From the NCBI RefSeq assembly GCF_029433105.1, contig NZ_JARNTW010000001.1, positions 744,001 to 808,000 of the forward strand: a stretch of DNA of 64,000 nt. Reading direction: 5' to 3'. The DNA comes from Runella sp. MFBS21. Lineage in GTDB: Bacteria; Bacteroidota; Bacteroidia; Cytophagales; Spirosomataceae. The notes beneath the pieces were generated by a model. The model was not told the DNA's origin and did no database searches. It saw only the letters and a program-made list of their open reading frames with translations. Positions 1-64,000 of the stretch are shown here, in pieces; the first letter of the stretch is position 1, and every line of letters starts with the position of its first letter. The position numbers and the translations under genes are program-made.

Positions 1-247
1 GCAATACTTGAGGAATCATACGGGCAATAATTCCGCGCTCATACGGAAAAAAGGTATCAAACAATCGATGTATTTTGCTAAAAACCACCCATGAAAGCGT
101 CATTACGGTTCCTGAAACCGAGGCAAAGAAAAGATTGGAGCGCCAAGGAATCCGGAAAACATACCACCGCATTACAAAAGAACATACAATAAGTACGATA
201 ATGACTATGGTAAAAATGCGAGCTTTTGAGCGCAATAACTTTTGCAT
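1..247 (-). CDS. LytS/YehU-like sensor histidine kinase, N-terminal part (truncated by window edge)
   Basis: An ATG on the minus strand at 247 opens a frame that runs without a stop to base 1, about 82 codons. The product starts with a basic stretch (MQKLLRSKAR), then a hydrophobic segment, then a second hydrophobic segment, then IHRLFDTFFPYERGIIARMI. That last pattern (linker, aromatic, basic, then the next helix) resembles the membrane part of bacteroidetal LytS-type histidine kinases, which usually pair with LytTR regulators. The kinase domain lies outside the window, so the family call is an inference; the open frame and membrane segments are seen directly. Confidence 0.5.
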   Translation of the reverse strand, partial: MQKLLRSKARIFTIVIIVLIVCSFVMRWYVFRIPWRSNLFFASVSGTVMTLSWVVFSKIHRLFDTFFPYERGIIARMIPQVL

Positions 248-351
248 GTGATTTTTTTGTCAAAACAATAAAGTTGGTCAATAAATGCCAATTTTTTAAA
301 TCTAAAACCGTCAAAAACAAAGAGGAAACGGAAATAAAACAACGGGACTAT

Positions 352-359
352 TATCTTTG
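352..359 (+). promoter_or_regulatory. Bacteroidota -7 element TATCTTTG before the gamma carbonic anhydrase gene
   Basis: TATCTTTG matches the TAnnTTTG consensus of the Bacteroidota housekeeping sigma factor and sits 45 bases before the ATG at 404. No clear TTG is present at the -33 distance, so this is a -7 match only. Confidence 0.4.
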
Positions 360-403
360 TGGCAAATAGATTGACTTAAATTATCTTCAAAAAACGACAA
401 AAA

Positions 404-928
404 ATGGCTCTCATTAAAGCTGTACATGGCATCGCCCCTCAATATGGTTCTCATTGTTGGTTTGCCGACAACGCTACGGTGGTCGGCGAAGTAATCATGG
501 GGGATTATTGTACGGTATGGTTCAATGCCGTAGTGCGTGGCGATGTCAATACCATTCAGATGGGGGATTATGTAAATATCCAAGATGGGGCGGTGATTCA
601 CTGTACTTACCAAAAATCTAAAACCATCATCGGCAATCATGTCTCTATCGCCCACAATGCTATCGTGCACGGCTGTACTATTGAAGACAAAGTGCTTGTG
701 GGTATGGGGGCCATCATCATGGATGGAGCGCATATCGGTACGGGTTCAATTATTGCAGCAGGGGCGGTGATCACGCAGGGAAAAGTGGTGCCTCCGGGTA
801 CGGTATGGGCGGGCAATCCAGCCAAATATTTGAAAGATGTAACCCCCGATTTGGGTGAAGTATTTATGCGTACTGCCAACAACTACGTTATGTATGCGGG
901 CTGGTTTAGAGATGAAGAAACTATCTGA
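404..928 (+). CDS. gamma-class carbonic anhydrase family protein (left-handed beta-helix)
   Basis: A 174-residue hexapeptide-repeat protein of the YrdA/CaiE/PaaY group. Many of these are gamma carbonic anhydrases that interconvert CO2 and bicarbonate with a metal held between subunits of a trimer. The metal-ligand pattern is visible: H66, H84 and H89 have the spacing of the three family ligands. The conserved VVRGDVN (R45, D47) and NIQDG (Q60) motifs precede them. Isoleucine/valine-rich hexapeptide turns run through the middle, and the length is normal for the family. The stop codon overlaps the convergent Uma2 gene by 8 bases. Catalytic activity is inferred from the conserved ligands; some homologues are inactive or act elsewhere. 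Confidence 0.88.
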   Translation: MALIKAVHGIAPQYGSHCWFADNATVVGEVIMGDYCTVWFNAVVRGDVNTIQMGDYVNIQDGAVIHCTYQKSKTIIGNHVSIAHNAIVHGCTIEDKVLVGMGAIIMDGAHIGTGSIIAAGAVITQGKVVPPGTVWAGNPAKYLKDVTPDLGEVFMRTANNYVMYAGWFRDEETI

Positions 929-1502
929 AAATCTTTTCAAGAGGTGCTTCAAATCCTTCAAAAATAACTGATTGGGCGGGAGATTGGTCATAAATGCCTC
1001 CCAACTGATACTGCTCCTCATGGAGATAATAGACTTGGATGGTTTTTTCGCTCGGAATTGCAATCCAATATTCACGAACGCCTGCCTTTTCGTACCAGTT
1101 AAATTTGTCGTTGAAATCTTTTTTGAACGTCGATCTCGACGTAATCTCGACTATCAAATCTGGTGGGCCAAGGCAGCCGTCTTCGTCTAGTTTGGTTTCA
1201 TCACAAATCACACAAATATCCGGCTGGACAACCGTATAAATTTTTGCAGGATTTTTTTCATTTCCTATCGGCAATCGTACATCAAAAGGAGCTTCAAATA
1301 TACTACAGGGGCTGTTTTCTAGGTATTTACGAATCAAATACGACAATTGTCCCGACACCCATTGGTGCGCAGTTTTAGGGGCGGGAGACATCAAGTATAT
1401 TTTCCCTTTGATGAGTTCGACCTGCTCTTCAAATCTCCATTTGAGGTAATCAGCATAACTATAAGTACCGTTCAAATCTAAAGCATTGATGTTTGTAATC
1501 AT
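921..1502 (-). CDS. Uma2 family endonuclease (DUF820, PD-(D/E)XK fold)
   Basis: A 193-residue protein beginning MITNINALDLNG. It carries the Uma2 core: an N-terminal Y-x-E-Y-like segment, FEAPFDVRLP, then VVQPDICVI and PDLIVEITS, which hold the acidic residues of the PD-(D/E)XK nuclease fold, followed by KFNWYEKAGVREYWI. Longer in-frame starts up to 1643 exist, but their added residues look non-coding and would run over the oppositely oriented peptidase start, so 1502 is chosen. Uma2 proteins are abundant in cyanobacteria and some Bacteroidota; their cellular role is not established. The gene is convergent with the carbonic anhydrase (8-base overlap). Confidence 0.82.
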   Translation of the reverse strand: MITNINALDLNGTYSYADYLKWRFEEQVELIKGKIYLMSPAPKTAHQWVSGQLSYLIRKYLENSPCSIFEAPFDVRLPIGNEKNPAKIYTVVQPDICVICDETKLDEDGCLGPPDLIVEITSRSTFKKDFNDKFNWYEKAGVREYWIAIPSEKTIQVYYLHEEQYQLGGIYDQSPAQSVIFEGFEAPLEKIFR

Positions 1503-1546
1503 ATAGATGTGCTTTTTTACAAAAATACATTTTTTACAAAAAGAAA

Positions 1547-1575
1547 TTGTACTTTTCAATTTTGAAATACCTTTA
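1547..1575 (+). promoter_or_regulatory. candidate promoter for oligopeptidase B gene
   Basis: TTG at 1547-1549 and TACCTTTA at 1568-1575 are separated by 18 bases. This is close to the Bacteroidota -33 TTG / -7 TAnnTTTG arrangement, with one mismatch in the -7 box. Transcription from here would begin about 20 bases before the ATG at 1603 and supports that start over the upstream TGT-rich extension. Confidence 0.4.
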
Positions 1576-1602
1576 GATAATCCAAAAACGAATATTGAAT
1601 TT

Positions 1603-3663
1603 ATGGAATTGACGCCCCCCAAAGCCACGAAACATCCCCACACGTTTGACTTACATAATGACCTCCGAACCGACGATTATTATTGGCTACGTGAGCGCGA
1701 AGACCCCGAAGTGATAGATTACTTAAATGCCGAAAATGCTTATACAGAGGCTGTTTTAGCGCCTGTAAAAGAGTTTAGGGAAATACTATTTGAGGAAATG
1801 AAAGGCCGTATCAAAGAGCAAGACGAATCGGTACCTTTCAAAATCGGTAATTATTACTATTATTATCGGTATGAACAGGGGGGCGAGTATCCTATTTACT
1901 GTCGCAAGTTAGAGTCACTAAGTGCGACCGAAGAAGTGATGCTCAATCTCAACCAACTTGCCGAAGGCCATACTTACTACAATGCTACTTTTCCTGATGT
2001 ATCTGACAATGAAGAAATTGCGGCTTTTGGCGAAGATACTGTAAGCCGTCGTATGTATACCTTAAAATTCAAAAACCTTAAGACGGGAGAAATCTACCCT
2101 GATGCCATCCCCGATACTGAAGGTGGCAACTACGCTTGGGCAGCCGACAATGAGACGGTTTTTTATATTCGGAAAGATGCTGAGACGCTATTGGGTTATC
2201 AAGTATGGAGACATCGTTTGGGGACTGAGATTAAAGACGATGTATTGGTCTATGAAGAGGCTGACGATCAGTTTTATCTGACACTATTTCGGATGAAATC
2301 CAAAAAATACATTGCTATCGTTTCTGACCAAAATGGCCTAACCACCGAATACAACCTGCTGAAAGCCGACGAACCAGAAGGGAAATTCGAACCCTTTTTA
2401 CCTCGTCAACGAGGACACGAATACTTTGTAGAATACTTGGAGGGTGAGTTTTTTGTCAGAACTAATATCGACGGTGCTTCTAATTTTAAACTCATGACCG
2501 TAGCCGAAGCTTGGGCGGTTGATATAGCGAAATGGCAACCGCTCATTCCGCACCGAGCGCAAGTGTATTTGGAAGGGATTGAGGTATTTAAGCGGCATTT
2601 AGTATTGCAAGAGAGAGAAGCGGGCTTGCTTCACATTCGTATCATCGACCAAGTGACTCAAAAAGAGCATTATCTCAATTTTGGGGAGCCTGCTTATACA
2701 GCCTATGTAAGTACCAATCCTGATTTTGATACACATATCCTTAGGTATGGCTATACGTCGCTTACAACCCCCAATAGTACTTTTGACTATGACATGAATA
2801 CAGGAGAGCGGCTATTGCTCAAGCAGCAAGAGGTATTGGGGGGCTTCAACAAAGATGATTACCAGACCGAACGCCTTTTTGCACCTGCGCGGGATGGTGT
2901 GTTGGTTCCTATCTCTATCGTTTATAAAAAAAGTTTCCAGAAAAATGGTACAGGCCCTTTGCTTCAGTATTCTTATGGCTCATACGGCTACTCTATGGAC
3001 CCGAGTTTTAGCGCTGGACGATTGAGCTTGTTAAATCGTGGTTTTGCCTTTGCGATTTGTCACATCAGAGGAGGGCATGAGATGGGACGCGCTTGGTACG
3101 ACAATGGTAAAATGCTCCATAAAAAGAACACTTTCAACGATTTTGTAGATTGTTCTTTATTTCTCATTCACGAAAAATGGACCTCGTCCGAAGGGCTTTT
3201 TGCGATGGGAGGCAGTGCGGGCGGGCTGCTTATGGGTGCGGTGGCCAATATGGCTCCTCAGTTGTACAAAGGAATCGTAGCGCAGGTGCCTTTTGTAGAT
3301 GTAGTGACTACCATGCTCGATGATAGTATTCCGCTGACTACGGGCGAGTATGAAGAGTGGGGAAATCCCCATGAAAAGGTGTATTATGACTACATGAAAT
3401 CCTACAGCCCTTACGATAATGTAATCCCTCAATCCTATCCAAATATGCTCATCACTACGGGATTGCATGATTCTCAAGTGCAGTATTGGGAACCGGCCAA
3501 ATGGGTAGCAAAGCTACGTGAAGTCAAAACCGATGCCAATCAACTGTTGTTGCACTGCGATATGGAAGCAGGCCACGGAGGCGCATCAGGACGTTTTAAA
3601 CGACTAAAAGACGTCGCGCTTGAGTACGCTTTTATGCTGAATTTGCTAGGAATTAGAGAATGA
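1603..3663 (+). CDS. ptrB: oligopeptidase B (S9A serine peptidase)
   Basis: A 686-residue S9 peptidase, the length typical of oligopeptidase B, which cleaves short peptides after Arg/Lys in the cytoplasm. An N-terminal seven-bladed propeller (roughly residues 70-400) is followed by the alpha/beta hydrolase domain. The catalytic triad is visible: S538 in FAMGGSAGGLLMG, D623 in GLHDSQVQYWEPAKW and H658 in EAGHGGASGRF. QVPFVDVVTTM is also characteristic of this subfamily. The start at 1603 is chosen because the preceding in-frame residues are unlike any S9 N-terminus and a candidate promoter lies just upstream. No signal peptide is seen. It appears monocistronic. Confidence 0.93.
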   Translation: MELTPPKATKHPHTFDLHNDLRTDDYYWLREREDPEVIDYLNAENAYTEAVLAPVKEFREILFEEMKGRIKEQDESVPFKIGNYYYYYRYEQGGEYPIYCRKLESLSATEEVMLNLNQLAEGHTYYNATFPDVSDNEEIAAFGEDTVSRRMYTLKFKNLKTGEIYPDAIPDTEGGNYAWAADNETVFYIRKDAETLLGYQVWRHRLGTEIKDDVLVYEEADDQFYLTLFRMKSKKYIAIVSDQNGLTTEYNLLKADEPEGKFEPFLPRQRGHEYFVEYLEGEFFVRTNIDGASNFKLMTVAEAWAVDIAKWQPLIPHRAQVYLEGIEVFKRHLVLQEREAGLLHIRIIDQVTQKEHYLNFGEPAYTAYVSTNPDFDTHILRYGYTSLTTPNSTFDYDMNTGERLLLKQQEVLGGFNKDDYQTERLFAPARDGVLVPISIVYKKSFQKNGTGPLLQYSYGSYGYSMDPSFSAGRLSLLNRGFAFAICHIRGGHEMGRAWYDNGKMLHKKNTFNDFVDCSLFLIHEKWTSSEGLFAMGGSAGGLLMGAVANMAPQLYKGIVAQVPFVDVVTTMLDDSIPLTTGEYEEWGNPHEKVYYDYMKSYSPYDNVIPQSYPNMLITTGLHDSQVQYWEPAKWVAKLREVKTDANQLLLHCDMEAGHGGASGRFKRLKDVALEYAFMLNLLGIRE

Positions 3664-3734
3664 AAAATAACCCCCTGAGCCAGGAAAAAATTCTAATTGT
3701 TTTTTAAACTAAATGGCACATCAAGATTTAACTA

Positions 3735-4023
3735 GATGATGAAAAAGAAAGGGCGTATTTTGTTTGGCTTGTGCTTTCAGAAAATGTGATTTTTTGGGAA
3801 TAGAATACGTAAGAATGAAATTGACAATCACCGGTGAACTTGATGGGCGGCTAAAGTTCTTTATGGTAATGGGCCTGATGTGTACATCGGCTCATTTTTT
3901 TGGGAGAAGGGAAAAGTTGAATTTCAGACTGGAGGTGACCATTACGAATATAAATTGTGGGTAAGATTCGAGCCTTTGGATTGTAAAAAAGGGCATTTAA
4001 CTATCAAAACAAAAATAATGTAA
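3735..4023 (+). pseudogene. decayed small gene with two frame shifts (family not recognised)
   Basis: Three consecutive short stretches in three different frames each read like protein. 3735-3804 gives DDEKERAYFVWLVLSENVIF and ends at a stop. 3803-3850 contains EYVRMKLTITGELDG. 3844-4023 gives AAKVLYGNGPDVYIGSFFW, then a charged and aromatic stretch that ends ...LDCKKGHLTIKTKIM at a TAA. Chained together they form one plausible protein of about 95 residues broken by two indels. An alternative is that only the last 59-codon frame is real and lacks a usable start. I do not recognise the family. A separate short frame beginning at the ATG at 3737 (MMKKKGRILFGLCF) looks like a signal-peptide start but stops after 17 codons. 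Confidence 0.35.
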
Positions 4024-4145
4024 TTAACCACAATCCATAAATAAAAACATGCAGCAAAACGCCGTGTTTATAGGTGGTTTGTGGTTAAAATAAATACTAC
4101 TTCATACAATTTAAAAGTATAATAGCTTGAGAAACTCAAAATGAC

Positions 4146-4472
4146 TTAAAGATTACTATCTATAAATTCGCGTAATTGTTTCAGTGGAAGTGTGCCTACC
4201 TTGGTGGCAGTTAGTATACCCTTTTTGAAAATGATGAGGGTAGGAACATCTTTCACATTATAATTTGTGGGCATTTTTGTGTTCTGGTCAATATAGAATT
4301 TGGCTACTCTTAGTCTACCAGCATACTCAATCCCTATCAACTCTACTATGGGGTGTATTATCTCAAGGGGACCAGCCCACACTGCCCAGAAAAATACCAG
4401 CACAGGTGTTTGACTGCGAAGTACGTCATTCTCAAAAGACGCATCTGTAACTTGAACAACTATATTTTTCAT
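4146..4472 (-). CDS. thioredoxin-fold protein lacking the CxxC active site
   Basis: About 108 residues from the ATG at 4472 (an ATG at 4490 adds six). The protein aligns along its length with classical thioredoxin: VLVFFWAVWAGPLEIIHPIVE, KFYIDQN, and the cis-proline loop VKDVPTLIIFKKG followed by the terminal helix. In place of WCGPC it has WAGPL: the codons are GCT (Ala) and CTT (Leu), so both redox cysteines are gone. The rest of the fold is well preserved and the frame is intact. It cannot act as a dithiol oxidoreductase. A binding or structural role, or a gene drifting after loss of function, are both possible. There is no operon partner. Confidence 0.8.
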   Translation of the reverse strand: MKNIVVQVTDASFENDVLRSQTPVLVFFWAVWAGPLEIIHPIVELIGIEYAGRLRVAKFYIDQNTKMPTNYNVKDVPTLIIFKKGILTATKVGTLPLKQLREFIDSNL

Positions 4473-4490
4473 ACTTATTTGCTTGAACAT

Positions 4491-4943
4491 AACGCTTCGT
4501 CTTAGCTGTGGTTGTGCGTATTTGTTTCTTAATCGGAGAGTGTTCAGATAAATCTCCTAAAGTAGAAGGGCACGAGCGGATGCTTGTGCCCAAACTACCA
4601 TTATTTAGGGTAAAGTAGGCATTTCTTTATGTTAAAGATTGATAGAAGTTTGCTATTAATATGTTCAAATCTATAGAATAGCTTTTTGTGCGGGTAGTAA
4701 TAGTCGGCTAAGTGTATTTTATAAGGAGTTTTAGTCATTATGATGAGGTCTTATAATAGGGAAATTACTCCAAATAAAATTGCTTAATAAAAACCCTGTT
4801 AGGAGGTGTTACAAAGATGAAACAAACAGGTATAATCGACATTTCTATTCGTCCCAAATTCATTTCGATTGGTTGCATACCACAATAAAACAGCTTTTAG
4901 GCAGTAGATGAATTAACTAAAACCCTGTTTTGTGTATTGATAA
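4491..4943. other. gene-free stretch with one strong hairpin
   Basis: No convincing coding frame on either strand. A 10-bp hairpin at 4568-4591 (GGGCACGAGC, loop GGAT, GCTTGTGCCC, one G-T pair) is the only clear structure. It has no U-run on either side and lies upstream of the thioredoxin-like gene. A 23-codon frame at 4818-4889 follows an AGGAGGTG sequence but has no support as a gene. Confidence 0.5.
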
Positions 4944-7900
4944 TCAGGTATTTTTGATTTCACTGGGCGGGAAGCCAAACTCTTCTTGAAAAGAGGTCGA
5001 GAAATGACTAGGATTTTTATAGCCTGTTTGCCAGGCTACTTCTGAGACACTAAAATTTCCTGATTCAAGTAATGTTTTGGCTTGGTTAAGGCGGTAAGAA
5101 CGAATGAAATCTGAGGGAGAGGTGTCCATTAGAGCCTTCATTTTGCGAAATAGCTGAGAACGGCTCATACCGATTTTGAGGCAAAGTTGGGTTAAGTCAA
5201 ATGTTTCATCCGCAAAGTTTTCTGCCACGATATTTCGCACTTTTGTCACAAAAGCATCCTCTAGCGCAAAGTCTTCCACTTCGGAGGAGTGATTTGATTT
5301 GGGTGAAGGTTCTGCGACAATGGCTCTGGCAAGGTTGAGTTTTGAAAAATGGGTAATGAGCCGCCTCTGTTTTTCAATTAATACGTTCAGTTGTACCAAT
5401 AGCTCCTGCTTATCAAATGGCTTGATTAAGTAGGCGTCAGCACCGCGTTTTAGCCCTGTTATTTTGGCGTCTATTCCTGCTTTGGCTGTCAACAAAATAA
5501 TGGGAATGTGGCTGGTACGTTCATCGTTTTTCAAGGCGTCGCAAACTTGATAACCGTCTTTTTCGGGCATCATTACATCACTAATAATGATGTCGGGTAT
5601 GGTTTCAAGTGCCTTTTCAATACCGATTCTGCCATTGTAAGCTACATTTATCTGATATAAACCTTCTAGGCAGGATTTGAGATATACGACTACGTCGTGG
5701 TTGTCTTCGATGAGCAAAAGCTGCGGCAACGAAGATTGTGGGGGATTAAAATATACGTTGGACAATAAAGACGGAGTGGCAGTATTTAGGTTTTGTGGTA
5801 GTTCAAAATTGAAGGGTGTGGAGAAAGGTGCATGGTGGGTAATTGGAATAGTGACAGTGAACAAGCTGCCGGTACCAAGTTGACTTTTTACGATGATTTC
5901 GCCTCTCATCAACTTGACAAGTTCTTGGGCATGAGCTAGCCCAATGCCTGTGCCTTCCTTTTGGCGAGTAGGAGAACTATCAACTTGATAAAAACGGTCG
6001 AATATATACGGTAACTCATTAGCGTCTATACCAATGCCAGTGTCTTGGATTTCTATGCATAAATGACCTTCTTTTTTGGTCAGTCGTATCATAATATCAC
6101 CTCCCGATGGAGTGAACTTAAATGCGTTAGAAAGCAAGTTGGTCAGTACTTGTTTTATTTGTTCAGAATCATAATCCATGACGCATGATTCTACGTTGGT
6201 AAAAAATCGGAGAGATAGATTCTGACTATTTGCATAAGATCTGAATGATTCGGTAATATAGCGCAGGTAAGGTACAATATCGCTCTGTTGCAGATTGAGT
6301 CGAAACGATTTGTTTTCAAGTTTAGACAAATCAAGTAATTGATTAATAAGCTGCAAGAGGTGTTTGCCATTGGATTGTATGAGTCGTGTGCCTTCCTCAA
6401 GATATTTTTTTGGTTGCTCTCGAATTTGCTCCGCCATACCTAAAATAACCGTGAGCGGGGTTCTGAACTCGTGGGTAAGATTGGTATAAAGTCGATTTTT
6501 GACTTGGTCTAGTTCTTTCAAACGACTGGTCTCTTCCTGTTTTCTTTGTAGTTCGTTTTGCAGTAGAAGGCGTTTTTTTAGAAATAAATAAACGGTGTAA
6601 GCAAGACTTAAAAATAATAAAATATAAATAGTATACGCCCACCAAGTACGCCACCATGGGGGATGAACCACCACATTTACGACCAACTCATGCGGACTCC
6701 ATCGGCCTCGGCTATCACGAGCCTTTACCCGAAAAATATAATGGCCACTGGGCAGGTTGTTGAAGCGAGTAAAGTTGTATTTGGAAGGAGGAGACCAACT
6801 GTCTTTGTAACCTTCCATTTTATAGCTGTAAAGGGTTTCTTCTGGGTTTGCATAATCAGTAAGAGCATACTCAAATGTGTAAGACCAATTCCAATGATTG
6901 AAGTGTATTTCGGGATGATTAGCAAATTTGGTTTCCCGAAATACAGTATCTTGACGTTCGTCGGTATATTCAATAGAAGTAAGTACCATGTTAGCTCCTC
7001 GATTTCTATTCTGATAAGCTTGCATTACCTCTTTTGGAAAAAAGGCATTGATTCCCCTCATGCCTCCAAAATACATTCGGCCATTGCGAGATTTAAAGTA
7101 AGATTTTCGATTAAACTCGTTGTGGGTTAATTCATCTCCTTCAAAAAAATTAATAAATGTTTTGGTTGGGATATGAAAACGGGAAAGGCCATGATTGGTA
7201 CTTAACCATAAGCAGGAGTCGCCTTCTGTCAACAAGCCACAGATAAAATCGTTAGGTAAGCCGTCATGGACAGTATATTGTTTTGTCGTACCTTTGATAG
7301 GATCGACCTGCACAAGTCCAGTATCTGTTCCTAACCAAAGTTTTCCGCTTTGGTCTTCTTCAATCACTGTAATACGAGTGAGGGATAAATTCCAAGTCTT
7401 GGGATCAAACCATTGTTGTTGTTTCGTGCGAGGGTCGTATTGTAGCAATTTACCATTAAAGCTAAGCCAAAGTTTCCCAGTTTTTGTTCCATAATGCAGT
7501 GCTTCGGTCTTATTAAAAAATTTTTCGGTTAGCTCTAACTCTTTTGTCCAATAAAATCCCGTCGCTGATTTATGCAAGCGATACAATAGATAATGAGAAG
7601 CCCACCATAGCGTTCCATCTTTTTCTTTGGCGAAAAAACCATTATCTGAAAAAGAATTTTCACGAAGTGGGCTGGGTATATTGCTTACCTTGCCTGACTT
7701 TGGATTTAATAATTGCCAGCCATTGATCCAGATTTTTTCCCCTTCTGCCGAAAGGTCGAATAAACTAAGCAGAGGGTTGAAGGTATAGGTTTTTGATGAT
7801 TTTTTGCGGTTAGGATCAAAGCGGACTATTCCATCATAATACATTCCATAAATCATTCCCTGATTATCTTCAGTAAAACCTCGGAAGCTATAGTGTGCGT

Positions 7901-8942
7901 TAGTTGGATTTAACCCATCAAAATATTTCTCAAATGGATTGGTTTGAGGTGTTACTTTGAGTAATCCTAGGCGTGTATCTACCCATACAATTCCGGTTTT
8001 GTCCTGAAACAGCCCCATAAAATCATTCCGGTTGGGTAGTAGCTGTTTTAGTTCATCCTGAAAATTATATAAAGTATCCTTTACGACATCATAATAAATG
8101 AGGGTTCTATCAGGTCCACAAGCCCAAATACTACCGTTTTTTTCTAAGATAAACTGAAGTAAAAAACTGGAACCGGATTGTAAAAAACGATTAGCAGGGT
8201 GTGGAACAAATCTATTTATTGTTTTGTCTAACTGATAAAATTGTTTGTTTGACAGCATGACCAAATTGCCATCCGAAGCAAATTGAAAAGAAAGAAAAAA
8301 GCAGTTCTTACAGATATTGTCTAGCAATGTTATTGTCTTAATCTGTCCTGATTTGCTCAAATGATAAACTGTATCTTGGCACATTAAGCCATAATCATAT
8401 GAGGCACTTCCCTCCCAATAATAGGTATTTAACAAGAGTGGATTGGTTGAGTTAAGAACAGTTCCTAATTTGTTATCCTGAGGATGTGGCTTATGGATTT
8501 TCAAAAAGTCTTTTTTTACCCGGTTCAATACAAAGTCCCCGTGACCGGGTCTTACCCAGATTCGACTCCCGTCATTGGGAATATTCGATTTAGGTAGTTT
8601 GAGAGGTTGCCAGTTCCCTGTTTTGGGATTAAAAAGGAATAGAAAATGCTCACTCCATACAAAGAGCAGAGAATCTTGCCACGAAGCTAATCCTACCAGT
8701 GATTCGTTACCTATGGATAATTCTTTCGGAATGGGATGAATGACAAAGTTTCGTCCATCATACCGATGGAGTTTGCTCTCATTGAGAAACCAGATAAACC
8801 CCTGATCATCTTGTGTGACTGAAGACGTGTGGTTGCCGGCTAGTCCATTTGCCGTAGTAAAAAACTCAAATGTTGCCTTTTGTGCAGTACTACAAAAGGA
8901 CATAAGGAGTAGGATGATATGAGTCAGGAACGCCTTTCTCAT
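4944..8942 (-). CDS. hybrid two-component system protein: propeller sensor, histidine kinase, receiver, AraC output
   Basis: A 1332-residue one-protein signalling system of the HTCS type known from Bacteroidota. In order: signal peptide (1-20); periplasmic two-component-propeller repeats (about 30-680; GLAGNHTSSVTQDDQGFIW, GLPNDFICGL); a Y_Y_Y domain (about 690-755); one membrane helix (about 765-787); HisKA with phospho-acceptor H824 in LTHEFRTPLTVILG; HATPase_c (about 930-1040, with N box NLLSNAFKFTP and DTGIGID); a receiver domain with phospho-acceptor D1122 in IIISDVMMPEKDG; and a C-terminal AraC HTH (about 1225-1330). Family members usually sense glycan fragments and activate nearby polysaccharide utilisation genes. 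No SusC/SusD pair lies nearby; the only carbohydrase in reach is the GH106-like gene 2.7 kb upstream, beyond recQ. The ligand is unknown. Confidence 0.93.
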   Translation of the reverse strand: MRKAFLTHIILLLMSFCSTAQKATFEFFTTANGLAGNHTSSVTQDDQGFIWFLNESKLHRYDGRNFVIHPIPKELSIGNESLVGLASWQDSLLFVWSEHFLFLFNPKTGNWQPLKLPKSNIPNDGSRIWVRPGHGDFVLNRVKKDFLKIHKPHPQDNKLGTVLNSTNPLLLNTYYWEGSASYDYGLMCQDTVYHLSKSGQIKTITLLDNICKNCFFLSFQFASDGNLVMLSNKQFYQLDKTINRFVPHPANRFLQSGSSFLLQFILEKNGSIWACGPDRTLIYYDVVKDTLYNFQDELKQLLPNRNDFMGLFQDKTGIVWVDTRLGLLKVTPQTNPFEKYFDGLNPTNAHYSFRGFTEDNQGMIYGMYYDGIVRFDPNRKKSSKTYTFNPLLSLFDLSAEGEKIWINGWQLLNPKSGKVSNIPSPLRENSFSDNGFFAKEKDGTLWWASHYLLYRLHKSATGFYWTKELELTEKFFNKTEALHYGTKTGKLWLSFNGKLLQYDPRTKQQQWFDPKTWNLSLTRITVIEEDQSGKLWLGTDTGLVQVDPIKGTTKQYTVHDGLPNDFICGLLTEGDSCLWLSTNHGLSRFHIPTKTFINFFEGDELTHNEFNRKSYFKSRNGRMYFGGMRGINAFFPKEVMQAYQNRNRGANMVLTSIEYTDERQDTVFRETKFANHPEIHFNHWNWSYTFEYALTDYANPEETLYSYKMEGYKDSWSPPSKYNFTRFNNLPSGHYIFRVKARDSRGRWSPHELVVNVVVHPPWWRTWWAYTIYILLFLSLAYTVYLFLKKRLLLQNELQRKQEETSRLKELDQVKNRLYTNLTHEFRTPLTVILGMAEQIREQPKKYLEEGTRLIQSNGKHLLQLINQLLDLSKLENKSFRLNLQQSDIVPYLRYITESFRSYANSQNLSLRFFTNVESCVMDYDSEQIKQVLTNLLSNAFKFTPSGGDIMIRLTKKEGHLCIEIQDTGIGIDANELPYIFDRFYQVDSSPTRQKEGTGIGLAHAQELVKLMRGEIIVKSQLGTGSLFTVTIPITHHAPFSTPFNFELPQNLNTATPSLLSNVYFNPPQSSLPQLLLIEDNHDVVVYLKSCLEGLYQINVAYNGRIGIEKALETIPDIIISDVMMPEKDGYQVCDALKNDERTSHIPIILLTAKAGIDAKITGLKRGADAYLIKPFDKQELLVQLNVLIEKQRRLITHFSKLNLARAIVAEPSPKSNHSSEVEDFALEDAFVTKVRNIVAENFADETFDLTQLCLKIGMSRSQLFRKMKALMDTSPSDFIRSYRLNQAKTLLESGNFSVSEVAWQTGYKNPSHFSTSFQEEFGFPPSEIKNT

Positions 8943-9234
8943 TTATTTATTAACATGCTAAAGTAGTAATACATAGAATAAATGTACCCGATTAACGCCT
9001 TAGTTATTTTTAGGATTTTTATTGTCATTAATCATCTATTAACAAAAATACAATAATCTTATCGCTGTCAAAGTAATTGTATTGTCGAGAATAAATAGGG
9101 GTTCGATGAAACTATTTAAAGTTTTTAAATTATCCCAAAATTAGGTGTCTATTTCGTTGAAACCTTTAGAGAATTTTTTGTTTTTTCTGATAAAAAATAA
9201 AACAACAAGAATGAAAATTTAAACCGATATTTAT

Positions 9235-11397
9235 TTAGAGTTCGTTATTCTTATTCCAAATAGCAAGCACGATACGGAGTTTATAATATTCATATACACC
9301 TTCTAAATGCTCAAAAAGGGGCTTAAGAGCCGCACCTTGAGTGATTTGAAGATGCTCGGCAGCTTTGCTAATAGTCCGATATTCGCTTTTGGTGAGATAC
9401 TGCCAGAGGTCAATCTCGTTGCCGTCTTCATACAATTTTGCCAAATGTGAAAAAATGGTCAATTCGTTCAAATTGCGCCTTTGTGCAATCTGACTGGGCG
9501 TAAATCCTTGTTTGTACAAGTCGAGCGTCTCGATGTAAGTCATGCCACTCACTACACGCGTACCTGGCTGGGTTTTGGAGCGAGCATATTCCAAAATCTC
9601 ATTGATAAAATCCGCGCCATAGTGCGCAAATTTAGCCTCACCTACGCCCGATACTTGTAGCATCTGAATGCGATTGATTGGGCGTTTTTCGGCCATGTCG
9701 GCGAGGGTCGCATCCGAAAATACTACGAAAGGAGGAACATTCTCTTCTTCGGCCAATCGCTTTCTTACCTTTCGAAGTCGCTCAAAAAGCTCATCTCTGA
9801 TTACCTCTTTCTTAGTCTTCACGGGTTCGGCCTGTTCTTCTTGGCGTTTTCGTTTTTCTTCGTACGATTCAAATCGTACTAGCTGCACCTTTCGTTCGTT
9901 GCGCAGCACTTGCCACGAAAGTTCGTTGAGTTTGAGGGCGTGGGCTTCGTCGTAGGCGATGTCCATGATTCCTGAATTAAGCATTTGGGTGAGGTATTCG
10001 GCCCATTCTTCGGCGCGTAGGTCGCGACCTACGCCAAAAGTCTTGATGCGGTCGTAGCCGCGTTCGGTTACATTTCGGTTGTGCGAACCACGAAGCACAT
10101 CTATCAGCAAGCCCATAGCGATTTTTTGGTCAGTGCGAGCTATGGCCGAAAGTGCTTTTTGGGCCGAAACCGTCGCGTCAAATTTAGAACGAGGATTGCG
10201 ACAAACATCACAATTCCCACAGTCTTTGTCAACGGCCTCATTAAAATAACTCAATAAAATACGACGGCGACAGTGGTCGGCCTCGGCGTACTGTTTCATG
10301 CGGTCGAGCTTGGCAAATTGAATGTCTTTGAGGTGGGCAGGTAGTTCAGAATTTGTAATCATCTCGCGGCGCATCATCCAGTCGGCAAAGCTGTAAAAAA
10401 GCAGCGTATCGGCGCGGAGACCGTCGCGCCCTGCTCGCCCGATTTCTTGGTAAAAACTCTCCACATTGCCAGGCATATTGTAGTGCATAATCCAGCGTAC
10501 GTTGGATTTGTCTATCCCCATACCAAAAGCAATGGTAGCCACCATGATTTGAACATCGTCTTTGATAAACGCGTCTTGTACTTGCGAGCGTTCGTCGGCG
10601 GGCATTTTGGCGTGATAATGCCGCGCATTGATGCCTTTTGCGCGAAGTTTTTGAGCAATATCTTCGGTCGTTTTACGGGCTAAACAATAAATGATACCCG
10701 ATTGATTGGGATGATCGTTGATAAATTGCTCAATGATTTTCAGGCGATTACGGCCTGGCAATACATTGAGGGATAAATTAGGGCGGTCAAAAGAAGCTTC
10801 AAAAATTCTGGCTTCTGGAATTCCCAATTGCTTAAGCACATCTCGGCGCGTGACACGGTCGGCGGTGGCGGTGAGGGCAATCATCGGAACTTCGGGAAAA
10901 GCTGCTTTGAGAATATGAAGTTGGGTATATTCAGGCCGAAAATCATGACCCCACACGGAGACACAATGCGACTCATCGATCGCAATAAGATTGACTTTGA
11001 GTGCCCTTACAAAATCCAACGAACTTGCGGCCAAAAGCTTTTCGGGTGCAATATAAAGTAGTTTGATGACTCCAGCATGGCATTTACGTTCAATAGCGTA
11101 CTGTTCGGAAGACGTAAGTGTACTATTCAGATAGGCAGCTTCTATACCATTAGCACGGAGGGCTTGGACTTGGTCTTTCATGAGTGCTATCAATGGCGAT
11201 ACTACCAGCGTAATACCTTCTTTTATCATGGCTGGAACTTGATAACAGACCGATTTCCCGCCCCCTGTAGGCATCAAAACCATGCAATCATTGCCAGCTG
11301 ATACCCAGTCAATGATTTCGGCTTGGAGTGGGCGGAAAGTATCATACCCGAAATATTGTTTGAGGATGTTTTCTTTGCTAGGAGGTATATTGGTCAT
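9235..11397 (-). CDS. recQ: ATP-dependent DNA helicase RecQ
   Basis: A 720-residue RecQ family 3'-5' DNA helicase acting in recombination and repair. Visible motifs: motif 0 (FRPLQAEII), Walker A MPTGGGKSVCYQ (K48), Walker B/DEAH variant IAIDESHCVSVWGHDFRPEY, the helicase C domain ending in QEIGRAGRDGL, the zinc-binding RQC cysteines (CRRRILLSYF...CGNCDVC), then a winged helix. An HRDC domain (about 520-600) and a C-terminal helix-turn-helix segment (LDLYKQGFTPSQIAQRRNLN) follow. All core catalytic motifs are intact. It lies 292 bases upstream of the hybrid sensor gene on the same strand; the gap makes co-transcription uncertain. Confidence 0.96.
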   Translation of the reverse strand: MTNIPPSKENILKQYFGYDTFRPLQAEIIDWVSAGNDCMVLMPTGGGKSVCYQVPAMIKEGITLVVSPLIALMKDQVQALRANGIEAAYLNSTLTSSEQYAIERKCHAGVIKLLYIAPEKLLAASSLDFVRALKVNLIAIDESHCVSVWGHDFRPEYTQLHILKAAFPEVPMIALTATADRVTRRDVLKQLGIPEARIFEASFDRPNLSLNVLPGRNRLKIIEQFINDHPNQSGIIYCLARKTTEDIAQKLRAKGINARHYHAKMPADERSQVQDAFIKDDVQIMVATIAFGMGIDKSNVRWIMHYNMPGNVESFYQEIGRAGRDGLRADTLLFYSFADWMMRREMITNSELPAHLKDIQFAKLDRMKQYAEADHCRRRILLSYFNEAVDKDCGNCDVCRNPRSKFDATVSAQKALSAIARTDQKIAMGLLIDVLRGSHNRNVTERGYDRIKTFGVGRDLRAEEWAEYLTQMLNSGIMDIAYDEAHALKLNELSWQVLRNERKVQLVRFESYEEKRKRQEEQAEPVKTKKEVIRDELFERLRKVRKRLAEEENVPPFVVFSDATLADMAEKRPINRIQMLQVSGVGEAKFAHYGADFINEILEYARSKTQPGTRVVSGMTYIETLDLYKQGFTPSQIAQRRNLNELTIFSHLAKLYEDGNEIDLWQYLTKSEYRTISKAAEHLQITQGAALKPLFEHLEGVYEYYKLRIVLAIWNKNNEL

Positions 11398-11503
11398 TGT
11401 AGAACTTATGCGCTATGGTATCCATAATTTTGAAACGCAAAGAACGCTAAGAAGTCACATAATTTACAAAAATTATAGGGAATAAGCCCTTTGAAGACCA
11501 TAA

Positions 11504-11538
11504 TAAAAAATCGCTGTCGGTAATACCAACAGCGATTT
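11504..11538 (-). terminator. rho-independent terminator downstream of the GH106-like gene
   Basis: AAATCGCTGT (11508-11517) pairs perfectly with ACAGCGATTT (11529-11538) around an 11-base loop. Read on the minus strand, the stem runs into seven U residues. It lies about 100 bases past the stop of the glycoside hydrolase gene. Confidence 0.8.
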
Positions 11539-11635
11539 CTCTCTCTAACAGCCATAAAAACGAATACGATTATCTATTCTATGTAAACTTACGCTGGATT
11601 GAGAATGTTCGTTGCAAAAGCCAATTAAAAATTAA

Positions 11636-14185
11636 TTAATCTTTGGAAGTTTCAAGTTTAACATCATTCAATAGCCCCGATGGCATGGCTTGCCATTTGG
11701 AAGCATCAAAAGGCTTATATTGAATATCTACCATGTTGATTTCTTGGAATTTTTTCCAATCGGGTTTTTGGGTATCTCTCAGACGCATATAGTTGGCCGC
11801 CAAATTTGTGACTTCGATTTGGAGGGTATTTTTGTTAGTTTTGAGCGTGTTGGCGGGAATTTCCAGCCTAAACGGCAAGCACCAAGCCGTCCCGATTTTT
11901 TTACCATTGATAGTTACCTCCGCTACTTCGCGCACATCTCCTAAATCAAGTACAAATTTGCGATTTATTGGAAAGTTAGGAGGCAAATTAAAAGTTAAAG
12001 AATAGCGGGCTGTTCCCGAAAAATAACTCGCCGAATCGGAAAGGGAAGCCCAAGAGCTGGGTTTGTCCATGACCGCTGCTTTAGGAAGAAAAGGTCTGCC
12101 TTCCAAAAATTCAATCTTCCATTTTCCGTCTAAGCCAAATGAAGGCACAGGTAGGCGAGTGGATGAGGTCGTGGTAGAGCTGGGAGTGTCATTAAGTTTC
12201 AAAAAACAAGATTCTCCCGACAGCAGGCGCAGATATACTTGGGTTTTGCCCGCTACTGTTTGGGTAGCCAAAGGCCGAGATTCATGGGTCAAAGGATTAT
12301 AAAGATTCACGCCTTTGGCCGCACTAGCGAGGGTAATCCAGCCTTCTTCAAAGGTTTGGTTTTGGTTGGCAATAAAATAAATCACTTTCCCATTTTCAGT
12401 TTTGCGAATATAACGCAAGCCATTTTTAGCCCATTGTTCTTGTTTGATATTCAAAGAAGAAAGTGTTTTTTCAAGATTATCAAAAGTGGGTACTATCGAA
12501 GGTGCATTTTGTGTCCAATTTGTCAGATTTTTTTGAAAGACTTCATTCCTTTGGGTCTGTTGCAAAAAGCCCGTAGGTTGCATCGGCAAATGTTCCATAA
12601 ACACCACCTTTACACCTGCTTGTGCCAAGGCCTGAAGACGTGCAAGAGTGGTTTCGGGCAGGTAGGTAGTGGCAGGCACAAGGATAGTTTTGTATTTGGG
12701 CAAAGTAGAAGGGTTCCATTGCTGAAGCTGATTGTCGGAAATAAAATCAAAAGAAAAACCATTTTTCCAAAGCCAATCACTCAGTTGTCCAAAAGGTAGT
12801 TTAAGTAGCCACTTATCCACATGATGTACTTCCAAAAGGTGAATACCTCCGCTGGCGCGGGCTTTGGTGGCCCACAAATCATGAATGGGAAAATACACCA
12901 AAAGGTCGTTGTCGGGTTGGCTGTTTTGCAGTATTTCTTGGCACCGCTCGATGTATTTATTTAACAAGGGATAGTGTTTCCAAAAATGAGAATGTACGCC
13001 GTAGTTGGTAGAAGCATAAAAAAGCCACCCTGGATAGGCTTCATTTTTTGGGGTGTAAGTAGTACCGTGGTAAAATACGTGATTGATACCTGCCGTAAAA
13101 AGTTCGTCAATTTGCGGTTTGATTTGTGAAAGCGATACCTTGAAATGATTGGCAAGCCAAGTAGTACTTTCCGAACTCACCCATTTTTTGCCCGTAAGGT
13201 GAGCCGCCGAACTCGCAAATTTCATCGCTAAGGCATTGGGCGTGCCGTAGCGATCTACTTCGTATTGTTCGTCTACTCGCAATCCCTTGATAGGCAGCTG
13301 ACTACTACCAAAAGACTCCGTTTCGGGAATATCGGCTTCGGCATAGAGATCTAGTAAGTTTCCGGGGGAGCCATGCGCTTGATAGCGCGTCAAGAAGCCT
13401 TTGGTGCGCGACCAATCCGTCCATTTTTTGGCGTAATTTTCGTGTAAAAGCTCCGCAAGTGTTTGATGATAATCGATTTTGACCAAAGCGGTGGTGGTAT
13501 CGGTAAAGGCCGCCCATTGGTTTTGCAAATCATAGCCACGGCGTTTTCGGAATTGTTCCAGAAAATCGGTGGTCCAATTGGCACCATATACTTCGTAAGA
13601 GTCGTTGTACATGGCACGGGGGAGTTCTTTGATGGTTGCAAAAGCCGAATCAAACCGTTGTACATAACGGGGGATTGCATTTTCGAGAAAGGGGTCAAGT
13701 ACGAGTCCAGCTCCACCCGGCGCGGCGCGTTTGACGGCCTGCTTGGTAAGTACGCTTTCAAATTTGCCGTTGTTATACTGCCATTTTTTAGCAGCCAAGT
13801 CAGGTGTCACGTTGGGGCCGCCAAAAGGCCAGCCCGTACCCGTGGTCATATCTACTCCTAGCCCAAGGCGTTTGCCTTCGCGGATGGTATGCGTAAGTAC
13901 TTGCATCCAACGAGGGCTTAAGAAAGGAATCGCCTGCTGTTCGAGTCCTTTGACCCCATAAATAGGAATGATATGTACGCCACCCAGCCCTGCTTTGGCA
14001 AAATTTTCGAGCTGCCAAGTAATATCGCTTTCGGTGACGGTACTCCCCATCCACCACCAATACGTCCAAGGTTTGGCGGTGTTTTGGGCGATGGATTGCT
14101 GACTTATAAAAGTCAAAATGAAAAGGAAGGTTTTTAAAAATTTCACTTGACAAATAAGTTGATTGGGAAATTTGACGAATGACAC
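11636..14185 (-). CDS. glycoside hydrolase, GH106 (alpha-L-rhamnosidase)-like, secreted
   Basis: An 849-residue protein. The mature N-terminus has the signature of GH106-like enzymes: PWTYWWWMGSTVTESDITWQ, then AGLGGVHIIPIYGVKG and MTTGTGWPFGGPNVTP. The middle reads as a TIM barrel with Asp/Glu-rich strands. The C-terminus is a galactose-binding-like sandwich (VTINGKKIGTAWCLPF, LQIEVTNLAANYMRLRD). GH106 enzymes release rhamnose from plant polysaccharides such as pectin; the substrate here is inferred. The ATG at 14185 is used, but a GTG at 14146 would give a more typical signal peptide (VKFLKTFLFILTFISQQSIAQ). The gene is isolated, with no SusCD pair or other carbohydrases. A terminator follows. 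Confidence 0.75.
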   Translation of the reverse strand: MSFVKFPNQLICQVKFLKTFLFILTFISQQSIAQNTAKPWTYWWWMGSTVTESDITWQLENFAKAGLGGVHIIPIYGVKGLEQQAIPFLSPRWMQVLTHTIREGKRLGLGVDMTTGTGWPFGGPNVTPDLAAKKWQYNNGKFESVLTKQAVKRAAPGGAGLVLDPFLENAIPRYVQRFDSAFATIKELPRAMYNDSYEVYGANWTTDFLEQFRKRRGYDLQNQWAAFTDTTTALVKIDYHQTLAELLHENYAKKWTDWSRTKGFLTRYQAHGSPGNLLDLYAEADIPETESFGSSQLPIKGLRVDEQYEVDRYGTPNALAMKFASSAAHLTGKKWVSSESTTWLANHFKVSLSQIKPQIDELFTAGINHVFYHGTTYTPKNEAYPGWLFYASTNYGVHSHFWKHYPLLNKYIERCQEILQNSQPDNDLLVYFPIHDLWATKARASGGIHLLEVHHVDKWLLKLPFGQLSDWLWKNGFSFDFISDNQLQQWNPSTLPKYKTILVPATTYLPETTLARLQALAQAGVKVVFMEHLPMQPTGFLQQTQRNEVFQKNLTNWTQNAPSIVPTFDNLEKTLSSLNIKQEQWAKNGLRYIRKTENGKVIYFIANQNQTFEEGWITLASAAKGVNLYNPLTHESRPLATQTVAGKTQVYLRLLSGESCFLKLNDTPSSTTTSSTRLPVPSFGLDGKWKIEFLEGRPFLPKAAVMDKPSSWASLSDSASYFSGTARYSLTFNLPPNFPINRKFVLDLGDVREVAEVTINGKKIGTAWCLPFRLEIPANTLKTNKNTLQIEVTNLAANYMRLRDTQKPDWKKFQEINMVDIQYKPFDASKWQAMPSGLLNDVKLETSKD

Positions 14186-14319
14186 TATCTGCTACTAAAT
14201 GACAATAACCCTCACTATCTACCTTAAAATTTTAGGCTAAGTAGGAAGTATGAGTAGAATCTAGTAATTCAGACTGGTGGCTGCGGGCAGATAAAGTAAG
14301 AAACAAATTGAATTGTTGG

Positions 14320-14454
14320 TTATGACTGTAGCAATTGTGGTAAAAAATCATTCAAAAATGCCTCTAAAGCACAAACTAAAATACTCGCTTCTACTCGGTA
14401 GCTTTCATTGACCTGAGCAATTACAAATCCTTTTTAGGACGTAATCAGCTCCAT
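14320..14454 (-). pseudogene. remnant of a small gene with an internal stop (family not recognised)
   Basis: A minus-strand ATG at 14454 reads MELITS, then TAA, then continues in the same frame for 37 codons (KGFVIAQVNESYRVEASIL... ending FLPQLLQS) to a stop at 14320-14322. The composition after the stop is protein-like. A single CAA-to-TAA change would account for the break. An 11-bp inverted repeat (14451-14487) overlaps the start codon. This may equally be chance. Confidence 0.25.
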
Positions 14455-14487
14455 GAAAATCAAAAATTAAACTTTGGATTTTCATGG
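14451..14487. repeat. 11-bp inverted repeat in a gene-free stretch
   Basis: CCATGAAAATC (14451-14461) and GATTTTCATGG (14477-14487) are exact reverse complements around 15 bases. No U-run follows on either strand, so it is not an obvious terminator. It lies in the 510-base gap between the divergent GH106-like and ferritin genes, where an operator or cruciform is possible. Apart from this and the small remnant at 14320-14454, I see nothing else in 14186-14740. Confidence 0.55.
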
Positions 14488-14740
14488 TAAAAGTAAGTTT
14501 TTGAGCTAAATCTCAAGCGATACAGTTCCATTTTCCAACGTATCTTCTAAGTCAAGCAGAATTCTTATGTACCTTTCTAAGTATTTGTGGCTTCATGCTA
14601 AATACAGATACACGAGTCGAATATGCAAATTCAGACTCATTCCAAATTTTGGGCGAAACCCCCAGAAATAGAACAATATTGGCCCGAAGATTGTAATATT
14701 GTTGAATAATCAATGTAGAAATCAAAAATTTAACGATACG

Positions 14741-15289
14741 ATGAAAGATCTGATGCGTCTTCGGACTTCCCTCAAAGAAGAATTGCAAATCGCCCTCAAT
14801 GCCCAAGTAAAAATGGAAGCAGAGTCTTCTTCTAAATACTTGGCGATGGCGGCGTGGTTGGACCGTAATGGCTACTCAAACAGTGCCGATTTTTTCTTCA
14901 CACAAGCAGAAGAAGAGCGGGGGCACATGCTCAAAATATTCAAATACATTAGCGATATGGGTGGCGTAGCTATTACTCCCGAAGTGACCAATATCCCCCA
15001 AGAATACCCCACTTTTCGTAGTGTGTTCGAAACGGCCTTGGAGCAAGAAATTGCCGTTTCGCAGTCAATCAACCGCATCGTCGGATTGACCCGCCGTCAT
15101 GATGACTATGCTACCGAAAACTTCATGCAGTGGTTTGTGAAAGAGCAAATCGAAGAAGAATACATCGCTCGCCGTCAGGTCGAATTGTTTGATGTGATTG
15201 GCGAAGAAGGTATCGGTCGTTATACGATTGACCAAGAGATTGCCAAGGTTACCTATCCAGGTGCGGCGGGAGAAGCAGGAGCCGAATAG
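14741..15289 (+). CDS. ferritin (non-haem, iron storage)
   Basis: A 182-residue bacterial ferritin from the ATG at 14741 (the frame opens at 14699, but those 14 residues are not ferritin-like). Ferritins oxidise Fe(II) at a di-iron centre and store it as ferrihydrite inside a 24-mer. By alignment with E. coli FtnA the ferroxidase residues are present: E26 in KMEAESS, E59 and H62 in EEERGHM, and Q136/E139 in KEQIEEEY. Four helices plus a short fifth one are apparent. The Ala/Gly/Glu tail (GAAGEAGAE) is common in bacteroidetal ferritins. The gene is monocistronic, with a strong terminator 50 bases downstream. Confidence 0.95.
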   Translation: MKDLMRLRTSLKEELQIALNAQVKMEAESSSKYLAMAAWLDRNGYSNSADFFFTQAEEERGHMLKIFKYISDMGGVAITPEVTNIPQEYPTFRSVFETALEQEIAVSQSINRIVGLTRRHDDYATENFMQWFVKEQIEEEYIARRQVELFDVIGEEGIGRYTIDQEIAKVTYPGAAGEAGAE

Positions 15290-15336
15290 TAAAGGAGGTG
15301 CTTTTCAATCAATAATTTTCGACAACCCACCCTAGC

Positions 15337-15371
15337 AAGCGCGCTGTAAATTTTACGGCGCGCTTTTATTT
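15337..15371 (+). terminator. rho-independent terminator of the ferritin gene
   Basis: AAGCGCGC (15337-15344) pairs with GCGCGCTT (15358-15365). The stem extends inward with four more pairs (one G-T), and a T-rich run follows. Confidence 0.85.
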
Positions 15372-15455
15372 TTGACTTAATGTCAAAAATATTTGCTTAA
15401 ATGTAAAGTTTGCTTTACATTTAGATCGGAAATTAAAATCAACCTATTAACAGCT

Positions 15456-15956
15456 ATGGACACCAAATTACTTTTGCCCAATCGTTTCAAACGTCTCGGA
15501 TGGCTTATCTTTGCACCCGCATTGATTTTGACTATTTTAGGTATGTTAGAGGTAAGCTCTGCGCTTAGTTTTTTTTCTGGGGATCATTTTTTGTCGGCGT
15601 GGACTACCATTAGAGTTGCCGAAAAAGGCAGCTTGAGTGAGTTTTTGGACGGCCCTACCAACGACTTGGCAGGCGAAATTTTGATGGCTTTGACGGCGAT
15701 TGGTTTTTTCTTTGTGGCCTTCTCACGCGAGCGTACCGATGATGAGTGGATTATGAAAGTACGGCTCGAATCCTTGCTTTGGGCTTTTTATGTACACTTA
15801 GCCGCGTTTTTTCTGTCGGTGTGGTTGTCGTACGGGTTGGCATTTTATGTGGTATTGTCGTGGAATATGCTCACGGCTCCGTTAGTATTTTTGGCGCGTT
15901 TTCACTGGATAGTGTACGTGAAGCCTTATTTGGAAGAAAGGAGGACTGCCGCATGA
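15456..15956 (+). CDS. small integral membrane protein paired with an HTH regulator (unknown function)
   Basis: About 166 residues from the ATG at 15456; an earlier in-frame start at 15393 adds residues that do not look coding. Four hydrophobic segments are visible (WLIFAPALILTILGMLEV, ILMALTAIGFFFVAF, LLWAFYVHLAAFFLSVWLSY and AFYVVLSWNMLTAPLVFLA). Charged loops include FSRERTDDEW, reminiscent of proteins that sit beside Xre regulators in Bacteroidota. The stop overlaps the next start as ATGA, so the two genes are very likely translated together. I do not recognise a named family. Confidence 0.75.
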   Translation: MDTKLLLPNRFKRLGWLIFAPALILTILGMLEVSSALSFFSGDHFLSAWTTIRVAEKGSLSEFLDGPTNDLAGEILMALTAIGFFFVAFSRERTDDEWIMKVRLESLLWAFYVHLAAFFLSVWLSYGLAFYVVLSWNMLTAPLVFLARFHWIVYVKPYLEERRTAA

Positions 15957-16153
15957 AAAACACAATTCACGTAGAGCGTGCCATCAAGCGGATTACGCAA
16001 GCTGATTTAGCCGCCGCCGTAGGCGTATCGCGCCAAACCATCAATGCCATCGAAGCTAACAAATACGTTCCGTCGGCGGTGTTGGCCTTTAAAATCGCAC
16101 GCTATTTTGCCAAGCCCGTAGAAGCTATTTTTGAACTGGGCGAGGACGACTGA
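15953..16153 (+). CDS. Cro/CI (Xre) family helix-turn-helix regulator, 66 residues
   Basis: A minimal single-domain DNA-binding protein starting at the ATGA overlap with the upstream membrane protein gene. It reads MKNTIHVERAIKRITQADLA, then AAVGVSRQTINAIEANKYVP, then a final helix ending in KPVEAIFELGEDD. This is the classical HTH_3 layout (YozG/YgzD-like). It probably represses its own operon and works with the membrane partner, as similar pairs do; that pairing is an inference from overlap and gene order. A 16167-16227 inverted repeat follows. Confidence 0.9.
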   Translation: MKNTIHVERAIKRITQADLAAAVGVSRQTINAIEANKYVPSAVLAFKIARYFAKPVEAIFELGEDD

Positions 16154-16166
16154 TTTTTCTTTTGCT

Positions 16167-16227
16167 ACCTCATTGTAATCATCCAAATAAAAACTTAGAT
16201 TTGTTTGAAGATGATTGACAATGAGGT
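16167..16227. repeat. long inverted repeat downstream of the membrane protein/HTH pair
   Basis: ACCTCATTGT followed by AATCATC (16167-16183) pairs with GATGATT, one bulged G, then ACAATGAGGT (16210-16227). The loop is about 26 bases and itself contains a CAAAT/ATTTG pair. A T-containing stretch follows on the plus strand but is weak, so it may be a terminator or a cruciform. Confidence 0.6.
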
Positions 16228-16287
16228 GGTTTTAGTGTGAAGTAGAAGGAGTAGGAGATTGATATCACCATCTGAACCTTTCCCAAC

Positions 16288-16758
16288 ATGAAGAAAAATT
16301 TACTCGTACTTCTTTGCTTACTTTCGCTGCTTTCGTGTCAGAAAGAAGCGCCAATTCCTTCAAAAATTGAACTGTTGACTTCTCAAAAATGGAAATGGGT
16401 AGGAGGGACTATTTCGCCTTCCTATGATATTTTCGGAATAGGGGTTTTGATAGGAGACGATTATTTTACGAGGACTCCCGAGTGTTGGCGCGATGATGTT
16501 TGGGTGTTTTCGGTGGCCAGCAAATTTACCCACGAAGAAGGCGCTACCATATGTAACATTGGAGACTCGCAAATTTATGCACAAGGGACGTGGAAATTTG
16601 AAAATGAGGAAGCTTCCATTAGAATCATTGAAGAAGGTAAGGGCCAGAACAGTTTTGTTTGGAGTATTCAAGAACTGAGTGCTACTTCTTTGAAAGTAAT
16701 GGAAACTTTTATAGATGACGGAAAAACCTATAAAATTCAATATACATTTGGGCACTAA
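16288..16758 (+). CDS. lipoprotein, lipocalin-like, unknown function
   Basis: A 156-residue exported lipoprotein. The N-terminus MKKNLLVLLCLLSLLSC ends in a lipobox with C17 as the acylated residue. The mature part begins with a pattern common in bacteroidetal lipocalin-like lipoproteins (LLTSQKWKWVGG), has several beta-strand-like segments (DVWVFSVASKFTHEEG, YAQGTWKFENEEASIRI), and ends in FIDDGKTYKIQYTFGH. These proteins typically sit in the outer membrane facing the periplasm; ligand and role are unknown. It stands alone and is convergent with the histidinol-phosphatase gene, leaving only 7 bases between stop codons. Confidence 0.8.
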   Translation: MKKNLLVLLCLLSLLSCQKEAPIPSKIELLTSQKWKWVGGTISPSYDIFGIGVLIGDDYFTRTPECWRDDVWVFSVASKFTHEEGATICNIGDSQIYAQGTWKFENEEASIRIIEEGKGQNSFVWSIQELSATSLKVMETFIDDGKTYKIQYTFGH

Positions 16759-16765
16759 AACCTCG

Positions 16766-17605
16766 CTAGAGACTCACATCTTGCCATTTTCCTCCTAACA
16801 GTACCCGTATTTCTTCATAGCCTGCTTCTTTGGCAGTGGCCAATGCCAAGGGATAAGAGGCGGTGATTTCTTGGGGACGATGACTATCGGAATTGATACA
16901 AATAGGGATGTTAAGCTGTTTCATTCGCCTGATAATCCAGCCCGAAGGATATAAATCCAAGCCGCGTTTGTAATTGCCACGGGTATTGATTTCCACAATC
17001 AATCCCGCCTTTTGAATCGTCTGAAGCGTTTGTTCTACTTCTTCTACGTACCATGCTTCTGTTTCTTCAAACAATAGTCTCGCTTCATTGTGCATTTTGA
17101 TTTTGTCCAAATGCCCCACTATTTGAGGTGGGTCGGTTTCGACCATTTCTCGGATGATGCCGTAGTATTTCTTAATAACCGGTTGAATATCGGAATGATA
17201 CAAACTGTCGAGGCATTCTAAAAACTCAACCGAGCTACCGTCGATTTCCCAAGGCTGTCCAAATTGATTAAGTCCTACGTAGTGAACTGAACCTACGCAA
17301 TAATCAAGCATCGGAAAATGACTCGGACCTAGGGGCTGTAAACCGGGGTCGTTGGGGATAAAATCGACTTCAAGCCCTTGATAAAGCTCAATTTGGTCGG
17401 CGTATTTGAGTTTGAGAGCTTGGGTTTCGGCCAGGTATTGGGGTAGGCGTTCGGCTTTCATACTCCATTGATTGTCAAACCAAACGGGGCAGTGCGACGA
17501 AAACCCAAAGGCGCGAAGCCCCTGAGCTATCGCGCCTTGTACTTGTTCTTCCAACGAACCTTTGCCGTCACAATAATGGCTGTGGCTGTGGTAATTGGTA
17601 AGCAT
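16766..17605 (-). CDS. histidinol-phosphatase, PHP family
   Basis: A 279-residue PHP-superfamily phosphoesterase. It opens with the metal-binding motif NYHSHSHYCDG (H6, H8), then FGFSSHCPV, GLEVDFIP, a central SVHY, VGHLDKIK, and the C-terminal NSDSHRPQEI. That order matches HisJ/HisK-type histidinol-phosphatases, which remove phosphate from L-histidinol phosphate in the penultimate stage of histidine synthesis. The nearest other histidine gene is hisF 3 kb away. The gene starts 12 bases after gltX on the same strand, so it is probably the second gene of that operon. A different PHP phosphatase substrate cannot be excluded. Confidence 0.82.
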   Translation of the reverse strand: MLTNYHSHSHYCDGKGSLEEQVQGAIAQGLRAFGFSSHCPVWFDNQWSMKAERLPQYLAETQALKLKYADQIELYQGLEVDFIPNDPGLQPLGPSHFPMLDYCVGSVHYVGLNQFGQPWEIDGSSVEFLECLDSLYHSDIQPVIKKYYGIIREMVETDPPQIVGHLDKIKMHNEARLLFEETEAWYVEEVEQTLQTIQKAGLIVEINTRGNYKRGLDLYPSGWIIRRMKQLNIPICINSDSHRPQEITASYPLALATAKEAGYEEIRVLLGGKWQDVSL

Positions 17606-17617
17606 ATGATGATTATA

Positions 17618-19129
17618 TTATGATAAAGTGGCTAGCGCTTTTTCCAAGCGAGCGATGACTTCTTGTTTTCCTAAAATTTCCATAGTAAGCATCAAATCAG
17701 GGCCGTGTCCAGCGCCTGTTACGGCCAAGCGCAAGGCTTGCATTACCTTGCCCATCTTTACCCCTACGCGCTCTGCCGCCGCCGCCCAAATTGCCTTCGC
17801 AGACTCTGCCAAGAAATCACCTTCAAATATTTTAAGGTCTTCTATGTAAGCCGCAACGGCCTTTTGGGCATCGGTATTCCATTTGCTAGTTGCCACGGCT
17901 TCTTCATAAGTAGCAGGAGGCGTAAACAAAAACGCAGCTTCGCTCAAAATTTCCTGCGGGAAAGTGACGCGGTCTTTCATGAGAGCCACCACTTTGTCCA
18001 AATCCAAGGAAGTATCCGCAGGCCATTGGCCATTGTTTTGGAGGATTTCACCCAATGCTTCATTGGAAGTGCCTTTTAGGTATTGTTGATTAAACCACTT
18101 GGCTTTGGTAATATCAAAACGTGCCCCTGCTTTATGGATACGCTCTAGCGAAAAGGCTTCGATAAGTTGATCCATACTAAATAGCTCTTGGTCGGTGCCG
18201 GGATTCCAGCCTAGAAAAGCCAAGAAGTTGACGACGGCATCTTTGAGGTAGCCATCTTCGCGGAAGCCTCTAGCCACTATACCCGTATTGGGGTCGGTCC
18301 ATTGGAGGGGAAAAATCGGGAATCCACCCAAATCGGCATCTCGTTTGGAGAGTTTGCCATTGCCTTCGGGCTTGAGCAAAAGCGGCAAATGCGCAAATTG
18401 GGGAGCTTTCCATCCAAAATATTGGTACATCAATACATGCAATGGTGCCGACGGAAGCCACTCTTCTCCTCTGATAACGTGCGTGATTTCCATCAAATGG
18501 TCATCCACGATATTGGCCAAATGGTAGGTAGGCATACCGTCTGATTTGAGAAGCACTTTATCGTCGAGGGTAGAAGCATGTACCGATACCCACTCGCGAA
18601 TGATGTCTTTGAAACGAATTTCTTGTTTGGGGTCGATTTTGATACGAATTACATAAGGGTCGCCCTTGGCAATGCGTTGTTGTACTTCTTCAGCCGACAA
18701 TGTGAGCGAATTGGTCATTTGAAGGCGCGTAATGGCGTTGTATTGGGCGGCATCGGCTCCTGCTTCTTCGAGACGCTTGCGCATGGCTTCGATTTCGTCG
18801 GCAGTATCGAAAGCATAATAAGCCTTGCCTGCTGCTATGAGTTGCTCGGCGTATTGGCGATACATCTCTTTACGCTCAGACTGACGATAAGGGGCGTGAG
18901 GGCCGCCTACGCCTTGTCCTTCGTCGATTTGAATCCCTATCCATGCCAAGGCTTCTAAAATGTAAGCTTCGGCGCCTGGTACGTAGCGGTTTTGATCGGT
19001 ATCTTCGATGCGAAGAAGCATCTTGCCGCCATTTTTGCGAGCAAATAAATAATTGTATAAAGCCGTGCGAACCCCTCCAATATGGAGAGGGCCGGTAGGA
19101 CTGGGGGCAAAACGAACTCTTACTGACAT
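17618..19129 (-). CDS. gltX: glutamyl-tRNA synthetase
   Basis: A 503-residue class I aminoacyl-tRNA synthetase that charges tRNA-Glu in the cytoplasm. The HIGH-equivalent motif is PSPTGPLHIGG (residues 9-19) and the KMSKS-equivalent is GKLSKR near residue 260. RVRFAPSPTG, RIEDTDQNR and VIRGEEWLPSAP are standard GltX landmarks. The C-terminal half is the anticodon-binding helical domain. The length is slightly greater than the enterobacterial enzyme, as usual in Bacteroidota. It heads a probable two-gene operon with the PHP phosphatase (12-base gap). A -7 element lies about 150 bases upstream. Confidence 0.97.
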   Translation of the reverse strand: MSVRVRFAPSPTGPLHIGGVRTALYNYLFARKNGGKMLLRIEDTDQNRYVPGAEAYILEALAWIGIQIDEGQGVGGPHAPYRQSERKEMYRQYAEQLIAAGKAYYAFDTADEIEAMRKRLEEAGADAAQYNAITRLQMTNSLTLSAEEVQQRIAKGDPYVIRIKIDPKQEIRFKDIIREWVSVHASTLDDKVLLKSDGMPTYHLANIVDDHLMEITHVIRGEEWLPSAPLHVLMYQYFGWKAPQFAHLPLLLKPEGNGKLSKRDADLGGFPIFPLQWTDPNTGIVARGFREDGYLKDAVVNFLAFLGWNPGTDQELFSMDQLIEAFSLERIHKAGARFDITKAKWFNQQYLKGTSNEALGEILQNNGQWPADTSLDLDKVVALMKDRVTFPQEILSEAAFLFTPPATYEEAVATSKWNTDAQKAVAAYIEDLKIFEGDFLAESAKAIWAAAAERVGVKMGKVMQALRLAVTGAGHGPDLMLTMEILGKQEVIARLEKALATLS

Positions 19130-19522
19130 GAAATTTTGTAAATCTTGGTTGTTTTTGTCGGGTTGTTTGAGAATGTCTTTTCTTTAGAATACACATTGGT
19201 AATCAATGAATTCCGAAAACTATTGATGCATTATGGATTTCTAAATGTTGATTCCAAAACAAGCCCTCACTTTTGGAGGTGCAAAGTTACCACAAAAAGA
19301 CAAGCTCAGCGTTTGAAAAGTTATTTGATAATTTAAAAATGCCTCTATTAATAGGTTGTGGTTTGATTATCAGTATATTGTGTTTTTATTTTGTTGTTGG
19401 ACAATAGAAAAACCTATAAAAACTTTTCCTTATTTTGTAAGCATCAAGAATTTTTGTAAAGTGTTTTTATTGATGAAAATTGATTATTTTTAGATTTTAT
19501 ATGTAAAAAATACGATATAGCC
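19130..19522. other. gene-free divergent promoter region between gltX and the CAP-domain gene
   Basis: About 390 bases, increasingly A+T-rich to the right. Apart from the -7 element for gltX (19282-19289, minus) I see no coding frame or stable hairpin. The right half probably contains the promoter of the CAP-domain gene, but no clean TAnnTTTG is present there. Confidence 0.5.
19282..19289 (-). promoter_or_regulatory. Bacteroidota -7 element TAACTTTG for gltX
   Basis: Minus-strand TAACTTTG followed by C, an exact TAnnTTTG match. No TTG lies at the -33 distance. A transcript from here would have a leader of about 145 bases before gltX. Confidence 0.4.
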
Positions 19523-20209
19523 ATGTTTAGGATGATTGTTTTTTTACTTCTCATTTGTTTAGGGAGTGCTTTTCAACCCAAACCTTTGGATTATCATGAG
19601 CTTACGACCAAGGAGTTTGTTCGTTTAGGGGCTTTGCAACAACCTGTAAATGTCTATGAACCTGATTATAAACTCCTCGATGCTACGATTTTTCATTTGA
19701 CAAATCGAGAACGGATGAATAGAGGCTTAAAACCCCTAAGCTATGCGGTGGGACTGCATCTATCTGCCGAAAATTTTGCGAAAGACATGATTCAAATGGA
19801 CTTTTATGGACACAATCATCCCTACAGTCCGGCCCTTGCTACCCTCAATGAAAGAGTAGGTTTTCATACGTGGGAGTTTCCACGTAAAGCCGAAAACATA
19901 GGCCAATATCAAGTAATAGACACCCCTGAGCAATATTGCTGCCGCCGCAAAAGAGACGGTAGTTTTGAGTACATGGATTGTGATTCCAAACATCTCTTTC
20001 ATCCTTACACTTACGCAGGATTTGCCCAAACGGCAATCGATGAATGGCTCAGGTCTCCTTCTCATCGCCGTGCCATGTTAGACTCCACGATGACTCATTT
20101 AGGCTGTGCGGCTCGACTCTCCAAAAAACCTTACCAAGTATGCAAAGCCCCTTACGGACGTTTTGTGCAAAATTTTGGACAAAGGAAAGAGTCATTGAGT
20201 CAAAACTAA
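19523..20209 (+). CDS. CAP/SCP-domain secreted protein
   Basis: A 228-residue protein with a short signal peptide (MFRMIVFLLLICLGSAF). It contains the bacterial CAP (SCP/PR-1-like) signature: IFHLTNRERMNRGLKPLSY, then LHLSAENFAKDM, MDFYGHNHPYSP (conserved His), AENIGQ, and a late WLRSPSHRRAMLD (second conserved His). Two close cysteines (QYCCRRKRDG) and others further on may form disulphides. Bacterial CAP proteins are exported and poorly understood; no enzymatic role is claimed. Monocistronic. Confidence 0.88.
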   Translation: MFRMIVFLLLICLGSAFQPKPLDYHELTTKEFVRLGALQQPVNVYEPDYKLLDATIFHLTNRERMNRGLKPLSYAVGLHLSAENFAKDMIQMDFYGHNHPYSPALATLNERVGFHTWEFPRKAENIGQYQVIDTPEQYCCRRKRDGSFEYMDCDSKHLFHPYTYAGFAQTAIDEWLRSPSHRRAMLDSTMTHLGCAARLSKKPYQVCKAPYGRFVQNFGQRKESLSQN

Positions 20210-20303
20210 AGTAGGGATTTTAAAAGAAAAATTGACAAGTAAGGTCTTTGGGGAATACCGCCTTTTTTTCAGTTCTTTGCGGTATCATTAGGCCTACCAA
20301 ACT

Positions 20304-20762
20304 ATGTCTTTGCTCGATTCTTTCTCCTATGAGTTTTCAAAAGAACCCTTTTTGATTTCTACCGACAAATCAAAATTAGACATTGATTTGATTCACAGCT
20401 ATCTATCATCACGCTCGTACTGGGCCGAAAATATTCCTCGCGCTATGATTGAGCGTTCGATACAAAATTCGGTAGTTTATGGTGTCTATGAAGGGAAGTA
20501 TCAAATCGGCTTTGCACGGGTGGTGACTGATTTTGCTACCTATGGCTATTTGGCAGATGTGTTTGTGTTGGAAGAGTACCGAGGACAAGGGCTATCGAAA
20601 TGGTTGATGGATTGTATCTTTAATCAAACCCCCGAATTTCAGGGATTTAGAAAATGGTCGTTGGCCACAGCCGATGCCCATGGGCTGTATGAGCAGTACG
20701 GTTTTACGGCTTTGGCTCGCCCCGAACGGATGATGGAAAAAGTAAATTTTACGAAATATTAA
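20304..20762 (+). CDS. GNAT family N-acetyltransferase
   Basis: A 152-residue protein with the GNAT acetyl-CoA-binding core: [31 protein letters not shown] holds the Q/RxxGxG/A-type motif A ([10 protein letters not shown]), followed by [20 protein letters not shown], which is motif B. An acetyl-CoA-dependent transferase is expected, but the substrate cannot be read from sequence. The stop lies 8 bases before hisF on the same strand, so the two are likely co-transcribed; whether this reflects a functional link with histidine synthesis is unknown. Confidence 0.9.
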
Positions 20763-20770
20763 GTACCCTT

Positions 20771-21556
20771 ATGCTTACAAAACGTATCATTCCTTGTTTG
20801 GATGTAAAAGATGGACGCACCGTCAAAGGCGTTAATTTTGTGAACCTTCGCGATGCAGGCGATGCCGTAGAGCTTGCCGCTATCTATGCCGAACAGGGTG
20901 CCGACGAATTGGTATTCTTGGATATTACGGCCACGGTCGAGGGGCGTAGCACACTTTTGGAATTGGTTCGTCGGGTGGCGCATACCATCAATATCCCCTT
21001 TACCGTAGGAGGTGGTATTTCCTCTAAAGCCGATGTATCAGCCTTACTAAATGCAGGAGCTGATAAGGTTTCGATTAATTCGGCTGCGGTGCGCAATCCT
21101 GGTCTTATCAATGAGCTGGCGTTAGAATTTGGTAGTCAGTGTATTGTGGTGGCAATAGATACGCGCAACATCGCTGTTCAGACCGAAAACGGCGAAGAAA
21201 TGATTGACATCGTGCATACACATGGCGGTCGTAAACCTACCGAACTTCGTACATTGGCTTGGGCCAAAGAAGTAGAAGAAAGAGGCGCGGGCGAAATACT
21301 CTTGACGTCAATGGATACCGATGGTACCAAAAATGGCTTTGCCTTAGAGCTCACTGCGGCGATTTCGTCAGCGGCCAATATTCCCGTCATTGCCTCAGGG
21401 GGAGCTGGCACAATGGCCCATTTTTATGATGTTTTTATGACCGGCTATGCTGATGCTGGTTTAGCAGCGAGTATTTTCCATTTCAAAGAAATCGATATTC
21501 CCGTTCTTAAAACATATCTTCGTGACCAAGGTATTGCGATGAGGATGTCGCGCTAA
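20771..21556 (+). CDS. hisF: imidazole glycerol phosphate synthase cyclase subunit HisF
   Basis: A 261-residue TIM barrel that, with HisH, converts PRFAR to imidazole glycerol phosphate and AICAR in histidine synthesis. The N-terminus [20 protein letters not shown] carries the catalytic D11 region; other landmarks are [14 protein letters not shown], the phosphate-binding [18 protein letters not shown], the second catalytic Asp in [13 protein letters not shown], and the second phosphate site [13 protein letters not shown]. The length is about ten residues over the common 251, mostly in the [13 protein letters not shown] loop. It is separated from the rest of the histidine pathway and follows a GNAT gene by 8 bases. 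Confidence 0.97.
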
Positions 21557-21700
21557 AAATAAATGTAACAACACCTTTATTTTAGCAAATGGTAGAGGTA
21601 TTTTGTGAAATGGTCGATTTATAGAAAAGATAAAACGTATATTGTGCTTGATTTGCATATTACTATTTTTTCCTATCTTATCACAAAACCTATACAATCA

Positions 21701-22264
21701 ATGAAAAAAATCACTTTTGTAGCCGCCCTTTTGGTGTCATTTGCCTCTTTTGCGCAAACTTGGAATGTAGATAAGGCTCACTCAAAATTAGGCTTTACGG
21801 TGACACACTTGATGATTTCGGAAGTGGATGGCAACTTCAAAACTTTCGATGCTACGATCAAGTCTTCCAAAGAAGATTTTTCGGATGCGGTTTTTGAAGT
21901 ATCAGCTGATGTCAATAGCCTCAATACCGACAACGACAACCGCGACAAAGACCTCAAAGGTGCGAGTGGGTTTGACGTAGAGAAACATCCCAAACTGACT
22001 TTTAAAAGTACTTCTATCTCCAAAATAGATGCTAAAAAATACAAATTGACGGGCGACTTGACCTTGAAAGGCGTTACTAAACCCGTGACTTTGGAGATGA
22101 CCCTCCTTGGTATGGGCAAAAACATGCGTACTCAGAAGCCCAAAGCAGGCTTCAAAATTACAGGAACTATCAAACGCACTGACTTTGGCGTAGGTGGTAT
22201 GCCCGCCGCCGTAGTGGGTGAAGATGTAGAACTCAGAGCTGTCGGTGAGTTTGAACAACAATAG
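21701..22264 (+). CDS. YceI-family periplasmic lipid-binding-fold protein
   Basis: A 187-residue YceI protein from the ATG at 21701, which gives a clean signal peptide (MKKITFVAALLVSFASFAQ). The start at 21605 is only an open-frame extension. The mature sequence has the family pattern: TWNVDKAHSKLGFTVTHLMI, VSADVNSLNTDNDNRDKDLK, FDVEKHPKLTFKSTSI, and the terminal FKITGTIKRTDFGVG. YceI proteins are lipocalin-like beta barrels binding long polyprenoid or fatty molecules in the periplasm; a specific ligand is not known here. It is followed by a bidirectional terminator. Confidence 0.92.
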   Translation: MKKITFVAALLVSFASFAQTWNVDKAHSKLGFTVTHLMISEVDGNFKTFDATIKSSKEDFSDAVFEVSADVNSLNTDNDNRDKDLKGASGFDVEKHPKLTFKSTSISKIDAKKYKLTGDLTLKGVTKPVTLEMTLLGMGKNMRTQKPKAGFKITGTIKRTDFGVGGMPAAVVGEDVELRAVGEFEQQ

Positions 22265-22286
22265 GTATCTCTTAAAAATTAGTTTT

Positions 22287-22323
22287 AAAAATTCCCTCCC
22301 TTGCAAAGAGAGGGAATTTTTTT
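22287..22323. terminator. bidirectional rho-independent terminator between YceI and MBL genes
   Basis: AAAAATTCCCTC (22287-22298) pairs perfectly with GAGGGAATTTTT (22310-22321). T-runs follow on both strands. It separates the convergent YceI and MBL-fold genes and reaches into the MBL stop codon. Confidence 0.85.
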
Positions 22324-23167
22324 ATATAAAATCGCCCAACAAACCCTTGTTTTTGGCTCTAATACCTTTTTCGGTCATTTCTACTGTACAGCAGTCAAAG
22401 AGGGGGTCATGGTCAAAAAATAGGAGATAGTCATGCTCCAAGGCTTCTTTTAAAAGTGCTTCTTTTTCTTTCATGGTTTCGAGCGGCCTTACATCATAGC
22501 CCATCACATAAGGTAGTGGCAGATGCGCGTGCGACGGAATGGTATCAGCCATAAACACCACCGTTTGACCTTTGTAGGCTATTTTGAGCATGGTCATTTT
22601 TTCGGTATGTCCATCTACATAAATAGGAGTAACGTGGGGGCCAAAAGGATTGTCAAATTCGTCAGAAAATCGAAGTTGTCCTGCTTCTTGAATCGGTAAA
22701 ATATTTTCCTTGAAAAAAGTAGCTTTTTCGCGAGCGTTTGGAAAATTAGCGGTGTTCCAGTGGTCCGAATGCGTCCAATAGTGCGCATTCGGGAAAGTAG
22801 TTTGGTAGCCCGAACGGTCGGCTTTCCATTCGACCCCACCACCGCAGTGATCAAAATGTAAATGTGAAAAAATAACATCAGTGACTTCGTCTACTCCAAA
22901 TCCTGCTTTTTGTATCGATTTTACCAAATCTCCTTCGCCGTGTCGGTAGTAGAAAGCTTGCCATTTGAGGTCTTGTTTGTTGCCCATACCTGTATCCACT
23001 AGCATTAGGCGATTGCCGTCTTCAATGAGCAAACATCGCATATCCCAGCTACAAAGATTGTTTTCGTCGGCAGGAATCACCCGATTCCAGATAGTTTTGG
23101 GTACTACACCAAACATCGCGCCGCCGTCGAGTTTGAAATGCCCTGCGTCTATAACGTGTAATTGCAT
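22322..23167 (-). CDS. MBL-fold metallo-hydrolase (AHL-lactonase-like)
   Basis: A 281-residue metallo-beta-lactamase-fold protein. The di-metal motif is intact: SHLHFDHCGG with H102, H104, D106 and H107. A further His lies in YWTHSDHW, an Asp in VVFMADTIPSHAHL, and the last metal His in YLLFFDHDPLF. The N-terminal layout (GHFKLDGGAMFGVVPKTIWN) is common in bacteroidetal hydrolases annotated as MBL fold, some related to lactonases. No signal peptide is seen. The substrate is unknown. It is monocistronic, convergent with YceI and divergent from the response regulator. Confidence 0.88.
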   Translation of the reverse strand: MQLHVIDAGHFKLDGGAMFGVVPKTIWNRVIPADENNLCSWDMRCLLIEDGNRLMLVDTGMGNKQDLKWQAFYYRHGEGDLVKSIQKAGFGVDEVTDVIFSHLHFDHCGGGVEWKADRSGYQTTFPNAHYWTHSDHWNTANFPNAREKATFFKENILPIQEAGQLRFSDEFDNPFGPHVTPIYVDGHTEKMTMLKIAYKGQTVVFMADTIPSHAHLPLPYVMGYDVRPLETMKEKEALLKEALEHDYLLFFDHDPLFDCCTVEMTEKGIRAKNKGLLGDFI

Positions 23168-23371
23168 ATTGTGGAGCTTTTGAGGAATGATTTCAAAACA
23201 ACTAATTTCTGACGAAACTCGTTATATTTACCGTATAAAAAATGCTAAAGGAGATAGAAAGTACGGAAACTATTGTGAGGCCAAATGAATTCTCTATAAA
23301 AGTGAAGCCGATACTAAGCCTAGTGTTTTTGTAAATAAAGTGGATTATTAACCAATATGACAGCCTAATTG

Positions 23372-24073
23372 ATGACCAACGAAATAAAAAAAATCCTGAT
23401 TGTAGAGGATGACTCACGCATTGCTCAAAACATCAGTAAAGGCTTGCGTGAAAAAGGATACGATACCGAAGTGGCCTATGACGGACTGATAGGTAGCAAA
23501 ATTGCCGCTGCTCATCACTTCGATTTAGTGATTTTGGACATCAACTTGCCATCCATGAATGGCTATGAGGTATGTAAAAATATCCGACAGCGCGATCCCA
23601 ATGTGCCTATTTTGATGCTAACGGCTCTGGGTGAAGCGGATGATAAAATCGAAGGCTTCAACGTAGGTGCCGACGACTATATCGTAAAACCATTTGATTT
23701 TCGGGAGCTACTAGCCCGCGTCAATGTGTTTTTGAAACGCTCACAGTCGGATATCGAAAATGTGACAAACAATTTGCTTCGCATTGCCGATCTTGAAATC
23801 AATCCTGATACCAAAACTGTCATACGCGCAGGGCATACGATTGACCTCACTCCTAAAGAATTGGCTTTGCTCGAATACCTGATTCGTAACAAAGGTCGAG
23901 TGGTATCCAAAACCGATATTGCCGAAAAAGTATGGGATATGAATTTCGATAGTGGTACCAATGTCGTAGAGGTTTATATCAATTTTTTACGTAAAAAAAT
24001 TGACCGAGATTTTGAAACCAAACTTATTCATACCAAATCTGGAATGGGCTATGTTTTGAAAGAAGATTCTTGA
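23372..24073 (+). CDS. OmpR/PhoB-family response regulator (orphan)
   Basis: A 233-residue regulator from the ATG at 23372 (a TTG one codon earlier is also in frame). The receiver domain has the acidic pocket (VEDDSRIAQN), the phospho-acceptor D56 in DLVILDINLP and the conserved Lys in DYIVKPFDF. The C-terminal winged helix (about residues 130-233) is OmpR-like: LTPKELALLEYLIRNKGRVV and FDSGTNVVEVYINFLRKKID. No sensor kinase gene lies within the flanking genes (MBL hydrolase, M3 peptidase), so the partner kinase is elsewhere. A terminator follows immediately. Confidence 0.93.
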   Translation: MTNEIKKILIVEDDSRIAQNISKGLREKGYDTEVAYDGLIGSKIAAAHHFDLVILDINLPSMNGYEVCKNIRQRDPNVPILMLTALGEADDKIEGFNVGADDYIVKPFDFRELLARVNVFLKRSQSDIENVTNNLLRIADLEINPDTKTVIRAGHTIDLTPKELALLEYLIRNKGRVVSKTDIAEKVWDMNFDSGTNVVEVYINFLRKKIDRDFETKLIHTKSGMGYVLKEDS

Positions 24074-24118
24074 TTGTTAGGGAATTAGCTTAGATTTGTT
24101 CCCGTTTTGGCAAATACT

Positions 24119-24145
24119 CTCCCCTCAATTGGGGGAGGAATTTTT
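24119..24145 (+). terminator. terminator after the OmpR-type regulator
   Basis: CTCCCC (24119-24124) pairs with GGGGAG (24132-24137) around TCAATTG, followed by GAATTTTT. Confidence 0.6.
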
Positions 24146-24199
24146 AGAATACAAGTATTAACTTGCCACTTCATTAAAAACTAACCGTTCTTTCATCCC

Positions 24200-26308
24200 A
24201 TGAAAACCAAATCTCTATTTTTGGGCTTGCTGCTTAGTAGTGGCATGGCCGTTGCACAAAACACCAGTAACATGAGTTCAAATCCACTTTTACAACCCTT
24301 TGATACCCCCCATCAAACGGCTCCTTATGACAAAATCAAACCCGACCATTTTTTGCCTGCTTTGAAAGAAGCAATGGCACAAGGAAAAAAAGAAATTGAC
24401 GCGATTGTTAACAACAAAGCCAAGCCTACTTTCGAAAATACCATCATTGCGCTCGAGCAAGGTGGCGAAAATGTAGGCAAAGTCAGTTCGATATTGTTTC
24501 ATTTGAATGGGGCAGAAACCAATCCCGAAATCCAGAAAACAGTACGCGAAGCCTCTCCTTTACTTACGGAATATGGCAATGATATTACCCTCAACGATAA
24601 GCTTTTTGCGCGTGTAAAAGCAGTGTGGGATCAACGCGATAAACTCAAACTTGATACTGAGAGTGCGATGCTTTTGGAAAAAACCTACAAAAGCTTTGCC
24701 CGTAATGGTGCCAATCTCAACGCCGCTGACAAAGAAAAACTGCGTGGTATCAACAAAGAATTGTCGCAGTTGTCTATCAAGTTTTCTGAAAACAATCTCG
24801 CCGAAACCAACGAATACTCGCTCGTAGTAACCGACGAAAAAGACCTTGCAGGTTTGCCCGATTTTGTGAAAGAAGCTGCAAAGGCCGCTGCCAAACGCCT
24901 CAATAAAGAAGGTTGGGTGTTTACGCTGCATGCTCCAAGTTACGGGCCTTTTATGCAGTATGCCGACAACCGCGACTTACGCAAACAACTTTTCTTGGCT
25001 TATAACGGACGTGGATTCAACGGTAGCAAAAACGATAACAAAGACAACATCGCCCAAATCGTAAAGCTTCGCTATGAAAAAGCAAAGCTACTCGGCTACG
25101 CTACTTGGGCCGATTATATCTTAGAAGAGCGTATGGCCAACAGCAAGCAGATTGTCAACAATTTTTTGAATGACGTCAAAAAATACGCCGAACCTGCCGC
25201 TGCCCGTGAACTAGCCGAGTTGACGACCTATGCTAAGAAAAATGGATTTACCGAAGACAAATTGCAGCGTTGGGATGTTTCGTATTATTCAGAAAAACTG
25301 AAAAAAGAAAAATACGCTATCAATGATGAGTTGTTGAAACCATATTTCAAACTCGAAAATGTGTTGGACGGAATCTTTGCTCTCACCAACAAACTATACG
25401 GTATTAGTTTCAAAGAAAACAAAAACATTCCTGGCTGGCATCCTGAAGTGAAAGCTTATGAGGTTTTTGACAAAGACGGGAAGTTTTTGGCGGTATGGTA
25501 CGGGGATTATTTCCCTCGCGCAGGCAAGCGTGCGGGTGCGTGGAACAACAGCGTCCAAGACCAATGGATAGAAAATGGCGTAGAATATCGTCCGCACGTG
25601 GTCAATGTTTGTAATTTCTCACGTCCTACCGATACCAAGCCTTCATTGTTGTCTTTTGGTGAAGTGACTACCTTGTTTCACGAGTTTGGTCATGCCCTTC
25701 ATGCGATGCTTGCCAAAGGCAAATACCAAACTACCTCAGGTACGAGCGTAGCGTGGGACTTTGTAGAACTTCCTAGTCAAATCATGGAAAACTTTGCGGA
25801 AGAGCCCGAAGTACTTCGGATGTTTGCAAAACACTATCAAACGGGCGAAGTGATTCCCCAAGAATACATCGAAAAAATCCGCGCTAGTTCTAACTTTATG
25901 GCAGGCCTAGCCAATCTACGCCAAATAGGATTGGGAATGATAGACATGGCTTGGCACAGCAACGTACCCAATGGCGAATCGGTAGCGCAAATTGAGGAAA
26001 AAGCCGACATAGGTGCTCAAATTTATCCAAAAGTAGAAGGAATAAGCGTGAGTACTGCGTTTAGTCACATTTTTGCGGGCGGCTACTCTGCGGGCTATTA
26101 TAGCTACAAATGGTCGGAAGTGTTAGACGCTGACGCCTTTGAGTTGTTCAAAGAAAAAGGTATTTTCAACCAAGAAGTAGCCAATTCGTTCCGCGAAAAC
26201 GTACTTTCAAAGGGAGGTAGTGAGAAGCCAATGGTACTTTATAAGCGTTTCCGTGGTCGCGAGCCTAAGCCCGAAGCAATGCTCAAACGCGCTGGATTGA
26301 TTTTGTAA
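24200..26308 (+). CDS. M3-family metallopeptidase, peptidyl-dipeptidase Dcp-like, exported
   Basis: A 702-residue zinc peptidase of family M3 (Dcp/oligopeptidase A type). The HExxH motif is TLFHEFGHALH with H494 as the first ligand, and the downstream Glu lies in FVELPSQIMENFA. The typical C-terminal tract GGYSAGYYSYKWSEVLDADAF is also present. A signal peptide (MKTKSLFLGLLLSSGMAVAQ) indicates a periplasmic or surface enzyme, unlike cytoplasmic E. coli Dcp. The N-terminal segment NPLLQPFDTPHQTAPYDKIK matches Dcp-like proteins. It probably digests short peptides. It lies alone between two terminators. Confidence 0.93.
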   Translation: MKTKSLFLGLLLSSGMAVAQNTSNMSSNPLLQPFDTPHQTAPYDKIKPDHFLPALKEAMAQGKKEIDAIVNNKAKPTFENTIIALEQGGENVGKVSSILFHLNGAETNPEIQKTVREASPLLTEYGNDITLNDKLFARVKAVWDQRDKLKLDTESAMLLEKTYKSFARNGANLNAADKEKLRGINKELSQLSIKFSENNLAETNEYSLVVTDEKDLAGLPDFVKEAAKAAAKRLNKEGWVFTLHAPSYGPFMQYADNRDLRKQLFLAYNGRGFNGSKNDNKDNIAQIVKLRYEKAKLLGYATWADYILEERMANSKQIVNNFLNDVKKYAEPAAARELAELTTYAKKNGFTEDKLQRWDVSYYSEKLKKEKYAINDELLKPYFKLENVLDGIFALTNKLYGISFKENKNIPGWHPEVKAYEVFDKDGKFLAVWYGDYFPRAGKRAGAWNNSVQDQWIENGVEYRPHVVNVCNFSRPTDTKPSLLSFGEVTTLFHEFGHALHAMLAKGKYQTTSGTSVAWDFVELPSQIMENFAEEPEVLRMFAKHYQTGEVIPQEYIEKIRASSNFMAGLANLRQIGLGMIDMAWHSNVPNGESVAQIEEKADIGAQIYPKVEGISVSTAFSHIFAGGYSAGYYSYKWSEVLDADAFELFKEKGIFNQEVANSFRENVLSKGGSEKPMVLYKRFRGREPKPEAMLKRAGLIL

Positions 26309-26330
26309 ATTATTGATCTATAATTTTTTA

Positions 26331-26367
26331 ACCAAAAAGCCGCTGTGATGAACAGCGGCTTTTTGGT
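26331..26367. terminator. strong bidirectional terminator after the M3 peptidase
   Basis: A perfect 16-bp stem (ACCAAAAAGCCGCTGT, 26331-26346, with ACAGCGGCTTTTTGGT, 26352-26367) around GATGA. T-runs in the stem serve both directions, so it also closes minus-strand transcription from the kinase/remnant region. Confidence 0.9.
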
Positions 26368-26445
26368 TGGAATGAGGGGGGGAAGACTCAGCAAAGACTT
26401 TTCAACGATTCGTAACCTATGGTATCGTATCAAAGAAACGGGGTA

Positions 26446-26654
26446 TTATGAGGGGTTGGAGAAACCTCTACATTTTTTGCCGTTATTGTACCGGGCAGTA
26501 TAATACTCCCCAATATCTTCTATACCTTCGTAACAGCATTCAAAGACCTCTTTACTGACAATAAGTTCAGAGCCACATTAATAGCACAATGAATTTGAAA
26601 GTCAATTCCTTTTAAATTGACTGCATCATAAATATGCACATTAGAGTCATTTTT
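26446..26654 (-). pseudogene. 3' remnant of an unknown gene with one frame shift
   Basis: Minus-strand reading between a TAG at 26655-26657 and a TAA at 26446-26448 gives two protein-like segments in adjacent frames. The first is KNDSNVHIYDAVNLKGIDFQ, continuing IHCAINVA. The second is SELIVSKEVFECCYEGIEDI, continuing GEYYTARYNNG... to FSNPS and stop. The frames switch near 26570. The composition is clearly coding-like but no family is recognised with certainty; the second part loosely recalls immunity-type proteins. No start codon remains, so this is a decayed 3' end rather than a functional gene. Confidence 0.45.
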
Positions 26655-26694
26655 CTAGACTGCATGATTACAAAAATATTTCGACACCGATTTC

Positions 26695-26776
26695 CTACAA
26701 CATTTCCACTTTCATCACATTATCATCCGAAATGCGGTCGATGAGCTTGTTGTAGGGGTCGATGCCGCCTCTGACG
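26695..26776 (-). pseudogene. remnant 3' end of a paralogue of the ABC permease/M1 peptidase gene
   Basis: Positions 26695-26770 match the 3' end of the intact gene at 27505-27580 (offset exactly 810 bases), ending at the same stop codon. The remnant encodes GGIDPYNKLIDRISDDNVMK followed by VEML, identical to the intact protein. The few base differences (Val, Leu, Lys and Asp codons) are all synonymous. Similarity ends abruptly upstream of the GG pair and at the stop codon downstream. This indicates the surviving tail of a diverged second copy rather than a fresh duplication. Confidence 0.75.
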
Positions 26777-26792
26777 GACAATTCTGGACAGA

Positions 26793-27410
26793 TTAGGGTA
26801 AGAGATAGATAACTGTATCTATAAAGAAAAAAACACCATGGCTTGTCAAGACATTTTCATCGTGTAAATCTTCCAAAATAATACCCCATTCAGGATGATA
26901 ATAATCGTTATTTCTCCTGTGTTTAAAACCGTTTCGTTCTAAGAATTTCCTCAATTCATCTAAGTCAGTAGGCTGCGTAGATTCTATAAATGATTGTTTG
27001 ACAACTGAATAAAAATTGTTGTCTTTGAGATAAAAACCAAGCAGCTCGTAATGAGTACTCGGAAATAAAAAGTTGTGAATAAGCAGGCTAACAAAATAGT
27101 CTTTCCAACTTTCATAAAAAATGGCATCGTTAATTTTGGTAACGCTCCTACCATCATTATTGAGAAAAACTTGCTGCTCTGCTCCTTCGCCAATATACTG
27201 ATTATCATCAATTAACGAATACCAATAATCGTATTGAGCAGCAAAAAGAGATAGCAGTTCTACCTCGTCTTTTTTACTGAGGAATTCTGTTTTTTGAGCC
27301 GTTCTACCTGTGCTCTCGCTTGTGCTAAGGTAAAGCAAGGCTGTTTGGATAAGATTTCTGCCTGTAACTTCTCCAATTCTTGAAAGGATATCTCTGATTT
27401 CATCTCTCAT
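26793..27410 (-). CDS. kinase-like protein related to the polyvalent-protein kinase domain
   Basis: A 205-residue protein with a compact kinase/APH-like fold. A glycine-rich loop (YIGEGAEQQVF, residues 72-82), a candidate ATP-binding lysine (SVTKIND, K92), a catalytic-loop match to the HGDLHxxNVL pattern of APH-like kinases (EDLHDENVL: D181, H183, N186) and a metal Asp in FFIDTVIY (D198) are all in order. Small kinases with this layout are known from polyvalent proteins of phages and mobile elements and also occur alone; substrate and function are unknown. The gene lies between the terminator of the ABC/M1 gene and the M1 paralogue remnant. Base composition is visibly A+T-richer than the ABC/M1 gene, which is consistent with transfer. 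Confidence 0.65.
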   Translation of the reverse strand: MRDEIRDILSRIGEVTGRNLIQTALLYLSTSESTGRTAQKTEFLSKKDEVELLSLFAAQYDYWYSLIDDNQYIGEGAEQQVFLNNDGRSVTKINDAIFYESWKDYFVSLLIHNFLFPSTHYELLGFYLKDNNFYSVVKQSFIESTQPTDLDELRKFLERNGFKHRRNNDYYHPEWGIILEDLHDENVLTSHGVFFFIDTVIYLLP

Positions 27411-27451
27411 AAAGTTTAGACAAAAATAAAAACAAATTTAAAGATTAGAAA

Positions 27452-27498
27452 AAAAGACGGCGAGTAGCCCCTGTACGGAACCCAACTCGCCGTCTTTT
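27452..27498 (-). terminator. rho-independent terminator of the ABC permease/M1 peptidase gene
   Basis: AAAAGACGGCGAGT (27452-27465) and ACTCGCCGTCTTTT (27485-27498) form a perfect 14-bp stem with a 19-base loop. Minus-strand U-run follows. It begins 6 bases after the stop codon. Confidence 0.9.
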
Positions 27499-27504
27499 CC
27501 ATCT

Positions 27505-30500
27505 CTACAGCATTTCTACTTTCATCACATTATCATCCGAAATGCGGTCGATGAGTTTGTTGTAGGGATCGATGCCGCCTTTGAGGGGCTTGCCTTTTAC
27601 CACCAACTCAATCGTGTGCTTGCCTGGACTGAGTTTGTGTTTTTGGAGGTAGAGCGGCACTTTTTGCTTCATGCCTAGCTTGTTTTTAGACTCCTCCGTA
27701 AATACCCCAATGTCGATGTAGTTCGGGGTTTTTCCCTGCGCAATTTCTTTGCCCGTTTTGTCAAAATACAGCTTTTTGGTCTCTACTGTCAGCTTTATTT
27801 TATACTGGTCGCCTTTCAGTGGCGTCGCTTCTACGGCCGTTACTTTGTTTTCGTACAAGGTGATTTTCTTGATACAATCCTCCACAAAATACTTGAGCGA
27901 ATCAGGCGTTTGGGTGTAAATACTGTTGTACCATTCGTCGGTCGTCGTAAAAGGCGCTTTCTGGCGGAAGGCCGTCCGTTCGGCGTAGTCTTTCAGCCAC
28001 GTATTGAGGCGCTGCTCGCCCACCATGTCTTGCAGGGCATAAAACGTCAACGTGCCTTTTCCGTACCAAATGTACGCCCCACTCTCGTTGTCCATCAGCG
28101 GCTGTTCGCCTTTGTTTTCTGTACCACGACCGCGCAAATACTGGTCGAGGGCGTATTTGAGGCGCTCCTGCATCACGTCGCGGCCGTAAGTGTGGTGTAG
28201 CACCATGTGCGAGCTGTACTCGGCCAATGCCTCGGCGATGTTGTTGGCTCCCCGCGTGAAGCTCGGCATCACTTGGTGCCCCCACCATTGGTGTGCTACC
28301 TCGTGGGCCGTTATGTAATACGCATAATCGGTTTTGTTGGGGTCTGAGAAATCGGCCAAAAACCCAAAGTTTTCCGAATACATAATGGTATTAGGGAACG
28401 ACTGCGCAAAGGTCTGATAACGAGGAAACTCCAAAATACGCATCTGTCGGAACTGGTACGGGCGAAAATTGGACGAACAGTAGCGCAAGGCGTCTTTCAA
28501 CCCATTCATAAAGTGGGAAATGTTTTTATTATGCGTAGGATGGTGAAAAATCTCCACTTTAATATCCTGTCCATCAGAGTTTTTAACCGTTTCGCGGTGG
28601 ACGGCATAACGCGCCGACGCGACGTTGAAAAACAAATCCATGAACTCGTTTTGTTGGTAATGGAAGTACTTACGACCATTTTGCGTCCATTCCTTTTGCA
28701 GATACCCAGGCATAATCGCGATTTGGTCGGGTTCGGTACTGACCGTGCCTTCAAACGTTACCCAGTCGCCTTCTTGGGTAAACAAGAAATTCTGTAATCC
28801 CGTGGAGTCGGTGCGTTTGGGCATGTCAAATTCCCGAATCGGCAGTTTATACTTTTTCCGATACCGCTCCGACGAAAGTTCGGCGGACTGACTGTATCCG
28901 ATGCTCGGGAATAAATCGCCTTGGTTCACAAAAGTACCATTGTCCGTAATCGTAAACTGCTCTTCTCCCCCATTGCGAAAGCCTCTAAACTCACCATGCG
29001 ACGCGATTTCAAGCACCGCCGAGTCGTTGGGCATCAGCTTTTTAGGCAATTGATAAATATAAAAACGTTGAATCGTATCGTTCAACAATTTCTTAGGCTC
29101 TACTCCGTCGATTTTTAGACTCATTCGGTAATGCGGGAAACCGCCTCCCACGTTCAAAATCAGCGAATCCAACGGGCGGTTATGCTTATTTTTTATCACA
29201 AATCGACCACGGGCATCTATCATTCGTTTTTTAGGGAATAAATCTACCTCTACCTTCACCGACGTTACTTTAGGCTGGGGTTTAAGGTAAAATTTACGGT
29301 ATTTTTCTTCGTACTCCGCACTTCGTTTGCGGCCTTCTTCGGCGGTACGGTACTTGTTCAATACACTTTGGTTGTAATAAATAAAGCCCGCTGAACCTAG
29401 CCACACAAGGGTAAAAACCGACAGCAACGCCCCCGTAGCAGGGGTAAAACGCTGCATGGCCAAACGCCAACGATTTTTGAAATTGGTTTCGGTACCGCGC
29501 GACCAAAACAGGTTGCCAATCACCAAAAAGACTGCCGCCAATCCGCCCCAACACAACAAATACCACATCGTATTTTCGGTAAACCCAAACCCGTTCATGT
29601 CTGAATACGTCGAAGTAGGAACGGCGTTGAAATATAGCAACATGTATTTGTATTCAGAAAAAGCCCGCGTGCCGTACAATACCGCCCAAAAAGCAATGTT
29701 GACCACGTGCCCCGTCATTTTGTTGTTGACCAACGTATGAATCAAAAACGTAATCATGGTCAGGAACGTCCACTGCAAAATAGGCACTACGTAGCCTTGC
29801 AGGTACAGCGCCAAGTTGTAATCGAAGTATCCTTTGATGGTCTGCCAGATAACGCCGCACAAAATCCCCACGACAGGAATGAACAGCATCACCCCAATCA
29901 TGGCCAAAAACTTGGAGCCATACACCAACCAGTTGGGCAACGGTAAAGCATCGCCAATGAGGTGAAAATTGACCGTTCGGTCGCGGTGAACGACTTCGCC
30001 CGTAATGAAAATAATGAGGATAATTACTACAAAATAAAATGTACTGTCTTTCGACTCCAACATAAGGTAAGTGGTAGGAAGCGAATCGGTTCCGTACATC
30101 ATTCCTGCGTATTGATTGTCTAAAAACAAGAACAACGCCGCCGCTAACAAAATAGCAATAAAGAAGGGATCACGAACGATGTTCCGAAACTCCACTTTGG
30201 CCATGCTGAGCATTTGTCTCAAATAACGACCCGTGGTGTAGGCTTTTTCGGCCACGGGCAAATCAGCCAATGAGCGAGGAGCTGCCACTTTTTCAGTCTT
30301 CTTTTTGGAGATTTTTTGAGATTTTGGGGCAATGAAGCGTTGAAAATCAAAGCGAAACAACAAAAACAAAAGTGGAGCAAGCCCTACCCCTATCCACAAC
30401 AAACGGTTCCATAAGAAATTACCCTCCAGAGGAAAAAAGCGGGTATTTTGTTCCGTAACTGTCCAGTAACGCGTCAAATCGTCGAGCGCTCCCAACGCAA

Positions 30501-31149
30501 ATGGGTCGAGAATAGCGGCCAGCGACTTGTTGTCCAAATCGGCCATCAACGAAGAGGCGACCAAGTAGGTCACCAATAAAACCACCCCACCCGCATAGGT
30601 GACAAACACGCGTTTTGTCAAGGCCACCAAGCTAAAAAAGAGGCTTCCCGCAAAGAATAAATTGGGAACCCCTACGACCAAGTAAGGCCACAGGTAGTTG
30701 AGCAGGTTGTAAGGACCAATACGCTCGGCATTATCGCCAACTTCGAACGTTTTTCCAATGATACAACCGACCAAATGTCCTACAATCATTCCTGAACCAA
30801 TAAACAACAGCGTCAGAAATGACCCCATAAAACGCCCCATGAGGTACCCTTTTTCGGAAATGGGATAGCTGAAATAATAATTTTGGGTTTTGTGCTCAAT
30901 GTCGCGATAGACGGGTACGCCCATCACTGCTGTAGCAAGCATGATGCCGAAAACACTCATCACGGCAATGAAAACTCCCGCCATAGCAGGACCGTTGATG
31001 AATACTTTTTCGGACGAACCGCCACTGATGCTCACCGAACCAAACAGTGCCAACACTAACGAAAATAGAAACATCACCGCCCAATAGCCCCAAGTAGCAG
31101 GTCGCTTAAAGCGGTATTTTAGTTCAAAAGAAAGTATGGTTGAAAACAT
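27505..31149 (-). CDS. ABC transporter permease fused to an M1-family zinc aminopeptidase
   Basis: A 1214-residue fusion. Residues about 1-600 are an ABC-2 type permease: two blocks of hydrophobic segments (for example FSLVLALFGSVSI, FFIAILLAAALFLFLDN and VVIILIIFITGEVV). Residues about 640-1214 form an M1-like peptidase with the zinc motif HEVAHQWWGHQ (H949, H953) and the downstream Glu in NIAEALAEYSSHM. Similar permease-M1 proteins are known in Bacteroidota next to an ABC ATPase; the transported substrate is unknown. The ATPase gene (32822-33703) lies on the same strand 1.67 kb upstream, separated by palindromic repeats and a GIY-YIG gene. Confidence 0.92.
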   Translation of the reverse strand: MFSTILSFELKYRFKRPATWGYWAVMFLFSLVLALFGSVSISGGSSEKVFINGPAMAGVFIAVMSVFGIMLATAVMGVPVYRDIEHKTQNYYFSYPISEKGYLMGRFMGSFLTLLFIGSGMIVGHLVGCIIGKTFEVGDNAERIGPYNLLNYLWPYLVVGVPNLFFAGSLFFSLVALTKRVFVTYAGGVVLLVTYLVASSLMADLDNKSLAAILDPFALGALDDLTRYWTVTEQNTRFFPLEGNFLWNRLLWIGVGLAPLLFLLFRFDFQRFIAPKSQKISKKKTEKVAAPRSLADLPVAEKAYTTGRYLRQMLSMAKVEFRNIVRDPFFIAILLAAALFLFLDNQYAGMMYGTDSLPTTYLMLESKDSTFYFVVIILIIFITGEVVHRDRTVNFHLIGDALPLPNWLVYGSKFLAMIGVMLFIPVVGILCGVIWQTIKGYFDYNLALYLQGYVVPILQWTFLTMITFLIHTLVNNKMTGHVVNIAFWAVLYGTRAFSEYKYMLLYFNAVPTSTYSDMNGFGFTENTMWYLLCWGGLAAVFLVIGNLFWSRGTETNFKNRWRLAMQRFTPATGALLSVFTLVWLGSAGFIYYNQSVLNKYRTAEEGRKRSAEYEEKYRKFYLKPQPKVTSVKVEVDLFPKKRMIDARGRFVIKNKHNRPLDSLILNVGGGFPHYRMSLKIDGVEPKKLLNDTIQRFYIYQLPKKLMPNDSAVLEIASHGEFRGFRNGGEEQFTITDNGTFVNQGDLFPSIGYSQSAELSSERYRKKYKLPIREFDMPKRTDSTGLQNFLFTQEGDWVTFEGTVSTEPDQIAIMPGYLQKEWTQNGRKYFHYQQNEFMDLFFNVASARYAVHRETVKNSDGQDIKVEIFHHPTHNKNISHFMNGLKDALRYCSSNFRPYQFRQMRILEFPRYQTFAQSFPNTIMYSENFGFLADFSDPNKTDYAYYITAHEVAHQWWGHQVMPSFTRGANNIAEALAEYSSHMVLHHTYGRDVMQERLKYALDQYLRGRGTENKGEQPLMDNESGAYIWYGKGTLTFYALQDMVGEQRLNTWLKDYAERTAFRQKAPFTTTDEWYNSIYTQTPDSLKYFVEDCIKKITLYENKVTAVEATPLKGDQYKIKLTVETKKLYFDKTGKEIAQGKTPNYIDIGVFTEESKNKLGMKQKVPLYLQKHKLSPGKHTIELVVKGKPLKGGIDPYNKLIDRISDDNVMKVEML

Positions 31150-31224
31150 AAATTTAGCTGTGTTTGACTATTTTTGAAAAATCTACTGTTTGATAATTTT
31201 TCTTTGTCACCCCCGGCATTTGCA

Positions 31225-31308
31225 TTGTCACCCCGACGATAGGAGGGGTCTATATCCTTGCAATGATAATTCGCCGCTTTAGATTCCTCCTCCGTCGGAA
31301 TGACAAAA
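31225..31308. repeat. palindromic repeat unit 1
   Basis: An approximately 85-base imperfect palindrome. Left arm TTGTCACCCCGACGATAGGAGG and right arm CCTCCTCCGTCGGAATGACAA are near-complementary; the spacer contains TCCTTGCAATGATAATTCG. It is the first of eight full copies in 31225-32774. Degenerate partial arms (TTTGTCACCCCCGGC on the left, CTACATTGGAATGAC on the right) flank it. Confidence 0.85.
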
Positions 31309-31363
31309 AGCCTACATTGGAATGACAGAAAACGCCTACACTTTTGTTACCCCATTTTCTCCC

Positions 31364-31447
31364 TTGTCACCCCGACGATAGGAGGGGTCTGCATCCTTGC
31401 ACGCGCAATTCGCCGCTTTAGATTCCTCCTACATCGGAATGACAAAA
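31364..31447. repeat. palindromic repeat unit 2
   Basis: Same arm design as unit 1, with CCTCCTACATCGGAATGAC as the right arm. The spacer carries TTGCACGCGCAATTCG, the variant also found in units 7 and 8. Extra right-arm copies (CCTACGTCGGAATGAC) follow. Confidence 0.85.
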
Positions 31448-31529
31448 AGCCTACGTCGGAATGACAAAAAAGCCTACGTCAGAATGATAGAAAACGCCTA
31501 CACTTTTTTTTATTACCCTATTTTCTCCC

Positions 31530-31613
31530 TTGTCACCCCGACGAAGGAGGGGTCTGCATCCTTGCAATGATAATTCGCCGCTTTAGATTCCTCCTCCGTC
31601 GGAATGACAAAAA
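31530..31613. repeat. palindromic repeat unit 3
   Basis: Left arm TTGTCACCCCGACGAAGGAGG and right arm CCTCCTCCGTCGGAATGAC pair almost fully. Spacer as in unit 1. Confidence 0.85.
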
Positions 31614-31667
31614 GCCTACATTGGAATGACAGAAAACGCCTACACTTTTGTTACCCCATTTTCTCCC

Positions 31668-31752
31668 TTGTCACCCCGACGATAGGAGGGGTCTGCATCC
31701 TTGCAATGATAATTCGCCGCTTTAGATTCCTGCTCCGTCGGAATGACAAAAA
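31668..31752. repeat. palindromic repeat unit 4
   Basis: Left arm as unit 1; right arm CCTGCTCCGTCGGAATGAC has one change. Two further right-arm tails lie between it and the GIY-YIG gene; the last one ends 5 bases before the gene's stop codon. Confidence 0.85.
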
Positions 31753-31803
31753 AGCCTACGTCGGAATGACAAAAAGCCTACGTCGGAATGACAAATGGTT
31801 TCA

Positions 31804-32097
31804 TTAGTCTTGAATATCATCGTTTAAAAATTTCCATTCAGGATTAAACTCATTGATAAGTGCTTCTTTCTTTGATCTTCGCCAACCCTTTATTTCCTTC
31901 TCACGTTCGATAGCGTTGTAAACGTATTTGTGATGCTCCCAGTAAAGGAGATAGAAGCAATTGTACTTTGCAGTAAATCCACTTACTCCTTGCTTATGCT
32001 CGCTTAACCTACGCACCAAATCATTTGTAACGCCAACATAAAGAACCGTCTTATTATAGTTTGTTAAAATGTACACGTAATATGAATGCTCTCTCAT
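31804..32097 (-). CDS. GIY-YIG nuclease family protein embedded in palindromic repeats
   Basis: A 97-residue single-domain GIY-YIG endonuclease. The GIY and YIG strands read YYVYILTN and VLYVGVTN; the catalytic Arg follows in DLVRRLSEHKQG, and the catalytic Glu is in AIEREKEIKGWRRSKKEALI. These match the short UvrC-like proteins common in Bacteroidota. It is enclosed by four palindromic units on one side and a half unit plus four units on the other, and sits between the two genes of an ABC operon. Its role is unknown; a nuclease that acts on the repeats is a hypothesis from position only. Confidence 0.9.
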   Translation of the reverse strand: MREHSYYVYILTNYNKTVLYVGVTNDLVRRLSEHKQGVSGFTAKYNCFYLLYWEHHKYVYNAIEREKEIKGWRRSKKEALINEFNPEWKFLNDDIQD

Positions 32098-32125
32098 GAT
32101 TTATAAAATGCAAAAGGTGATAAGG

Positions 32126-32156
32126 ATTTAGATTCCTCCTCCGTCGGAATGACAAG
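32126..32156. repeat. half palindromic unit (right arm only), next to the GIY-YIG gene
   Basis: ATTTAGATTCCTCCTCCGTC continuing GGAATGACAA corresponds to the spacer end and right arm of the full units. No left arm is present; the sequence that should hold it is replaced by the GIY-YIG gene and its upstream region. Confidence 0.75.
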
Positions 32157-32228
32157 AGACTTTCGTCGAAATGAAAAAAGGTTTCCCTAAAATGACGAAC
32201 CATTGCCTTTTTTGTCACTCACCTTTCT

Positions 32229-32313
32229 TTTGTCACCCCGACGAAGGAGGGGGCTGCATCCTTGCACACGCAATTCGCGGATTTAGATTCCTCCTTCGTC
32301 GGAATGACAAAAA
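32229..32313. repeat. palindromic repeat unit 5
   Basis: Left arm TTTGTCACCCCGACGAAGGAG; right arm CCTCCTTCGTCGGAATGAC. Spacer TTGCACACGCAATTCGCGG. Preceded by a degenerate arm (TTTGTCACTCACCTTTC). Confidence 0.85.
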
Positions 32314-32383
32314 ACTTTCATCGAAATGACAAAAGGTTTCCCTAAAATGACGAACCACTGCCTTTTTTGTCACCCACCTTTCT

Positions 32384-32467
32384 TTTGTCACCCCGAGGAA
32401 GGAGGGGGCTACGTCCTTGCACGCGCAATTCGCGGATTTAGATTCCTCCTCCGTCGGAATGACAAAA
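32384..32467. repeat. palindromic repeat unit 6
   Basis: Left arm TTTGTCACCCCGAGGAAGGAG; right arm CCTCCTCCGTCGGAATGAC. Spacer holds TTGCACGCGCAATTCGCGG, which can form a small inner hairpin. Confidence 0.85.
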
Positions 32468-32537
32468 GGGTTGCGTCGGAATGAAAAAAGCTTCATCAGA
32501 AGAACAAAGAACTTTCTTTTGTCGCCCTGACATTTCC

Positions 32538-32631
32538 TTTGTCACCCCGACGAGGGAGGGGTCTGCGTCCTTGCACGCGCAATTCGCGGATTCAGATTCC
32601 TCCTCCGTCGGAATGACAAAAGGGTTTCGTT
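32538..32631. repeat. palindromic repeat unit 7
   Basis: Left arm TTTGTCACCCCGACGAGGGAG; right arm CCTCCTCCGTCGGAATGAC. The spacer is TTGCACGCGCAATTCGCGG, as in unit 6. It is followed by a near-identical flank shared with unit 6 (AAAGCTTCATCAGAAGAACA), so units 6 and 7 share flanking sequence too. Confidence 0.85.
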
Positions 32632-32691
32632 GGAATGAAAAAAGCTTCATCAGAAGAACAAAGAACTTTCTTTTGTCGCCCTGACATTTCT

Positions 32692-32774
32692 TTTGTCACC
32701 CCGAGGAAGGAGGGGTCTGCGTCCTTGCACAGAATTCGACGATTTAGATTCCTCCTCCGTCGGAATGACAAAAA
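32692..32774. repeat. palindromic repeat unit 8
   Basis: Left arm TTTGTCACCCCGAGGAAGGAG; right arm CCTCCTCCGTCGGAATGAC. A shortened spacer (TTGCACAGAATTCGACG). Degenerate arms extend the palindrome outward on both sides, and the last one ends directly at the stop codon of the ABC ATPase gene. Confidence 0.85.
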
Positions 32775-32821
32775 ACTTTCGTCGGAATGACAAGAGACTT
32801 TCGTCGGAAGAACAAAAAAGA

Positions 32822-33703
32822 CTACACTGCCAGTCCTTGTCGAACCGTGATTTCGGAGAAATACACATCTTCCAAATCAGGAGTAGTTGCTTCAAAACCT
32901 TCAAGTGACTCGTCGGCTATGACTCTGATTTGGGTTTTACCCATTTTCAGTGAAGTCGAAATCACTTGGTAATTTTCGCGATAGTTGTTCAGTTCGTGTT
33001 TTTCAATACTTTTCTTAAATACCTTACCCTCAAGCCCTTTTACCAATTCATTTGGATTGCCTTTGGCCACTACTTCGCCCAAACAAATGATAGCCATGTG
33101 AGAGCAAAGGTTGGTAACATCTTCCACAATGTGCGTTGAAAGAATCACAATCGTGTTTTCGCCAATTTCAGAAAGTAAGTTATGAAAACGATTGCGTTCG
33201 GCGGGGTCAAGACCCGCCGTCGGTTCATCAACAATGATGAGTTTGGGATTGCCAATAAGCGCCTGTGCAATACCAAAGCGCTGTTTCATCCCTCCCGAAT
33301 ACGTCCCCAAGTTTTTCTTACGGGCTTCGTAGAGGTTTACTTTTTGAAGAAGCGCCGTAACAATGTCCTTACGCTCACCACGATTCGAAATTCCTTTTAG
33401 GTCGGCGATGTGGTCAAGCATGGTTTCGGCACTGACGCGCGGATATACCCCAAACTCTTGCGGTAAGTAGCCTAGAATTTTACGTACCTCCTCTTTTTGG
33501 CGTAGTACATCCAAGTCATCGAGCGAAATACTACCGCTATCGGCCTCTTGAAGGGTGGCAATGGTGCGCATCAAGGAGCTTTTACCCGCGCCATTAGGAC
33601 CCAAAAGTCCAAACATCCCCTGCGGAATGGTAAGTGTAACATCTTTAAGGGCTTGTACGCCATTAGAATACGTCTTGGAAAGATTGGTAATGGTTAGCTG
33701 CAT
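32822..33703 (-). CDS. ABC transporter ATP-binding protein
   Basis: A 293-residue ABC ATPase. Walker A GPNGAGKSSLM, Q-loop region GYLPQEFGVYP, signature TYSGGMKQRFGIAQAL, Walker B LIIVDEPTAGLDPAERN and the switch His in VILSTHIVED are all present. The C-terminal 80 residues are the variable domain seen in ABC-2 type exporters. It is expected to pair with the permease-M1 fusion gene 1.67 kb downstream on the same strand; the two are separated by repeats and the GIY-YIG gene. The repeats begin within about 50 bases of the stop. Confidence 0.95.
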   Translation of the reverse strand: MQLTITNLSKTYSNGVQALKDVTLTIPQGMFGLLGPNGAGKSSLMRTIATLQEADSGSISLDDLDVLRQKEEVRKILGYLPQEFGVYPRVSAETMLDHIADLKGISNRGERKDIVTALLQKVNLYEARKKNLGTYSGGMKQRFGIAQALIGNPKLIIVDEPTAGLDPAERNRFHNLLSEIGENTIVILSTHIVEDVTNLCSHMAIICLGEVVAKGNPNELVKGLEGKVFKKSIEKHELNNYRENYQVISTSLKMGKTQIRVIADESLEGFEATTPDLEDVYFSEITVRQGLAV

Positions 33704-33896
33704 GAAGAAATTAGTTTGTAGGTTTTGAAGGTTTTGCGAAAATAGAAAAAACCATACTCAAACTATATTTTTTGGGATTAAAGGCAATATGGGCAGATGA
33801 ATATTAGAAAATTTCTCATGAAACTTCTGAGAATTGTTGATTTTTATCTAAAAATATAGAATAACGTTTGTTGAGTCCCAATTATACTACCAAAAC

Positions 33897-33966
33897 AAAA
33901 CCACAGAAGGCAGAATAGATATCAAGGAAAAAGCCTCGCTGTATCTCTGCACCTCTGTGGTTTTTT
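33897..33966 (-). terminator. imperfect hairpin, likely terminator of the ChbG-like gene
   Basis: AAAACCACAG (33897-33906) pairs with CTGTGGTTTT (33955-33964). A second short stem (GCAG/CTGC) lies inside, with a large loop. Poly-A/T on both sides. It lies about 20 bases after the stop of the deacetylase gene. Confidence 0.55.
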
Positions 33967-33985
33967 AAAAAATATTTAGGAAGTC

Positions 33986-34978
33986 TTATTTTACTTTGGC
34001 TCTACGCTCTCGCATTTCGCGCCAAGTGGTAAGAATGATGCCTTCTTTTTCGATAAAAGTTTTTAAGGCAGGGTCTAACATCGCCCAAAAATCACCGTAG
34101 CGGGTAGGCCAAGAATCGGTGATTTCTTTGAAGTTGTCGCTGGGGGCAGCGCAGTGCATGATTACCATTGTAATACCCGGCTTAGCTTCTTTCAAAAGCT
34201 CAATGTATTTTTCGGTTTTCATTTTCCGTAAGTTTTCTTCGGTATTAGGCACATTAGCGGCGAGTTTCCAACCATAAGTATCTGCAAACAAATCGTCGAG
34301 TACCGGCAAACCTGCGTTCCAAAGCATTTTACCAATTTGCTGAAACTGTTGTATTTCTTGGGCTGGACTGTTACGCTCTTTGGAGATAAGCGTAGCATGG
34401 CCCGCAGGAAACATCACGGGGATTTTTTCTTGAATACCCACTTTTACATAACGTTCCGTAAAAGCAGGCGAACCGAAGAGCGTTCCCATATGCGAATCGA
34501 TGTGCGAAGGCTCTACCCCAAATTGTCGAAAACGGGCTATTTGTGCCCTGATTTCGGTTTCTACTTCGTCGGCGGAGGCATTCTTGACCACACTAGCTAC
34601 ATTAGACCACATAGCACCTTCTTTGTCGTGCAAGCCCGGTACTTTGTCGCGCCCCGACAGCGGAAACCAACGATAGCCTTTCCATTCGGAGGTAAGGGTG
34701 AGGTGCACGCCTGCGTCAGTGTTGGGGTGCTGTTGGAGGTATTTCATGTAGGCAGGTACCCACCCGCAAGGCATCATCACGCTAGCTGAATTGGCCACCC
34801 CTTTTTCCATGGCGAGAATAGTACCTTGATTGGCCTCATACGACATGCCCGCGTCGTCGATGTGGAAGATAATGACTTTTTTGCCTTTGGGATAGCCTAG
34901 TTTTTCGGCATAAGTCTCTTGAGCCATGCTGCCAATGTTCCCTAGCAAACAGAATACAAATAGAAAAAGATATTTCAT
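33986..34978 (-). CDS. ChbG/YdjC-family carbohydrate deacetylase-like protein, exported
   Basis: A 330-residue protein with signal peptide MKYLFLFVFCLLGNIGSMAQ. It shows the ChbG/YdjC metal-site motifs: VIIFHIDDAGMSYEANQG (Asp pair and His), GVHLTLTSEWKGY and SHIDSHMGTLFG. ChbG members deacetylate chito-oligosaccharides or related amino sugars; here export suggests a periplasmic or extracellular substrate, which is an inference. The terminal TMVIMHCAAP and DPALKTFIEKEGIILTTWREM match the family's last strands. The length is normal or slightly long. Divergent from the serine hydrolase gene (64 bases between starts). Confidence 0.85.
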   Translation of the reverse strand: MKYLFLFVFCLLGNIGSMAQETYAEKLGYPKGKKVIIFHIDDAGMSYEANQGTILAMEKGVANSASVMMPCGWVPAYMKYLQQHPNTDAGVHLTLTSEWKGYRWFPLSGRDKVPGLHDKEGAMWSNVASVVKNASADEVETEIRAQIARFRQFGVEPSHIDSHMGTLFGSPAFTERYVKVGIQEKIPVMFPAGHATLISKERNSPAQEIQQFQQIGKMLWNAGLPVLDDLFADTYGWKLAANVPNTEENLRKMKTEKYIELLKEAKPGITMVIMHCAAPSDNFKEITDSWPTRYGDFWAMLDPALKTFIEKEGIILTTWREMRERRAKVK

Positions 34979-34991
34979 GGAATCCAGGGTT

Positions 34992-34999
34992 TATATTTG
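34992..34999 (+). promoter_or_regulatory. Bacteroidota -7 element TATATTTG for the serine hydrolase gene
   Basis: An exact TAnnTTTG match followed by C, 43 bases before the ATG at 35043. There is no clear -33 TTG. Confidence 0.4.
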
Positions 35000-35042
35000 C
35001 CTCATAAAGTAATGAGCCTATCCTTAATTACTTTAGGGACTT

Positions 35043-36209
35043 ATGAAAAGACTATCTCGCAATTTACTTTTTGGCTTAGTAGGACTGTTGCTTGTAGGGA
35101 CAGGGCTTACCTATACCTCACCATTGGTGCACATCAAAAACTACGTTCAAAGAGGAGATGTGGATATTATTGATTACAAGCAGCACCCTACGCGGCAGGT
35201 GCTGGCTTCTACTCGGCCTGAGCCTTGGCCTTTAGACTCTAATTTTAATAAAGCGGTGGTGAGCCAAAACCTCTTGGATACCCTAGAAAAGTATCGAACA
35301 ACGGCTTTTTTGGTGTTTCAAGACGGAAAATTGCTTTATGAAAAATATGGGGAAAATACCGATACCAGTAGTCTGAGTCAGTCTTTTTCGGCGGCCAAAA
35401 GCATCATTTCGATGTTGGTGGGTATTGCTCTCAACGAAAACAAAATTCGTAGTTTGGACCAGCCTGTCAAAGCATATTTAGGGGCCTTTGCGGAAGGTGA
35501 AAAAAGCAAGATTACCATCCGTCATTGTTTGACGATGAGTACAGGACTAGATTGGCACGAAAAAGACAAAGGTTTTTTTAGCAACAATGCCTTGGGATAC
35601 TATGGCGAAAATATAGAAGGGGTGATTGAGCATTTGGATTCCGAAAAACCTGCGGGTAAGGAGTTTGAGTATCGAAGCGGAGATACCGAAATTTTGGCCT
35701 TGATTTTGGAAAAAATATATAATAAAAAAATCGCCGATTTGGCGTCCGAAAAAATCTTTCAGTTGATTGGCAGCGAAACCGATGCGGTTTGGATGCTCGA
35801 TAAACCCAAAGGCCGCGAAAAAGCATTTTGCTGTTTTGCTCTTACTGCTAGGGATTTTGCTAGGTTTGGGCATTTGATGCTTTGGAATGGCAATTGGAAA
35901 GGGCGTCAGATTGTTTCTGAAGGGTATATGAAAGAAGCACAGCGGCCTGCTTCTTACCTTCTCGACCCCAAGACTCAGCTGCCTCTTCAGGCTTATGGAT
36001 ACCAATTTTGGATGCAGTCTTACAAAGGAATCTCAACCGTTAGTATGCGAGGTCTATTGGGGCAGTTGATTTGGGCGATTCCTTCCAAAAATGCCGTAGT
36101 AGTAAGATTAGGGCATAAAGAGTCTCCCCAAAAAGTAGAAAATTATTTCAAAAAAGACTCCGAAATCTACTTGGAAGCAGCCTTGCAGGTTTTGGAGCAA
36201 TCAAAGTAA
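35043..36209 (+). CDS. serine hydrolase of the beta-lactamase (class C/PBP4*) family
   Basis: A 388-residue protein with an N-terminal hydrophobic helix (LLFGLVGLLLVGTGLTYTS), so membrane-anchored or exported. The serine nucleophile motif is SFSAAKSIISMLVG: S116-x-x-K119. The second motif is YRSGD (Tyr in place of YxN) at about residue 217. GLLGQLIWAIPSKNAVVVRLGH covers the third. Related proteins are esterases, D-Ala peptidases or amidases; the substrate cannot be inferred. Divergent from the ChbG-like gene. No neighbouring cell-wall genes suggest a role. Confidence 0.88.
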   Translation: MKRLSRNLLFGLVGLLLVGTGLTYTSPLVHIKNYVQRGDVDIIDYKQHPTRQVLASTRPEPWPLDSNFNKAVVSQNLLDTLEKYRTTAFLVFQDGKLLYEKYGENTDTSSLSQSFSAAKSIISMLVGIALNENKIRSLDQPVKAYLGAFAEGEKSKITIRHCLTMSTGLDWHEKDKGFFSNNALGYYGENIEGVIEHLDSEKPAGKEFEYRSGDTEILALILEKIYNKKIADLASEKIFQLIGSETDAVWMLDKPKGREKAFCCFALTARDFARFGHLMLWNGNWKGRQIVSEGYMKEAQRPASYLLDPKTQLPLQAYGYQFWMQSYKGISTVSMRGLLGQLIWAIPSKNAVVVRLGHKESPQKVENYFKKDSEIYLEAALQVLEQSK

Positions 36210-36326
36210 GGTGAGTCTATAGACAACCATTTTTTTCATTGCAACAGCACTAACTGTATCCTAAGTAGGCTATACTTTTCTATAAATGCTATATTTTTTG
36301 CTTCAAAAAGCTCAAATTAGGCTAAA

Positions 36327-36346
36327 AATACTGGATTTCCAGTATT
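36327..36346. promoter_or_regulatory. 20-base palindrome, candidate operator
   Basis: AATACTGGA-TT-TCCAGTATT is a perfect dyad with a two-base centre, more typical of a dimeric protein binding site than of an RNA hairpin. No further copy was spotted in the window. Confidence 0.45.
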
Positions 36347-36494
36347 GTGTGATATAGTTGATAGTGAGAACTTTGTGTCGCTAAACCTCTATCCTACATT
36401 GACAACTAGCTATACACTTTTACCCGAAAATGTTTCTTTGGAAAACTTCATTTTCCAAGGTGGCGTTGTTGGTTCATTTGTAAGCTATGCTTAA

Positions 36495-36560
36495 TTATAC
36501 TCGCCTTGTTAATATTGCTGTACATTAAACTGTAACTAGTAAGTCACTTGGCGAGTATAA
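36495..36560. repeat. 11-bp inverted repeat pair, 66 bases end to end
   Basis: TTATACTCGCC (36495-36505) and GGCGAGTATAA (36550-36560) are exact reverse complements, 44 bases apart. It could be a long-loop RNA hairpin or the ends of a tiny insertion. No flanking target duplication was noticed. Confidence 0.6.
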
Positions 36561-36847
36561 GACAAGCTTGTAGACGTGGTCGCAAGGAGTAGGAAAGATA
36601 TATTATTATTTAATTGATATATAGATAGAATACCACTATTTCCAGCAGGAAAAGTATTTTGAAATATTTAGTAAAACATAGTCTCAGATTGTTGAACTCA
36701 AACCGATAAAAATCGGTCAAATTACTTTAATAAGTGTAATACTTGATTAAAAGTAGTGAGACATGAAGATTATAGATTTGGGTTGAATCATCTATTAATG
36801 TATAATAAGTGCCTGTATAGCCATTTTAAAAACATTTGCTGAGTATG

Positions 36848-36886
36848 ACGTTGGTAAGACCTTTTTTCTTATCAACGTTTTTTTTT
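36848..36886 (+). terminator. rho-independent terminator in the gene-free region
   Basis: ACGTTGGTAAGA (36848-36859) pairs with TCTTATCAACGT (36867-36878) with one G-T pair, followed by nine T. The nearest upstream plus-strand gene ends 640 bases earlier, so the terminator probably closes either a long 3' extension or an unannotated RNA. Confidence 0.75.
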
Positions 36887-37044
36887 AGACTCTATATTTT
36901 TGATAAGTAGAACATAAATCCATATGTTCTTTGTCTAGAATATAGACGATGAGTAACGATTATCTAATAACTTTTTGAGATATACTTTGGTAGTTTCTTT
37001 TAAAAGTATGAGATAACTCTTTTAATAGTATATGTATTGGATTT

Positions 37045-37698
37045 ATGAAACTTACCAGAGTATTATTAGTTGACGACCATCCTATCTTTCTTGAAAGTCT
37101 ACAAGCCCTGCTTACCAATCTCGGAAAAGTAGAGATAGTAGCAAAAGCTGTCAATGGAATCGAAGCTTTGAAGCTTCTGAAGCAAATGCCCATAGATGTG
37201 GTGATTACTGATTTAAGTATGCCTTTACTTAACGGAATCGATTTTACGGTCAAGGCGAGAGAGATTTCGCCTCACATCAAGGTGATTTTACTAACCATGA
37301 CGGAAGACATGGCTCGTGTACGTGACGCTATGCGAATAGGAGCATGGGGTTATATTTTAAAAAGCTCAAGTCTAGAAGAACTTCAGTGGGCAATCAAAGA
37401 AGTAGTAGAGGGGAGAAAGTATTTTGGGGCTGATTTAGAAATAGAAACCGCAGAAAATGCTACAGTGGTAGTATCAAATTGGCACAGCAAAGAAGATGAG
37501 ATACCGCACCTTACCAAGCGCGAAATTGAAATCATCCGTTATATCGTCAAAGACAAATCTAGTGAAGACATTGCCAAGTTGCTTAATATTAGTCCCAATA
37601 CCATAGAAACACATCGTCGCAATATTTTCAAGAAACTTGATGTAAAAACGGTAGTCGGCTTGATGCGGTTTGCGATTAAGCACAACTTGATTGATTGA
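37045..37698 (+). CDS. NarL/FixJ-family response regulator (orphan)
   Basis: A 217-residue regulator. The receiver domain shows the acidic pocket (LLVDDHPIFLES), the phospho-acceptor Asp in VVITDLSMPLLNG and the Lys in WGYILKSSSLEEL. The C-terminal LuxR-type HTH is LTKREIEIIRYIVKDKSSED followed by IAKLLNISPNTIETHRRNIFKKL. No kinase gene lies adjacent. The start at 37045 is chosen over other in-frame options because the receiver begins immediately. The 0.8-kb structured region upstream may control it. Confidence 0.93.
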   Translation: MKLTRVLLVDDHPIFLESLQALLTNLGKVEIVAKAVNGIEALKLLKQMPIDVVITDLSMPLLNGIDFTVKAREISPHIKVILLTMTEDMARVRDAMRIGAWGYILKSSSLEELQWAIKEVVEGRKYFGADLEIETAENATVVVSNWHSKEDEIPHLTKREIEIIRYIVKDKSSEDIAKLLNISPNTIETHRRNIFKKLDVKTVVGLMRFAIKHNLID

Positions 37699-37701
37699 CG
37701 C

Positions 37702-38697
37702 CTAGCGAGGTGGTCCTCCCAAAAAAAGTTTTTCGCTGCGAAGAGCTTGTATATACCGCTCAAGCGGAGCAATATAAGGAGATGAAGGGAAATCTTCTTT
37801 GTATTTTTCTAGGAGCTTTACAAAAGGTTGCGGTTTTTTACCATCAAAATATACATAGGGGAAAAAATACATTTTTATTAATTGCGCTAATAGAATTTGT
37901 CGTGTTTTGGGAACCTTGCTCAAAGTTTCATAAATCTGATGGTATTTATTTTCTAACGCAATGCTGTCAAGGCTCATGGCACCTCTTCTAAATGCTGGAT
38001 TAGGATGAACGTACACGTCGGGTCCCGACAAAAAAAACGAATGAAGCGCCTGCATATACAAGCCTGATACATAGAGGCTATCTTCTGTAATGGCTGGACG
38101 GATTTGTTCTTGTTTGGCTAGTTCTCCTTTTGAAAATAAATAGGCCTGCTTTCTAAAATATTTCTGTCCTTCCAAAGAAGCCCACACATATTTGTTGATG
38201 TGGGGATTGGTAGTATTGCATTGATTCCTAAAGTTTTCCCAAGATTGGGCCGCTAAATCATTAATAATGACTGTATAGTTTTCAAGCGACATATGCTGAA
38301 AAAGAGGATTGGCTGTGAGGCTATCTTTGCCCATCAAGAGGCTTTTGTACAAAAAATCATGTAAGCGCGCTATTTTACCTTTTACAATTGGGAGGGTGGA
38401 ACGATTAGGGGTGTGAAAAATCAGAGTATCGTGGGGTGTTAAAAAAAAATCAAGTTGATAGCCCAAGCACTCGATGACTACTTTTTGGGGATAAGCTAGC
38501 GCAAAATCAGCCTTAAAATTCCCTTTTTGGTCGGTTTTTCCTTGGTGTAAAGGCACATTTGAAATAAAATGCAGTGAATCTTGAATGAAAATTTGATATT
38601 TTGATGAAGGAAAACCTTCAAAACACCCCTTCACCCAAACATTGGATTGGGCAAATCCCTGAATACAACAGATGAGTAAAATACAAAAATAACGCAT
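37702..38697 (-). CDS. exported protein of unknown function with DUF4369-like N-terminal domain
   Basis: A 331-residue protein with a signal peptide (MRYFCILLICCIQGFAQ). The first ~110 residues resemble the beta-sandwich found at the N-terminus of bacteroidetal TlpA-like proteins (VWVKGCFEGFPSSKYQIFIQ, KTDQKGNFKADFAL, VVIECLGYQLDFFLTPHDTL). No thioredoxin domain follows; the rest is helical and charged, ending in LFLGGPPR. I cannot assign a function. The stop lies 3 bases from that of the convergent NarL-type regulator. The FAD/Fe-S dehydrogenase gene is 12 bases upstream, so the two are probably co-transcribed. Confidence 0.75.
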   Translation of the reverse strand: MRYFCILLICCIQGFAQSNVWVKGCFEGFPSSKYQIFIQDSLHFISNVPLHQGKTDQKGNFKADFALAYPQKVVIECLGYQLDFFLTPHDTLIFHTPNRSTLPIVKGKIARLHDFLYKSLLMGKDSLTANPLFQHMSLENYTVIINDLAAQSWENFRNQCNTTNPHINKYVWASLEGQKYFRKQAYLFSKGELAKQEQIRPAITEDSLYVSGLYMQALHSFFLSGPDVYVHPNPAFRRGAMSLDSIALENKYHQIYETLSKVPKTRQILLAQLIKMYFFPYVYFDGKKPQPFVKLLEKYKEDFPSSPYIAPLERYIQALRSEKLFLGGPPR

Positions 38698-38709
38698 ATC
38701 TATGGCTGT

Positions 38710-41625
38710 TTAAGTCCGTAGTGCCTCCCACAAAATCTCTATAGGATGCTTGGCTTTTCGACCTGTACCATCTTTGATTTGATGGCGGCAGCTTGTGCCA
38801 GGCGCAGCAATCACTACTTCTTCGGGCTGTTGGCGGATGGTAGGAAAAAGTACCAATTCGCCTACTTGCATCGACAGCTCGTAGTGTTCAGCTTCGTATC
38901 CAAAAGACCCCGCCATCCCGCAGCAGCCCGACGGAATGAGCTGAACTTTGTAATTGGCTGGCAAAGACAGCATTTTTTTGGTAGGTGTGAGCGACGCTAA
39001 AGCTTTTTGATGACAATGTCCATGCAATTTAATGACTTTGTTGGAAGTTTCAAACTGATTAGAAATGAGGCGTTTGGCATCTATCTCTCGGGCTATAAAT
39101 TCATCAAATTGGAGAGCGTTTTGGGCTAATTTTTGGGCTGCGTCTCTGAGCGATTCGGGTACGAGGTCGAGGTATTCGTCCCGGAAAGTCAAAATCGCCG
39201 ATGGCTCAATACCCACCAAGGGAGTTTGATCCGAAATAAGTCCTTGAAGCATTTCGACGTTTTGAATCGCTATTTTTTTGGCTTCCTTTACTAGCCCTTT
39301 GGAGAGATACGTCCGTCCACTTTCTACGTGTTTAGGAATCACCACCTCATAGCCTAGCTTTTCCAGCAGCATAATGGCTTTTTGCCCAATTTCTACGTCG
39401 TTATAATTAGTAAATTCGTCACAAAAGAGATAAACCTTCGATTTGGGGGATGCCGTAGTAGAACGGCGGTTTTTTGCCCAAGCCTCCAAAGTAGTACTGT
39501 GCAACAAAGGCATGGTGCGGTCGGGGTGGAATCCCACGATTTTGTTGGCAATACGGCGTAAGGATTCGTTTCCAAAAATCATATTATACCCCCAAGGTGC
39601 GATGCGAGCGAGACGCATTTGCTGGGAGAAATTGGCAATCAAACGCGAACGAAAAGGCACTCCTTTTTGGTCGTAATAACTTTGTAAAAACTCCGCTTTC
39701 ATCTTAGAAATATCCACGCTTGAAGGGCATTCGGATTTGCAGCCTTTGCACGAAAGACACAAGTCTAATATTTCTTTGGTCTCTTCCGAGGAAGCCGGTG
39801 TACTAGAAGCGGTTGTATAGAAATGCCGCAACATATTGGCACGAGCGCGAGTAGTATCGCGCTCGCGTCGGCTTGCCATGTAACTAGGACACATAGTGCC
39901 GCCCGTGATGTGGGTTTTGCGACAGTCGCCTGAGCCGCTGCATTTTTCGGCTAAACGCAGTATGCTTTCTTGTTTTGAAAAATCAAAGACTGTATCAATT
40001 TTGGGGTTTATTTGGTCGGGCTGATACCGCAAAAACTCATTCATGGGGGGCGTATCCACGATTTTGCCACGGTTGAAAATCCCCTTAGGGTCAAAAAGTT
40101 GTTTTACCTCTCTAAACAAAGCGTACACTTCTTCGCCCATCATAAAAGGAATAAATTCGCCTCGGAGGCGGCCATCGCCGTGTTCCCCCGAAAGCGCGCC
40201 ATTGTATTTTTTTAGCAAAATGGCGGTATCGGCCAAAATCGCCCTGAATTTGGCTTTGCCTTCTGAGGTTTTGAGATTGACCATTGGCTCTACGTGCAGC
40301 TCACCAGCACCTGCGTGGGCATAGTAAGAGGCATGAACGCCATGTTTTTGGAGTACTTCGCCTAGGTCTTGGATGTAATCTGGTAAATCTTCGACAGCCA
40401 CAGCGCAGTCTTCGATAAGATTGACGGGTTGTACATCTCCTGGTAGGTTACGAATCAAACCTAAGCCCGCTTTTCTTACGTCCCATGCTTTTTTGGAATC
40501 GTCGCCAAAAAGTAATGGATAAGCATAGCCTAGTTGATTGAGTTTTAGTTCAGTGACTAATACAGCCGCTTTTGCTTCTACTTCTTCACGAGTATCAGCT
40601 CCAAACTCCACCATTAGCATTGCGGCGGGGTCACCTTCGATAAAGAAGCGATTGTGCCGGTATTCGTTGTGGTTTTTGGTAAAGTCCATGATGTATTTGT
40701 CCACTAGCTCAGAGGCCAAAGGGGTATGCTTCATGGCAATTCCATTGGCCAACAAAGACTCATGCAAAGTAGTGCAATGGATACAGAGTAAGCCTAGTTC
40801 AGCCGGAGGAAGAGGTAAGAGATTGATTTTGGCTTCCGTAACAAAGCAAAGTGTACCTTCCGAGCCGGCAATAAGTTTGGGGAGGTCGAGAGCGATGTCT
40901 TCAGAATCAAGCAGGGCATCCAAAGCATAGCCTGTATTGCGGCGGGTGATGCTTTGTTTGGGGAATTTTTCCCGAATCAACGATTTGTTTTGTGAGACAA
41001 TTTCAGAAAGTCTTTGAAAGATGCTTTGCTGTAAAGGATTGAACTTTGCTTCAGTGCTACTAGGCTTTCCAAACAGTACTTCTGTGCCGTCGCTCAGAAG
41101 AGCTTTTACTTCCAACAGGTGGTCGCGGGTAGCTCCCCAACTTATGGAGTGGAGTCCACAGGAGTTGTTCCCAATCATCCCTCCAATCATGGCGCGGTTG
41201 GCGGTGGAGGTCTCTGGGCCAAACATCAATCCAAAAGGTCTGAGTGCCACATTCAAATCATCTCTTACTACACCTGGTTGTACTCTGACCCAGTGCTCTT
41301 GGGGATTGATTTCTAAGATTTGATTGAAATATTTTGAAATATCTACTACTACACCATTGCCTACCACTTGCCCTGCAAGAGAAGTGCCAGCAGCTCTTGG
41401 AATCAGGGTGACTTGGTGGGTAGTAGCCCACGCGATAAGCCGACGAATGTCATCTACGGTACGGGGGAGTGCTACTGCCAAAGGCATTTCTTGATAAACA
41501 GATGCATCGGTGGCATACAGTTTCTTGATGGCTTGATGCGCAACAGATGAGTCAAAATATAATTCTCCCGCAAAATCACGGGTGAGTTCTTCAAACGAAA
41601 AGTGGGTATTAGAAACGTAAAACAT
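38710..41625 (-). CDS. FAD-linked oxidase fused to an iron-sulphur (GlpC/GlcF-like) module
   Basis: A 971-residue fusion similar to E. coli YdiJ. Residues about 40-265 are an FAD-binding PCMH domain (TLIPRAAGTSLAGQVVGNGV); 290-540 the FAD-oxidase C domain, ending in ALSGEHGDGRLRGEF. Next comes a 4Fe-4S region (CSGSGDCRK and CLSCKGCKSECPSSVDIS), then a cysteine-rich domain with HGHCHQKAL and SGCCGMAGSFGYE. Such enzymes oxidise D-2-hydroxy acids (D-lactate, D-2-hydroxyglutarate, glycolate-type) and pass electrons to the quinone pool; the substrate is inferred only at that level. It is transcribed divergently from prmA and sits 12 bases before the secreted unknown gene. Confidence 0.9.
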   Translation of the reverse strand: MFYVSNTHFSFEELTRDFAGELYFDSSVAHQAIKKLYATDASVYQEMPLAVALPRTVDDIRRLIAWATTHQVTLIPRAAGTSLAGQVVGNGVVVDISKYFNQILEINPQEHWVRVQPGVVRDDLNVALRPFGLMFGPETSTANRAMIGGMIGNNSCGLHSISWGATRDHLLEVKALLSDGTEVLFGKPSSTEAKFNPLQQSIFQRLSEIVSQNKSLIREKFPKQSITRRNTGYALDALLDSEDIALDLPKLIAGSEGTLCFVTEAKINLLPLPPAELGLLCIHCTTLHESLLANGIAMKHTPLASELVDKYIMDFTKNHNEYRHNRFFIEGDPAAMLMVEFGADTREEVEAKAAVLVTELKLNQLGYAYPLLFGDDSKKAWDVRKAGLGLIRNLPGDVQPVNLIEDCAVAVEDLPDYIQDLGEVLQKHGVHASYYAHAGAGELHVEPMVNLKTSEGKAKFRAILADTAILLKKYNGALSGEHGDGRLRGEFIPFMMGEEVYALFREVKQLFDPKGIFNRGKIVDTPPMNEFLRYQPDQINPKIDTVFDFSKQESILRLAEKCSGSGDCRKTHITGGTMCPSYMASRRERDTTRARANMLRHFYTTASSTPASSEETKEILDLCLSCKGCKSECPSSVDISKMKAEFLQSYYDQKGVPFRSRLIANFSQQMRLARIAPWGYNMIFGNESLRRIANKIVGFHPDRTMPLLHSTTLEAWAKNRRSTTASPKSKVYLFCDEFTNYNDVEIGQKAIMLLEKLGYEVVIPKHVESGRTYLSKGLVKEAKKIAIQNVEMLQGLISDQTPLVGIEPSAILTFRDEYLDLVPESLRDAAQKLAQNALQFDEFIAREIDAKRLISNQFETSNKVIKLHGHCHQKALASLTPTKKMLSLPANYKVQLIPSGCCGMAGSFGYEAEHYELSMQVGELVLFPTIRQQPEEVVIAAPGTSCRHQIKDGTGRKAKHPIEILWEALRT

Positions 41626-41644
41626 CAGAAAGGAATGGTTTCTG

Positions 41645-41652
41645 CAAATGTA
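41645..41652 (-). promoter_or_regulatory. Bacteroidota -7 element TACATTTG for the FAD/Fe-S gene
   Basis: Minus-strand exact TAnnTTTG match 20 bases before the ATG at 41625, in an 87-base divergent intergenic region. Confidence 0.45.
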
Positions 41653-41672
41653 ATTTAAAAATAGATTGGGCG

Positions 41673-41680
41673 TACCTTTG
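41673..41680 (+). promoter_or_regulatory. Bacteroidota -7 element TACCTTTG for prmA
   Basis: Plus-strand exact TAnnTTTG match 33 bases before the ATG at 41713, back to back with the minus-strand element for the FAD/Fe-S gene. Confidence 0.45.
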
Positions 41681-41712
41681 TTTTTTTATGTACATCAATC
41701 AAAAACAATTAT

Positions 41713-42552
41713 ATGCCTACCAATTACTTTGAAGCACGCCTGCTGCTCAATCCTGATTTTAACGAAATCCTGATGGCTGAACTAGCCGAAATAGGATACG
41801 AATCTTTTGTTGAATCCAACGAAGGAATTTCTGCGTATATACCCGAAAATAATTTTGACGCATCACTTCTTCAGCAAGTAGTGGACAATTATCAGCATTT
41901 GACGCCTATCTCGGTTGAATATGAGCAGTTGGAAACCAAAAATTGGAATGAAGAATGGGAACGAAACTATCAGCCCATAGAAGTGGCTGGGAAGATTAGG
42001 GTAAGAGCCTCGTATCATTTGCCTGACCCAAGTTTTGAATATGATTTGGTGATTGATCCTAAAATGTCGTTTGGAACAGGGCACCACGAAACCACAACTT
42101 TGGTGATGGAACAACAACTCTCCCTTGACCACCAAAATAAGTCGGTGCTTGACGTGGGAAGTGGTACGGGGATATTGGCGATTTTGGCCGAAAAATTAGG
42201 GGCCAATCGCCTCACAGCATTCGATATAGAAGAATGGGCTTATCTAAATGCTATTGAAAATGCGGCTTTGAATGATTGTACTCATATCACCGTTTTTCAA
42301 GGTACGATTGCCGATTGCCCGTCAGATATATATGACATTGTATTGGCAAATATCAATCGCAATATCTTATTGCAAGAGATTCCGACTTATGTAAAATTCC
42401 TGAAAGTGGGTGGTACGTTGATTGTTAGCGGATTTTATGAGTTTGACATTGCCGACATAGTACAGAAAGCAGAAGAATCAGGTTTGAAGCTTATTGATCA
42501 AAAAACGCTTAACCAATGGGCAACTTTAAAATTTGAAAACCATGAAAATTAG
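41713..42552 (+). CDS. prmA: ribosomal protein L11 methyltransferase
   Basis: A 279-residue SAM-dependent methyltransferase of the PrmA family, which trimethylates ribosomal protein L11. The N-terminal substrate-recognition domain precedes the Rossmann core. The family motif DPKMSFGTGHHETT is followed by the SAM loop VLDVGSGTGILAIL, the acidic strand AFDIEEWAYLNA and the conserved catalytic-loop NIVLANINRNIL-like sequence (DIVLANINRNIL). The C-terminus overlaps the start of the downstream SDR gene by 11 bases, so the two are co-translated. Confidence 0.94.
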   Translation: MPTNYFEARLLLNPDFNEILMAELAEIGYESFVESNEGISAYIPENNFDASLLQQVVDNYQHLTPISVEYEQLETKNWNEEWERNYQPIEVAGKIRVRASYHLPDPSFEYDLVIDPKMSFGTGHHETTTLVMEQQLSLDHQNKSVLDVGSGTGILAILAEKLGANRLTAFDIEEWAYLNAIENAALNDCTHITVFQGTIADCPSDIYDIVLANINRNILLQEIPTYVKFLKVGGTLIVSGFYEFDIADIVQKAEESGLKLIDQKTLNQWATLKFENHEN

Positions 42553-43363
42553 TATTTTAGGTTGCGGTTGGTTGGGATTACCATTGGGGAAATCTTTATT
42601 AGAAAAAGGCTATATAGTACGGGGGAGCACAACGCGTGCCGAAAAACTCAGTGATTTGAGGGCTAGAGGAATAGAACCGCTATGGTTACAACTTACCCCA
42701 GAACCTAAGGGAATTGGGTGGGATTATCTGCTCGACACAGAGGTATTGATTATTAATATTCCTCCTCGTTTGGAAAAAGCAGGTGTAGGGTATCATGTAA
42801 CCCAGATGCAGCATTTAAAATCACTTGTGGAAACAAGTACGGTACAAAAAATAATCTATGTGAGTTCAACTTCGGTTTATGGAGACTTAAACAGAGAAGT
42901 GAGCGAACAAGATGTAACTATGCCTTCTGAGTCGGCTACTCCTGCGCTTGTGGAAGCAGAGCAATTGGTGCAGCATTTAGGGCGACCTTGGCTCGTACTA
43001 CGCTGTGGAGGTTTGATGGGCTATGAGCGTATTCCAGCCAAATACGTAGCTGGCAAAAAAGACATTACGACGGGAGATGTGCCTGTCAATTATGTGCATC
43101 GAGATGATGTAATAGGCGTAATAGAAGCTTTTTTGCAAAATACTTCTATTTGGAACGAAGTGTATAATGTCGTTGCTCCTTTACATCCCACGCGCCGCGA
43201 GGTGTACATCAGTAGTGGGATAAAGTTTGGCTATGAGGCTCCTACTTTTGTGAGCAGTGCTTCACCTAATGATTTTAAAATAATTTCTTCTCAAAAATTA
43301 ACCACTCATTTAGGGTATTCTTTTAAGTATAGCAATCCACTAGATTTTTATTATGAGCAGTGA
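42542..43363 (+). CDS. NAD(P)-binding SDR-like protein (YeeZ-like)
   Basis: A 273-residue extended-SDR-like protein from the ATG at 42542. The nucleotide-binding motif is ISILGCGWLGLPLGKSLLEKG, of the GxGxxG kind. IIYVSSTSVYGDLNREVSE places the conserved SST and the Tyr in the SDR core, followed by WLVLRCGGLMG. Homologues such as E. coli YeeZ are uncharacterised epimerase-like proteins. It overlaps prmA by 11 bases. The substrate is unknown. Confidence 0.85.
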   Translation: MKISILGCGWLGLPLGKSLLEKGYIVRGSTTRAEKLSDLRARGIEPLWLQLTPEPKGIGWDYLLDTEVLIINIPPRLEKAGVGYHVTQMQHLKSLVETSTVQKIIYVSSTSVYGDLNREVSEQDVTMPSESATPALVEAEQLVQHLGRPWLVLRCGGLMGYERIPAKYVAGKKDITTGDVPVNYVHRDDVIGVIEAFLQNTSIWNEVYNVVAPLHPTRREVYISSGIKFGYEAPTFVSSASPNDFKIISSQKLTTHLGYSFKYSNPLDFYYEQ

Positions 43364-43413
43364 TTTTTTGTTTAATGTTTGATTTGAAAGGTGAAACAAA
43401 ACATCTTGCTTTA

Positions 43414-43604
43414 TTTTGTTTAACTTATAATCTAAAATATTAAACAAGGTTGGTAATTTGTACTTTTTGTTTGGTTTTTGGCGATTTTTGGCCAATTTGA
43501 AGGTGGGTTTTTGTAGTATTTTAAGGTAATTTGTCATGATGTTGTACTAGTTTTGGAGGAGATTGAAAAAATATTTGAAAAAATGTTTTGAGTTTTGTTT
43601 AACT
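43414..43604 (+). promoter_or_regulatory. duplicated TTTTGTTTAACT motif upstream of the ECF sigma gene
   Basis: The 12-base sequence TTTTGTTTAACT occurs exactly at 43414-43425 and 43593-43604, 179 bases apart, both on the coding strand. Related TTTGTTTAA sequences lie near 43367 and (reverse strand) 43440. A repeated sequence upstream of an ECF gene can be a self-recognised -33 element; that is an inference. The 295-base gap is strongly A+T-rich and shows no coding frame. Confidence 0.4.
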
Positions 43605-43658
43605 ATTTACTAAATTTGATTCAACAAAATAAGGCAAAGACAATTAATCCATCACATC

Positions 43659-44171
43659 ATGACTGCCATTGAATTCACGTATCATATCGCTAAGGTTTCG
43701 AAATCACTAAAGCCTTTCGCAGTTCGTCTGACAAAGGATAGTGACGATGCGAATGATTTATTACAAGATACCTTACTAAAAGCCTTTACCAATCGAGAAA
43801 AGTATGCAGACGGTACTAATCTAAAGGCGTGGCTCTACACCATAATGAAAAATACTTTCATCACCAATTATCAGAGAATGGTGAGAAAGAACACCTTCAT
43901 TGATACAAGCGAGAATCTGCACTATATCAATTCTTTGGAAAATAGTACGGACAACGATGCCCATAACAAATTTGTAATGGAAGATATCAACAGAGCTGTG
44001 GATTCATTGGAAGAGACTTATCGTGTGCCGTTTATGATGCACTACCGAGGGTTTAAATACCATGAGATTGCCGAAAAACTCCATATCCCTATCGGAACCG
44101 TCAAAAATCGAATTCACATAGCGCGCAAAGAGCTAAAAGACAAACTGAGTCTGTACGCTTATTCGTTTTAA
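43659..44171 (+). CDS. RNA polymerase sigma factor, ECF subfamily
   Basis: A 170-residue ECF sigma factor. Region 2 (TKDSDDANDLLQDTLLKAFT, then LKAWLYTIMKNTFI) and region 4 (YRVPFMMHYRGFKYHEIAEK, then IPIGTVKNRIHIARKELKDK) are complete and separated by a short linker. This exact layout is widespread in Bacteroidota as a single ECF without an adjacent anti-sigma factor. No anti-sigma gene is present here either. The ATG at 43659 gives MTAIEFTYHIAKVSKSL, a normal start. It is followed by a terminator shared with murB. Confidence 0.93.
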   Translation: MTAIEFTYHIAKVSKSLKPFAVRLTKDSDDANDLLQDTLLKAFTNREKYADGTNLKAWLYTIMKNTFITNYQRMVRKNTFIDTSENLHYINSLENSTDNDAHNKFVMEDINRAVDSLEETYRVPFMMHYRGFKYHEIAEKLHIPIGTVKNRIHIARKELKDKLSLYAYSF

Positions 44172-44238
44172 TGGAAAACATACAAGTGTTTGCTGTCCCC
44201 TATAAGAAGTCATTAAATTAATAAAGAGGAAGGTTTCG

Positions 44239-44268
44239 AAAAGTTGGCTAGATTCTGGCCAACTTTTT
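44239..44268. terminator. bidirectional terminator between the ECF sigma and murB genes
   Basis: AAAAGTTGGC (44239-44248) pairs with GCCAACTTTT (44258-44267) around TAGATTCTG. T-runs on both strands; the murB stop codon lies at 44269. Confidence 0.8.
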
Positions 44269-45288
44269 CTATATGAAGTTAACTTCTGTGTGAAGTTTGA
44301 TACCGAAATTTTCTTCTACCGAAGCCTGAATTTTTTCGGCTAGTTGTTTGATTTCGGCTCCTTTACCACCCCCGTAGTTAACCAGTACAAGAGCTTGCTT
44401 TGTATGAACGCCAATATTGCCAAGGCGTTTGCCTTTCCAGCCACATTGCTCAATAAGCCATCCTGCCGGAACTTTGGTCGTATTCTCACTAACTACATAG
44501 CCCGGAATCTCGGGGTAGAGTTGTTGGAGTTGTTGGTAGTGAGAATTTGGAATTTCTGGATTTTTGAAGAAACTACCTGCATTCCCAATTTCGGCAGGGT
44601 CGGGAAGCTTACTTTTACGAATTTTGATGACTGCATCACTAATCGCCTTGATACTCAGTTCTTTGATGCTCATTTGGTCGAGCGTTTTCTGAATATCCCC
44701 ATAAGAAATATGGAAAGTGGGGGTTTTGTGAAGCTTAAATTGGACGCTCAAAATGATATATTCTCCTTTGACTTCATTTTTAAAGATACTATCTCGGTAG
44801 CCAAATTTACATTCTTCATGCGTAAAAATGCGCTTTTGACCCGTCAAGATATGAACAGCTTCGAGCCTGTAAAACGTATCTTTGATTTCTACGCCATAAG
44901 CGCCGATGTTTTGCATAGGGGCGGCACCCACGGTACCCGGAATCAGCGATAAATTTTCGAGACCTGCCCATTTTCTTTCTACACAATACATCACAAACTC
45001 ATGCCAATTTTCGCCCGCACCTGCTTGCACCCAAATATTGTCTTGGTCTTCTTTGATGGTTTGAATGCCTTTGATATTGATTTTAACCACTAGCCCATTA
45101 AAATCCTGCGTAAGTAGCAAATTACTGCCTCCGCCCAAGATAAGTTTAGGGAGTGTTTGAACGTCAGGAAGCTGAAGTAAAGTCTGAATGTCTTCGTCGT
45201 TATCCACTTCCACCAAATAGCGCGCAGTGGCGTCTATTCCGAAGGTATTGTATGATTTGAGGGAAACGTTGCTTTGGATGGTAAGCAT
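44269..45288 (-). CDS. murB: UDP-N-acetylmuramate dehydrogenase
   Basis: A 339-residue MurB from the ATG at 45288 (longer in-frame start at 45354 would overlap the upstream methyltransferase gene). MurB reduces UDP-GlcNAc-enolpyruvate to UDP-MurNAc in peptidoglycan synthesis. Landmarks: SYNTFGIDATARYLVEVD, FAD-binding LPKLILGGGSNLLLT, GLENLSLIPGTVGAAPMQNI, FKFGYRDSIFKN-like (KFGYRDSIFKNEV), and DPAEIGNAGSFFKNPEI. This is the type I length and the SER/THR-type active-site segment GNAGSFFKNP is intact. Confidence 0.96.
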   Translation of the reverse strand: MLTIQSNVSLKSYNTFGIDATARYLVEVDNDEDIQTLLQLPDVQTLPKLILGGGSNLLLTQDFNGLVVKINIKGIQTIKEDQDNIWVQAGAGENWHEFVMYCVERKWAGLENLSLIPGTVGAAPMQNIGAYGVEIKDTFYRLEAVHILTGQKRIFTHEECKFGYRDSIFKNEVKGEYIILSVQFKLHKTPTFHISYGDIQKTLDQMSIKELSIKAISDAVIKIRKSKLPDPAEIGNAGSFFKNPEIPNSHYQQLQQLYPEIPGYVVSENTTKVPAGWLIEQCGWKGKRLGNIGVHTKQALVLVNYGGGKGAEIKQLAEKIQASVEENFGIKLHTEVNFI

Positions 45289-45332
45289 TTCGTCGGCTAG
45301 ATTCTGTTGCAAATAACAAAAAAAAGGTTGTT

Positions 45333-46538
45333 TTACAAAGCTTTTACCAAACAAGCCATATAAAACCCATCAAAACCCTGAAGCGCCGGAGAAGTACGTT
45401 CTTCTTGTAAGAGTTGCCATTTTGAACCCTGTTCACTCAAAAAACGTCTGACTTGATCTTCGCTTTCGGATGGTAAAATACTGCAAGTGGCATATACGAG
45501 CTTACCGCCTGCTTTTACCATTTGAGAATACCCATTGAGGATTTCATACTGAGTTTGACGAATTTGGGTCAAAAACTCAGGCTTCAATTTCCATTTTGAA
45601 TCGGGATTGCGGCGTAGCACGCCGAGTCCTGAGCAAGGTACATCGAGCAGTACGCGGTCGGCGGTATCGCGTAGCCTTTTGATGGTTTTGGCTTCGATAG
45701 GGCGCGTTTCTACATTGCTTACGCCATTGCGGCGAGCTCGGCGTCGGAGTTCATCGAGTTTCCATGCTTCGATGTCCATCGCAATGAGCCTTCCTTGATT
45801 TTGCATCAAAGCAGCGAGATGGAGGGTTTTTCCACCTGCGCCCGCACAAGCATCTACTACGCGCATACCGGGGTGTACATCCAGCATAGGGGCAATCCGC
45901 TGCGAACCTGCGTCTTGTACTTCAAAAAATCCATTTTTGAAAAGCTCGGTTTGAAATACATTTTTCTTTTCTGTCAATACAAGAGCTTGAGGTAAATCAG
46001 GCAGCTGTTCAGTAAAGATATTTTGGTTTGCCAAAGCTTTTCTCAGTTCTTGGGTATTGGTTTTGAGGGTATTGGCTCTTAATACTACGGGAGCTGTTTG
46101 ATTGAGTGCATGAAGCTCTGCCTCCCAATTATTACCCAATTCGGTCGAACCTGTTTCATCTAGCCAATCAGGAACAGATTCTCTTATTTTACGAATCTTG
46201 AGCGCTTCTTCGTAGGCTTTTTTGATAACAACAGGAGAGAGATGCGCAAACTCTACCCAAGGTGGTAAGGTGTTTCCTTTGATAATCTGCCATGCCCCAA
46301 AAAGATCAAGGTACTGAGATGACTCATCCACTTTGGCGGTTTCGACTACAAAAGTCAGTAATCGCCACCAGCGTACGATTTCGTAAGTGTTTTCCGCAAT
46401 AAATCCACGGTCGCGGGCGCCCCATTGCCGATTTGATTTGAGCACTTGCTCGATTACTTTGTCGGCTTGGCGATTTTTTTCGAAGATTTCGCTGAGAGCA
46501 AAAACCGTAGCTTCCACAAGTACCCGATGAAAGCGCAT
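45333..46538 (-). CDS. RsmB/NOP-family RNA (cytosine-5) methyltransferase
   Basis: A 401-residue SAM-dependent m5C methyltransferase of the RsmB/Sun family that modifies 16S rRNA. The N-terminus resembles NusB-like RNA-binding domains. The catalytic part has the SAM motif VVDACAGAGGKTLHLA, IAMDIEAWKL, DVPCSGLGVLRRNPDSKWK and LVYATCSILPSESEDQV, which contain the two cysteines used in catalysis. The ATG at 46538 fits the -7 element at 46577-46584; a longer start at 46565 would leave almost no leader. It lies 44 bases upstream of murB on the same strand, so they are probably one unit. Confidence 0.92.
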   Translation of the reverse strand: MRFHRVLVEATVFALSEIFEKNRQADKVIEQVLKSNRQWGARDRGFIAENTYEIVRWWRLLTFVVETAKVDESSQYLDLFGAWQIIKGNTLPPWVEFAHLSPVVIKKAYEEALKIRKIRESVPDWLDETGSTELGNNWEAELHALNQTAPVVLRANTLKTNTQELRKALANQNIFTEQLPDLPQALVLTEKKNVFQTELFKNGFFEVQDAGSQRIAPMLDVHPGMRVVDACAGAGGKTLHLAALMQNQGRLIAMDIEAWKLDELRRRARRNGVSNVETRPIEAKTIKRLRDTADRVLLDVPCSGLGVLRRNPDSKWKLKPEFLTQIRQTQYEILNGYSQMVKAGGKLVYATCSILPSESEDQVRRFLSEQGSKWQLLQEERTSPALQGFDGFYMACLVKAL

Positions 46539-46576
46539 GTTATTTTGTTTTGTAGTAGTTGTCATAAAAATTGGGA

Positions 46577-46584
46577 CAAAAGTA
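46577..46584 (-). promoter_or_regulatory. Bacteroidota -7 element TACTTTTG for the RsmB-like gene
   Basis: Minus-strand exact TAnnTTTG match about 40 bases before the ATG at 46538. Confidence 0.4.
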
Positions 46585-46628
46585 CGCTAAAGTCTTACTT
46601 TACTAAAATCAAATTGAATAGACCTCTG

Positions 46629-46636
46629 TACTTTTG
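46629..46636 (+). promoter_or_regulatory. Bacteroidota -7 element TACTTTTG for panD
   Basis: Plus-strand exact TAnnTTTG match, about 100 bases before panD. It shares the divergent region with the RsmB-like gene's element. Confidence 0.35.
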
Positions 46637-46732
46637 AAAATTAAAGACGAACTTTGCGGCATTCTTAAAGGTTATTTCAACGCCGATTTTTTTTAAAAAC
46701 GGTTTTAAACTAACTGATAATATTCTAACATC

Positions 46733-47083
46733 ATGTTTGTAACCCTCTTTAAATCTAAAATTCACCGCGTCAAAGTTACCCAAGCCGAGCTGAATTATGT
46801 AGGTAGTATCACGATTGACGAAGACCTCATGGACGCGGCTGGAATCCTCGAAAATGAGCAAGTGCATGTGGTCAACAACAATAATGGTGAGCGGCTCATT
46901 ACGTATGTTATCAAAGGTGAACGTGGAACGGGCATCATTTGTCTCAATGGTGCAGCAGCTCGTAAAGCCCAAGTTGGGGATGTCGTGATTATTATTTCTT
47001 ATGGTATGATGACCGAAGAAGAAGCAAAAACTTTCCAACCTAAAATCGTTTTTCCCGACGAAAACAACCTCATTGTGAAATAG
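46733..47083 (+). CDS. panD: aspartate 1-decarboxylase (pyruvoyl enzyme)
   Basis: A 116-residue PanD, normal length. It decarboxylates L-aspartate to beta-alanine for pantothenate synthesis and is made as a proenzyme that cleaves itself at Gly-Ser to form the pyruvoyl cofactor. The self-cleavage site is [15 protein letters not shown] (Gly-Ser, S25), preceded by [14 protein letters not shown], and the rest matches closely ([20 protein letters not shown]). It heads a run of four plus-strand genes with short gaps. Confidence 0.97.
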
Positions 47084-47111
47084 TGCCAAATCGCTATTTA
47101 CTTTTCAAAAG

Positions 47112-48158
47112 ATGAAAAATATTGTCAAATACATCATTTCATTGGCAGTGGCTGGGGGCTTGATGTGGTACGTTTTCAAAGACATGGATTTGGCGGCTAT
47201 GTGGGCCAAATTCCAAAATGCCAATCATAGTTGGCTTATCCTCGTAGCGATTTTTACCATCATTGCGGCTTGGAGCCGCGCTTATCGTTGGAATATGCTC
47301 TTGGAGCCTGTGGGCTATAAGCCTTCGGGTTTCAACTCGACGGTAGCGGTTTTTACGGGATATTTTGCCAATCAATTGATTCCAAGGGCAGGGGAGGTGA
47401 CGCGCTGTGGCACACTCAATCGCCTCGAAAAAGTACCAGTCAATGTGAGTTTTGGGACGGTTGTAGCAGAGCGGGTGTTTGATGTGGTTTCGTTATTGTT
47501 ATTAATAGGTCTAGCCTTTGTGCTGGAATTTGGGCGTTTGAGTGATTTCTTTATGAGCCTTTTTGGTGAAAAACTAGGGCTCGGAAAAGAAGGCGGCTCT
47601 AATAGAATAGTACTTCTGGCAGGGGTAGGAGTAATAGGAATAGGCTTGGCGGTGGCGGCGTGGTGGTTTTACAGAAAAAATGCCGAACGTCTGCGTCAGA
47701 ATGCACTCTTTGCTAAAATTGAAGGTTTTGTGTTAGGTTTGGTTGACGGGCTATTGAGTATTCGAAAACTTCGGAGTCCGGCGGCTTTTGTCTTTCATAC
47801 TGTGCTGATTTGGGTGATGTACTTCTTGAGTTCTTATGTGTGCTTTTTTGTACTACCTGAGTCGTCGGGGCTTTCTTTGTTGGCAGGGCTTACGGTATTG
47901 ATTATGGGTGGATTAGGTATGTCGGCTCCCGTACAGGGGGGGATAGGCCCATATCATATTTTGGTGAGTAGTGCTTTGGTATTGTATGGATTATCCAAAG
48001 AAAATGGATTGGCGTTGGCCACTTATATCCACGGTACGCAAATGATTCTGATGTTGATTTTGGGCGGTATTTCGTTTATCATTACGCTGGTCAAAAGTCC
48101 CAAAGCCTCAAATCAAACAGATTCTGTAACACATTCTATTCCAAACAAAAATGTCTAG
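47112..48158 (+). CDS. lysylphosphatidylglycerol synthase transmembrane-domain-like protein (UPF0104)
   Basis: A 348-residue integral membrane protein with about eight hydrophobic segments (for example [34 protein letters not shown] and [19 protein letters not shown]). The sequence [20 protein letters not shown] and [22 protein letters not shown] match the LPG_synthase_TM family. Such proteins in Bacteroidota usually lack the aminoacyl transfer domain; a lipid-flipping or scaffolding role has been suggested for the family but is not shown for this gene. The stop overlaps rfaE2 by 8 bases, and panD precedes by 28 bases. Confidence 0.88.
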
Positions 48159-48636
48159 TACTGCCGACAAAATTATGAGCTGGGAAGCTGCCGCCCAAGT
48201 TGCACGCGAATGGCAAGCCGAAGGGAAGAAAATTGTATTTACCAATGGGTGTTTTGACATTGTTCATTTAGGACATATCGACTATCTCGAAAAATCACGT
48301 GCTTTGGGCGATAAGCTGGTTTTGGGCTTGAATACCGACGCGTCGGTGAGTCGTTTAAAAGGCCCTTCTCGCCCCGTGGTCAACGAATACGCCCGCGCCC
48401 GTTTGATGGCGGCCTTGTCGTTTGTAGATACTGTCATTTTGTTTGATGAACCTACTCCATTGGAGCTAATTCAGACAATTTGTCCTGATATTTTGGTGAA
48501 AGGTGATGATTATACACCCCAAAACATCGTTGGCGCAGATTTTGTAGTAGGTAGAGGAGGAGAAGTGAAGACCATCGCCTTGGTGAAAGGGTATTCGACG
48601 ACTTCTTTGATTGAAAAAATTAAAAACAGCTATTAA
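48151..48636 (+). CDS. rfaE2: D-glycero-beta-D-manno-heptose 1-phosphate adenylyltransferase
   Basis: A 161-residue nucleotidyltransferase corresponding to the C-terminal half of E. coli HldE. It activates heptose-1-phosphate with ATP on the way to ADP-heptose for lipopolysaccharide cores. The nucleotidyltransferase motif is [20 protein letters not shown], followed by [19 protein letters not shown] and the terminal [11 protein letters not shown]. The separate kinase (RfaE1) is not in the window. Overlaps the upstream LPG-synthase-like gene by 8 bases. Confidence 0.93.
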
Positions 48637-48739
48637 CTCGATTTTAGTTGGATTTTGGTGATTTTAATTAGTTTTAAGTTTGAACTTATCCACTAAAATC
48701 GAAACCAATTAAAATCGGTAAAATCTAAATCCAAAAATC

Positions 48740-49450
48740 ATGGGTGGTTTAATTCTAATTGGACTGGTATTTATGGTCATTGGGATGTTTGTCCAATGGC
48801 GTTTGAAAAGTAAATTTACGGAATACTCACAAGTAGGCTTGATGAATGGCCTCTCGGGCGCAGAAATAGCCCAACGAATGCTTCGAGATAATGGTATCTA
48901 CGATGTCAGAATCACACAAGTAGAAGGAATGCTCACCGACCACTACAATCCTGCCGATAAAACTGTCAATTTGAGTGCAGATGTGTACCATGGTAGAAGT
49001 GTATCGGCGGCAGCGGTAGCAGCGCACGAATGCGGCCACGCCGTGCAGCATAAAGTAGCCTATGCACCTCTTAAAATGCGTTCGGCACTGGTACCTGTGG
49101 TGCAAGTGTGTAGCAATATTCTTAATATTTTTAATATGGGAATGTTGTTTTTGGGCGGATTTATTTTCTATAACCAAGGGATTGTGAGTACTACTTTGTT
49201 GACTATCTTGGTAGCGGCAAACTTGGGAGTTACTCTTTTTGCACTCATTACTTTACCAGTAGAATTTGATGCAAGCCGTAGAGCTTTGGCTTGGGTAGAG
49301 CAAAGAGGCATTGTCAATCGAAATGAATATGATATGGCCAAAGACGCTCTGTGGTGGGCGGCTATGACCTACGTAGTGGCGGCATTGGGCGCCTTAGCAA
49401 ACTTGATGTATTACGTTAGTTTGTTGCTTGGAAGAAGAAGCGATGACTAA
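48740..49450 (+). CDS. zinc metallopeptidase, YugP family
   Basis: A 236-residue membrane metalloprotease. The zinc motif is AAHECGHAVQH (HExxH variant HECGH). Membrane segments flank it: LILIGLVFMVIGMFVQW at the N-terminus, and ILNIFNMGMLFLGGFIFYN and LTILVAANLGVTLFALITL after the motif. The ending VAALGALANLMYYVSLLLG is typical. YugP proteins (DUF981) are uncharacterised proteases found across bacteria. A strong terminator follows. Confidence 0.92.
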   Translation: MGGLILIGLVFMVIGMFVQWRLKSKFTEYSQVGLMNGLSGAEIAQRMLRDNGIYDVRITQVEGMLTDHYNPADKTVNLSADVYHGRSVSAAAVAAHECGHAVQHKVAYAPLKMRSALVPVVQVCSNILNIFNMGMLFLGGFIFYNQGIVSTTLLTILVAANLGVTLFALITLPVEFDASRRALAWVEQRGIVNRNEYDMAKDALWWAAMTYVVAALGALANLMYYVSLLLGRRSDD

Positions 49451-49474
49451 TTTTAAGTCCAAATAATTTTATAC

Positions 49475-49502
49475 AAAAAAGGCGGGGGAACCCGCCTTTT
49501 TT
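49475..49502. terminator. bidirectional terminator after the YugP-like gene
   Basis: AAAAAAGGCGGG (49475-49486) pairs perfectly with CCCGCCTTTTTT (49491-49502) around GGGA. It also serves the convergent large secreted-protein gene, whose stop is at 49506. Confidence 0.9.
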
Positions 49503-49505
49503 GTG

Positions 49506-52500
49506 CTATTCCAATACTTGTATCCATCCTTTACAGGGTATATCGCCCGGTAGAGAGAGTTGATAAAAATAAGTTCCTGCTGAAACGTCTTTACCCCAAT
49601 CGTCGGCATAATTGGTACTACTGAAAGTAAGCTTGCCCCAACGATTAAATATCTCTAGACGAGTGCCAGCAACACCGATGACAAAAGTATCATTTTTGCC
49701 ATCACCATTTGGGGTAATTACATTAGGGATTTTATCTAAATTCAAGACATTGACCGATTGAGTGACTGACGACTCGCACCCTCGGGCTGAATAAGCCTTA
49801 AGAGTTACTTGGTAGGTGCCATTTTGGGTGTAAGTAATAGGTGAGGGCGTCAGGGTAGTAGCCTTTACACCATTGCCCAAATCCCACTCATATCTTGCGG
49901 CTCCTGAGGTTTTGTTGACATATTGTAGCGTAGTTGGCTGACCGCAAGTATAGGAAGGTACTATATCAAACGCCATATTTTGAGGACCTCTTTCGATACT
50001 AACCGTTACATTCTTTTTAGGTCTGCACCCGTCAGGATACACCGCCGTCACCGTATAGGTAGTAGTCTGGGTGGGCGTCGCAATAGGGTTTTTGATAAGG
50101 GTATCGCTCAGTGACGGGGAAGGTGTCCAGCGGAAAGTGGCATTTCCTTCGGCCAAAAGAAGCGCGCTTTGGCCCGCACAAATAGTGGTATCTGGTGATA
50201 CTTTAAAATCAGGTTTATTGTCTTCTATCCTAACTGTAATGCTTTTTTGCGGCCTACAGCCATCGGCATACAAACCCGTCACTGTGTAGGTAGTTGTTTG
50301 GGTAGGCTTGGCTGATACGGTAGTACCTACCGAATCACTCAAAGTACTGGAAGGATTCCAGCGAAAGCGTGGGGCATTTCCTAAAGCCGTCAATAGGGTA
50401 CTTTGTCCCGAACATAAAGTGGTGTCTTTGAGGGCATTAAAATCGGGTTTTGCATTATCAATACGTACTGTCACGTTGCGAGTTACGGTACATACCGAGT
50501 CAGTAATTGTACAGATAAATTGAGTAGTGGCATTGACATGAGCGATAGGGTTGGCAATATTGGGATTGCTCAATCCTGCGGCGGGACTCCAAGTATATTT
50601 GATGCCTCCTTGAGCCAATAAAGGCACACCTACATTGCTACACACGGTGGTATCTCCTTTGGCGCTTGCTTTGCTAGTTCCTACTTTGATAATTTTAGTG
50701 ACTATATCTTGTCCACGGCATACAAGCGGGTTGAAGGCCCGTAAAGTGACACGATACTCTCCTGGTTGATTAAAAGTATAAGTGGCTTTGTTGGGGTCGC
50801 GGGAAATGGTATTTCCTTCTATATCCCATGTATAAGTTTTGCCTCCTTGACTGATATTGATAAAATCTAAGGTCAACGGAGCACAGCCCGATACCACGCC
50901 TTTTTGAGAACCCAAGTAAGGGTCAAAGTCGGCCTTGAGACGATCTATGTCAATTTTAAAAGCGGCATTATTACAGTTGTCACTGTTATTGGTTCGTGAC
51001 CAAGCCATCGGAGTAGTAGGAAAACGAGACCCCCCACACGCACAAGTAGCGTGATAGATGATGCCATTTTTAGAAAAACGACTTGTGCCACCATCTACAT
51101 GGTCGCCTCGGTCTACGTCACCAGGACTAGAGTTTCCAAAAAAAGTACTGTATAATAAAGATTTTGCACCTTTCTCAAGAATGGCAATGTAAAAATTGTT
51201 GCCATTTGTATTTTGTTGGTAAGCATCGGTAGTGATAGGAAGCCCCGTAGTACTACTGTAAGGGTTGTTTCGATTACGAGTATTGACTACTCCTCCCCAG
51301 CCCGAAAAGTAGATGTTCCCACATTCATTTACTAAAAAAGCAGTGGGTGAAATATCGGGACGGGCACGACTGGAGCCAATAGTAGTAGAAAATACCGTGC
51401 TAGATAGGTTTTTGTCTAAGGCGTGAATAAACTGACCTGCGTTTAGGTTGCGATAAGTGCCTGTAGTAGTGGCGTATCTCCCTCGAGTAAGGCCAATAGC
51501 ATAGACATTTTCTTCGGCGTCAATATCTACCAGATAGGCGACATCGGAGCTATCAGTACCTAGGTAAGTAAGTTGCTCAAACTTATCATTCGAAAACTTA
51601 GCGATAAACCCGTCTTCTATCCCACTTAGGGTACCTTTATAAGCACCCGCTTTTGCGGGAAGGTTGCTACTTCGAGTACCTCCCGTGACATAGAATGCGC
51701 CCGAAGGTGCCCACTTGATACCGTAGGCAGCATCAATGGCTGTACCTCCTAAATAGGTACTCATCACAAGATTTTGTAAGCTAGCATTGAGTTTAAAAAC
51801 TACCGCATCTTGTCGCCCACCGTATTGGTTAGTAATTCCATTTACTACTGGAAAATTAGTAGAGTTGGTAGAAGTCGCTACATATACATTGTCTTGGGCA
51901 TCTACTACCACTTCTCCTCGAAACTCATCACCATAATTGCGGACAGTTAGGTCAAAAGCATTACATATACCATCATTGCCATTGCCTCCTACAAAAGTGC
52001 TTCCTTCGAGTCTTGTACCGGTGGTATTGAGTTTAAGCACAAAAATATCACTCCCATTTTCAAGTTCCAGACCATCAATAGGGGTAGTACGAGTGCCTCC
52101 GCCAAATCTTGTTTGATAGGCTCCTGTAGTAGTAGGAAAATTGGAGGAAGAAGTAGTTCCAAAAATCACCAACTCATTTTTATGATTGACAATCATACTA
52201 TGAGGGATGTCGGTAAAAGCTCCCCCAATGTAAGTGGCGTAGAGCAAGCGACTACCATCAGGAGTGAATTTCAATACGCCCACGTCCACTTGACCGCTAA
52301 GGCGTGTTTGAAAAGCCCCTGTCGTAGCTGGAAAGACCCGCGTATCCAAAATAGTCCCCGCAGTATAAAGATTGCCGTCTTCGTCGTAAGTAGCAGCGTG
52401 GCCCCAGTTATCAGCAAAAGACCCCGAAAATGACGAAAAAACAAGCTCAGGGTCAATCGTAAGGGTGTGCTCTTTTTGGTATCCTTTCGGAAACTCAAAA

Positions 52501-53174
52501 GAAACCCGATTGCCTTCCAAGCGGTATTGGGTGGTTATTTCACGGGTACGGTCATTGACTTCCTGATAGGTATAAGGTTTAAGTTCATTGAAGGTATTGA
52601 CAGTAGTCTCGACTGTGAGCTGATTGTCGATGAGTTTGAGCGATTTACCACCTACATATTTAAGCTTGATGCGCGAAGCATCGGCCTGAGGCGCTACCAA
52701 AAATTCGTATTTGAGGGTTTGGCGAAAAGCATACATTTTGAAGTCAATGCCAGGATACACGTCACGATAGATGATTTCGCCAAAAGAAGGAACATTAGAG
52801 GCCCATTTGGTAGGATTACTATCCAAAAAATAATTATTACTGCTAGCATTAGGGTGCTGTTCTTCGACTTTAAAAGCGGCATTAGCATCTTCAAATAGCA
52901 CTTCTACAGCGTGGCTGTTTACTACATCCGACGTACGGGCGTTGGCTAGACTGCCCATGGCATGGCGACTTTTGAGGGCTTCGGCATCAAAGAAAACGTA
53001 CATCAGCGATTTCTCTTTCAACAATAGATACCCCCCAGGGATTTCGGCCCGATAACGAATGGCGGCATCCCATTGTCCTTGATTGCGCACAAACCGAACC
53101 GCAGCGGGATTTTGAGCCTGTATCCCGTCGATAACCCACAACAACAAAAAGATAGTACGTAAAATTTGCTTCAT
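49506..53174 (-). CDS. large secreted protein with PKD-type repeats and gliding-motility (type IX) C-terminal domain
   Basis: A 1222-residue exported protein. A signal peptide (MKQILRTIFLLLWVIDGIQA) precedes the DUF7948-like N-terminal region common to bacteroidetal surface proteins (NQGQWDAAIRYRAEIPGGYL). A long section of SBBP-type repeats follows (DNVYVATSTNSTNFP, YGGRQDAVVFKLN), then a PKD domain (about residues 780-850) and two or three near-repeats of about 85 residues, each with DTTLCSGQSTLLTA- or DTTICAGQSALLLA-like openings and a DGCRPQKS- or DGCRPKKN-like end. A further PKD domain and the C-terminal sorting domain VPNVITPNGDGKNDTFVIGV...WIQVLE complete it. Export through the type IX system and a surface role are inferred from the C-terminal domain. 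Confidence 0.88.
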   Translation of the reverse strand: MKQILRTIFLLLWVIDGIQAQNPAAVRFVRNQGQWDAAIRYRAEIPGGYLLLKEKSLMYVFFDAEALKSRHAMGSLANARTSDVVNSHAVEVLFEDANAAFKVEEQHPNASSNNYFLDSNPTKWASNVPSFGEIIYRDVYPGIDFKMYAFRQTLKYEFLVAPQADASRIKLKYVGGKSLKLIDNQLTVETTVNTFNELKPYTYQEVNDRTREITTQYRLEGNRVSFEFPKGYQKEHTLTIDPELVFSSFSGSFADNWGHAATYDEDGNLYTAGTILDTRVFPATTGAFQTRLSGQVDVGVLKFTPDGSRLLYATYIGGAFTDIPHSMIVNHKNELVIFGTTSSSNFPTTTGAYQTRFGGGTRTTPIDGLELENGSDIFVLKLNTTGTRLEGSTFVGGNGNDGICNAFDLTVRNYGDEFRGEVVVDAQDNVYVATSTNSTNFPVVNGITNQYGGRQDAVVFKLNASLQNLVMSTYLGGTAIDAAYGIKWAPSGAFYVTGGTRSSNLPAKAGAYKGTLSGIEDGFIAKFSNDKFEQLTYLGTDSSDVAYLVDIDAEENVYAIGLTRGRYATTTGTYRNLNAGQFIHALDKNLSSTVFSTTIGSSRARPDISPTAFLVNECGNIYFSGWGGVVNTRNRNNPYSSTTGLPITTDAYQQNTNGNNFYIAILEKGAKSLLYSTFFGNSSPGDVDRGDHVDGGTSRFSKNGIIYHATCACGGSRFPTTPMAWSRTNNSDNCNNAAFKIDIDRLKADFDPYLGSQKGVVSGCAPLTLDFINISQGGKTYTWDIEGNTISRDPNKATYTFNQPGEYRVTLRAFNPLVCRGQDIVTKIIKVGTSKASAKGDTTVCSNVGVPLLAQGGIKYTWSPAAGLSNPNIANPIAHVNATTQFICTITDSVCTVTRNVTVRIDNAKPDFNALKDTTLCSGQSTLLTALGNAPRFRWNPSSTLSDSVGTTVSAKPTQTTTYTVTGLYADGCRPQKSITVRIEDNKPDFKVSPDTTICAGQSALLLAEGNATFRWTPSPSLSDTLIKNPIATPTQTTTYTVTAVYPDGCRPKKNVTVSIERGPQNMAFDIVPSYTCGQPTTLQYVNKTSGAARYEWDLGNGVKATTLTPSPITYTQNGTYQVTLKAYSARGCESSVTQSVNVLNLDKIPNVITPNGDGKNDTFVIGVAGTRLEIFNRWGKLTFSSTNYADDWGKDVSAGTYFYQLSLPGDIPCKGWIQVLE

Positions 53175-53254
53175 ACCAAAAATAACGAAAAATAGGGCTT
53201 CTAAATTACGGAGGCGGGCAATTTACTGATAGCAAATACAAAGGAGTGAAAATT

Positions 53255-54058
53255 CTACCCCTTCGACAATTCTTTGGCGCGTTTTTCGGCGGCCAAAATC
53301 CCTGCTTGAAGGGTTTGGGATAGTTCTCCTTCTTCAAAAGTACGTAAAGCTGCTTCAGTAGTTCCCCCTTTTGAGGCTACCGCCTTGATAAGGTCGTCGA
53401 GGCTTTTGTCGGCATTGTTGATAAGGTGAAATGAGCCAAGCATGGTTTGTTTTACCAAAAGCGTAGCAAGTGATTCCTCAAAACCCATTTTTTTACCAGC
53501 TTCTACCATTGACTTTACGAGATAATAAAAATAAGCTGGCCCACTACCACTGAGTGCCGTGACGGCATCAAGCATGGATTCATCTTCCAAAAAAACCGAA
53601 CGACCAGTGGCATTGATGAGGTTATCGACTTTGAGGAGTTGGGCAAAACTTAATTCTTTGGCCGCCGAAAAACCCGTAATTCCCATGCCAAGCATGGCAG
53701 GTGTATTGGGCATGGCTCTAATCACAAGTCGATGATTGAGGGCGTCTTGGATAGTACTGATTGGAATCCCCGCCATGATCGAAAGCACCACTTGCTGTGG
53801 CTGGAGCACTTCGCGTAAAGCTGCCTGTACATTCGTAAAATCTTGGGGCTTTACCGAAACAATCACTACATCATAGTCGCCAATGTGCGAGCTGATCGTT
53901 TCGATGACTACGCCCGTGTTTTCAGTACGAAGGGCTTTGGCGCGGTCGGCGCTTTTTTCGATTAAAAGAAGATTCTCCTTTTTTACTAAATCATATTGTA
54001 GAAATGATTTGGCAAAGGCCATTCCCATATTTCCACAACCTACTATGGCAATTTTCAT
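53255..54058 (-). CDS. proC: pyrroline-5-carboxylate reductase
   Basis: A 267-residue ProC, the last enzyme of proline synthesis (P5C to proline, using NAD(P)H). The Rossmann motif is KIAIVGCGNMGMAFAKSFL, followed by VVIVSVKPQDF and IRAMPNTPAMLGMGITG. The C-terminal dimer domain carries ALSGSGPAYFYYLVKSM and ASKGGTTEAALRTFEEGE. Length and motifs are standard. Divergent from the AAA/HNH operon. Confidence 0.96.
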   Translation of the reverse strand: MKIAIVGCGNMGMAFAKSFLQYDLVKKENLLLIEKSADRAKALRTENTGVVIETISSHIGDYDVVIVSVKPQDFTNVQAALREVLQPQQVVLSIMAGIPISTIQDALNHRLVIRAMPNTPAMLGMGITGFSAAKELSFAQLLKVDNLINATGRSVFLEDESMLDAVTALSGSGPAYFYYLVKSMVEAGKKMGFEESLATLLVKQTMLGSFHLINNADKSLDDLIKAVASKGGTTEAALRTFEEGELSQTLQAGILAAEKRAKELSKG

Positions 54059-54157
54059 TAGTTTTGACTAAATAGTTGGTGATTACGTCGCAAAATTGGG
54101 GATAATTCAGCAATAAAACGCGTTTTTAAGTAAGTTTACAAAAAAGATAAGGGTTTT

Positions 54158-55459
54158 ATGAACAATGAGATAGAAGGCGTTTATCTAAGTAAAGTCACTA
54201 TCAAAGACTTTAATTGTTTTCAGGGTGAGCACCAAATTTCTTTTACTCGTCCTGATGGTCGCTATCAGCAATGGAATGTTATTTTGGGAAATAATAATAC
54301 AGGGAAAACAACCATTTTGAGGTTGTTGAGCGGGTTGAGTGCGACAATATTACAAGATAATAGTGAGGAAAAAGGCATAGCTCCGTGTGTTCTAATGCCT
54401 TTTCAGCATATGTGGGATTTGACATCAGTAATTAACCAATTTGAGATTAAATCCGTTATACAAAAAAAGGAAAATAGTTCTTTTGAAAATTTAACTAAAG
54501 GGTGGGCGTACTATAAAAGTCAAGAAACAAACAATGTGATAGTAAGTGGTTTATTTCCTGATGACCAAAATTTTTTGTACTTCAAAAAATTGAAATTTTA
54601 CGGATATGGAATTGCTCGAAAAATGTCAGAGACAAATATTACGGATAGCTCCTATTTAGATACTATAAGTGGACTTTTTTCAGACAATTATGAACTCACC
54701 AATGCCGAAGAGTGGCTTTTACAGCTAGACTATGCCGCAAAAAATGGGGTGTCAAATGCGAGCGCTGTTTTAGAAAGGTTAAAAGCAATCCTCTCTAGTG
54801 GGCTTTTGCCAGATGTAAAATCCATCGAACTTAAATCAGAATTAGATTCCAAAACAAATAGTGTCAGAAACTATGCGATTTTTGAGACTGATTATGGCAA
54901 AGTGCGCCTCAAAGGCTTAGGATATGGTTATCAAGCTACGATGGCGTGGGTGGTAGATTTAGCCAAAAAACTTTTTGAACGTTATCCCAATTTAGACAAT
55001 CCGCTTACAGGAGCAGCGATTGTATTAGTGGATGAAATAGACTTACACCTACATCCCGATTGGCAGCGTAAAATTATAAGTTATTTGAGTGGCATTTTTC
55101 CTAATACTCAGTTTATCGTTACAGCACATAGTCCGTTGATAGTTCAATCAGCCGAAAATGTTAATTTGATTATTTTAGAAAAAGGAGCAGACAACTACAC
55201 CCACATCCGACAAGAATTTGGCACTTTTAAAGGGTGGACAGTAGAAGAAATCTTGCAGGATTTGATGGGGCTTGGCGATAAAACCTTGTCTGATACGTAT
55301 TTGCAACTACTAAGCCAGTTTGAAGAAGGACTTGACAGTGACGATTATGGTAAAGCTCGTACCGCGTATGAAGAACTTTTACCACTGCTTCATCCAAATA
55401 GTAGTCAACGAAAACTTCTTAAGTTACAGTTAGGTGCTATTGCCCCCGCTAGTGTATGA
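54158..55459 (+). CDS. AAA-family ATPase, PtuA-like (Septu candidate, ATPase subunit)
   Basis: A 433-residue ABC/OLD-class ATPase. Walker A is ILGNNNTGKTTIL (residues 44-51 for GNNNTGKT); a signature-like segment is KGLGYGYQATMAWVVDLAKK; Walker B is AAIVLVDEIDLHLHPDWQRK; the switch His is in TQFIVTAHSPLIVQS. The C-terminal DAxKLLxxxxGxx-like SDTYLQLLSQFEEGLDSDDY region matches no nuclease I know, so nuclease activity is probably provided by the HNH partner. The stop overlaps the HNH start as ATGA. AAA ATPase plus HNH nuclease is the arrangement of the Septu (PtuAB) anti-phage system; the assignment is by gene pair and motifs, not by search. The two genes look more A+T-rich than proC. Confidence 0.75.
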   Translation: MNNEIEGVYLSKVTIKDFNCFQGEHQISFTRPDGRYQQWNVILGNNNTGKTTILRLLSGLSATILQDNSEEKGIAPCVLMPFQHMWDLTSVINQFEIKSVIQKKENSSFENLTKGWAYYKSQETNNVIVSGLFPDDQNFLYFKKLKFYGYGIARKMSETNITDSSYLDTISGLFSDNYELTNAEEWLLQLDYAAKNGVSNASAVLERLKAILSSGLLPDVKSIELKSELDSKTNSVRNYAIFETDYGKVRLKGLGYGYQATMAWVVDLAKKLFERYPNLDNPLTGAAIVLVDEIDLHLHPDWQRKIISYLSGIFPNTQFIVTAHSPLIVQSAENVNLIILEKGADNYTHIRQEFGTFKGWTVEEILQDLMGLGDKTLSDTYLQLLSQFEEGLDSDDYGKARTAYEELLPLLHPNSSQRKLLKLQLGAIAPASV

Positions 55460-56205
55460 TTAGATTGCAAGACGTGCCGTGTCCTACCGAACTGACAGAT
55501 GAATTGGTGGCGCAGCTAACCGAAGAGTTTAAGCAGACGAAAAAGAGCGTTTGGAAAAGGAAATTTATTGCGGAGCCATTGTTGGCGATGTCAAACGGGA
55601 AGTGTTGTTTTTCGGAATGTAAACTACAGGAAGAAGGCAAATACCTCGAAGTGGAGCATTTTTATCCCAAATCCTTGTATCCCGACGAAGTAGTAAAGTG
55701 GGAAAATCTATTACCCATAAGTAGTGCTTGTAATAAAGCTAAACGTGATCATGATACGAGAACCATACCTATTATTAACCCGAGGTATGACAATCCCCGT
55801 GAGCATTTGTATTTTCAAGGGTATAGATTTAAGCCAAAAACAGAGAAGGGGCGCGAAAGTATTGAGGTTTTAAATCTAAATGATCGTACTCTATGGGTAA
55901 ATAAACGCTATGAGATTGGTGATAAGGCAATAGAAAGATTGGAAGAAATTAGGGATAAAATGGTATCCTACGACCAAGAAGTAGTAAAATCAACTCACTC
56001 ACGAAATACCATTATTAGGCAGTTACGAAACCTTTTTGTGGAAGGTACACCAAAAGCAGAGTACAGCTGTGTGGTAGCTTCTTATCTTCTTCATGATGAT
56101 GATTTTCAAGTGATAAAAGATTGGATGCTGAAATATAACCTGTGGGATGCTGAGTTTGAGTCTTTAGAGGAACAATTGCAATACTGCGCTTTAGAAGTCA
56201 AATAA
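55456..56205 (+). CDS. HNH endonuclease, PtuB-like (Septu candidate, nuclease subunit)
   Basis: A 249-residue HNH nuclease starting at the ATGA overlap with the ATPase gene. A zinc-like Cys pair (KCCFSECKLQ) precedes the first HNH His in LEVEHFYPKS; WENLLPISSACNKAKRDHDT supplies the Asn and final metal-binding residues of the HNH finger. The C-terminal half (THSRNTIIRQLRNLF, VVASYLLHDDDFQVI) is helical. In Septu, PtuB is the DNA nuclease controlled by PtuA ATPase. The next gene starts 26 bases later on the same strand but encodes an unrelated S9 peptidase. Confidence 0.78.
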   Translation: MIRLQDVPCPTELTDELVAQLTEEFKQTKKSVWKRKFIAEPLLAMSNGKCCFSECKLQEEGKYLEVEHFYPKSLYPDEVVKWENLLPISSACNKAKRDHDTRTIPIINPRYDNPREHLYFQGYRFKPKTEKGRESIEVLNLNDRTLWVNKRYEIGDKAIERLEEIRDKMVSYDQEVVKSTHSRNTIIRQLRNLFVEGTPKAEYSCVVASYLLHDDDFQVIKDWMLKYNLWDAEFESLEEQLQYCALEVK

Positions 56206-56231
56206 CATCAATAAACTATTTTTATTAAAGA

Positions 56232-59120
56232 ATGAAAAAGTATCTACTATTCCTGCTTCTAGGGGTGGCCTCCACTCCTTTGATTGCCCAGAAGAAATCT
56301 AAGAAAGCCCCTGCCGAGGCTCCAACGGTGGCCAAAAAGCCCTTAACCCATGATGTATATGATTTTTGGAAGGATATTCCAGAAAGAATAGTGAGCCACA
56401 ATGGGCAATGGTTTGGCTATGCACTCAATCCCCAAGAAGGCGATGGTAAAGTGGTTTTTTACAATTTTACTACTGCTAAAGCCGACTCAGTAGCGCGCGG
56501 CAATGACCTCAAATTTACGAGCGATTCGGAGTTTGGCGTTTTTAAAATAAAACCCCAACTCGCCGTCACAAAAGCCGCAAAGCGTGCTAAAAAGAAAAAA
56601 GATGAACTTCCTAAAGACTCGTTGGGAATTTATACATTGGGCACCAAACAACTGGTCAAGTTTCCCTTAGTACAGTCTTTCAAAATCCCTGAGAAAAGCG
56701 GTAGTTGGGTTGCTTTTATTAAAGAATTAGAAAAGGCCAAAGCGCCCGAAGCCAAAGGCGATAGCACTAAAAAAGCACCACGTGCAAAGGCCAAAAAAGA
56801 AAGCGAGGAAAATGGCTATGGCCTTGTGTGGCGTGATTTGAAAACGGCCACCGAAAAAAGCTTCCCCTTCGTGACTGATTATGAAGTGACCAAAAACGGC
56901 AAACTATTGGCTTTTGCTTCTACTGGTACAGATTCTACCAAGGCAGGGGTATATGTGTATGACATTGCTACAAAGCAACTTGCCCAAATCTACGAAGGAC
57001 ATTCAAAACACAAATTCAAGAAACTTTCTTTTGATGATAATGGAAGCCAATTGGCTTTTGTGGCTGATTTGGATACCAACGCCAAAACCCAAATTAGAAG
57101 CCATAAACTTTTATATTGGAAAATGGGTGAGCAAACGGCGACTTTGCTGGCCGATGAAAGTACCCAACCTGCCCAGAAAGATTGGCTAGTAAGTGGTGAC
57201 TATACTCCTAAGTTTTCTAAAAGTGGTGACAAACTCTTTTTTGGTACTGCTCCCCGCCCTGTGGTTCAGGATACTACTCTCTTGTCTGACGAAATTGTAA
57301 ATGTGGAAGTGTGGCATTGGCAAGATGCCAAGCTCCAAACCCAACAAAAGGTGTCGTTGGAGAGAGATAAGAAAAAGTCATACTTGGCCGTAGCGCACTT
57401 AAATGATAAAAAACTCGTGCAGCTAGGAGGAGTTCATCTGCCTGATGTTGATTTGGTAGCGGAAGGCAACGCCAATATTTTGGTTGGTCATGCCGATGAA
57501 AAATATTCGGGTCAACACTGGGATTGGAATCCCAAAGAGGATTTATATATCCTTGACGCCAAAGATGGTTCTCAAAAATTGGTGAAAGAAAAAGTGGAAG
57601 GAAATGTGCGTGTATCGCCTGAAGGCAAGTTTTTGTACTGGTTTTCTAACCCTGATACGTCGTGGTTTGCGCATGAGATTGCAAGCAATAAAACGATTCA
57701 ACTTACCAACAATAAAACGGTAAGATTTGCTGATGAAGAAGACGACCACCCTGATTTTCCACGAGCGTATGGCGTGGCAGGTTGGAGCAAAGATGACCAA
57801 TCTCTTTTGATATATGACCGCTATGATATTTGGCAAATTGATCCCAAAAACCCTACTCAGGCCAAACGCCTGACCAATGGTCGTACCGACAAGAAGGTGT
57901 TTCGCTATGTAAGACTTGACCCCGAAGAAAAAAACGTAGATGTAAACAGCCCGCTTTTGTTGAGTACCGTCAATGAGACCACTAAGAAAGAAGGATTTGT
58001 TGAGCTTGCCGCTAATATTTCTCAAATAACGCCGCTATATGAAGGCGATTTTAGTATAGGAAATGTAGTACTGAAAGCCAAAGATGCCAATCGGGTATTG
58101 TTTACCAAACAGACTTTCAAAGATTATCCAGATTGGTATGCTACGGATTTGAGTTTCAAGAATATAACACGTGTGACAGAGGCTAATCCTCAGCAAAACA
58201 ATTATTGGTGGGGTTCGGTAGAAATCGTAAGTTGGAGAGCTGGCGACGGTACGCCTCTGCAAGGGTTGTTGTACAAACCCGAAAACTTTGACCCTACCAA
58301 GAAGTATCCCATGATGACGTATTTTTATGAGAAAAACTCAGACAATATCCATACGCATTATGCTCCGCGCCCTATTCGCTCTTACATTAATTACTCTTAC
58401 TTTACGAGCAATGGCTACTTGGTTTTTGTACCTGATATTGTGTATAAAGACGGCTATCCAGGACAAAGTGCCTACAATTGCATCGTACCTGGTGTATTGA
58501 GTATGATTGACAAAGGATTTGTGGATAAAGAGAAAATCGGTATTTCGGGTCATAGCTGGGGTGGGTATCAGACGGCCTATCTCGTGACACAGACCAACTT
58601 ATTTAAAGCTGCCGAAGCCGGTGCTCCTGTATCTAATATGACAAGTGCTTATGGGGGTATCCGTTGGGATTCGGGTATGTCGCGGCAGGCGCAGTATGAG
58701 CATACGCAGAGCCGTATCGGGGGTACATTGTGGGAAAAACCAATGCAGTACCTCGAAAACTCACCGCTTTTCCACGCTCCCAAAATCCAAACGCCTGTAT
58801 TGATGATGCACAACGACGACGACGGTGCGGTGCCTTGGTACCAAGGAATTGAGTTTTATATGGCTCTAAAACGCCTTAATAAGCCCGTGTGGATGCTTAA
58901 TTACAACGGTGAAAAACACGGTCTTACCAAACGTCAAAATATGAAAGATTTTGCGGTGCGTTTGTACCAATATTTTGATCATTATCTCAAAGATGCGCCT
59001 GCTCCTGCGTGGATGACCGAAGGCTTGCCTATGGTAGAAAAAGGTATCAACCAACGCCTCTCTCCCATACAAGCAGAAGCGGCAAGTGGGACTTCAAAAT
59101 TGGGCGGTTCAGGAAAGTAA
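56232..59120 (+). CDS. S9-family serine peptidase, exported
   Basis: A 962-residue prolyl-oligopeptidase-type enzyme with a signal peptide (MKKYLLFLLLGVASTPLIAQ). A lysine-rich linker (KKSKKAPAEAPTVAKKP) follows, then a seven-bladed propeller to about residue 700 and the hydrolase domain. The triad is visible: Ser in GISGHSWGGYQTAYL, Asp in MHNDDDGAVPWYQG and His in YNGEKHGLTKRQN. It is longer than oligopeptidase B, with a lysine/alanine-rich insertion near residues 170-190 (KAPEAKGDSTKKAPRAKAKK). A periplasmic or surface peptidase acting on oligopeptides is likely; specificity is unknown. Followed by a long hairpin. Confidence 0.92.
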   Translation: MKKYLLFLLLGVASTPLIAQKKSKKAPAEAPTVAKKPLTHDVYDFWKDIPERIVSHNGQWFGYALNPQEGDGKVVFYNFTTAKADSVARGNDLKFTSDSEFGVFKIKPQLAVTKAAKRAKKKKDELPKDSLGIYTLGTKQLVKFPLVQSFKIPEKSGSWVAFIKELEKAKAPEAKGDSTKKAPRAKAKKESEENGYGLVWRDLKTATEKSFPFVTDYEVTKNGKLLAFASTGTDSTKAGVYVYDIATKQLAQIYEGHSKHKFKKLSFDDNGSQLAFVADLDTNAKTQIRSHKLLYWKMGEQTATLLADESTQPAQKDWLVSGDYTPKFSKSGDKLFFGTAPRPVVQDTTLLSDEIVNVEVWHWQDAKLQTQQKVSLERDKKKSYLAVAHLNDKKLVQLGGVHLPDVDLVAEGNANILVGHADEKYSGQHWDWNPKEDLYILDAKDGSQKLVKEKVEGNVRVSPEGKFLYWFSNPDTSWFAHEIASNKTIQLTNNKTVRFADEEDDHPDFPRAYGVAGWSKDDQSLLIYDRYDIWQIDPKNPTQAKRLTNGRTDKKVFRYVRLDPEEKNVDVNSPLLLSTVNETTKKEGFVELAANISQITPLYEGDFSIGNVVLKAKDANRVLFTKQTFKDYPDWYATDLSFKNITRVTEANPQQNNYWWGSVEIVSWRAGDGTPLQGLLYKPENFDPTKKYPMMTYFYEKNSDNIHTHYAPRPIRSYINYSYFTSNGYLVFVPDIVYKDGYPGQSAYNCIVPGVLSMIDKGFVDKEKIGISGHSWGGYQTAYLVTQTNLFKAAEAGAPVSNMTSAYGGIRWDSGMSRQAQYEHTQSRIGGTLWEKPMQYLENSPLFHAPKIQTPVLMMHNDDDGAVPWYQGIEFYMALKRLNKPVWMLNYNGEKHGLTKRQNMKDFAVRLYQYFDHYLKDAPAPAWMTEGLPMVEKGINQRLSPIQAEAASGTSKLGGSGK

Positions 59121-59141
59121 GCATTAATCAGTATTACACTA

Positions 59142-59185
59142 AACATCAAACCCTGAATCTCATCTAAAATTCAGGGTTTGATGTT
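59142..59185. terminator. long hairpin between S9 peptidase and MoxR genes
   Basis: AACATCAAACCCTGAAT (59142-59158) pairs perfectly with ATTCAGGGTTTGATGTT (59169-59185), a 17-bp stem with a 10-base loop. U-run is absent directly after it, though a T-run follows a few bases on. It separates convergent genes and probably stops both. Confidence 0.7.
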
Positions 59186-59208
59186 GTAAGAGTATTTTTT
59201 GGTTTAAA

Positions 59209-60165
59209 CTACCGTCCAATCGCTACTTTTCTCAAAATGGAATCAATCACAAAACGTGTTGTGATACCATCTGCTTCGGCTTCGTAATTGAGAGTGATAC
59301 GATGATTGAATACATCGGGAGCGGCTTCTTTGATGTCTTCGGGCAATACATAATCGCGTCCCGAAAAATAAGCGAGGGCTTTGGCTGCCAAATTTAATTT
59401 AATCGTTCCCCGTGGCGAAACGCCATATTGAAGGTATTTATCTTCTTCACGCAAGCCGTATTCGAGGGGCTTACGAGTGGCAAAAACCAGTTCTACAATG
59501 TAGTTTTCGAGGGTTTCGGAGAGGGTAATTTGATTGATTTCGTGCCTGATTTGGCGAATATCTTCTTTTGTTAAAATAGCCTGAGGTTCATAATTATAAT
59601 CCAAATTTGACATTCGGCGCATTACCTCTAGCTCCTCCGTTTTGCTGGGATAATCCACAAATACCTTCATCATGAAGCGGTCGAGTTGCGCTTCAGGGAG
59701 TGGGTAAGTGCCTTCTTGCTCTACGGGGTTTTGGGTAGCCAATACAAAGAAAGGGCGGTCGAGGTGAAAAGTTTCTTCCCCAATCGTCACTTGTTTTTCT
59801 TGCATTGCTTCTAGCAAAGCCGATTGCACCTTCGCAGGTGAGCGGTTGACCTCATCGGCCAAAATCATATTGGCAAAAATAGGACCCTTCTTCACCTCAT
59901 AGTCACCGAGTTTGGGTTTATAAATCATAGTCCCGATGATGTCGGCAGGAAGCAAGTCGGGCGTAAACTGAATACGTTGGAAATCTAAGTCTAAAACTTT
60001 GGCAAGGGTATTCACTGTCAGGGTTTTGGCTAGTCCGGGGACGCCCTCTAGTAAAATGTGTCCACCCGTAAAAAGGCCAATGAGGAGGCGGTTAATAAGC
60101 TTTTCTTGGCCTACCACCACTTTGCCCATTTCCTCAAATATTTGTTGAATTTTCTGTTGTGGCAT
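59209..60165 (-). CDS. MoxR-family AAA+ ATPase
   Basis: A 318-residue MoxR protein from the ATG at 60165 (an open frame continues to 60231 but the added residues are not MoxR-like). Landmarks: VVVGQEKLINRLLIGL, Walker A EGVPGLAKTLTVNTLA, Walker B FANMILADEVNRSPAKVQSAL, sensor FVLATQNPVEQEGTYPLPEAQLDRFM. MoxR ATPases act as chaperones, usually with adjacent DUF58 and von Willebrand proteins. None lie within the window; genes to the left on this strand are unrelated. Divergent from the LysR gene. Confidence 0.92.
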   Translation of the reverse strand: MPQQKIQQIFEEMGKVVVGQEKLINRLLIGLFTGGHILLEGVPGLAKTLTVNTLAKVLDLDFQRIQFTPDLLPADIIGTMIYKPKLGDYEVKKGPIFANMILADEVNRSPAKVQSALLEAMQEKQVTIGEETFHLDRPFFVLATQNPVEQEGTYPLPEAQLDRFMMKVFVDYPSKTEELEVMRRMSNLDYNYEPQAILTKEDIRQIRHEINQITLSETLENYIVELVFATRKPLEYGLREEDKYLQYGVSPRGTIKLNLAAKALAYFSGRDYVLPEDIKEAAPDVFNHRITLNYEAEADGITTRFVIDSILRKVAIGR

Positions 60166-60305
60166 TGGGTATGTTAACGTAAAATGTAAAGTGTAGGCTG
60201 TAAAGTTAGGGATTAGGCTATTGTTGACCAAACCTTATCATGGTTCAAAAAAATATATTCCCTAAATTCTATTTACTTTGTATTTCATCCCAAGCTCAAG
60301 ATGTC

Positions 60306-61202
60306 GTGTCAGATTTTCGTTTAAAAGTATTTTGTAGCGTGGCCAATCACCTCAGCTTTACCAAAGCAGCGGGAGAGCTGTTTGTGACGCAGCCCGCCGT
60401 AACCAAACACATCCACGAACTAGAGCAGCAATATGGTACGCGGCTTTTTGAACGAAAAGGAAACTCCGTTTTTTTGACTCCTGCGGGCGAATTGCTCAAA
60501 AAATACGCTAATCAAATATTACAGCTATACCAAGAAGCAGCTTTTGAGTTGGGAACACTCCAATCAAAGCACAGCGGCAAACTTCGCCTTGGGGCGAGTA
60601 CTACTATTGGGCAGTATTTGATTGCACCTTTGCTGGCTAAGTATTATGAGAAATTTCCTCAAGTGGAGCTATCGCTTCTCAATGGCAATACCGAAATGAT
60701 AGAAAATGCGGTTTTGTCGCATACCATAGATTTGGGCGTAGTAGAAGGTAGAAAGCACCATTCGGGCATCAAATACGTTGACTTTATGGATGATGAACTC
60801 GTGGCGGTGGTGCATGTCAAAAGCAAATTGGCTCATCTCGACGAACTCACCATCGACGAACTCACCCACATCCCCTTGGTGTTGAGAGAGCGTGGCTCCG
60901 GTACTTTGGAGGTGATTGAAGGCGCGCTAAAAGAGCATAATCTCAAACTCTCTTCGTTGCAGATTGTGATGCATCTGGGCGGTACCGAAAGCATCAAGTC
61001 CTTTCTCGAACATTCTAATTGTATGGCTTTTTTGTCGATAAAATCCATCCAAAAAGAGTTAAATATGGGTCAATTGAAGCTTATTAAAGTAAAAGACTTA
61101 GTACTGATGCGAAAATTTTGGCTGATTCACTTACAAGGGCAGCCCGAACCAATGCCGGAATCTTTTATGCGTTTTGCTTTTAGGGAATACAATAAAAAGT
61201 AA
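60306..61202 (+). CDS. LysR-family transcriptional regulator
   Basis: A 298-residue regulator if the GTG at 60306 is used (VSDFRLKVFCSVANHLSFTK); the ATG at 60240 adds 22 residues with no LysR similarity and would place the start upstream of the likely promoter (near 60275). The wHTH is FTKAAGELFVTQPAVTKHIHELEQQYG, followed by the periplasmic-binding-like effector domain. LysR proteins commonly regulate a neighbouring or divergent gene; the sulfite-dehydrogenase-like pair begins 90 bases downstream on the same strand, so it is the likely target. Confidence 0.9.
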   Translation: MSDFRLKVFCSVANHLSFTKAAGELFVTQPAVTKHIHELEQQYGTRLFERKGNSVFLTPAGELLKKYANQILQLYQEAAFELGTLQSKHSGKLRLGASTTIGQYLIAPLLAKYYEKFPQVELSLLNGNTEMIENAVLSHTIDLGVVEGRKHHSGIKYVDFMDDELVAVVHVKSKLAHLDELTIDELTHIPLVLRERGSGTLEVIEGALKEHNLKLSSLQIVMHLGGTESIKSFLEHSNCMAFLSIKSIQKELNMGQLKLIKVKDLVLMRKFWLIHLQGQPEPMPESFMRFAFREYNKK

Positions 61203-61265
61203 ATCCTAAGCTTGGTAAGTTTTGAGTTTTTGTAATTTATTGATTTCAAGAAAATAATGATTAAC

Positions 61266-61279
61266 GTGCGCTTTCGCAC
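61266..61279 (+). promoter_or_regulatory. small hairpin just before the SorA-like gene
   Basis: GTGCG and CGCAC (61266-61270, 61275-61279) around CTTT, 13 bases before the ATG at 61292. It may affect translation or be a trace of the operon's leader. Confidence 0.35.
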
Positions 61280-61291
61280 TTACAACCTCTT

Positions 61292-62524
61292 ATGAATACT
61301 GAACTTCATGACCGCCGCGGTTTTTTGAAACAAAGTGTGCTTACGTCACTAGCGGGCTTGGTAGGAACCGACATTGTTTTTGCCGAAAATATGCCAAAGC
61401 ACCACGTTCCATTGGCCTTAGATGAAGGCTTAAAGGGCAAACACCCCGATATGATTGTGTTGAGCGATAAGCCTTGGAATGTCGAAACGCCTCCGCATTT
61501 GTTGAACGATGCAGTTACACCTATCGATAGGATGTTTATAAGAAACAATGGCCTGGTACCAGAAGAAAAAATAGACCCTACTACTTGGACATTGACCATC
61601 AAAGGGGAATCTGTAAAAGCGCCAAAAACCTACAAATTGAGCGATTTGAAGAGTAAGTTTAAGACTTATACTTATCAATTGGTGTTGGAATGTGGCGGCA
61701 ATGGGCGTTCAGGTTTTGTGCCACAAACTTCTGGCAATCAATGGGATCAAGGGGCGGTCAGTTGCGCCGAATGGACAGGAGTACGCCTCAAAGATATTCT
61801 GAATGATGTAGGTCTAAAAGACGATGCGGTATATATTGGATATTATGGCAAAGACCTTCACCCAAGTCGTGATGCGAGCAAGGTGGTGATTTCGCGGGGA
61901 GTACCTATTAAAAAAGCCCTTGAGGACGAAACACTCATTGCATGGGCCGTCAACGGCCAAGAGATTCCGATGATGCACGGTTTTCCGCTGCGATTGGTGG
62001 TGGGTGGATGGCCGGCGTCGGTATCAGGCAAGTGGCTTCATACGATTGCGGTCAGAAACAAAGAGCATGATGGCGCCAAAATGGACGGACATAGCTATCG
62101 TATTCCTCGGCAGCCGATTCAACCGGGCGAAAAACTAGCCGAAACGCCCGAAAACTATCAAATCATCGAATCAATGCCCGTAAGGTCGCTCATTACATCG
62201 CCCCAATCAGGAGCAATGATTGATTTTAGGAAAACATTGACCGTAGGTGGTCATGCGTGGGCAGGGGATTTGGCAGTGAAAGAGCTACATGTTTCGATAG
62301 ATTATGGGGCTACTTGGCAAAAAGCAAGTTTGCAAACGCCCAAAAATCGATTGGCTTGGCAACAGTGGTCGACTCAAATTCAGTTTCCTAAAAAAGGATA
62401 CTATGAAGTATGGGCAAAAGCTACGGATTCACATGGCGCTTCTCAACCGATGGTGATTCCGGCTTGGAATCCAGGAGGGTATCTGAACAATACTTGTCAT
62501 CGTATTGCGGTAAAAGTGGTGTGA
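61292..62524 (+). CDS. molybdopterin-dependent sulfite dehydrogenase-like subunit (SorA-like)
   Basis: A 410-residue protein of the sulfite oxidase family. A Tat signal is visible (HDRRGFLKQSVLTSLAGLV), so the enzyme is exported folded. The Mo-coordinating cysteine is C134 in VLECGGNGRSGFVPQ, corresponding to the family CAGNRR motif. MMHGFPLRLVVGGWPA and the C-terminal dimer domain (DFRKTLTVGGHAWAGDLAVKE) also match. It is followed closely by a cytochrome c gene, as in SorAB. Substrate (sulfite) is inferred; related proteins act on other compounds. Confidence 0.85.
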   Translation: MNTELHDRRGFLKQSVLTSLAGLVGTDIVFAENMPKHHVPLALDEGLKGKHPDMIVLSDKPWNVETPPHLLNDAVTPIDRMFIRNNGLVPEEKIDPTTWTLTIKGESVKAPKTYKLSDLKSKFKTYTYQLVLECGGNGRSGFVPQTSGNQWDQGAVSCAEWTGVRLKDILNDVGLKDDAVYIGYYGKDLHPSRDASKVVISRGVPIKKALEDETLIAWAVNGQEIPMMHGFPLRLVVGGWPASVSGKWLHTIAVRNKEHDGAKMDGHSYRIPRQPIQPGEKLAETPENYQIIESMPVRSLITSPQSGAMIDFRKTLTVGGHAWAGDLAVKELHVSIDYGATWQKASLQTPKNRLAWQQWSTQIQFPKKGYYEVWAKATDSHGASQPMVIPAWNPGGYLNNTCHRIAVKVV

Positions 62525-62564
62525 TAGTCTAGCTATAATTGAGAAATGAGTGTTTTTGCACTTA

Positions 62565-62987
62565 ATGATGAAACAAATGAAAACAGTGAGAATATCAATA
62601 GAGCGTTTTGTGATGATGTTGGCCATTGTCGGCTTATTTGTGGCGGCTATCACTAGAGAAAACGCGCCTTCTCTCGAAAAATCGCAAATGGTTTTGGCCG
62701 ATTCAGTAGATGCCGAAACAGGACTCGCGCTAGACCCTAATTTTGCGATTATAAAAGCCCAATGTACGGGTTGTCATTCGCCTAAGTTGATTCTTCAGCA
62801 CCGTTTTACGAGAGATGAATGGTTGAGCAAAATCAGGTGGATGCAGCGCAACCACAAGCTATGGGATTTGGGCGAAACCGAAAAAACGGTGCTTGATTAC
62901 CTTGCCAAACACTATGCGCCCAATCAGGCCGCCTACTCGCGGCGCGAGCCACTACGCAACATCAAGTGGTACAAATTAGAACAGTAG
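62565..62987 (+). CDS. small cytochrome c (SorB-like electron acceptor)
   Basis: About 140 residues from the ATG at 62565. A membrane-anchor or signal helix (FVMMLAIVGLFVAAITREN) precedes a single haem-binding motif, AQCTGCHSPK. A Met/His ligand may lie in WLSKIRWMQRN. It starts 40 bases after the SorA-like gene and should accept its electrons in the periplasm; the haem count is one. The gene ends 46 bases before the GntP permease. Confidence 0.85.
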   Translation: MMKQMKTVRISIERFVMMLAIVGLFVAAITRENAPSLEKSQMVLADSVDAETGLALDPNFAIIKAQCTGCHSPKLILQHRFTRDEWLSKIRWMQRNHKLWDLGETEKTVLDYLAKHYAPNQAAYSRREPLRNIKWYKLEQ

Positions 62988-63033
62988 ATATAGCAAGTGC
63001 TGTGCTTGTATTTTGACCTAAACCTTGGTTTTT

Positions 63034-64000
63034 ATGCACAGTCCATTTTTTGTGTCTATTCTGCTTGTTGTCAGTATTTTGACTATCATTTTGCTTAGCT
63101 CTAAATACAAATTCAATACTTTTTTTGTGTTGATTTTGGTGGCAATTGGTGTAGGATTCGCGGCAGGCATGGACGGAGAGAGTGTACTCAAATACCTCAA
63201 AGTAGGTTTTGGAAGTACGCTCGAAAAAATCGGATTACTCATCATTCTAGGCGCTACTTTGGGAGTTATTTTAGACAAAACCAATGCTACGCTAAGTTTG
63301 GCTAATTTGATTTTGTCCAAAACAGGTGAAAAGTACGCACCTCTAGCCATCACTATGGTGGGAGTGTTGATAGGGCTGCCTATTTTTTGTGATTCTGGAT
63401 TTGTGGTTTTGAGCGGTTTAGTGGTTTCGTTAGGTCAAAAAATTCCTTCCAAAAGACGGGCATTAGTGGCTTGTTTAGCTACATCCTTATATGCAGTTCA
63501 TTGTTTAGTTCCGCCGCACCCAGGTATTACAGCTGCCGCTGGTGTACTCAATGTAGATTTAGGAAAGGCGATGCTGATTGGTATTTGTATAGCCCTACCT
63601 ACGGCGGCGATTGGTTATGTGTATAGCATTATGTTGCCTTCAAATGCTTCTGAAGAGTCGTTGGGGGAAGTACCTAAAACAGACGATAGTGCTGGGTTTT
63701 TACCATCGCCTTTTTTGTCGATTTTACCCATTATTGTTCCGATTGCGCTTATTTCACTCAAATCGGTACTACTGCTCAATCCTGAGTCAGTACCTCCGTC
63801 TTTTTTGAACTTTATTAAATTTATAGGAGAACCTGTGAGTGCACTGTTGGTGGGGATTGTGCTGACGTTGCCTCTTTTTCAAAAAATAGACAAAACACGA
63901 CTTAATCATCTTTTTGATGATGCGATCGAGAAAGCGGGCCCTATCCTGATTGTGACGGCGGCGGGTGGGGCTTTTGGAGAAATCATCAAAACGCTTGAGC
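63034..64000 (+). CDS. GntP-family permease, 5' part (truncated by window edge)
   Basis: An open frame from the ATG at 63034 to the window end, about 322 codons with no stop. It begins MHSPFFVSILLVVSILTIIL and shows repeated hydrophobic helices. LVPPHPGITAAAGVL and GLPIFCDSGFVVLSGLVVSL are GntP signatures. GntP proteins import gluconate or related sugar acids with protons; the substrate here is unknown. It follows the SorAB-like pair but its relation to it is unclear. The C-terminal third lies outside the window. Confidence 0.85.
   Translation, partial: MHSPFFVSILLVVSILTIILLSSKYKFNTFFVLILVAIGVGFAAGMDGESVLKYLKVGFGSTLEKIGLLIILGATLGVILDKTNATLSLANLILSKTGEKYAPLAITMVGVLIGLPIFCDSGFVVLSGLVVSLGQKIPSKRRALVACLATSLYAVHCLVPPHPGITAAAGVLNVDLGKAMLIGICIALPTAAIGYVYSIMLPSNASEESLGEVPKTDDSAGFLPSPFLSILPIIVPIALISLKSVLLLNPESVPPSFLNFIKFIGEPVSALLVGIVLTLPLFQKIDKTRLNHLFDDAIEKAGPILIVTAAGGAFGEIIKTLE

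Follow-up and report, generated by a model that had tools for sequence, protein, structure and literature searches.

A small GIY-YIG nuclease encoded in Runella sp. MFBS21 is probably a REP-associated enzyme whose cognate targets are the palindromes clustered around its gene, with cleavage and host repair together multiplying the palindromic units. The locus lies within the window, i.e., the whole 64,000-nucleotide stretch analyzed here from a genome of 7.9 Mb (Table 1).

Table 1. Features of the palindrome cluster and of the genes that flank it in the window
Feature	Position	Strand	Start of repeat D1 copy	Evidence
Permease/M1-peptidase gene, 1214 aa, downstream flank of cluster	27505..31149	-		PF01433, 2.3e-09
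Palindromic unit 1, two inverted half-unit hairpins	31227..31304	.	31242	Repeat family D1, half-unit motif, folding
Palindromic unit 2	31366..31443	.	31381	Repeat family D1, half-unit motif, folding
Palindromic unit 3	31532..31608	.	31546	Repeat family D1, half-unit motif, folding
Palindromic unit 4, first downstream of nuclease gene	31670..31747	.	31685	Repeat family D1, half-unit motif, folding
GIY-YIG nuclease gene, 97 aa, intact	31804..32097	-		PF01541, 4.7e-17
Orphan half-unit GTC-ATTCC...GGAAT-CT, same direction as gene	32130..32153	-		Sequence, half-unit motif
Palindromic unit 5, left half imperfect and missed by exact motif	32232..32308	.	32246	Repeat family D1, folding
Palindromic unit 6, left half imperfect and missed by exact motif	32387..32463	.	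32401	Repeat family D1, folding
Palindromic unit 7	32541..32617	.	32555	Repeat family D1, half-unit motif, folding
Palindromic unit 8	32695..32769	.	32707	Repeat family D1, half-unit motif, folding
ABC ATPase gene, upstream flank of cluster	32822..33703	-		PF00005, 2.4e-30

Direct reading of the window sequence confirmed what had been claimed from the sequence alone, i.e., eight palindromic units around a 97-residue GIY-YIG gene, in a cluster that splits an ABC ATPase gene from its permease-M1 partner, all three genes being on the minus strand. The permease part of the 1214-aa protein gave a weak match only (PF12730, below cut-off). The palindromes themselves stand, but their tag-to-tag span is 75 to 78 bp, rather than the approximately 85 bp first claimed, once the flanking T/A runs are excluded. 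The suggestion that the gene occupies the place of a unit's left half is a fair description, the orphan half having no partner on the gene side. This half starts 56 bp before the nuclease start codon; the distance from the start of a REP hairpin to the annotated gene start is about 49 bp in three rhizobial homologs. Besides the eight copies of repeat family D1, the cluster contains 22-bp partial repeats. Genome-wide, the palindrome arm had 12 matches with up to three mismatches, 10 of them in the window cluster (control, 0), and a 14-base tag allowing one mismatch had 29 matches at 6 places (control, 2). Contig C12 of genome G000 carries seven palindromic units in tandem with no GIY-YIG gene among them (locus L155, approximately 3770 to 4620); this array lies between two genes, one resembling by eye a dienelactone hydrolase and the other an RND-type efflux pump.

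Each unit in the window consists of two inverted half-units of the form GTC-X5-GA...-rc(X5)-CT, each with a stem of its own (ACCCC/GGGGT in one, ATTCC/GGAAT in the other). Folded as single-stranded DNA, all eight units scored better than the mean of their own shuffles (z, -3.3 to -7.2). In a covariation test that left the three inner stem positions free, the stem triplets were fully complementary at 266 of 326 sites (shuffled partners: mean, 43; maximum, 61) and comprised 14 distinct paired triplets. The two halves carried different stems in 63 of 94 tag-out dimers, each half being paired within itself. Since stems covary and the differing stems of a dimer pair within their own halves, this pattern argues for the half-unit, rather than the whole dimer, as the hairpin that would be recognized.

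The same motif, searched with X5 free, accompanies the gene well beyond the window. At the best 80 of 545 relatives found, flanks included, half-unit density reached 4.65 and 5.45 per kb in the two 100-bp bins closest to the gene and fell more than 50-fold, to 0.08 to 0.09 per kb, at 2 to 8 kb; the forward sequences of this set yielded 348 half-unit matches, compared with 4 when reversed. With a relaxed form of the motif added, a half lay within 300 bp of the gene at 71 of these 80 loci, compared with 5 of the 129 windows taken 4 kb away as controls, and halves stood on both sides at 55 of the 80. Nine loci had no half within 300 bp by either the strict or the relaxed form (L074, L075, L076, L078, L103, L105, L106, L109, and L117). 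Judged by the nearest halves, the gene is directly inside one tag-out dimer at 20 of the best 80 loci; the others lie between dimers (12), are mixed (23) or one-sided (16), or have no halves (9). Stem types follow protein similarity across 58 loci (Mantel r, 0.28; 0 of 2000 permutations).

The association is largely specific to one kind of GIY-YIG gene. Among 30 GIY-YIG matches in 59 related genomes, halves were nearby for all 14 that scored at least 76.7 bits, the window included, and for none of the 16 weaker ones, a result that depends on the motif used: with a general hairpin instead of the exact motif, two of the 16 weaker genes have a REP-like hairpin close by, and two more show A/T-rich matches of doubtful meaning. 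The former two (L145 in G006 and L150 in G008) belong to a distant second GIY-YIG type, and their hairpin GTCATCCCGAA...TTCGGGAT lies, by eye, in a partial tRNA-like sequence; this gene type is perhaps a different element targeting a tRNA gene. In a tree of 139 rows with few columns and rough support, the repeat-associated rows fall in one part of 119 rows (87/91), and 14 of the 16 repeat-less rows fall outside it, L136 and L149 being inside. The Neisseria row shares this part with the window (87/91), although with few columns and two repeat-less rows inside. Palindrome-rich genomes picked for lacking a close nuclease carried another GIY-YIG gene in 18 of 19 cases, mostly long UvrC-like frames. 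At 30 such other-GIY-YIG loci, the general hairpin found no half-unit within 300 bp except for an A/T-rich match at L308, and L325 was the sole locus of the 30 with exact halves (four), located farther than 300 bp away.

The protein itself has the predicted fold and the conserved residues of a GIY-YIG nuclease. Residues Y20, G22, R30, E66, and N85, which we take to be the catalytic GIY-YIG residues, are invariant in 40 aligned rows. The AlphaFold model of the 97-aa protein has a mean pLDDT of 92.4, and its closest PDB structures by Foldseek are UPF0213 BH0048, followed by Slx1 and UvrC N-terminal domains (E-values of 0.0016 and weaker). GIY-YIG and T5orf172 are its only Pfam matches, and NCBIfam gave none. 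Pfam and fold both point to GIY-YIG, and neither an HUH motif nor a catalytic tyrosine transposase domain is present. An Rfam search returned four matches, every one below the gathering score, and PADLOC returned three, weak and partial. Phage records contained no relative of the nuclease at 1e-8. Viral contigs contained 35, of which 19 were examined: the general hairpin occurred within 300 bp in 4 of the 10 closest relatives but in none of the 9 distant ones.

Nuclease and palindromes also co-occur at the genome level. Across 296 genomes of the class, with the nuclease called at E up to 1e-24 and palindromes at 5 or more pattern matches, 53 genomes had both, 41 the nuclease only, 26 palindromes only, and 176 neither (p, 2.6e-14; odds ratio, 8.75, and 4.6 to 10 at other thresholds). 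The respective counts were 33, 23, 16, and 93 by genus and 26, 7, 11, and 28 by family, and contrasts within families ran 25 for and 3 against, with 2 ties. Fewer than 5 pattern matches occurred in 41 of the 94 nuclease genomes, which partly reflects a pattern limited to some of the stem types. The converse expectation, that each genome with the palindrome would carry this GIY-YIG family, failed: even at E up to 1e-20, 22 of the 79 palindrome-rich genomes among the 296 have no close nuclease. Therefore, the repeats can persist, and perhaps spread, in the absence of the nuclease, or outlive it. The analogy drawn in the sequence-only reading with REP sequences and their RAYT transposases thus survives in part, the palindromes being REP-like and the strict RAYT model being at odds with these 22 genomes. 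In genome G095, 220 pattern matches are present in the absence of a close nuclease, and several of the 59 closer relatives likewise have tens of matches without one. At the other end, genome G207 has 16 nuclease profile matches, one listed copy with a stop; on its contig C31 (locus L205), nuclease copies 79 to 94% alike at the DNA level lie within 10 kb, together with halves.

The repeats, in the window and beside nuclease homologs outside the Bacteroidota, resemble a described class, the CGTC-tagged REPs. In the survey by Di Nocera, De Gregorio, and Rocco (2013, PMC3733652), these REPs have a CGTC tag (TGTC in many), a stem of 8 to 9 bp that begins with AT, a loop of 4 to 5 bases, and an arrangement as inverted dimers. 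They are described there in five phyla, Bacteroidetes included, and form large clusters in Neisseriae and Wolbachia; carriers named there include S. meliloti, A. lipoferum, N. aromaticivorans, and Neisseria, whose CGTC REPs are the dRS3 elements (PMC3733652). They are presented as apparently lacking a dedicated transposase (PMC3733652), and the term GIY-YIG has no occurrence in the text of that source. Measured against that description, the window halves read TTGTCA..., with GTC outside the stem as an unpaired tag, and form eight tag-out inverted dimers. The likeness is partial in that the ATTCC halves begin with AT and about half of the halves begin with AC, and the strict window stem of 5 bp with a longer loop differs from the 8- to 9-bp stem and 4- to 5-base loop given there.

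A plasmid collection contained 31 records with a nuclease relative, mostly from Alphaproteobacteria. At the 14 loci examined, the general hairpin matched 29 times in 8.4 kb near the gene versus 18 times in 42 kb farther away, an approximately 8-fold difference; the same loci reversed gave 14 matches in total. Canonical CGTC/TGTC REPs bracket the gene tag-out within about 120 bp on each side in 8 of 12 Proteobacterial homologs, a count that includes two orthologous Sphingobium loci. Canonical-type hairpins occur in other arrangements at two of the 12 loci (L285 and L294), and two have none of this kind (L288 and L292). Rhizobial loci have, for example, CGTCATCCTCGGGCTTGACCCGAGGATCC, and the Neisseria locus has CGTCATTCCCGCGCAGGCGGGAATC. 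Nuclease homologs thus stand among CGTC-type REPs in Azospirillum, Sinorhizobium, Novosphingobium, and Neisseria, the Neisseria homolog with dRS3-like repeats on both sides. On an Azospirillum lipoferum plasmid (L289, 1840 to 2500), sufB and sufC are separated by a GIY-YIG homolog that has one REP dimer on either side, an arrangement much like the ABC operon split by the window cluster. On a Planktothrix plasmid (L282), a homolog accompanied by 12 exact halves within 4.3 kb lies between an MmeI-type restriction gene and the DISARM gene drmA. Judging from these sequences, the gene-repeat association recurs across phyla, from Bacteroidota to Proteobacteria, with different repeat sequences, and the nuclease is a good candidate for the enzyme that CGTC REPs have appeared to lack. 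A literature search gave no GIY-YIG/REP link among the matches listed; one Moraxella carriage study contained both terms.

Some homologous copies of the gene begin or end at repeat tags. The clean case is genome G299, where two nuclease copies 26 kb apart are homologous over 479 and 441 bp, from one base before the left GTC tag to 11 bp past the right tag, with no further same-strand homology in the 2.3 to 2.4 kb compared and no target-site duplication seen by eye around either copy. Eight of the 12 copy pairs compared had no DNA homology. More broadly, we scored the homology ends of gene-spanning pairs that fell 25 to 400 bp from the gene, with duplicate places removed. Of 58 ends, 15 fell no more than 6 bp from a tag in each of the two copies (null mean, 0.67; maximum, 4; 500 draws), which come from 14 pairs at 18 loci and are thus not independent; 22 of the 58 were at a tag in at least one copy (null mean, 5.9; maximum, 13; 500 draws), and 36 were at no tag in either.

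The ABC gene is present in 12 of 13 genomes of the genus, which allowed the locus to be compared among relatives. The ABC-permease gap contains nuclease and halves in 3 of these 12 congeners, namely the window (1672 bp), G008 (959 bp), and G005 (598 bp), and lacks the gene in the other nine. It measures 21 to 77 bp in seven of them (G001, G010, G004, G003, G006, G009, and G002) and 479 bp in G011 (L170) and G012 (L167), where it holds a different small gene, presumably for a four-helix-bundle type protein. The ABC DNA of G001, G010, and G008 is 90.6 to 91.2% identical to that of the window. Gain and loss at this gap are indistinguishable, because the ABC tree, which covers 7 of the 12 genomes, leaves their order open. 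A second palindrome site (C20) offered gap sequences too diverged for comparison and no clean empty counterpart; G008 shares its dimer. Taken with the local density, the control windows, and the co-occurrence, the homology ends at tags bear out the initial idea that nuclease and palindromes belong together.

In the mechanism we favor, recognition would be of the half-unit, i.e., a GTC tag plus the short stem behind it. Most likely, this hairpin is nicked or cut by the nuclease while in single-stranded form, during replication, repair, or DNA uptake. Host repair would then copy, tandemly expand, or delete units, and the gene would sometimes be copied along with its flanking halves. In the window, such a unit may have landed in the ABC-permease gap, after which palindromes would have multiplied around the gene. 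We infer recognition and cleavage, on a single-strand substrate, from stem covariation and proximity, and repair-driven copying from copies whose homology starts or stops at tags and from the patchy presence of the gene. More tentatively, and with somewhat less belief than doubt, we suggest that the gene and its two flanking REP halves form a mobile element of minimal size (about 0.45 kb), for which we propose the name GIY-YIG "REPtron." Its inverted hairpin ends would be recognized by its own nuclease, and the gene-free dimers would be its non-autonomous offspring.

Homing could account for several of the same observations. In that case, palindrome spread would have some other cause, and the nuclease gene would invade gene-free dimers, the enzyme cutting in or beside the loop and repair from the gene-bearing copy inserting the gene. 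GIY-YIG domains are known in homing endonucleases, the association is one-sided (the nuclease is usually beside palindromes, and palindromes are often without a nuclease), and the gene sits within or between dimers; copies ending at tags would fit this scenario equally well. However, homing alone predicts no such excess of palindromes as nuclease genomes show over others of their family, in 25 contrasts versus 3, and we consider it unlikely. Of similarly low probability is use by the host, in which a domesticated single-strand nuclease would cut incoming or lagging-strand DNA at the repeats and thereby limit recombination or uptake, gene and repeats being clustered by coevolution rather than by movement. 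A Neisseria Ssn nuclease reportedly modulates transformation through such repeats, and the conserved residues are consistent with a host function, but the patchy presence at one locus among congeners, the several nuclease copies of some genomes, and the copies that begin or end at tags in different surroundings are hard to reconcile with it.

A passive hot spot, with palindrome gaps tolerating small insertions and the gene having no functional link to the repeats, appears highly improbable. The different small gene in the same ABC gap of G011 and G012 is what such a hot spot would produce; against it, the more distant GIY-YIG genes are mostly without repeats, and gene and repeats are found together in several phyla, with repeats of differing sequence. 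Chance pairing at a single locus was ruled out by the density, specificity, and control-window counts.

The REP-associated nuclease proposed here has affinities with known systems. A 2025 study in Nature Communications is said to describe Ssn proteins as GIY-YIG site-specific nucleases that cut single-stranded repeats, among them the NTS repeat in Neisseria, and to report an effect of the Neisseria enzyme on transformation via its repeats. As in that reported system, a small GIY-YIG protein goes with a repeated hairpin, the predicted catalytic residues of the window protein are intact, and the Neisseria homolog found here, which may be the published Ssn gene, is flanked by dRS3-like repeats. 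If this description of Ssn is right, the window protein is a new member of the Ssn family, and the initial impression that no system of this kind had been characterized is probably out of date. The tagged-end mobile unit and the split operon lie outside what is reported of Ssn; this unit and the explicit union with CGTC REPs may be the new parts. UPF0213-type GIY-YIG proteins and Slx1 share the predicted fold of the window protein, but the weaker GIY-YIG matches in related genomes, which may include UPF0213 members, are mostly without repeats. As with the RAYTs and REPINs in PMC3733652, a small enzyme gene is flanked by REP hairpins and the repeats are dispersed as inverted pairs. RAYTs differ in being HUH/tyrosine transposases that go with GTAG-tagged REPs, whereas the window combines a GIY-YIG protein with GTC-type tags.

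The tie between GIY-YIG nucleases and CGTC REPs makes testable both the cutting of a nuclease's own repeats and their spread by cutting. If the gene and its two halves do form a mobile element, the missing enzyme of CGTC REPs would be supplied. If the nuclease cuts its own repeats and this cutting spreads them, a REP-like population can be sustained by a nuclease that lacks strand-transfer chemistry.
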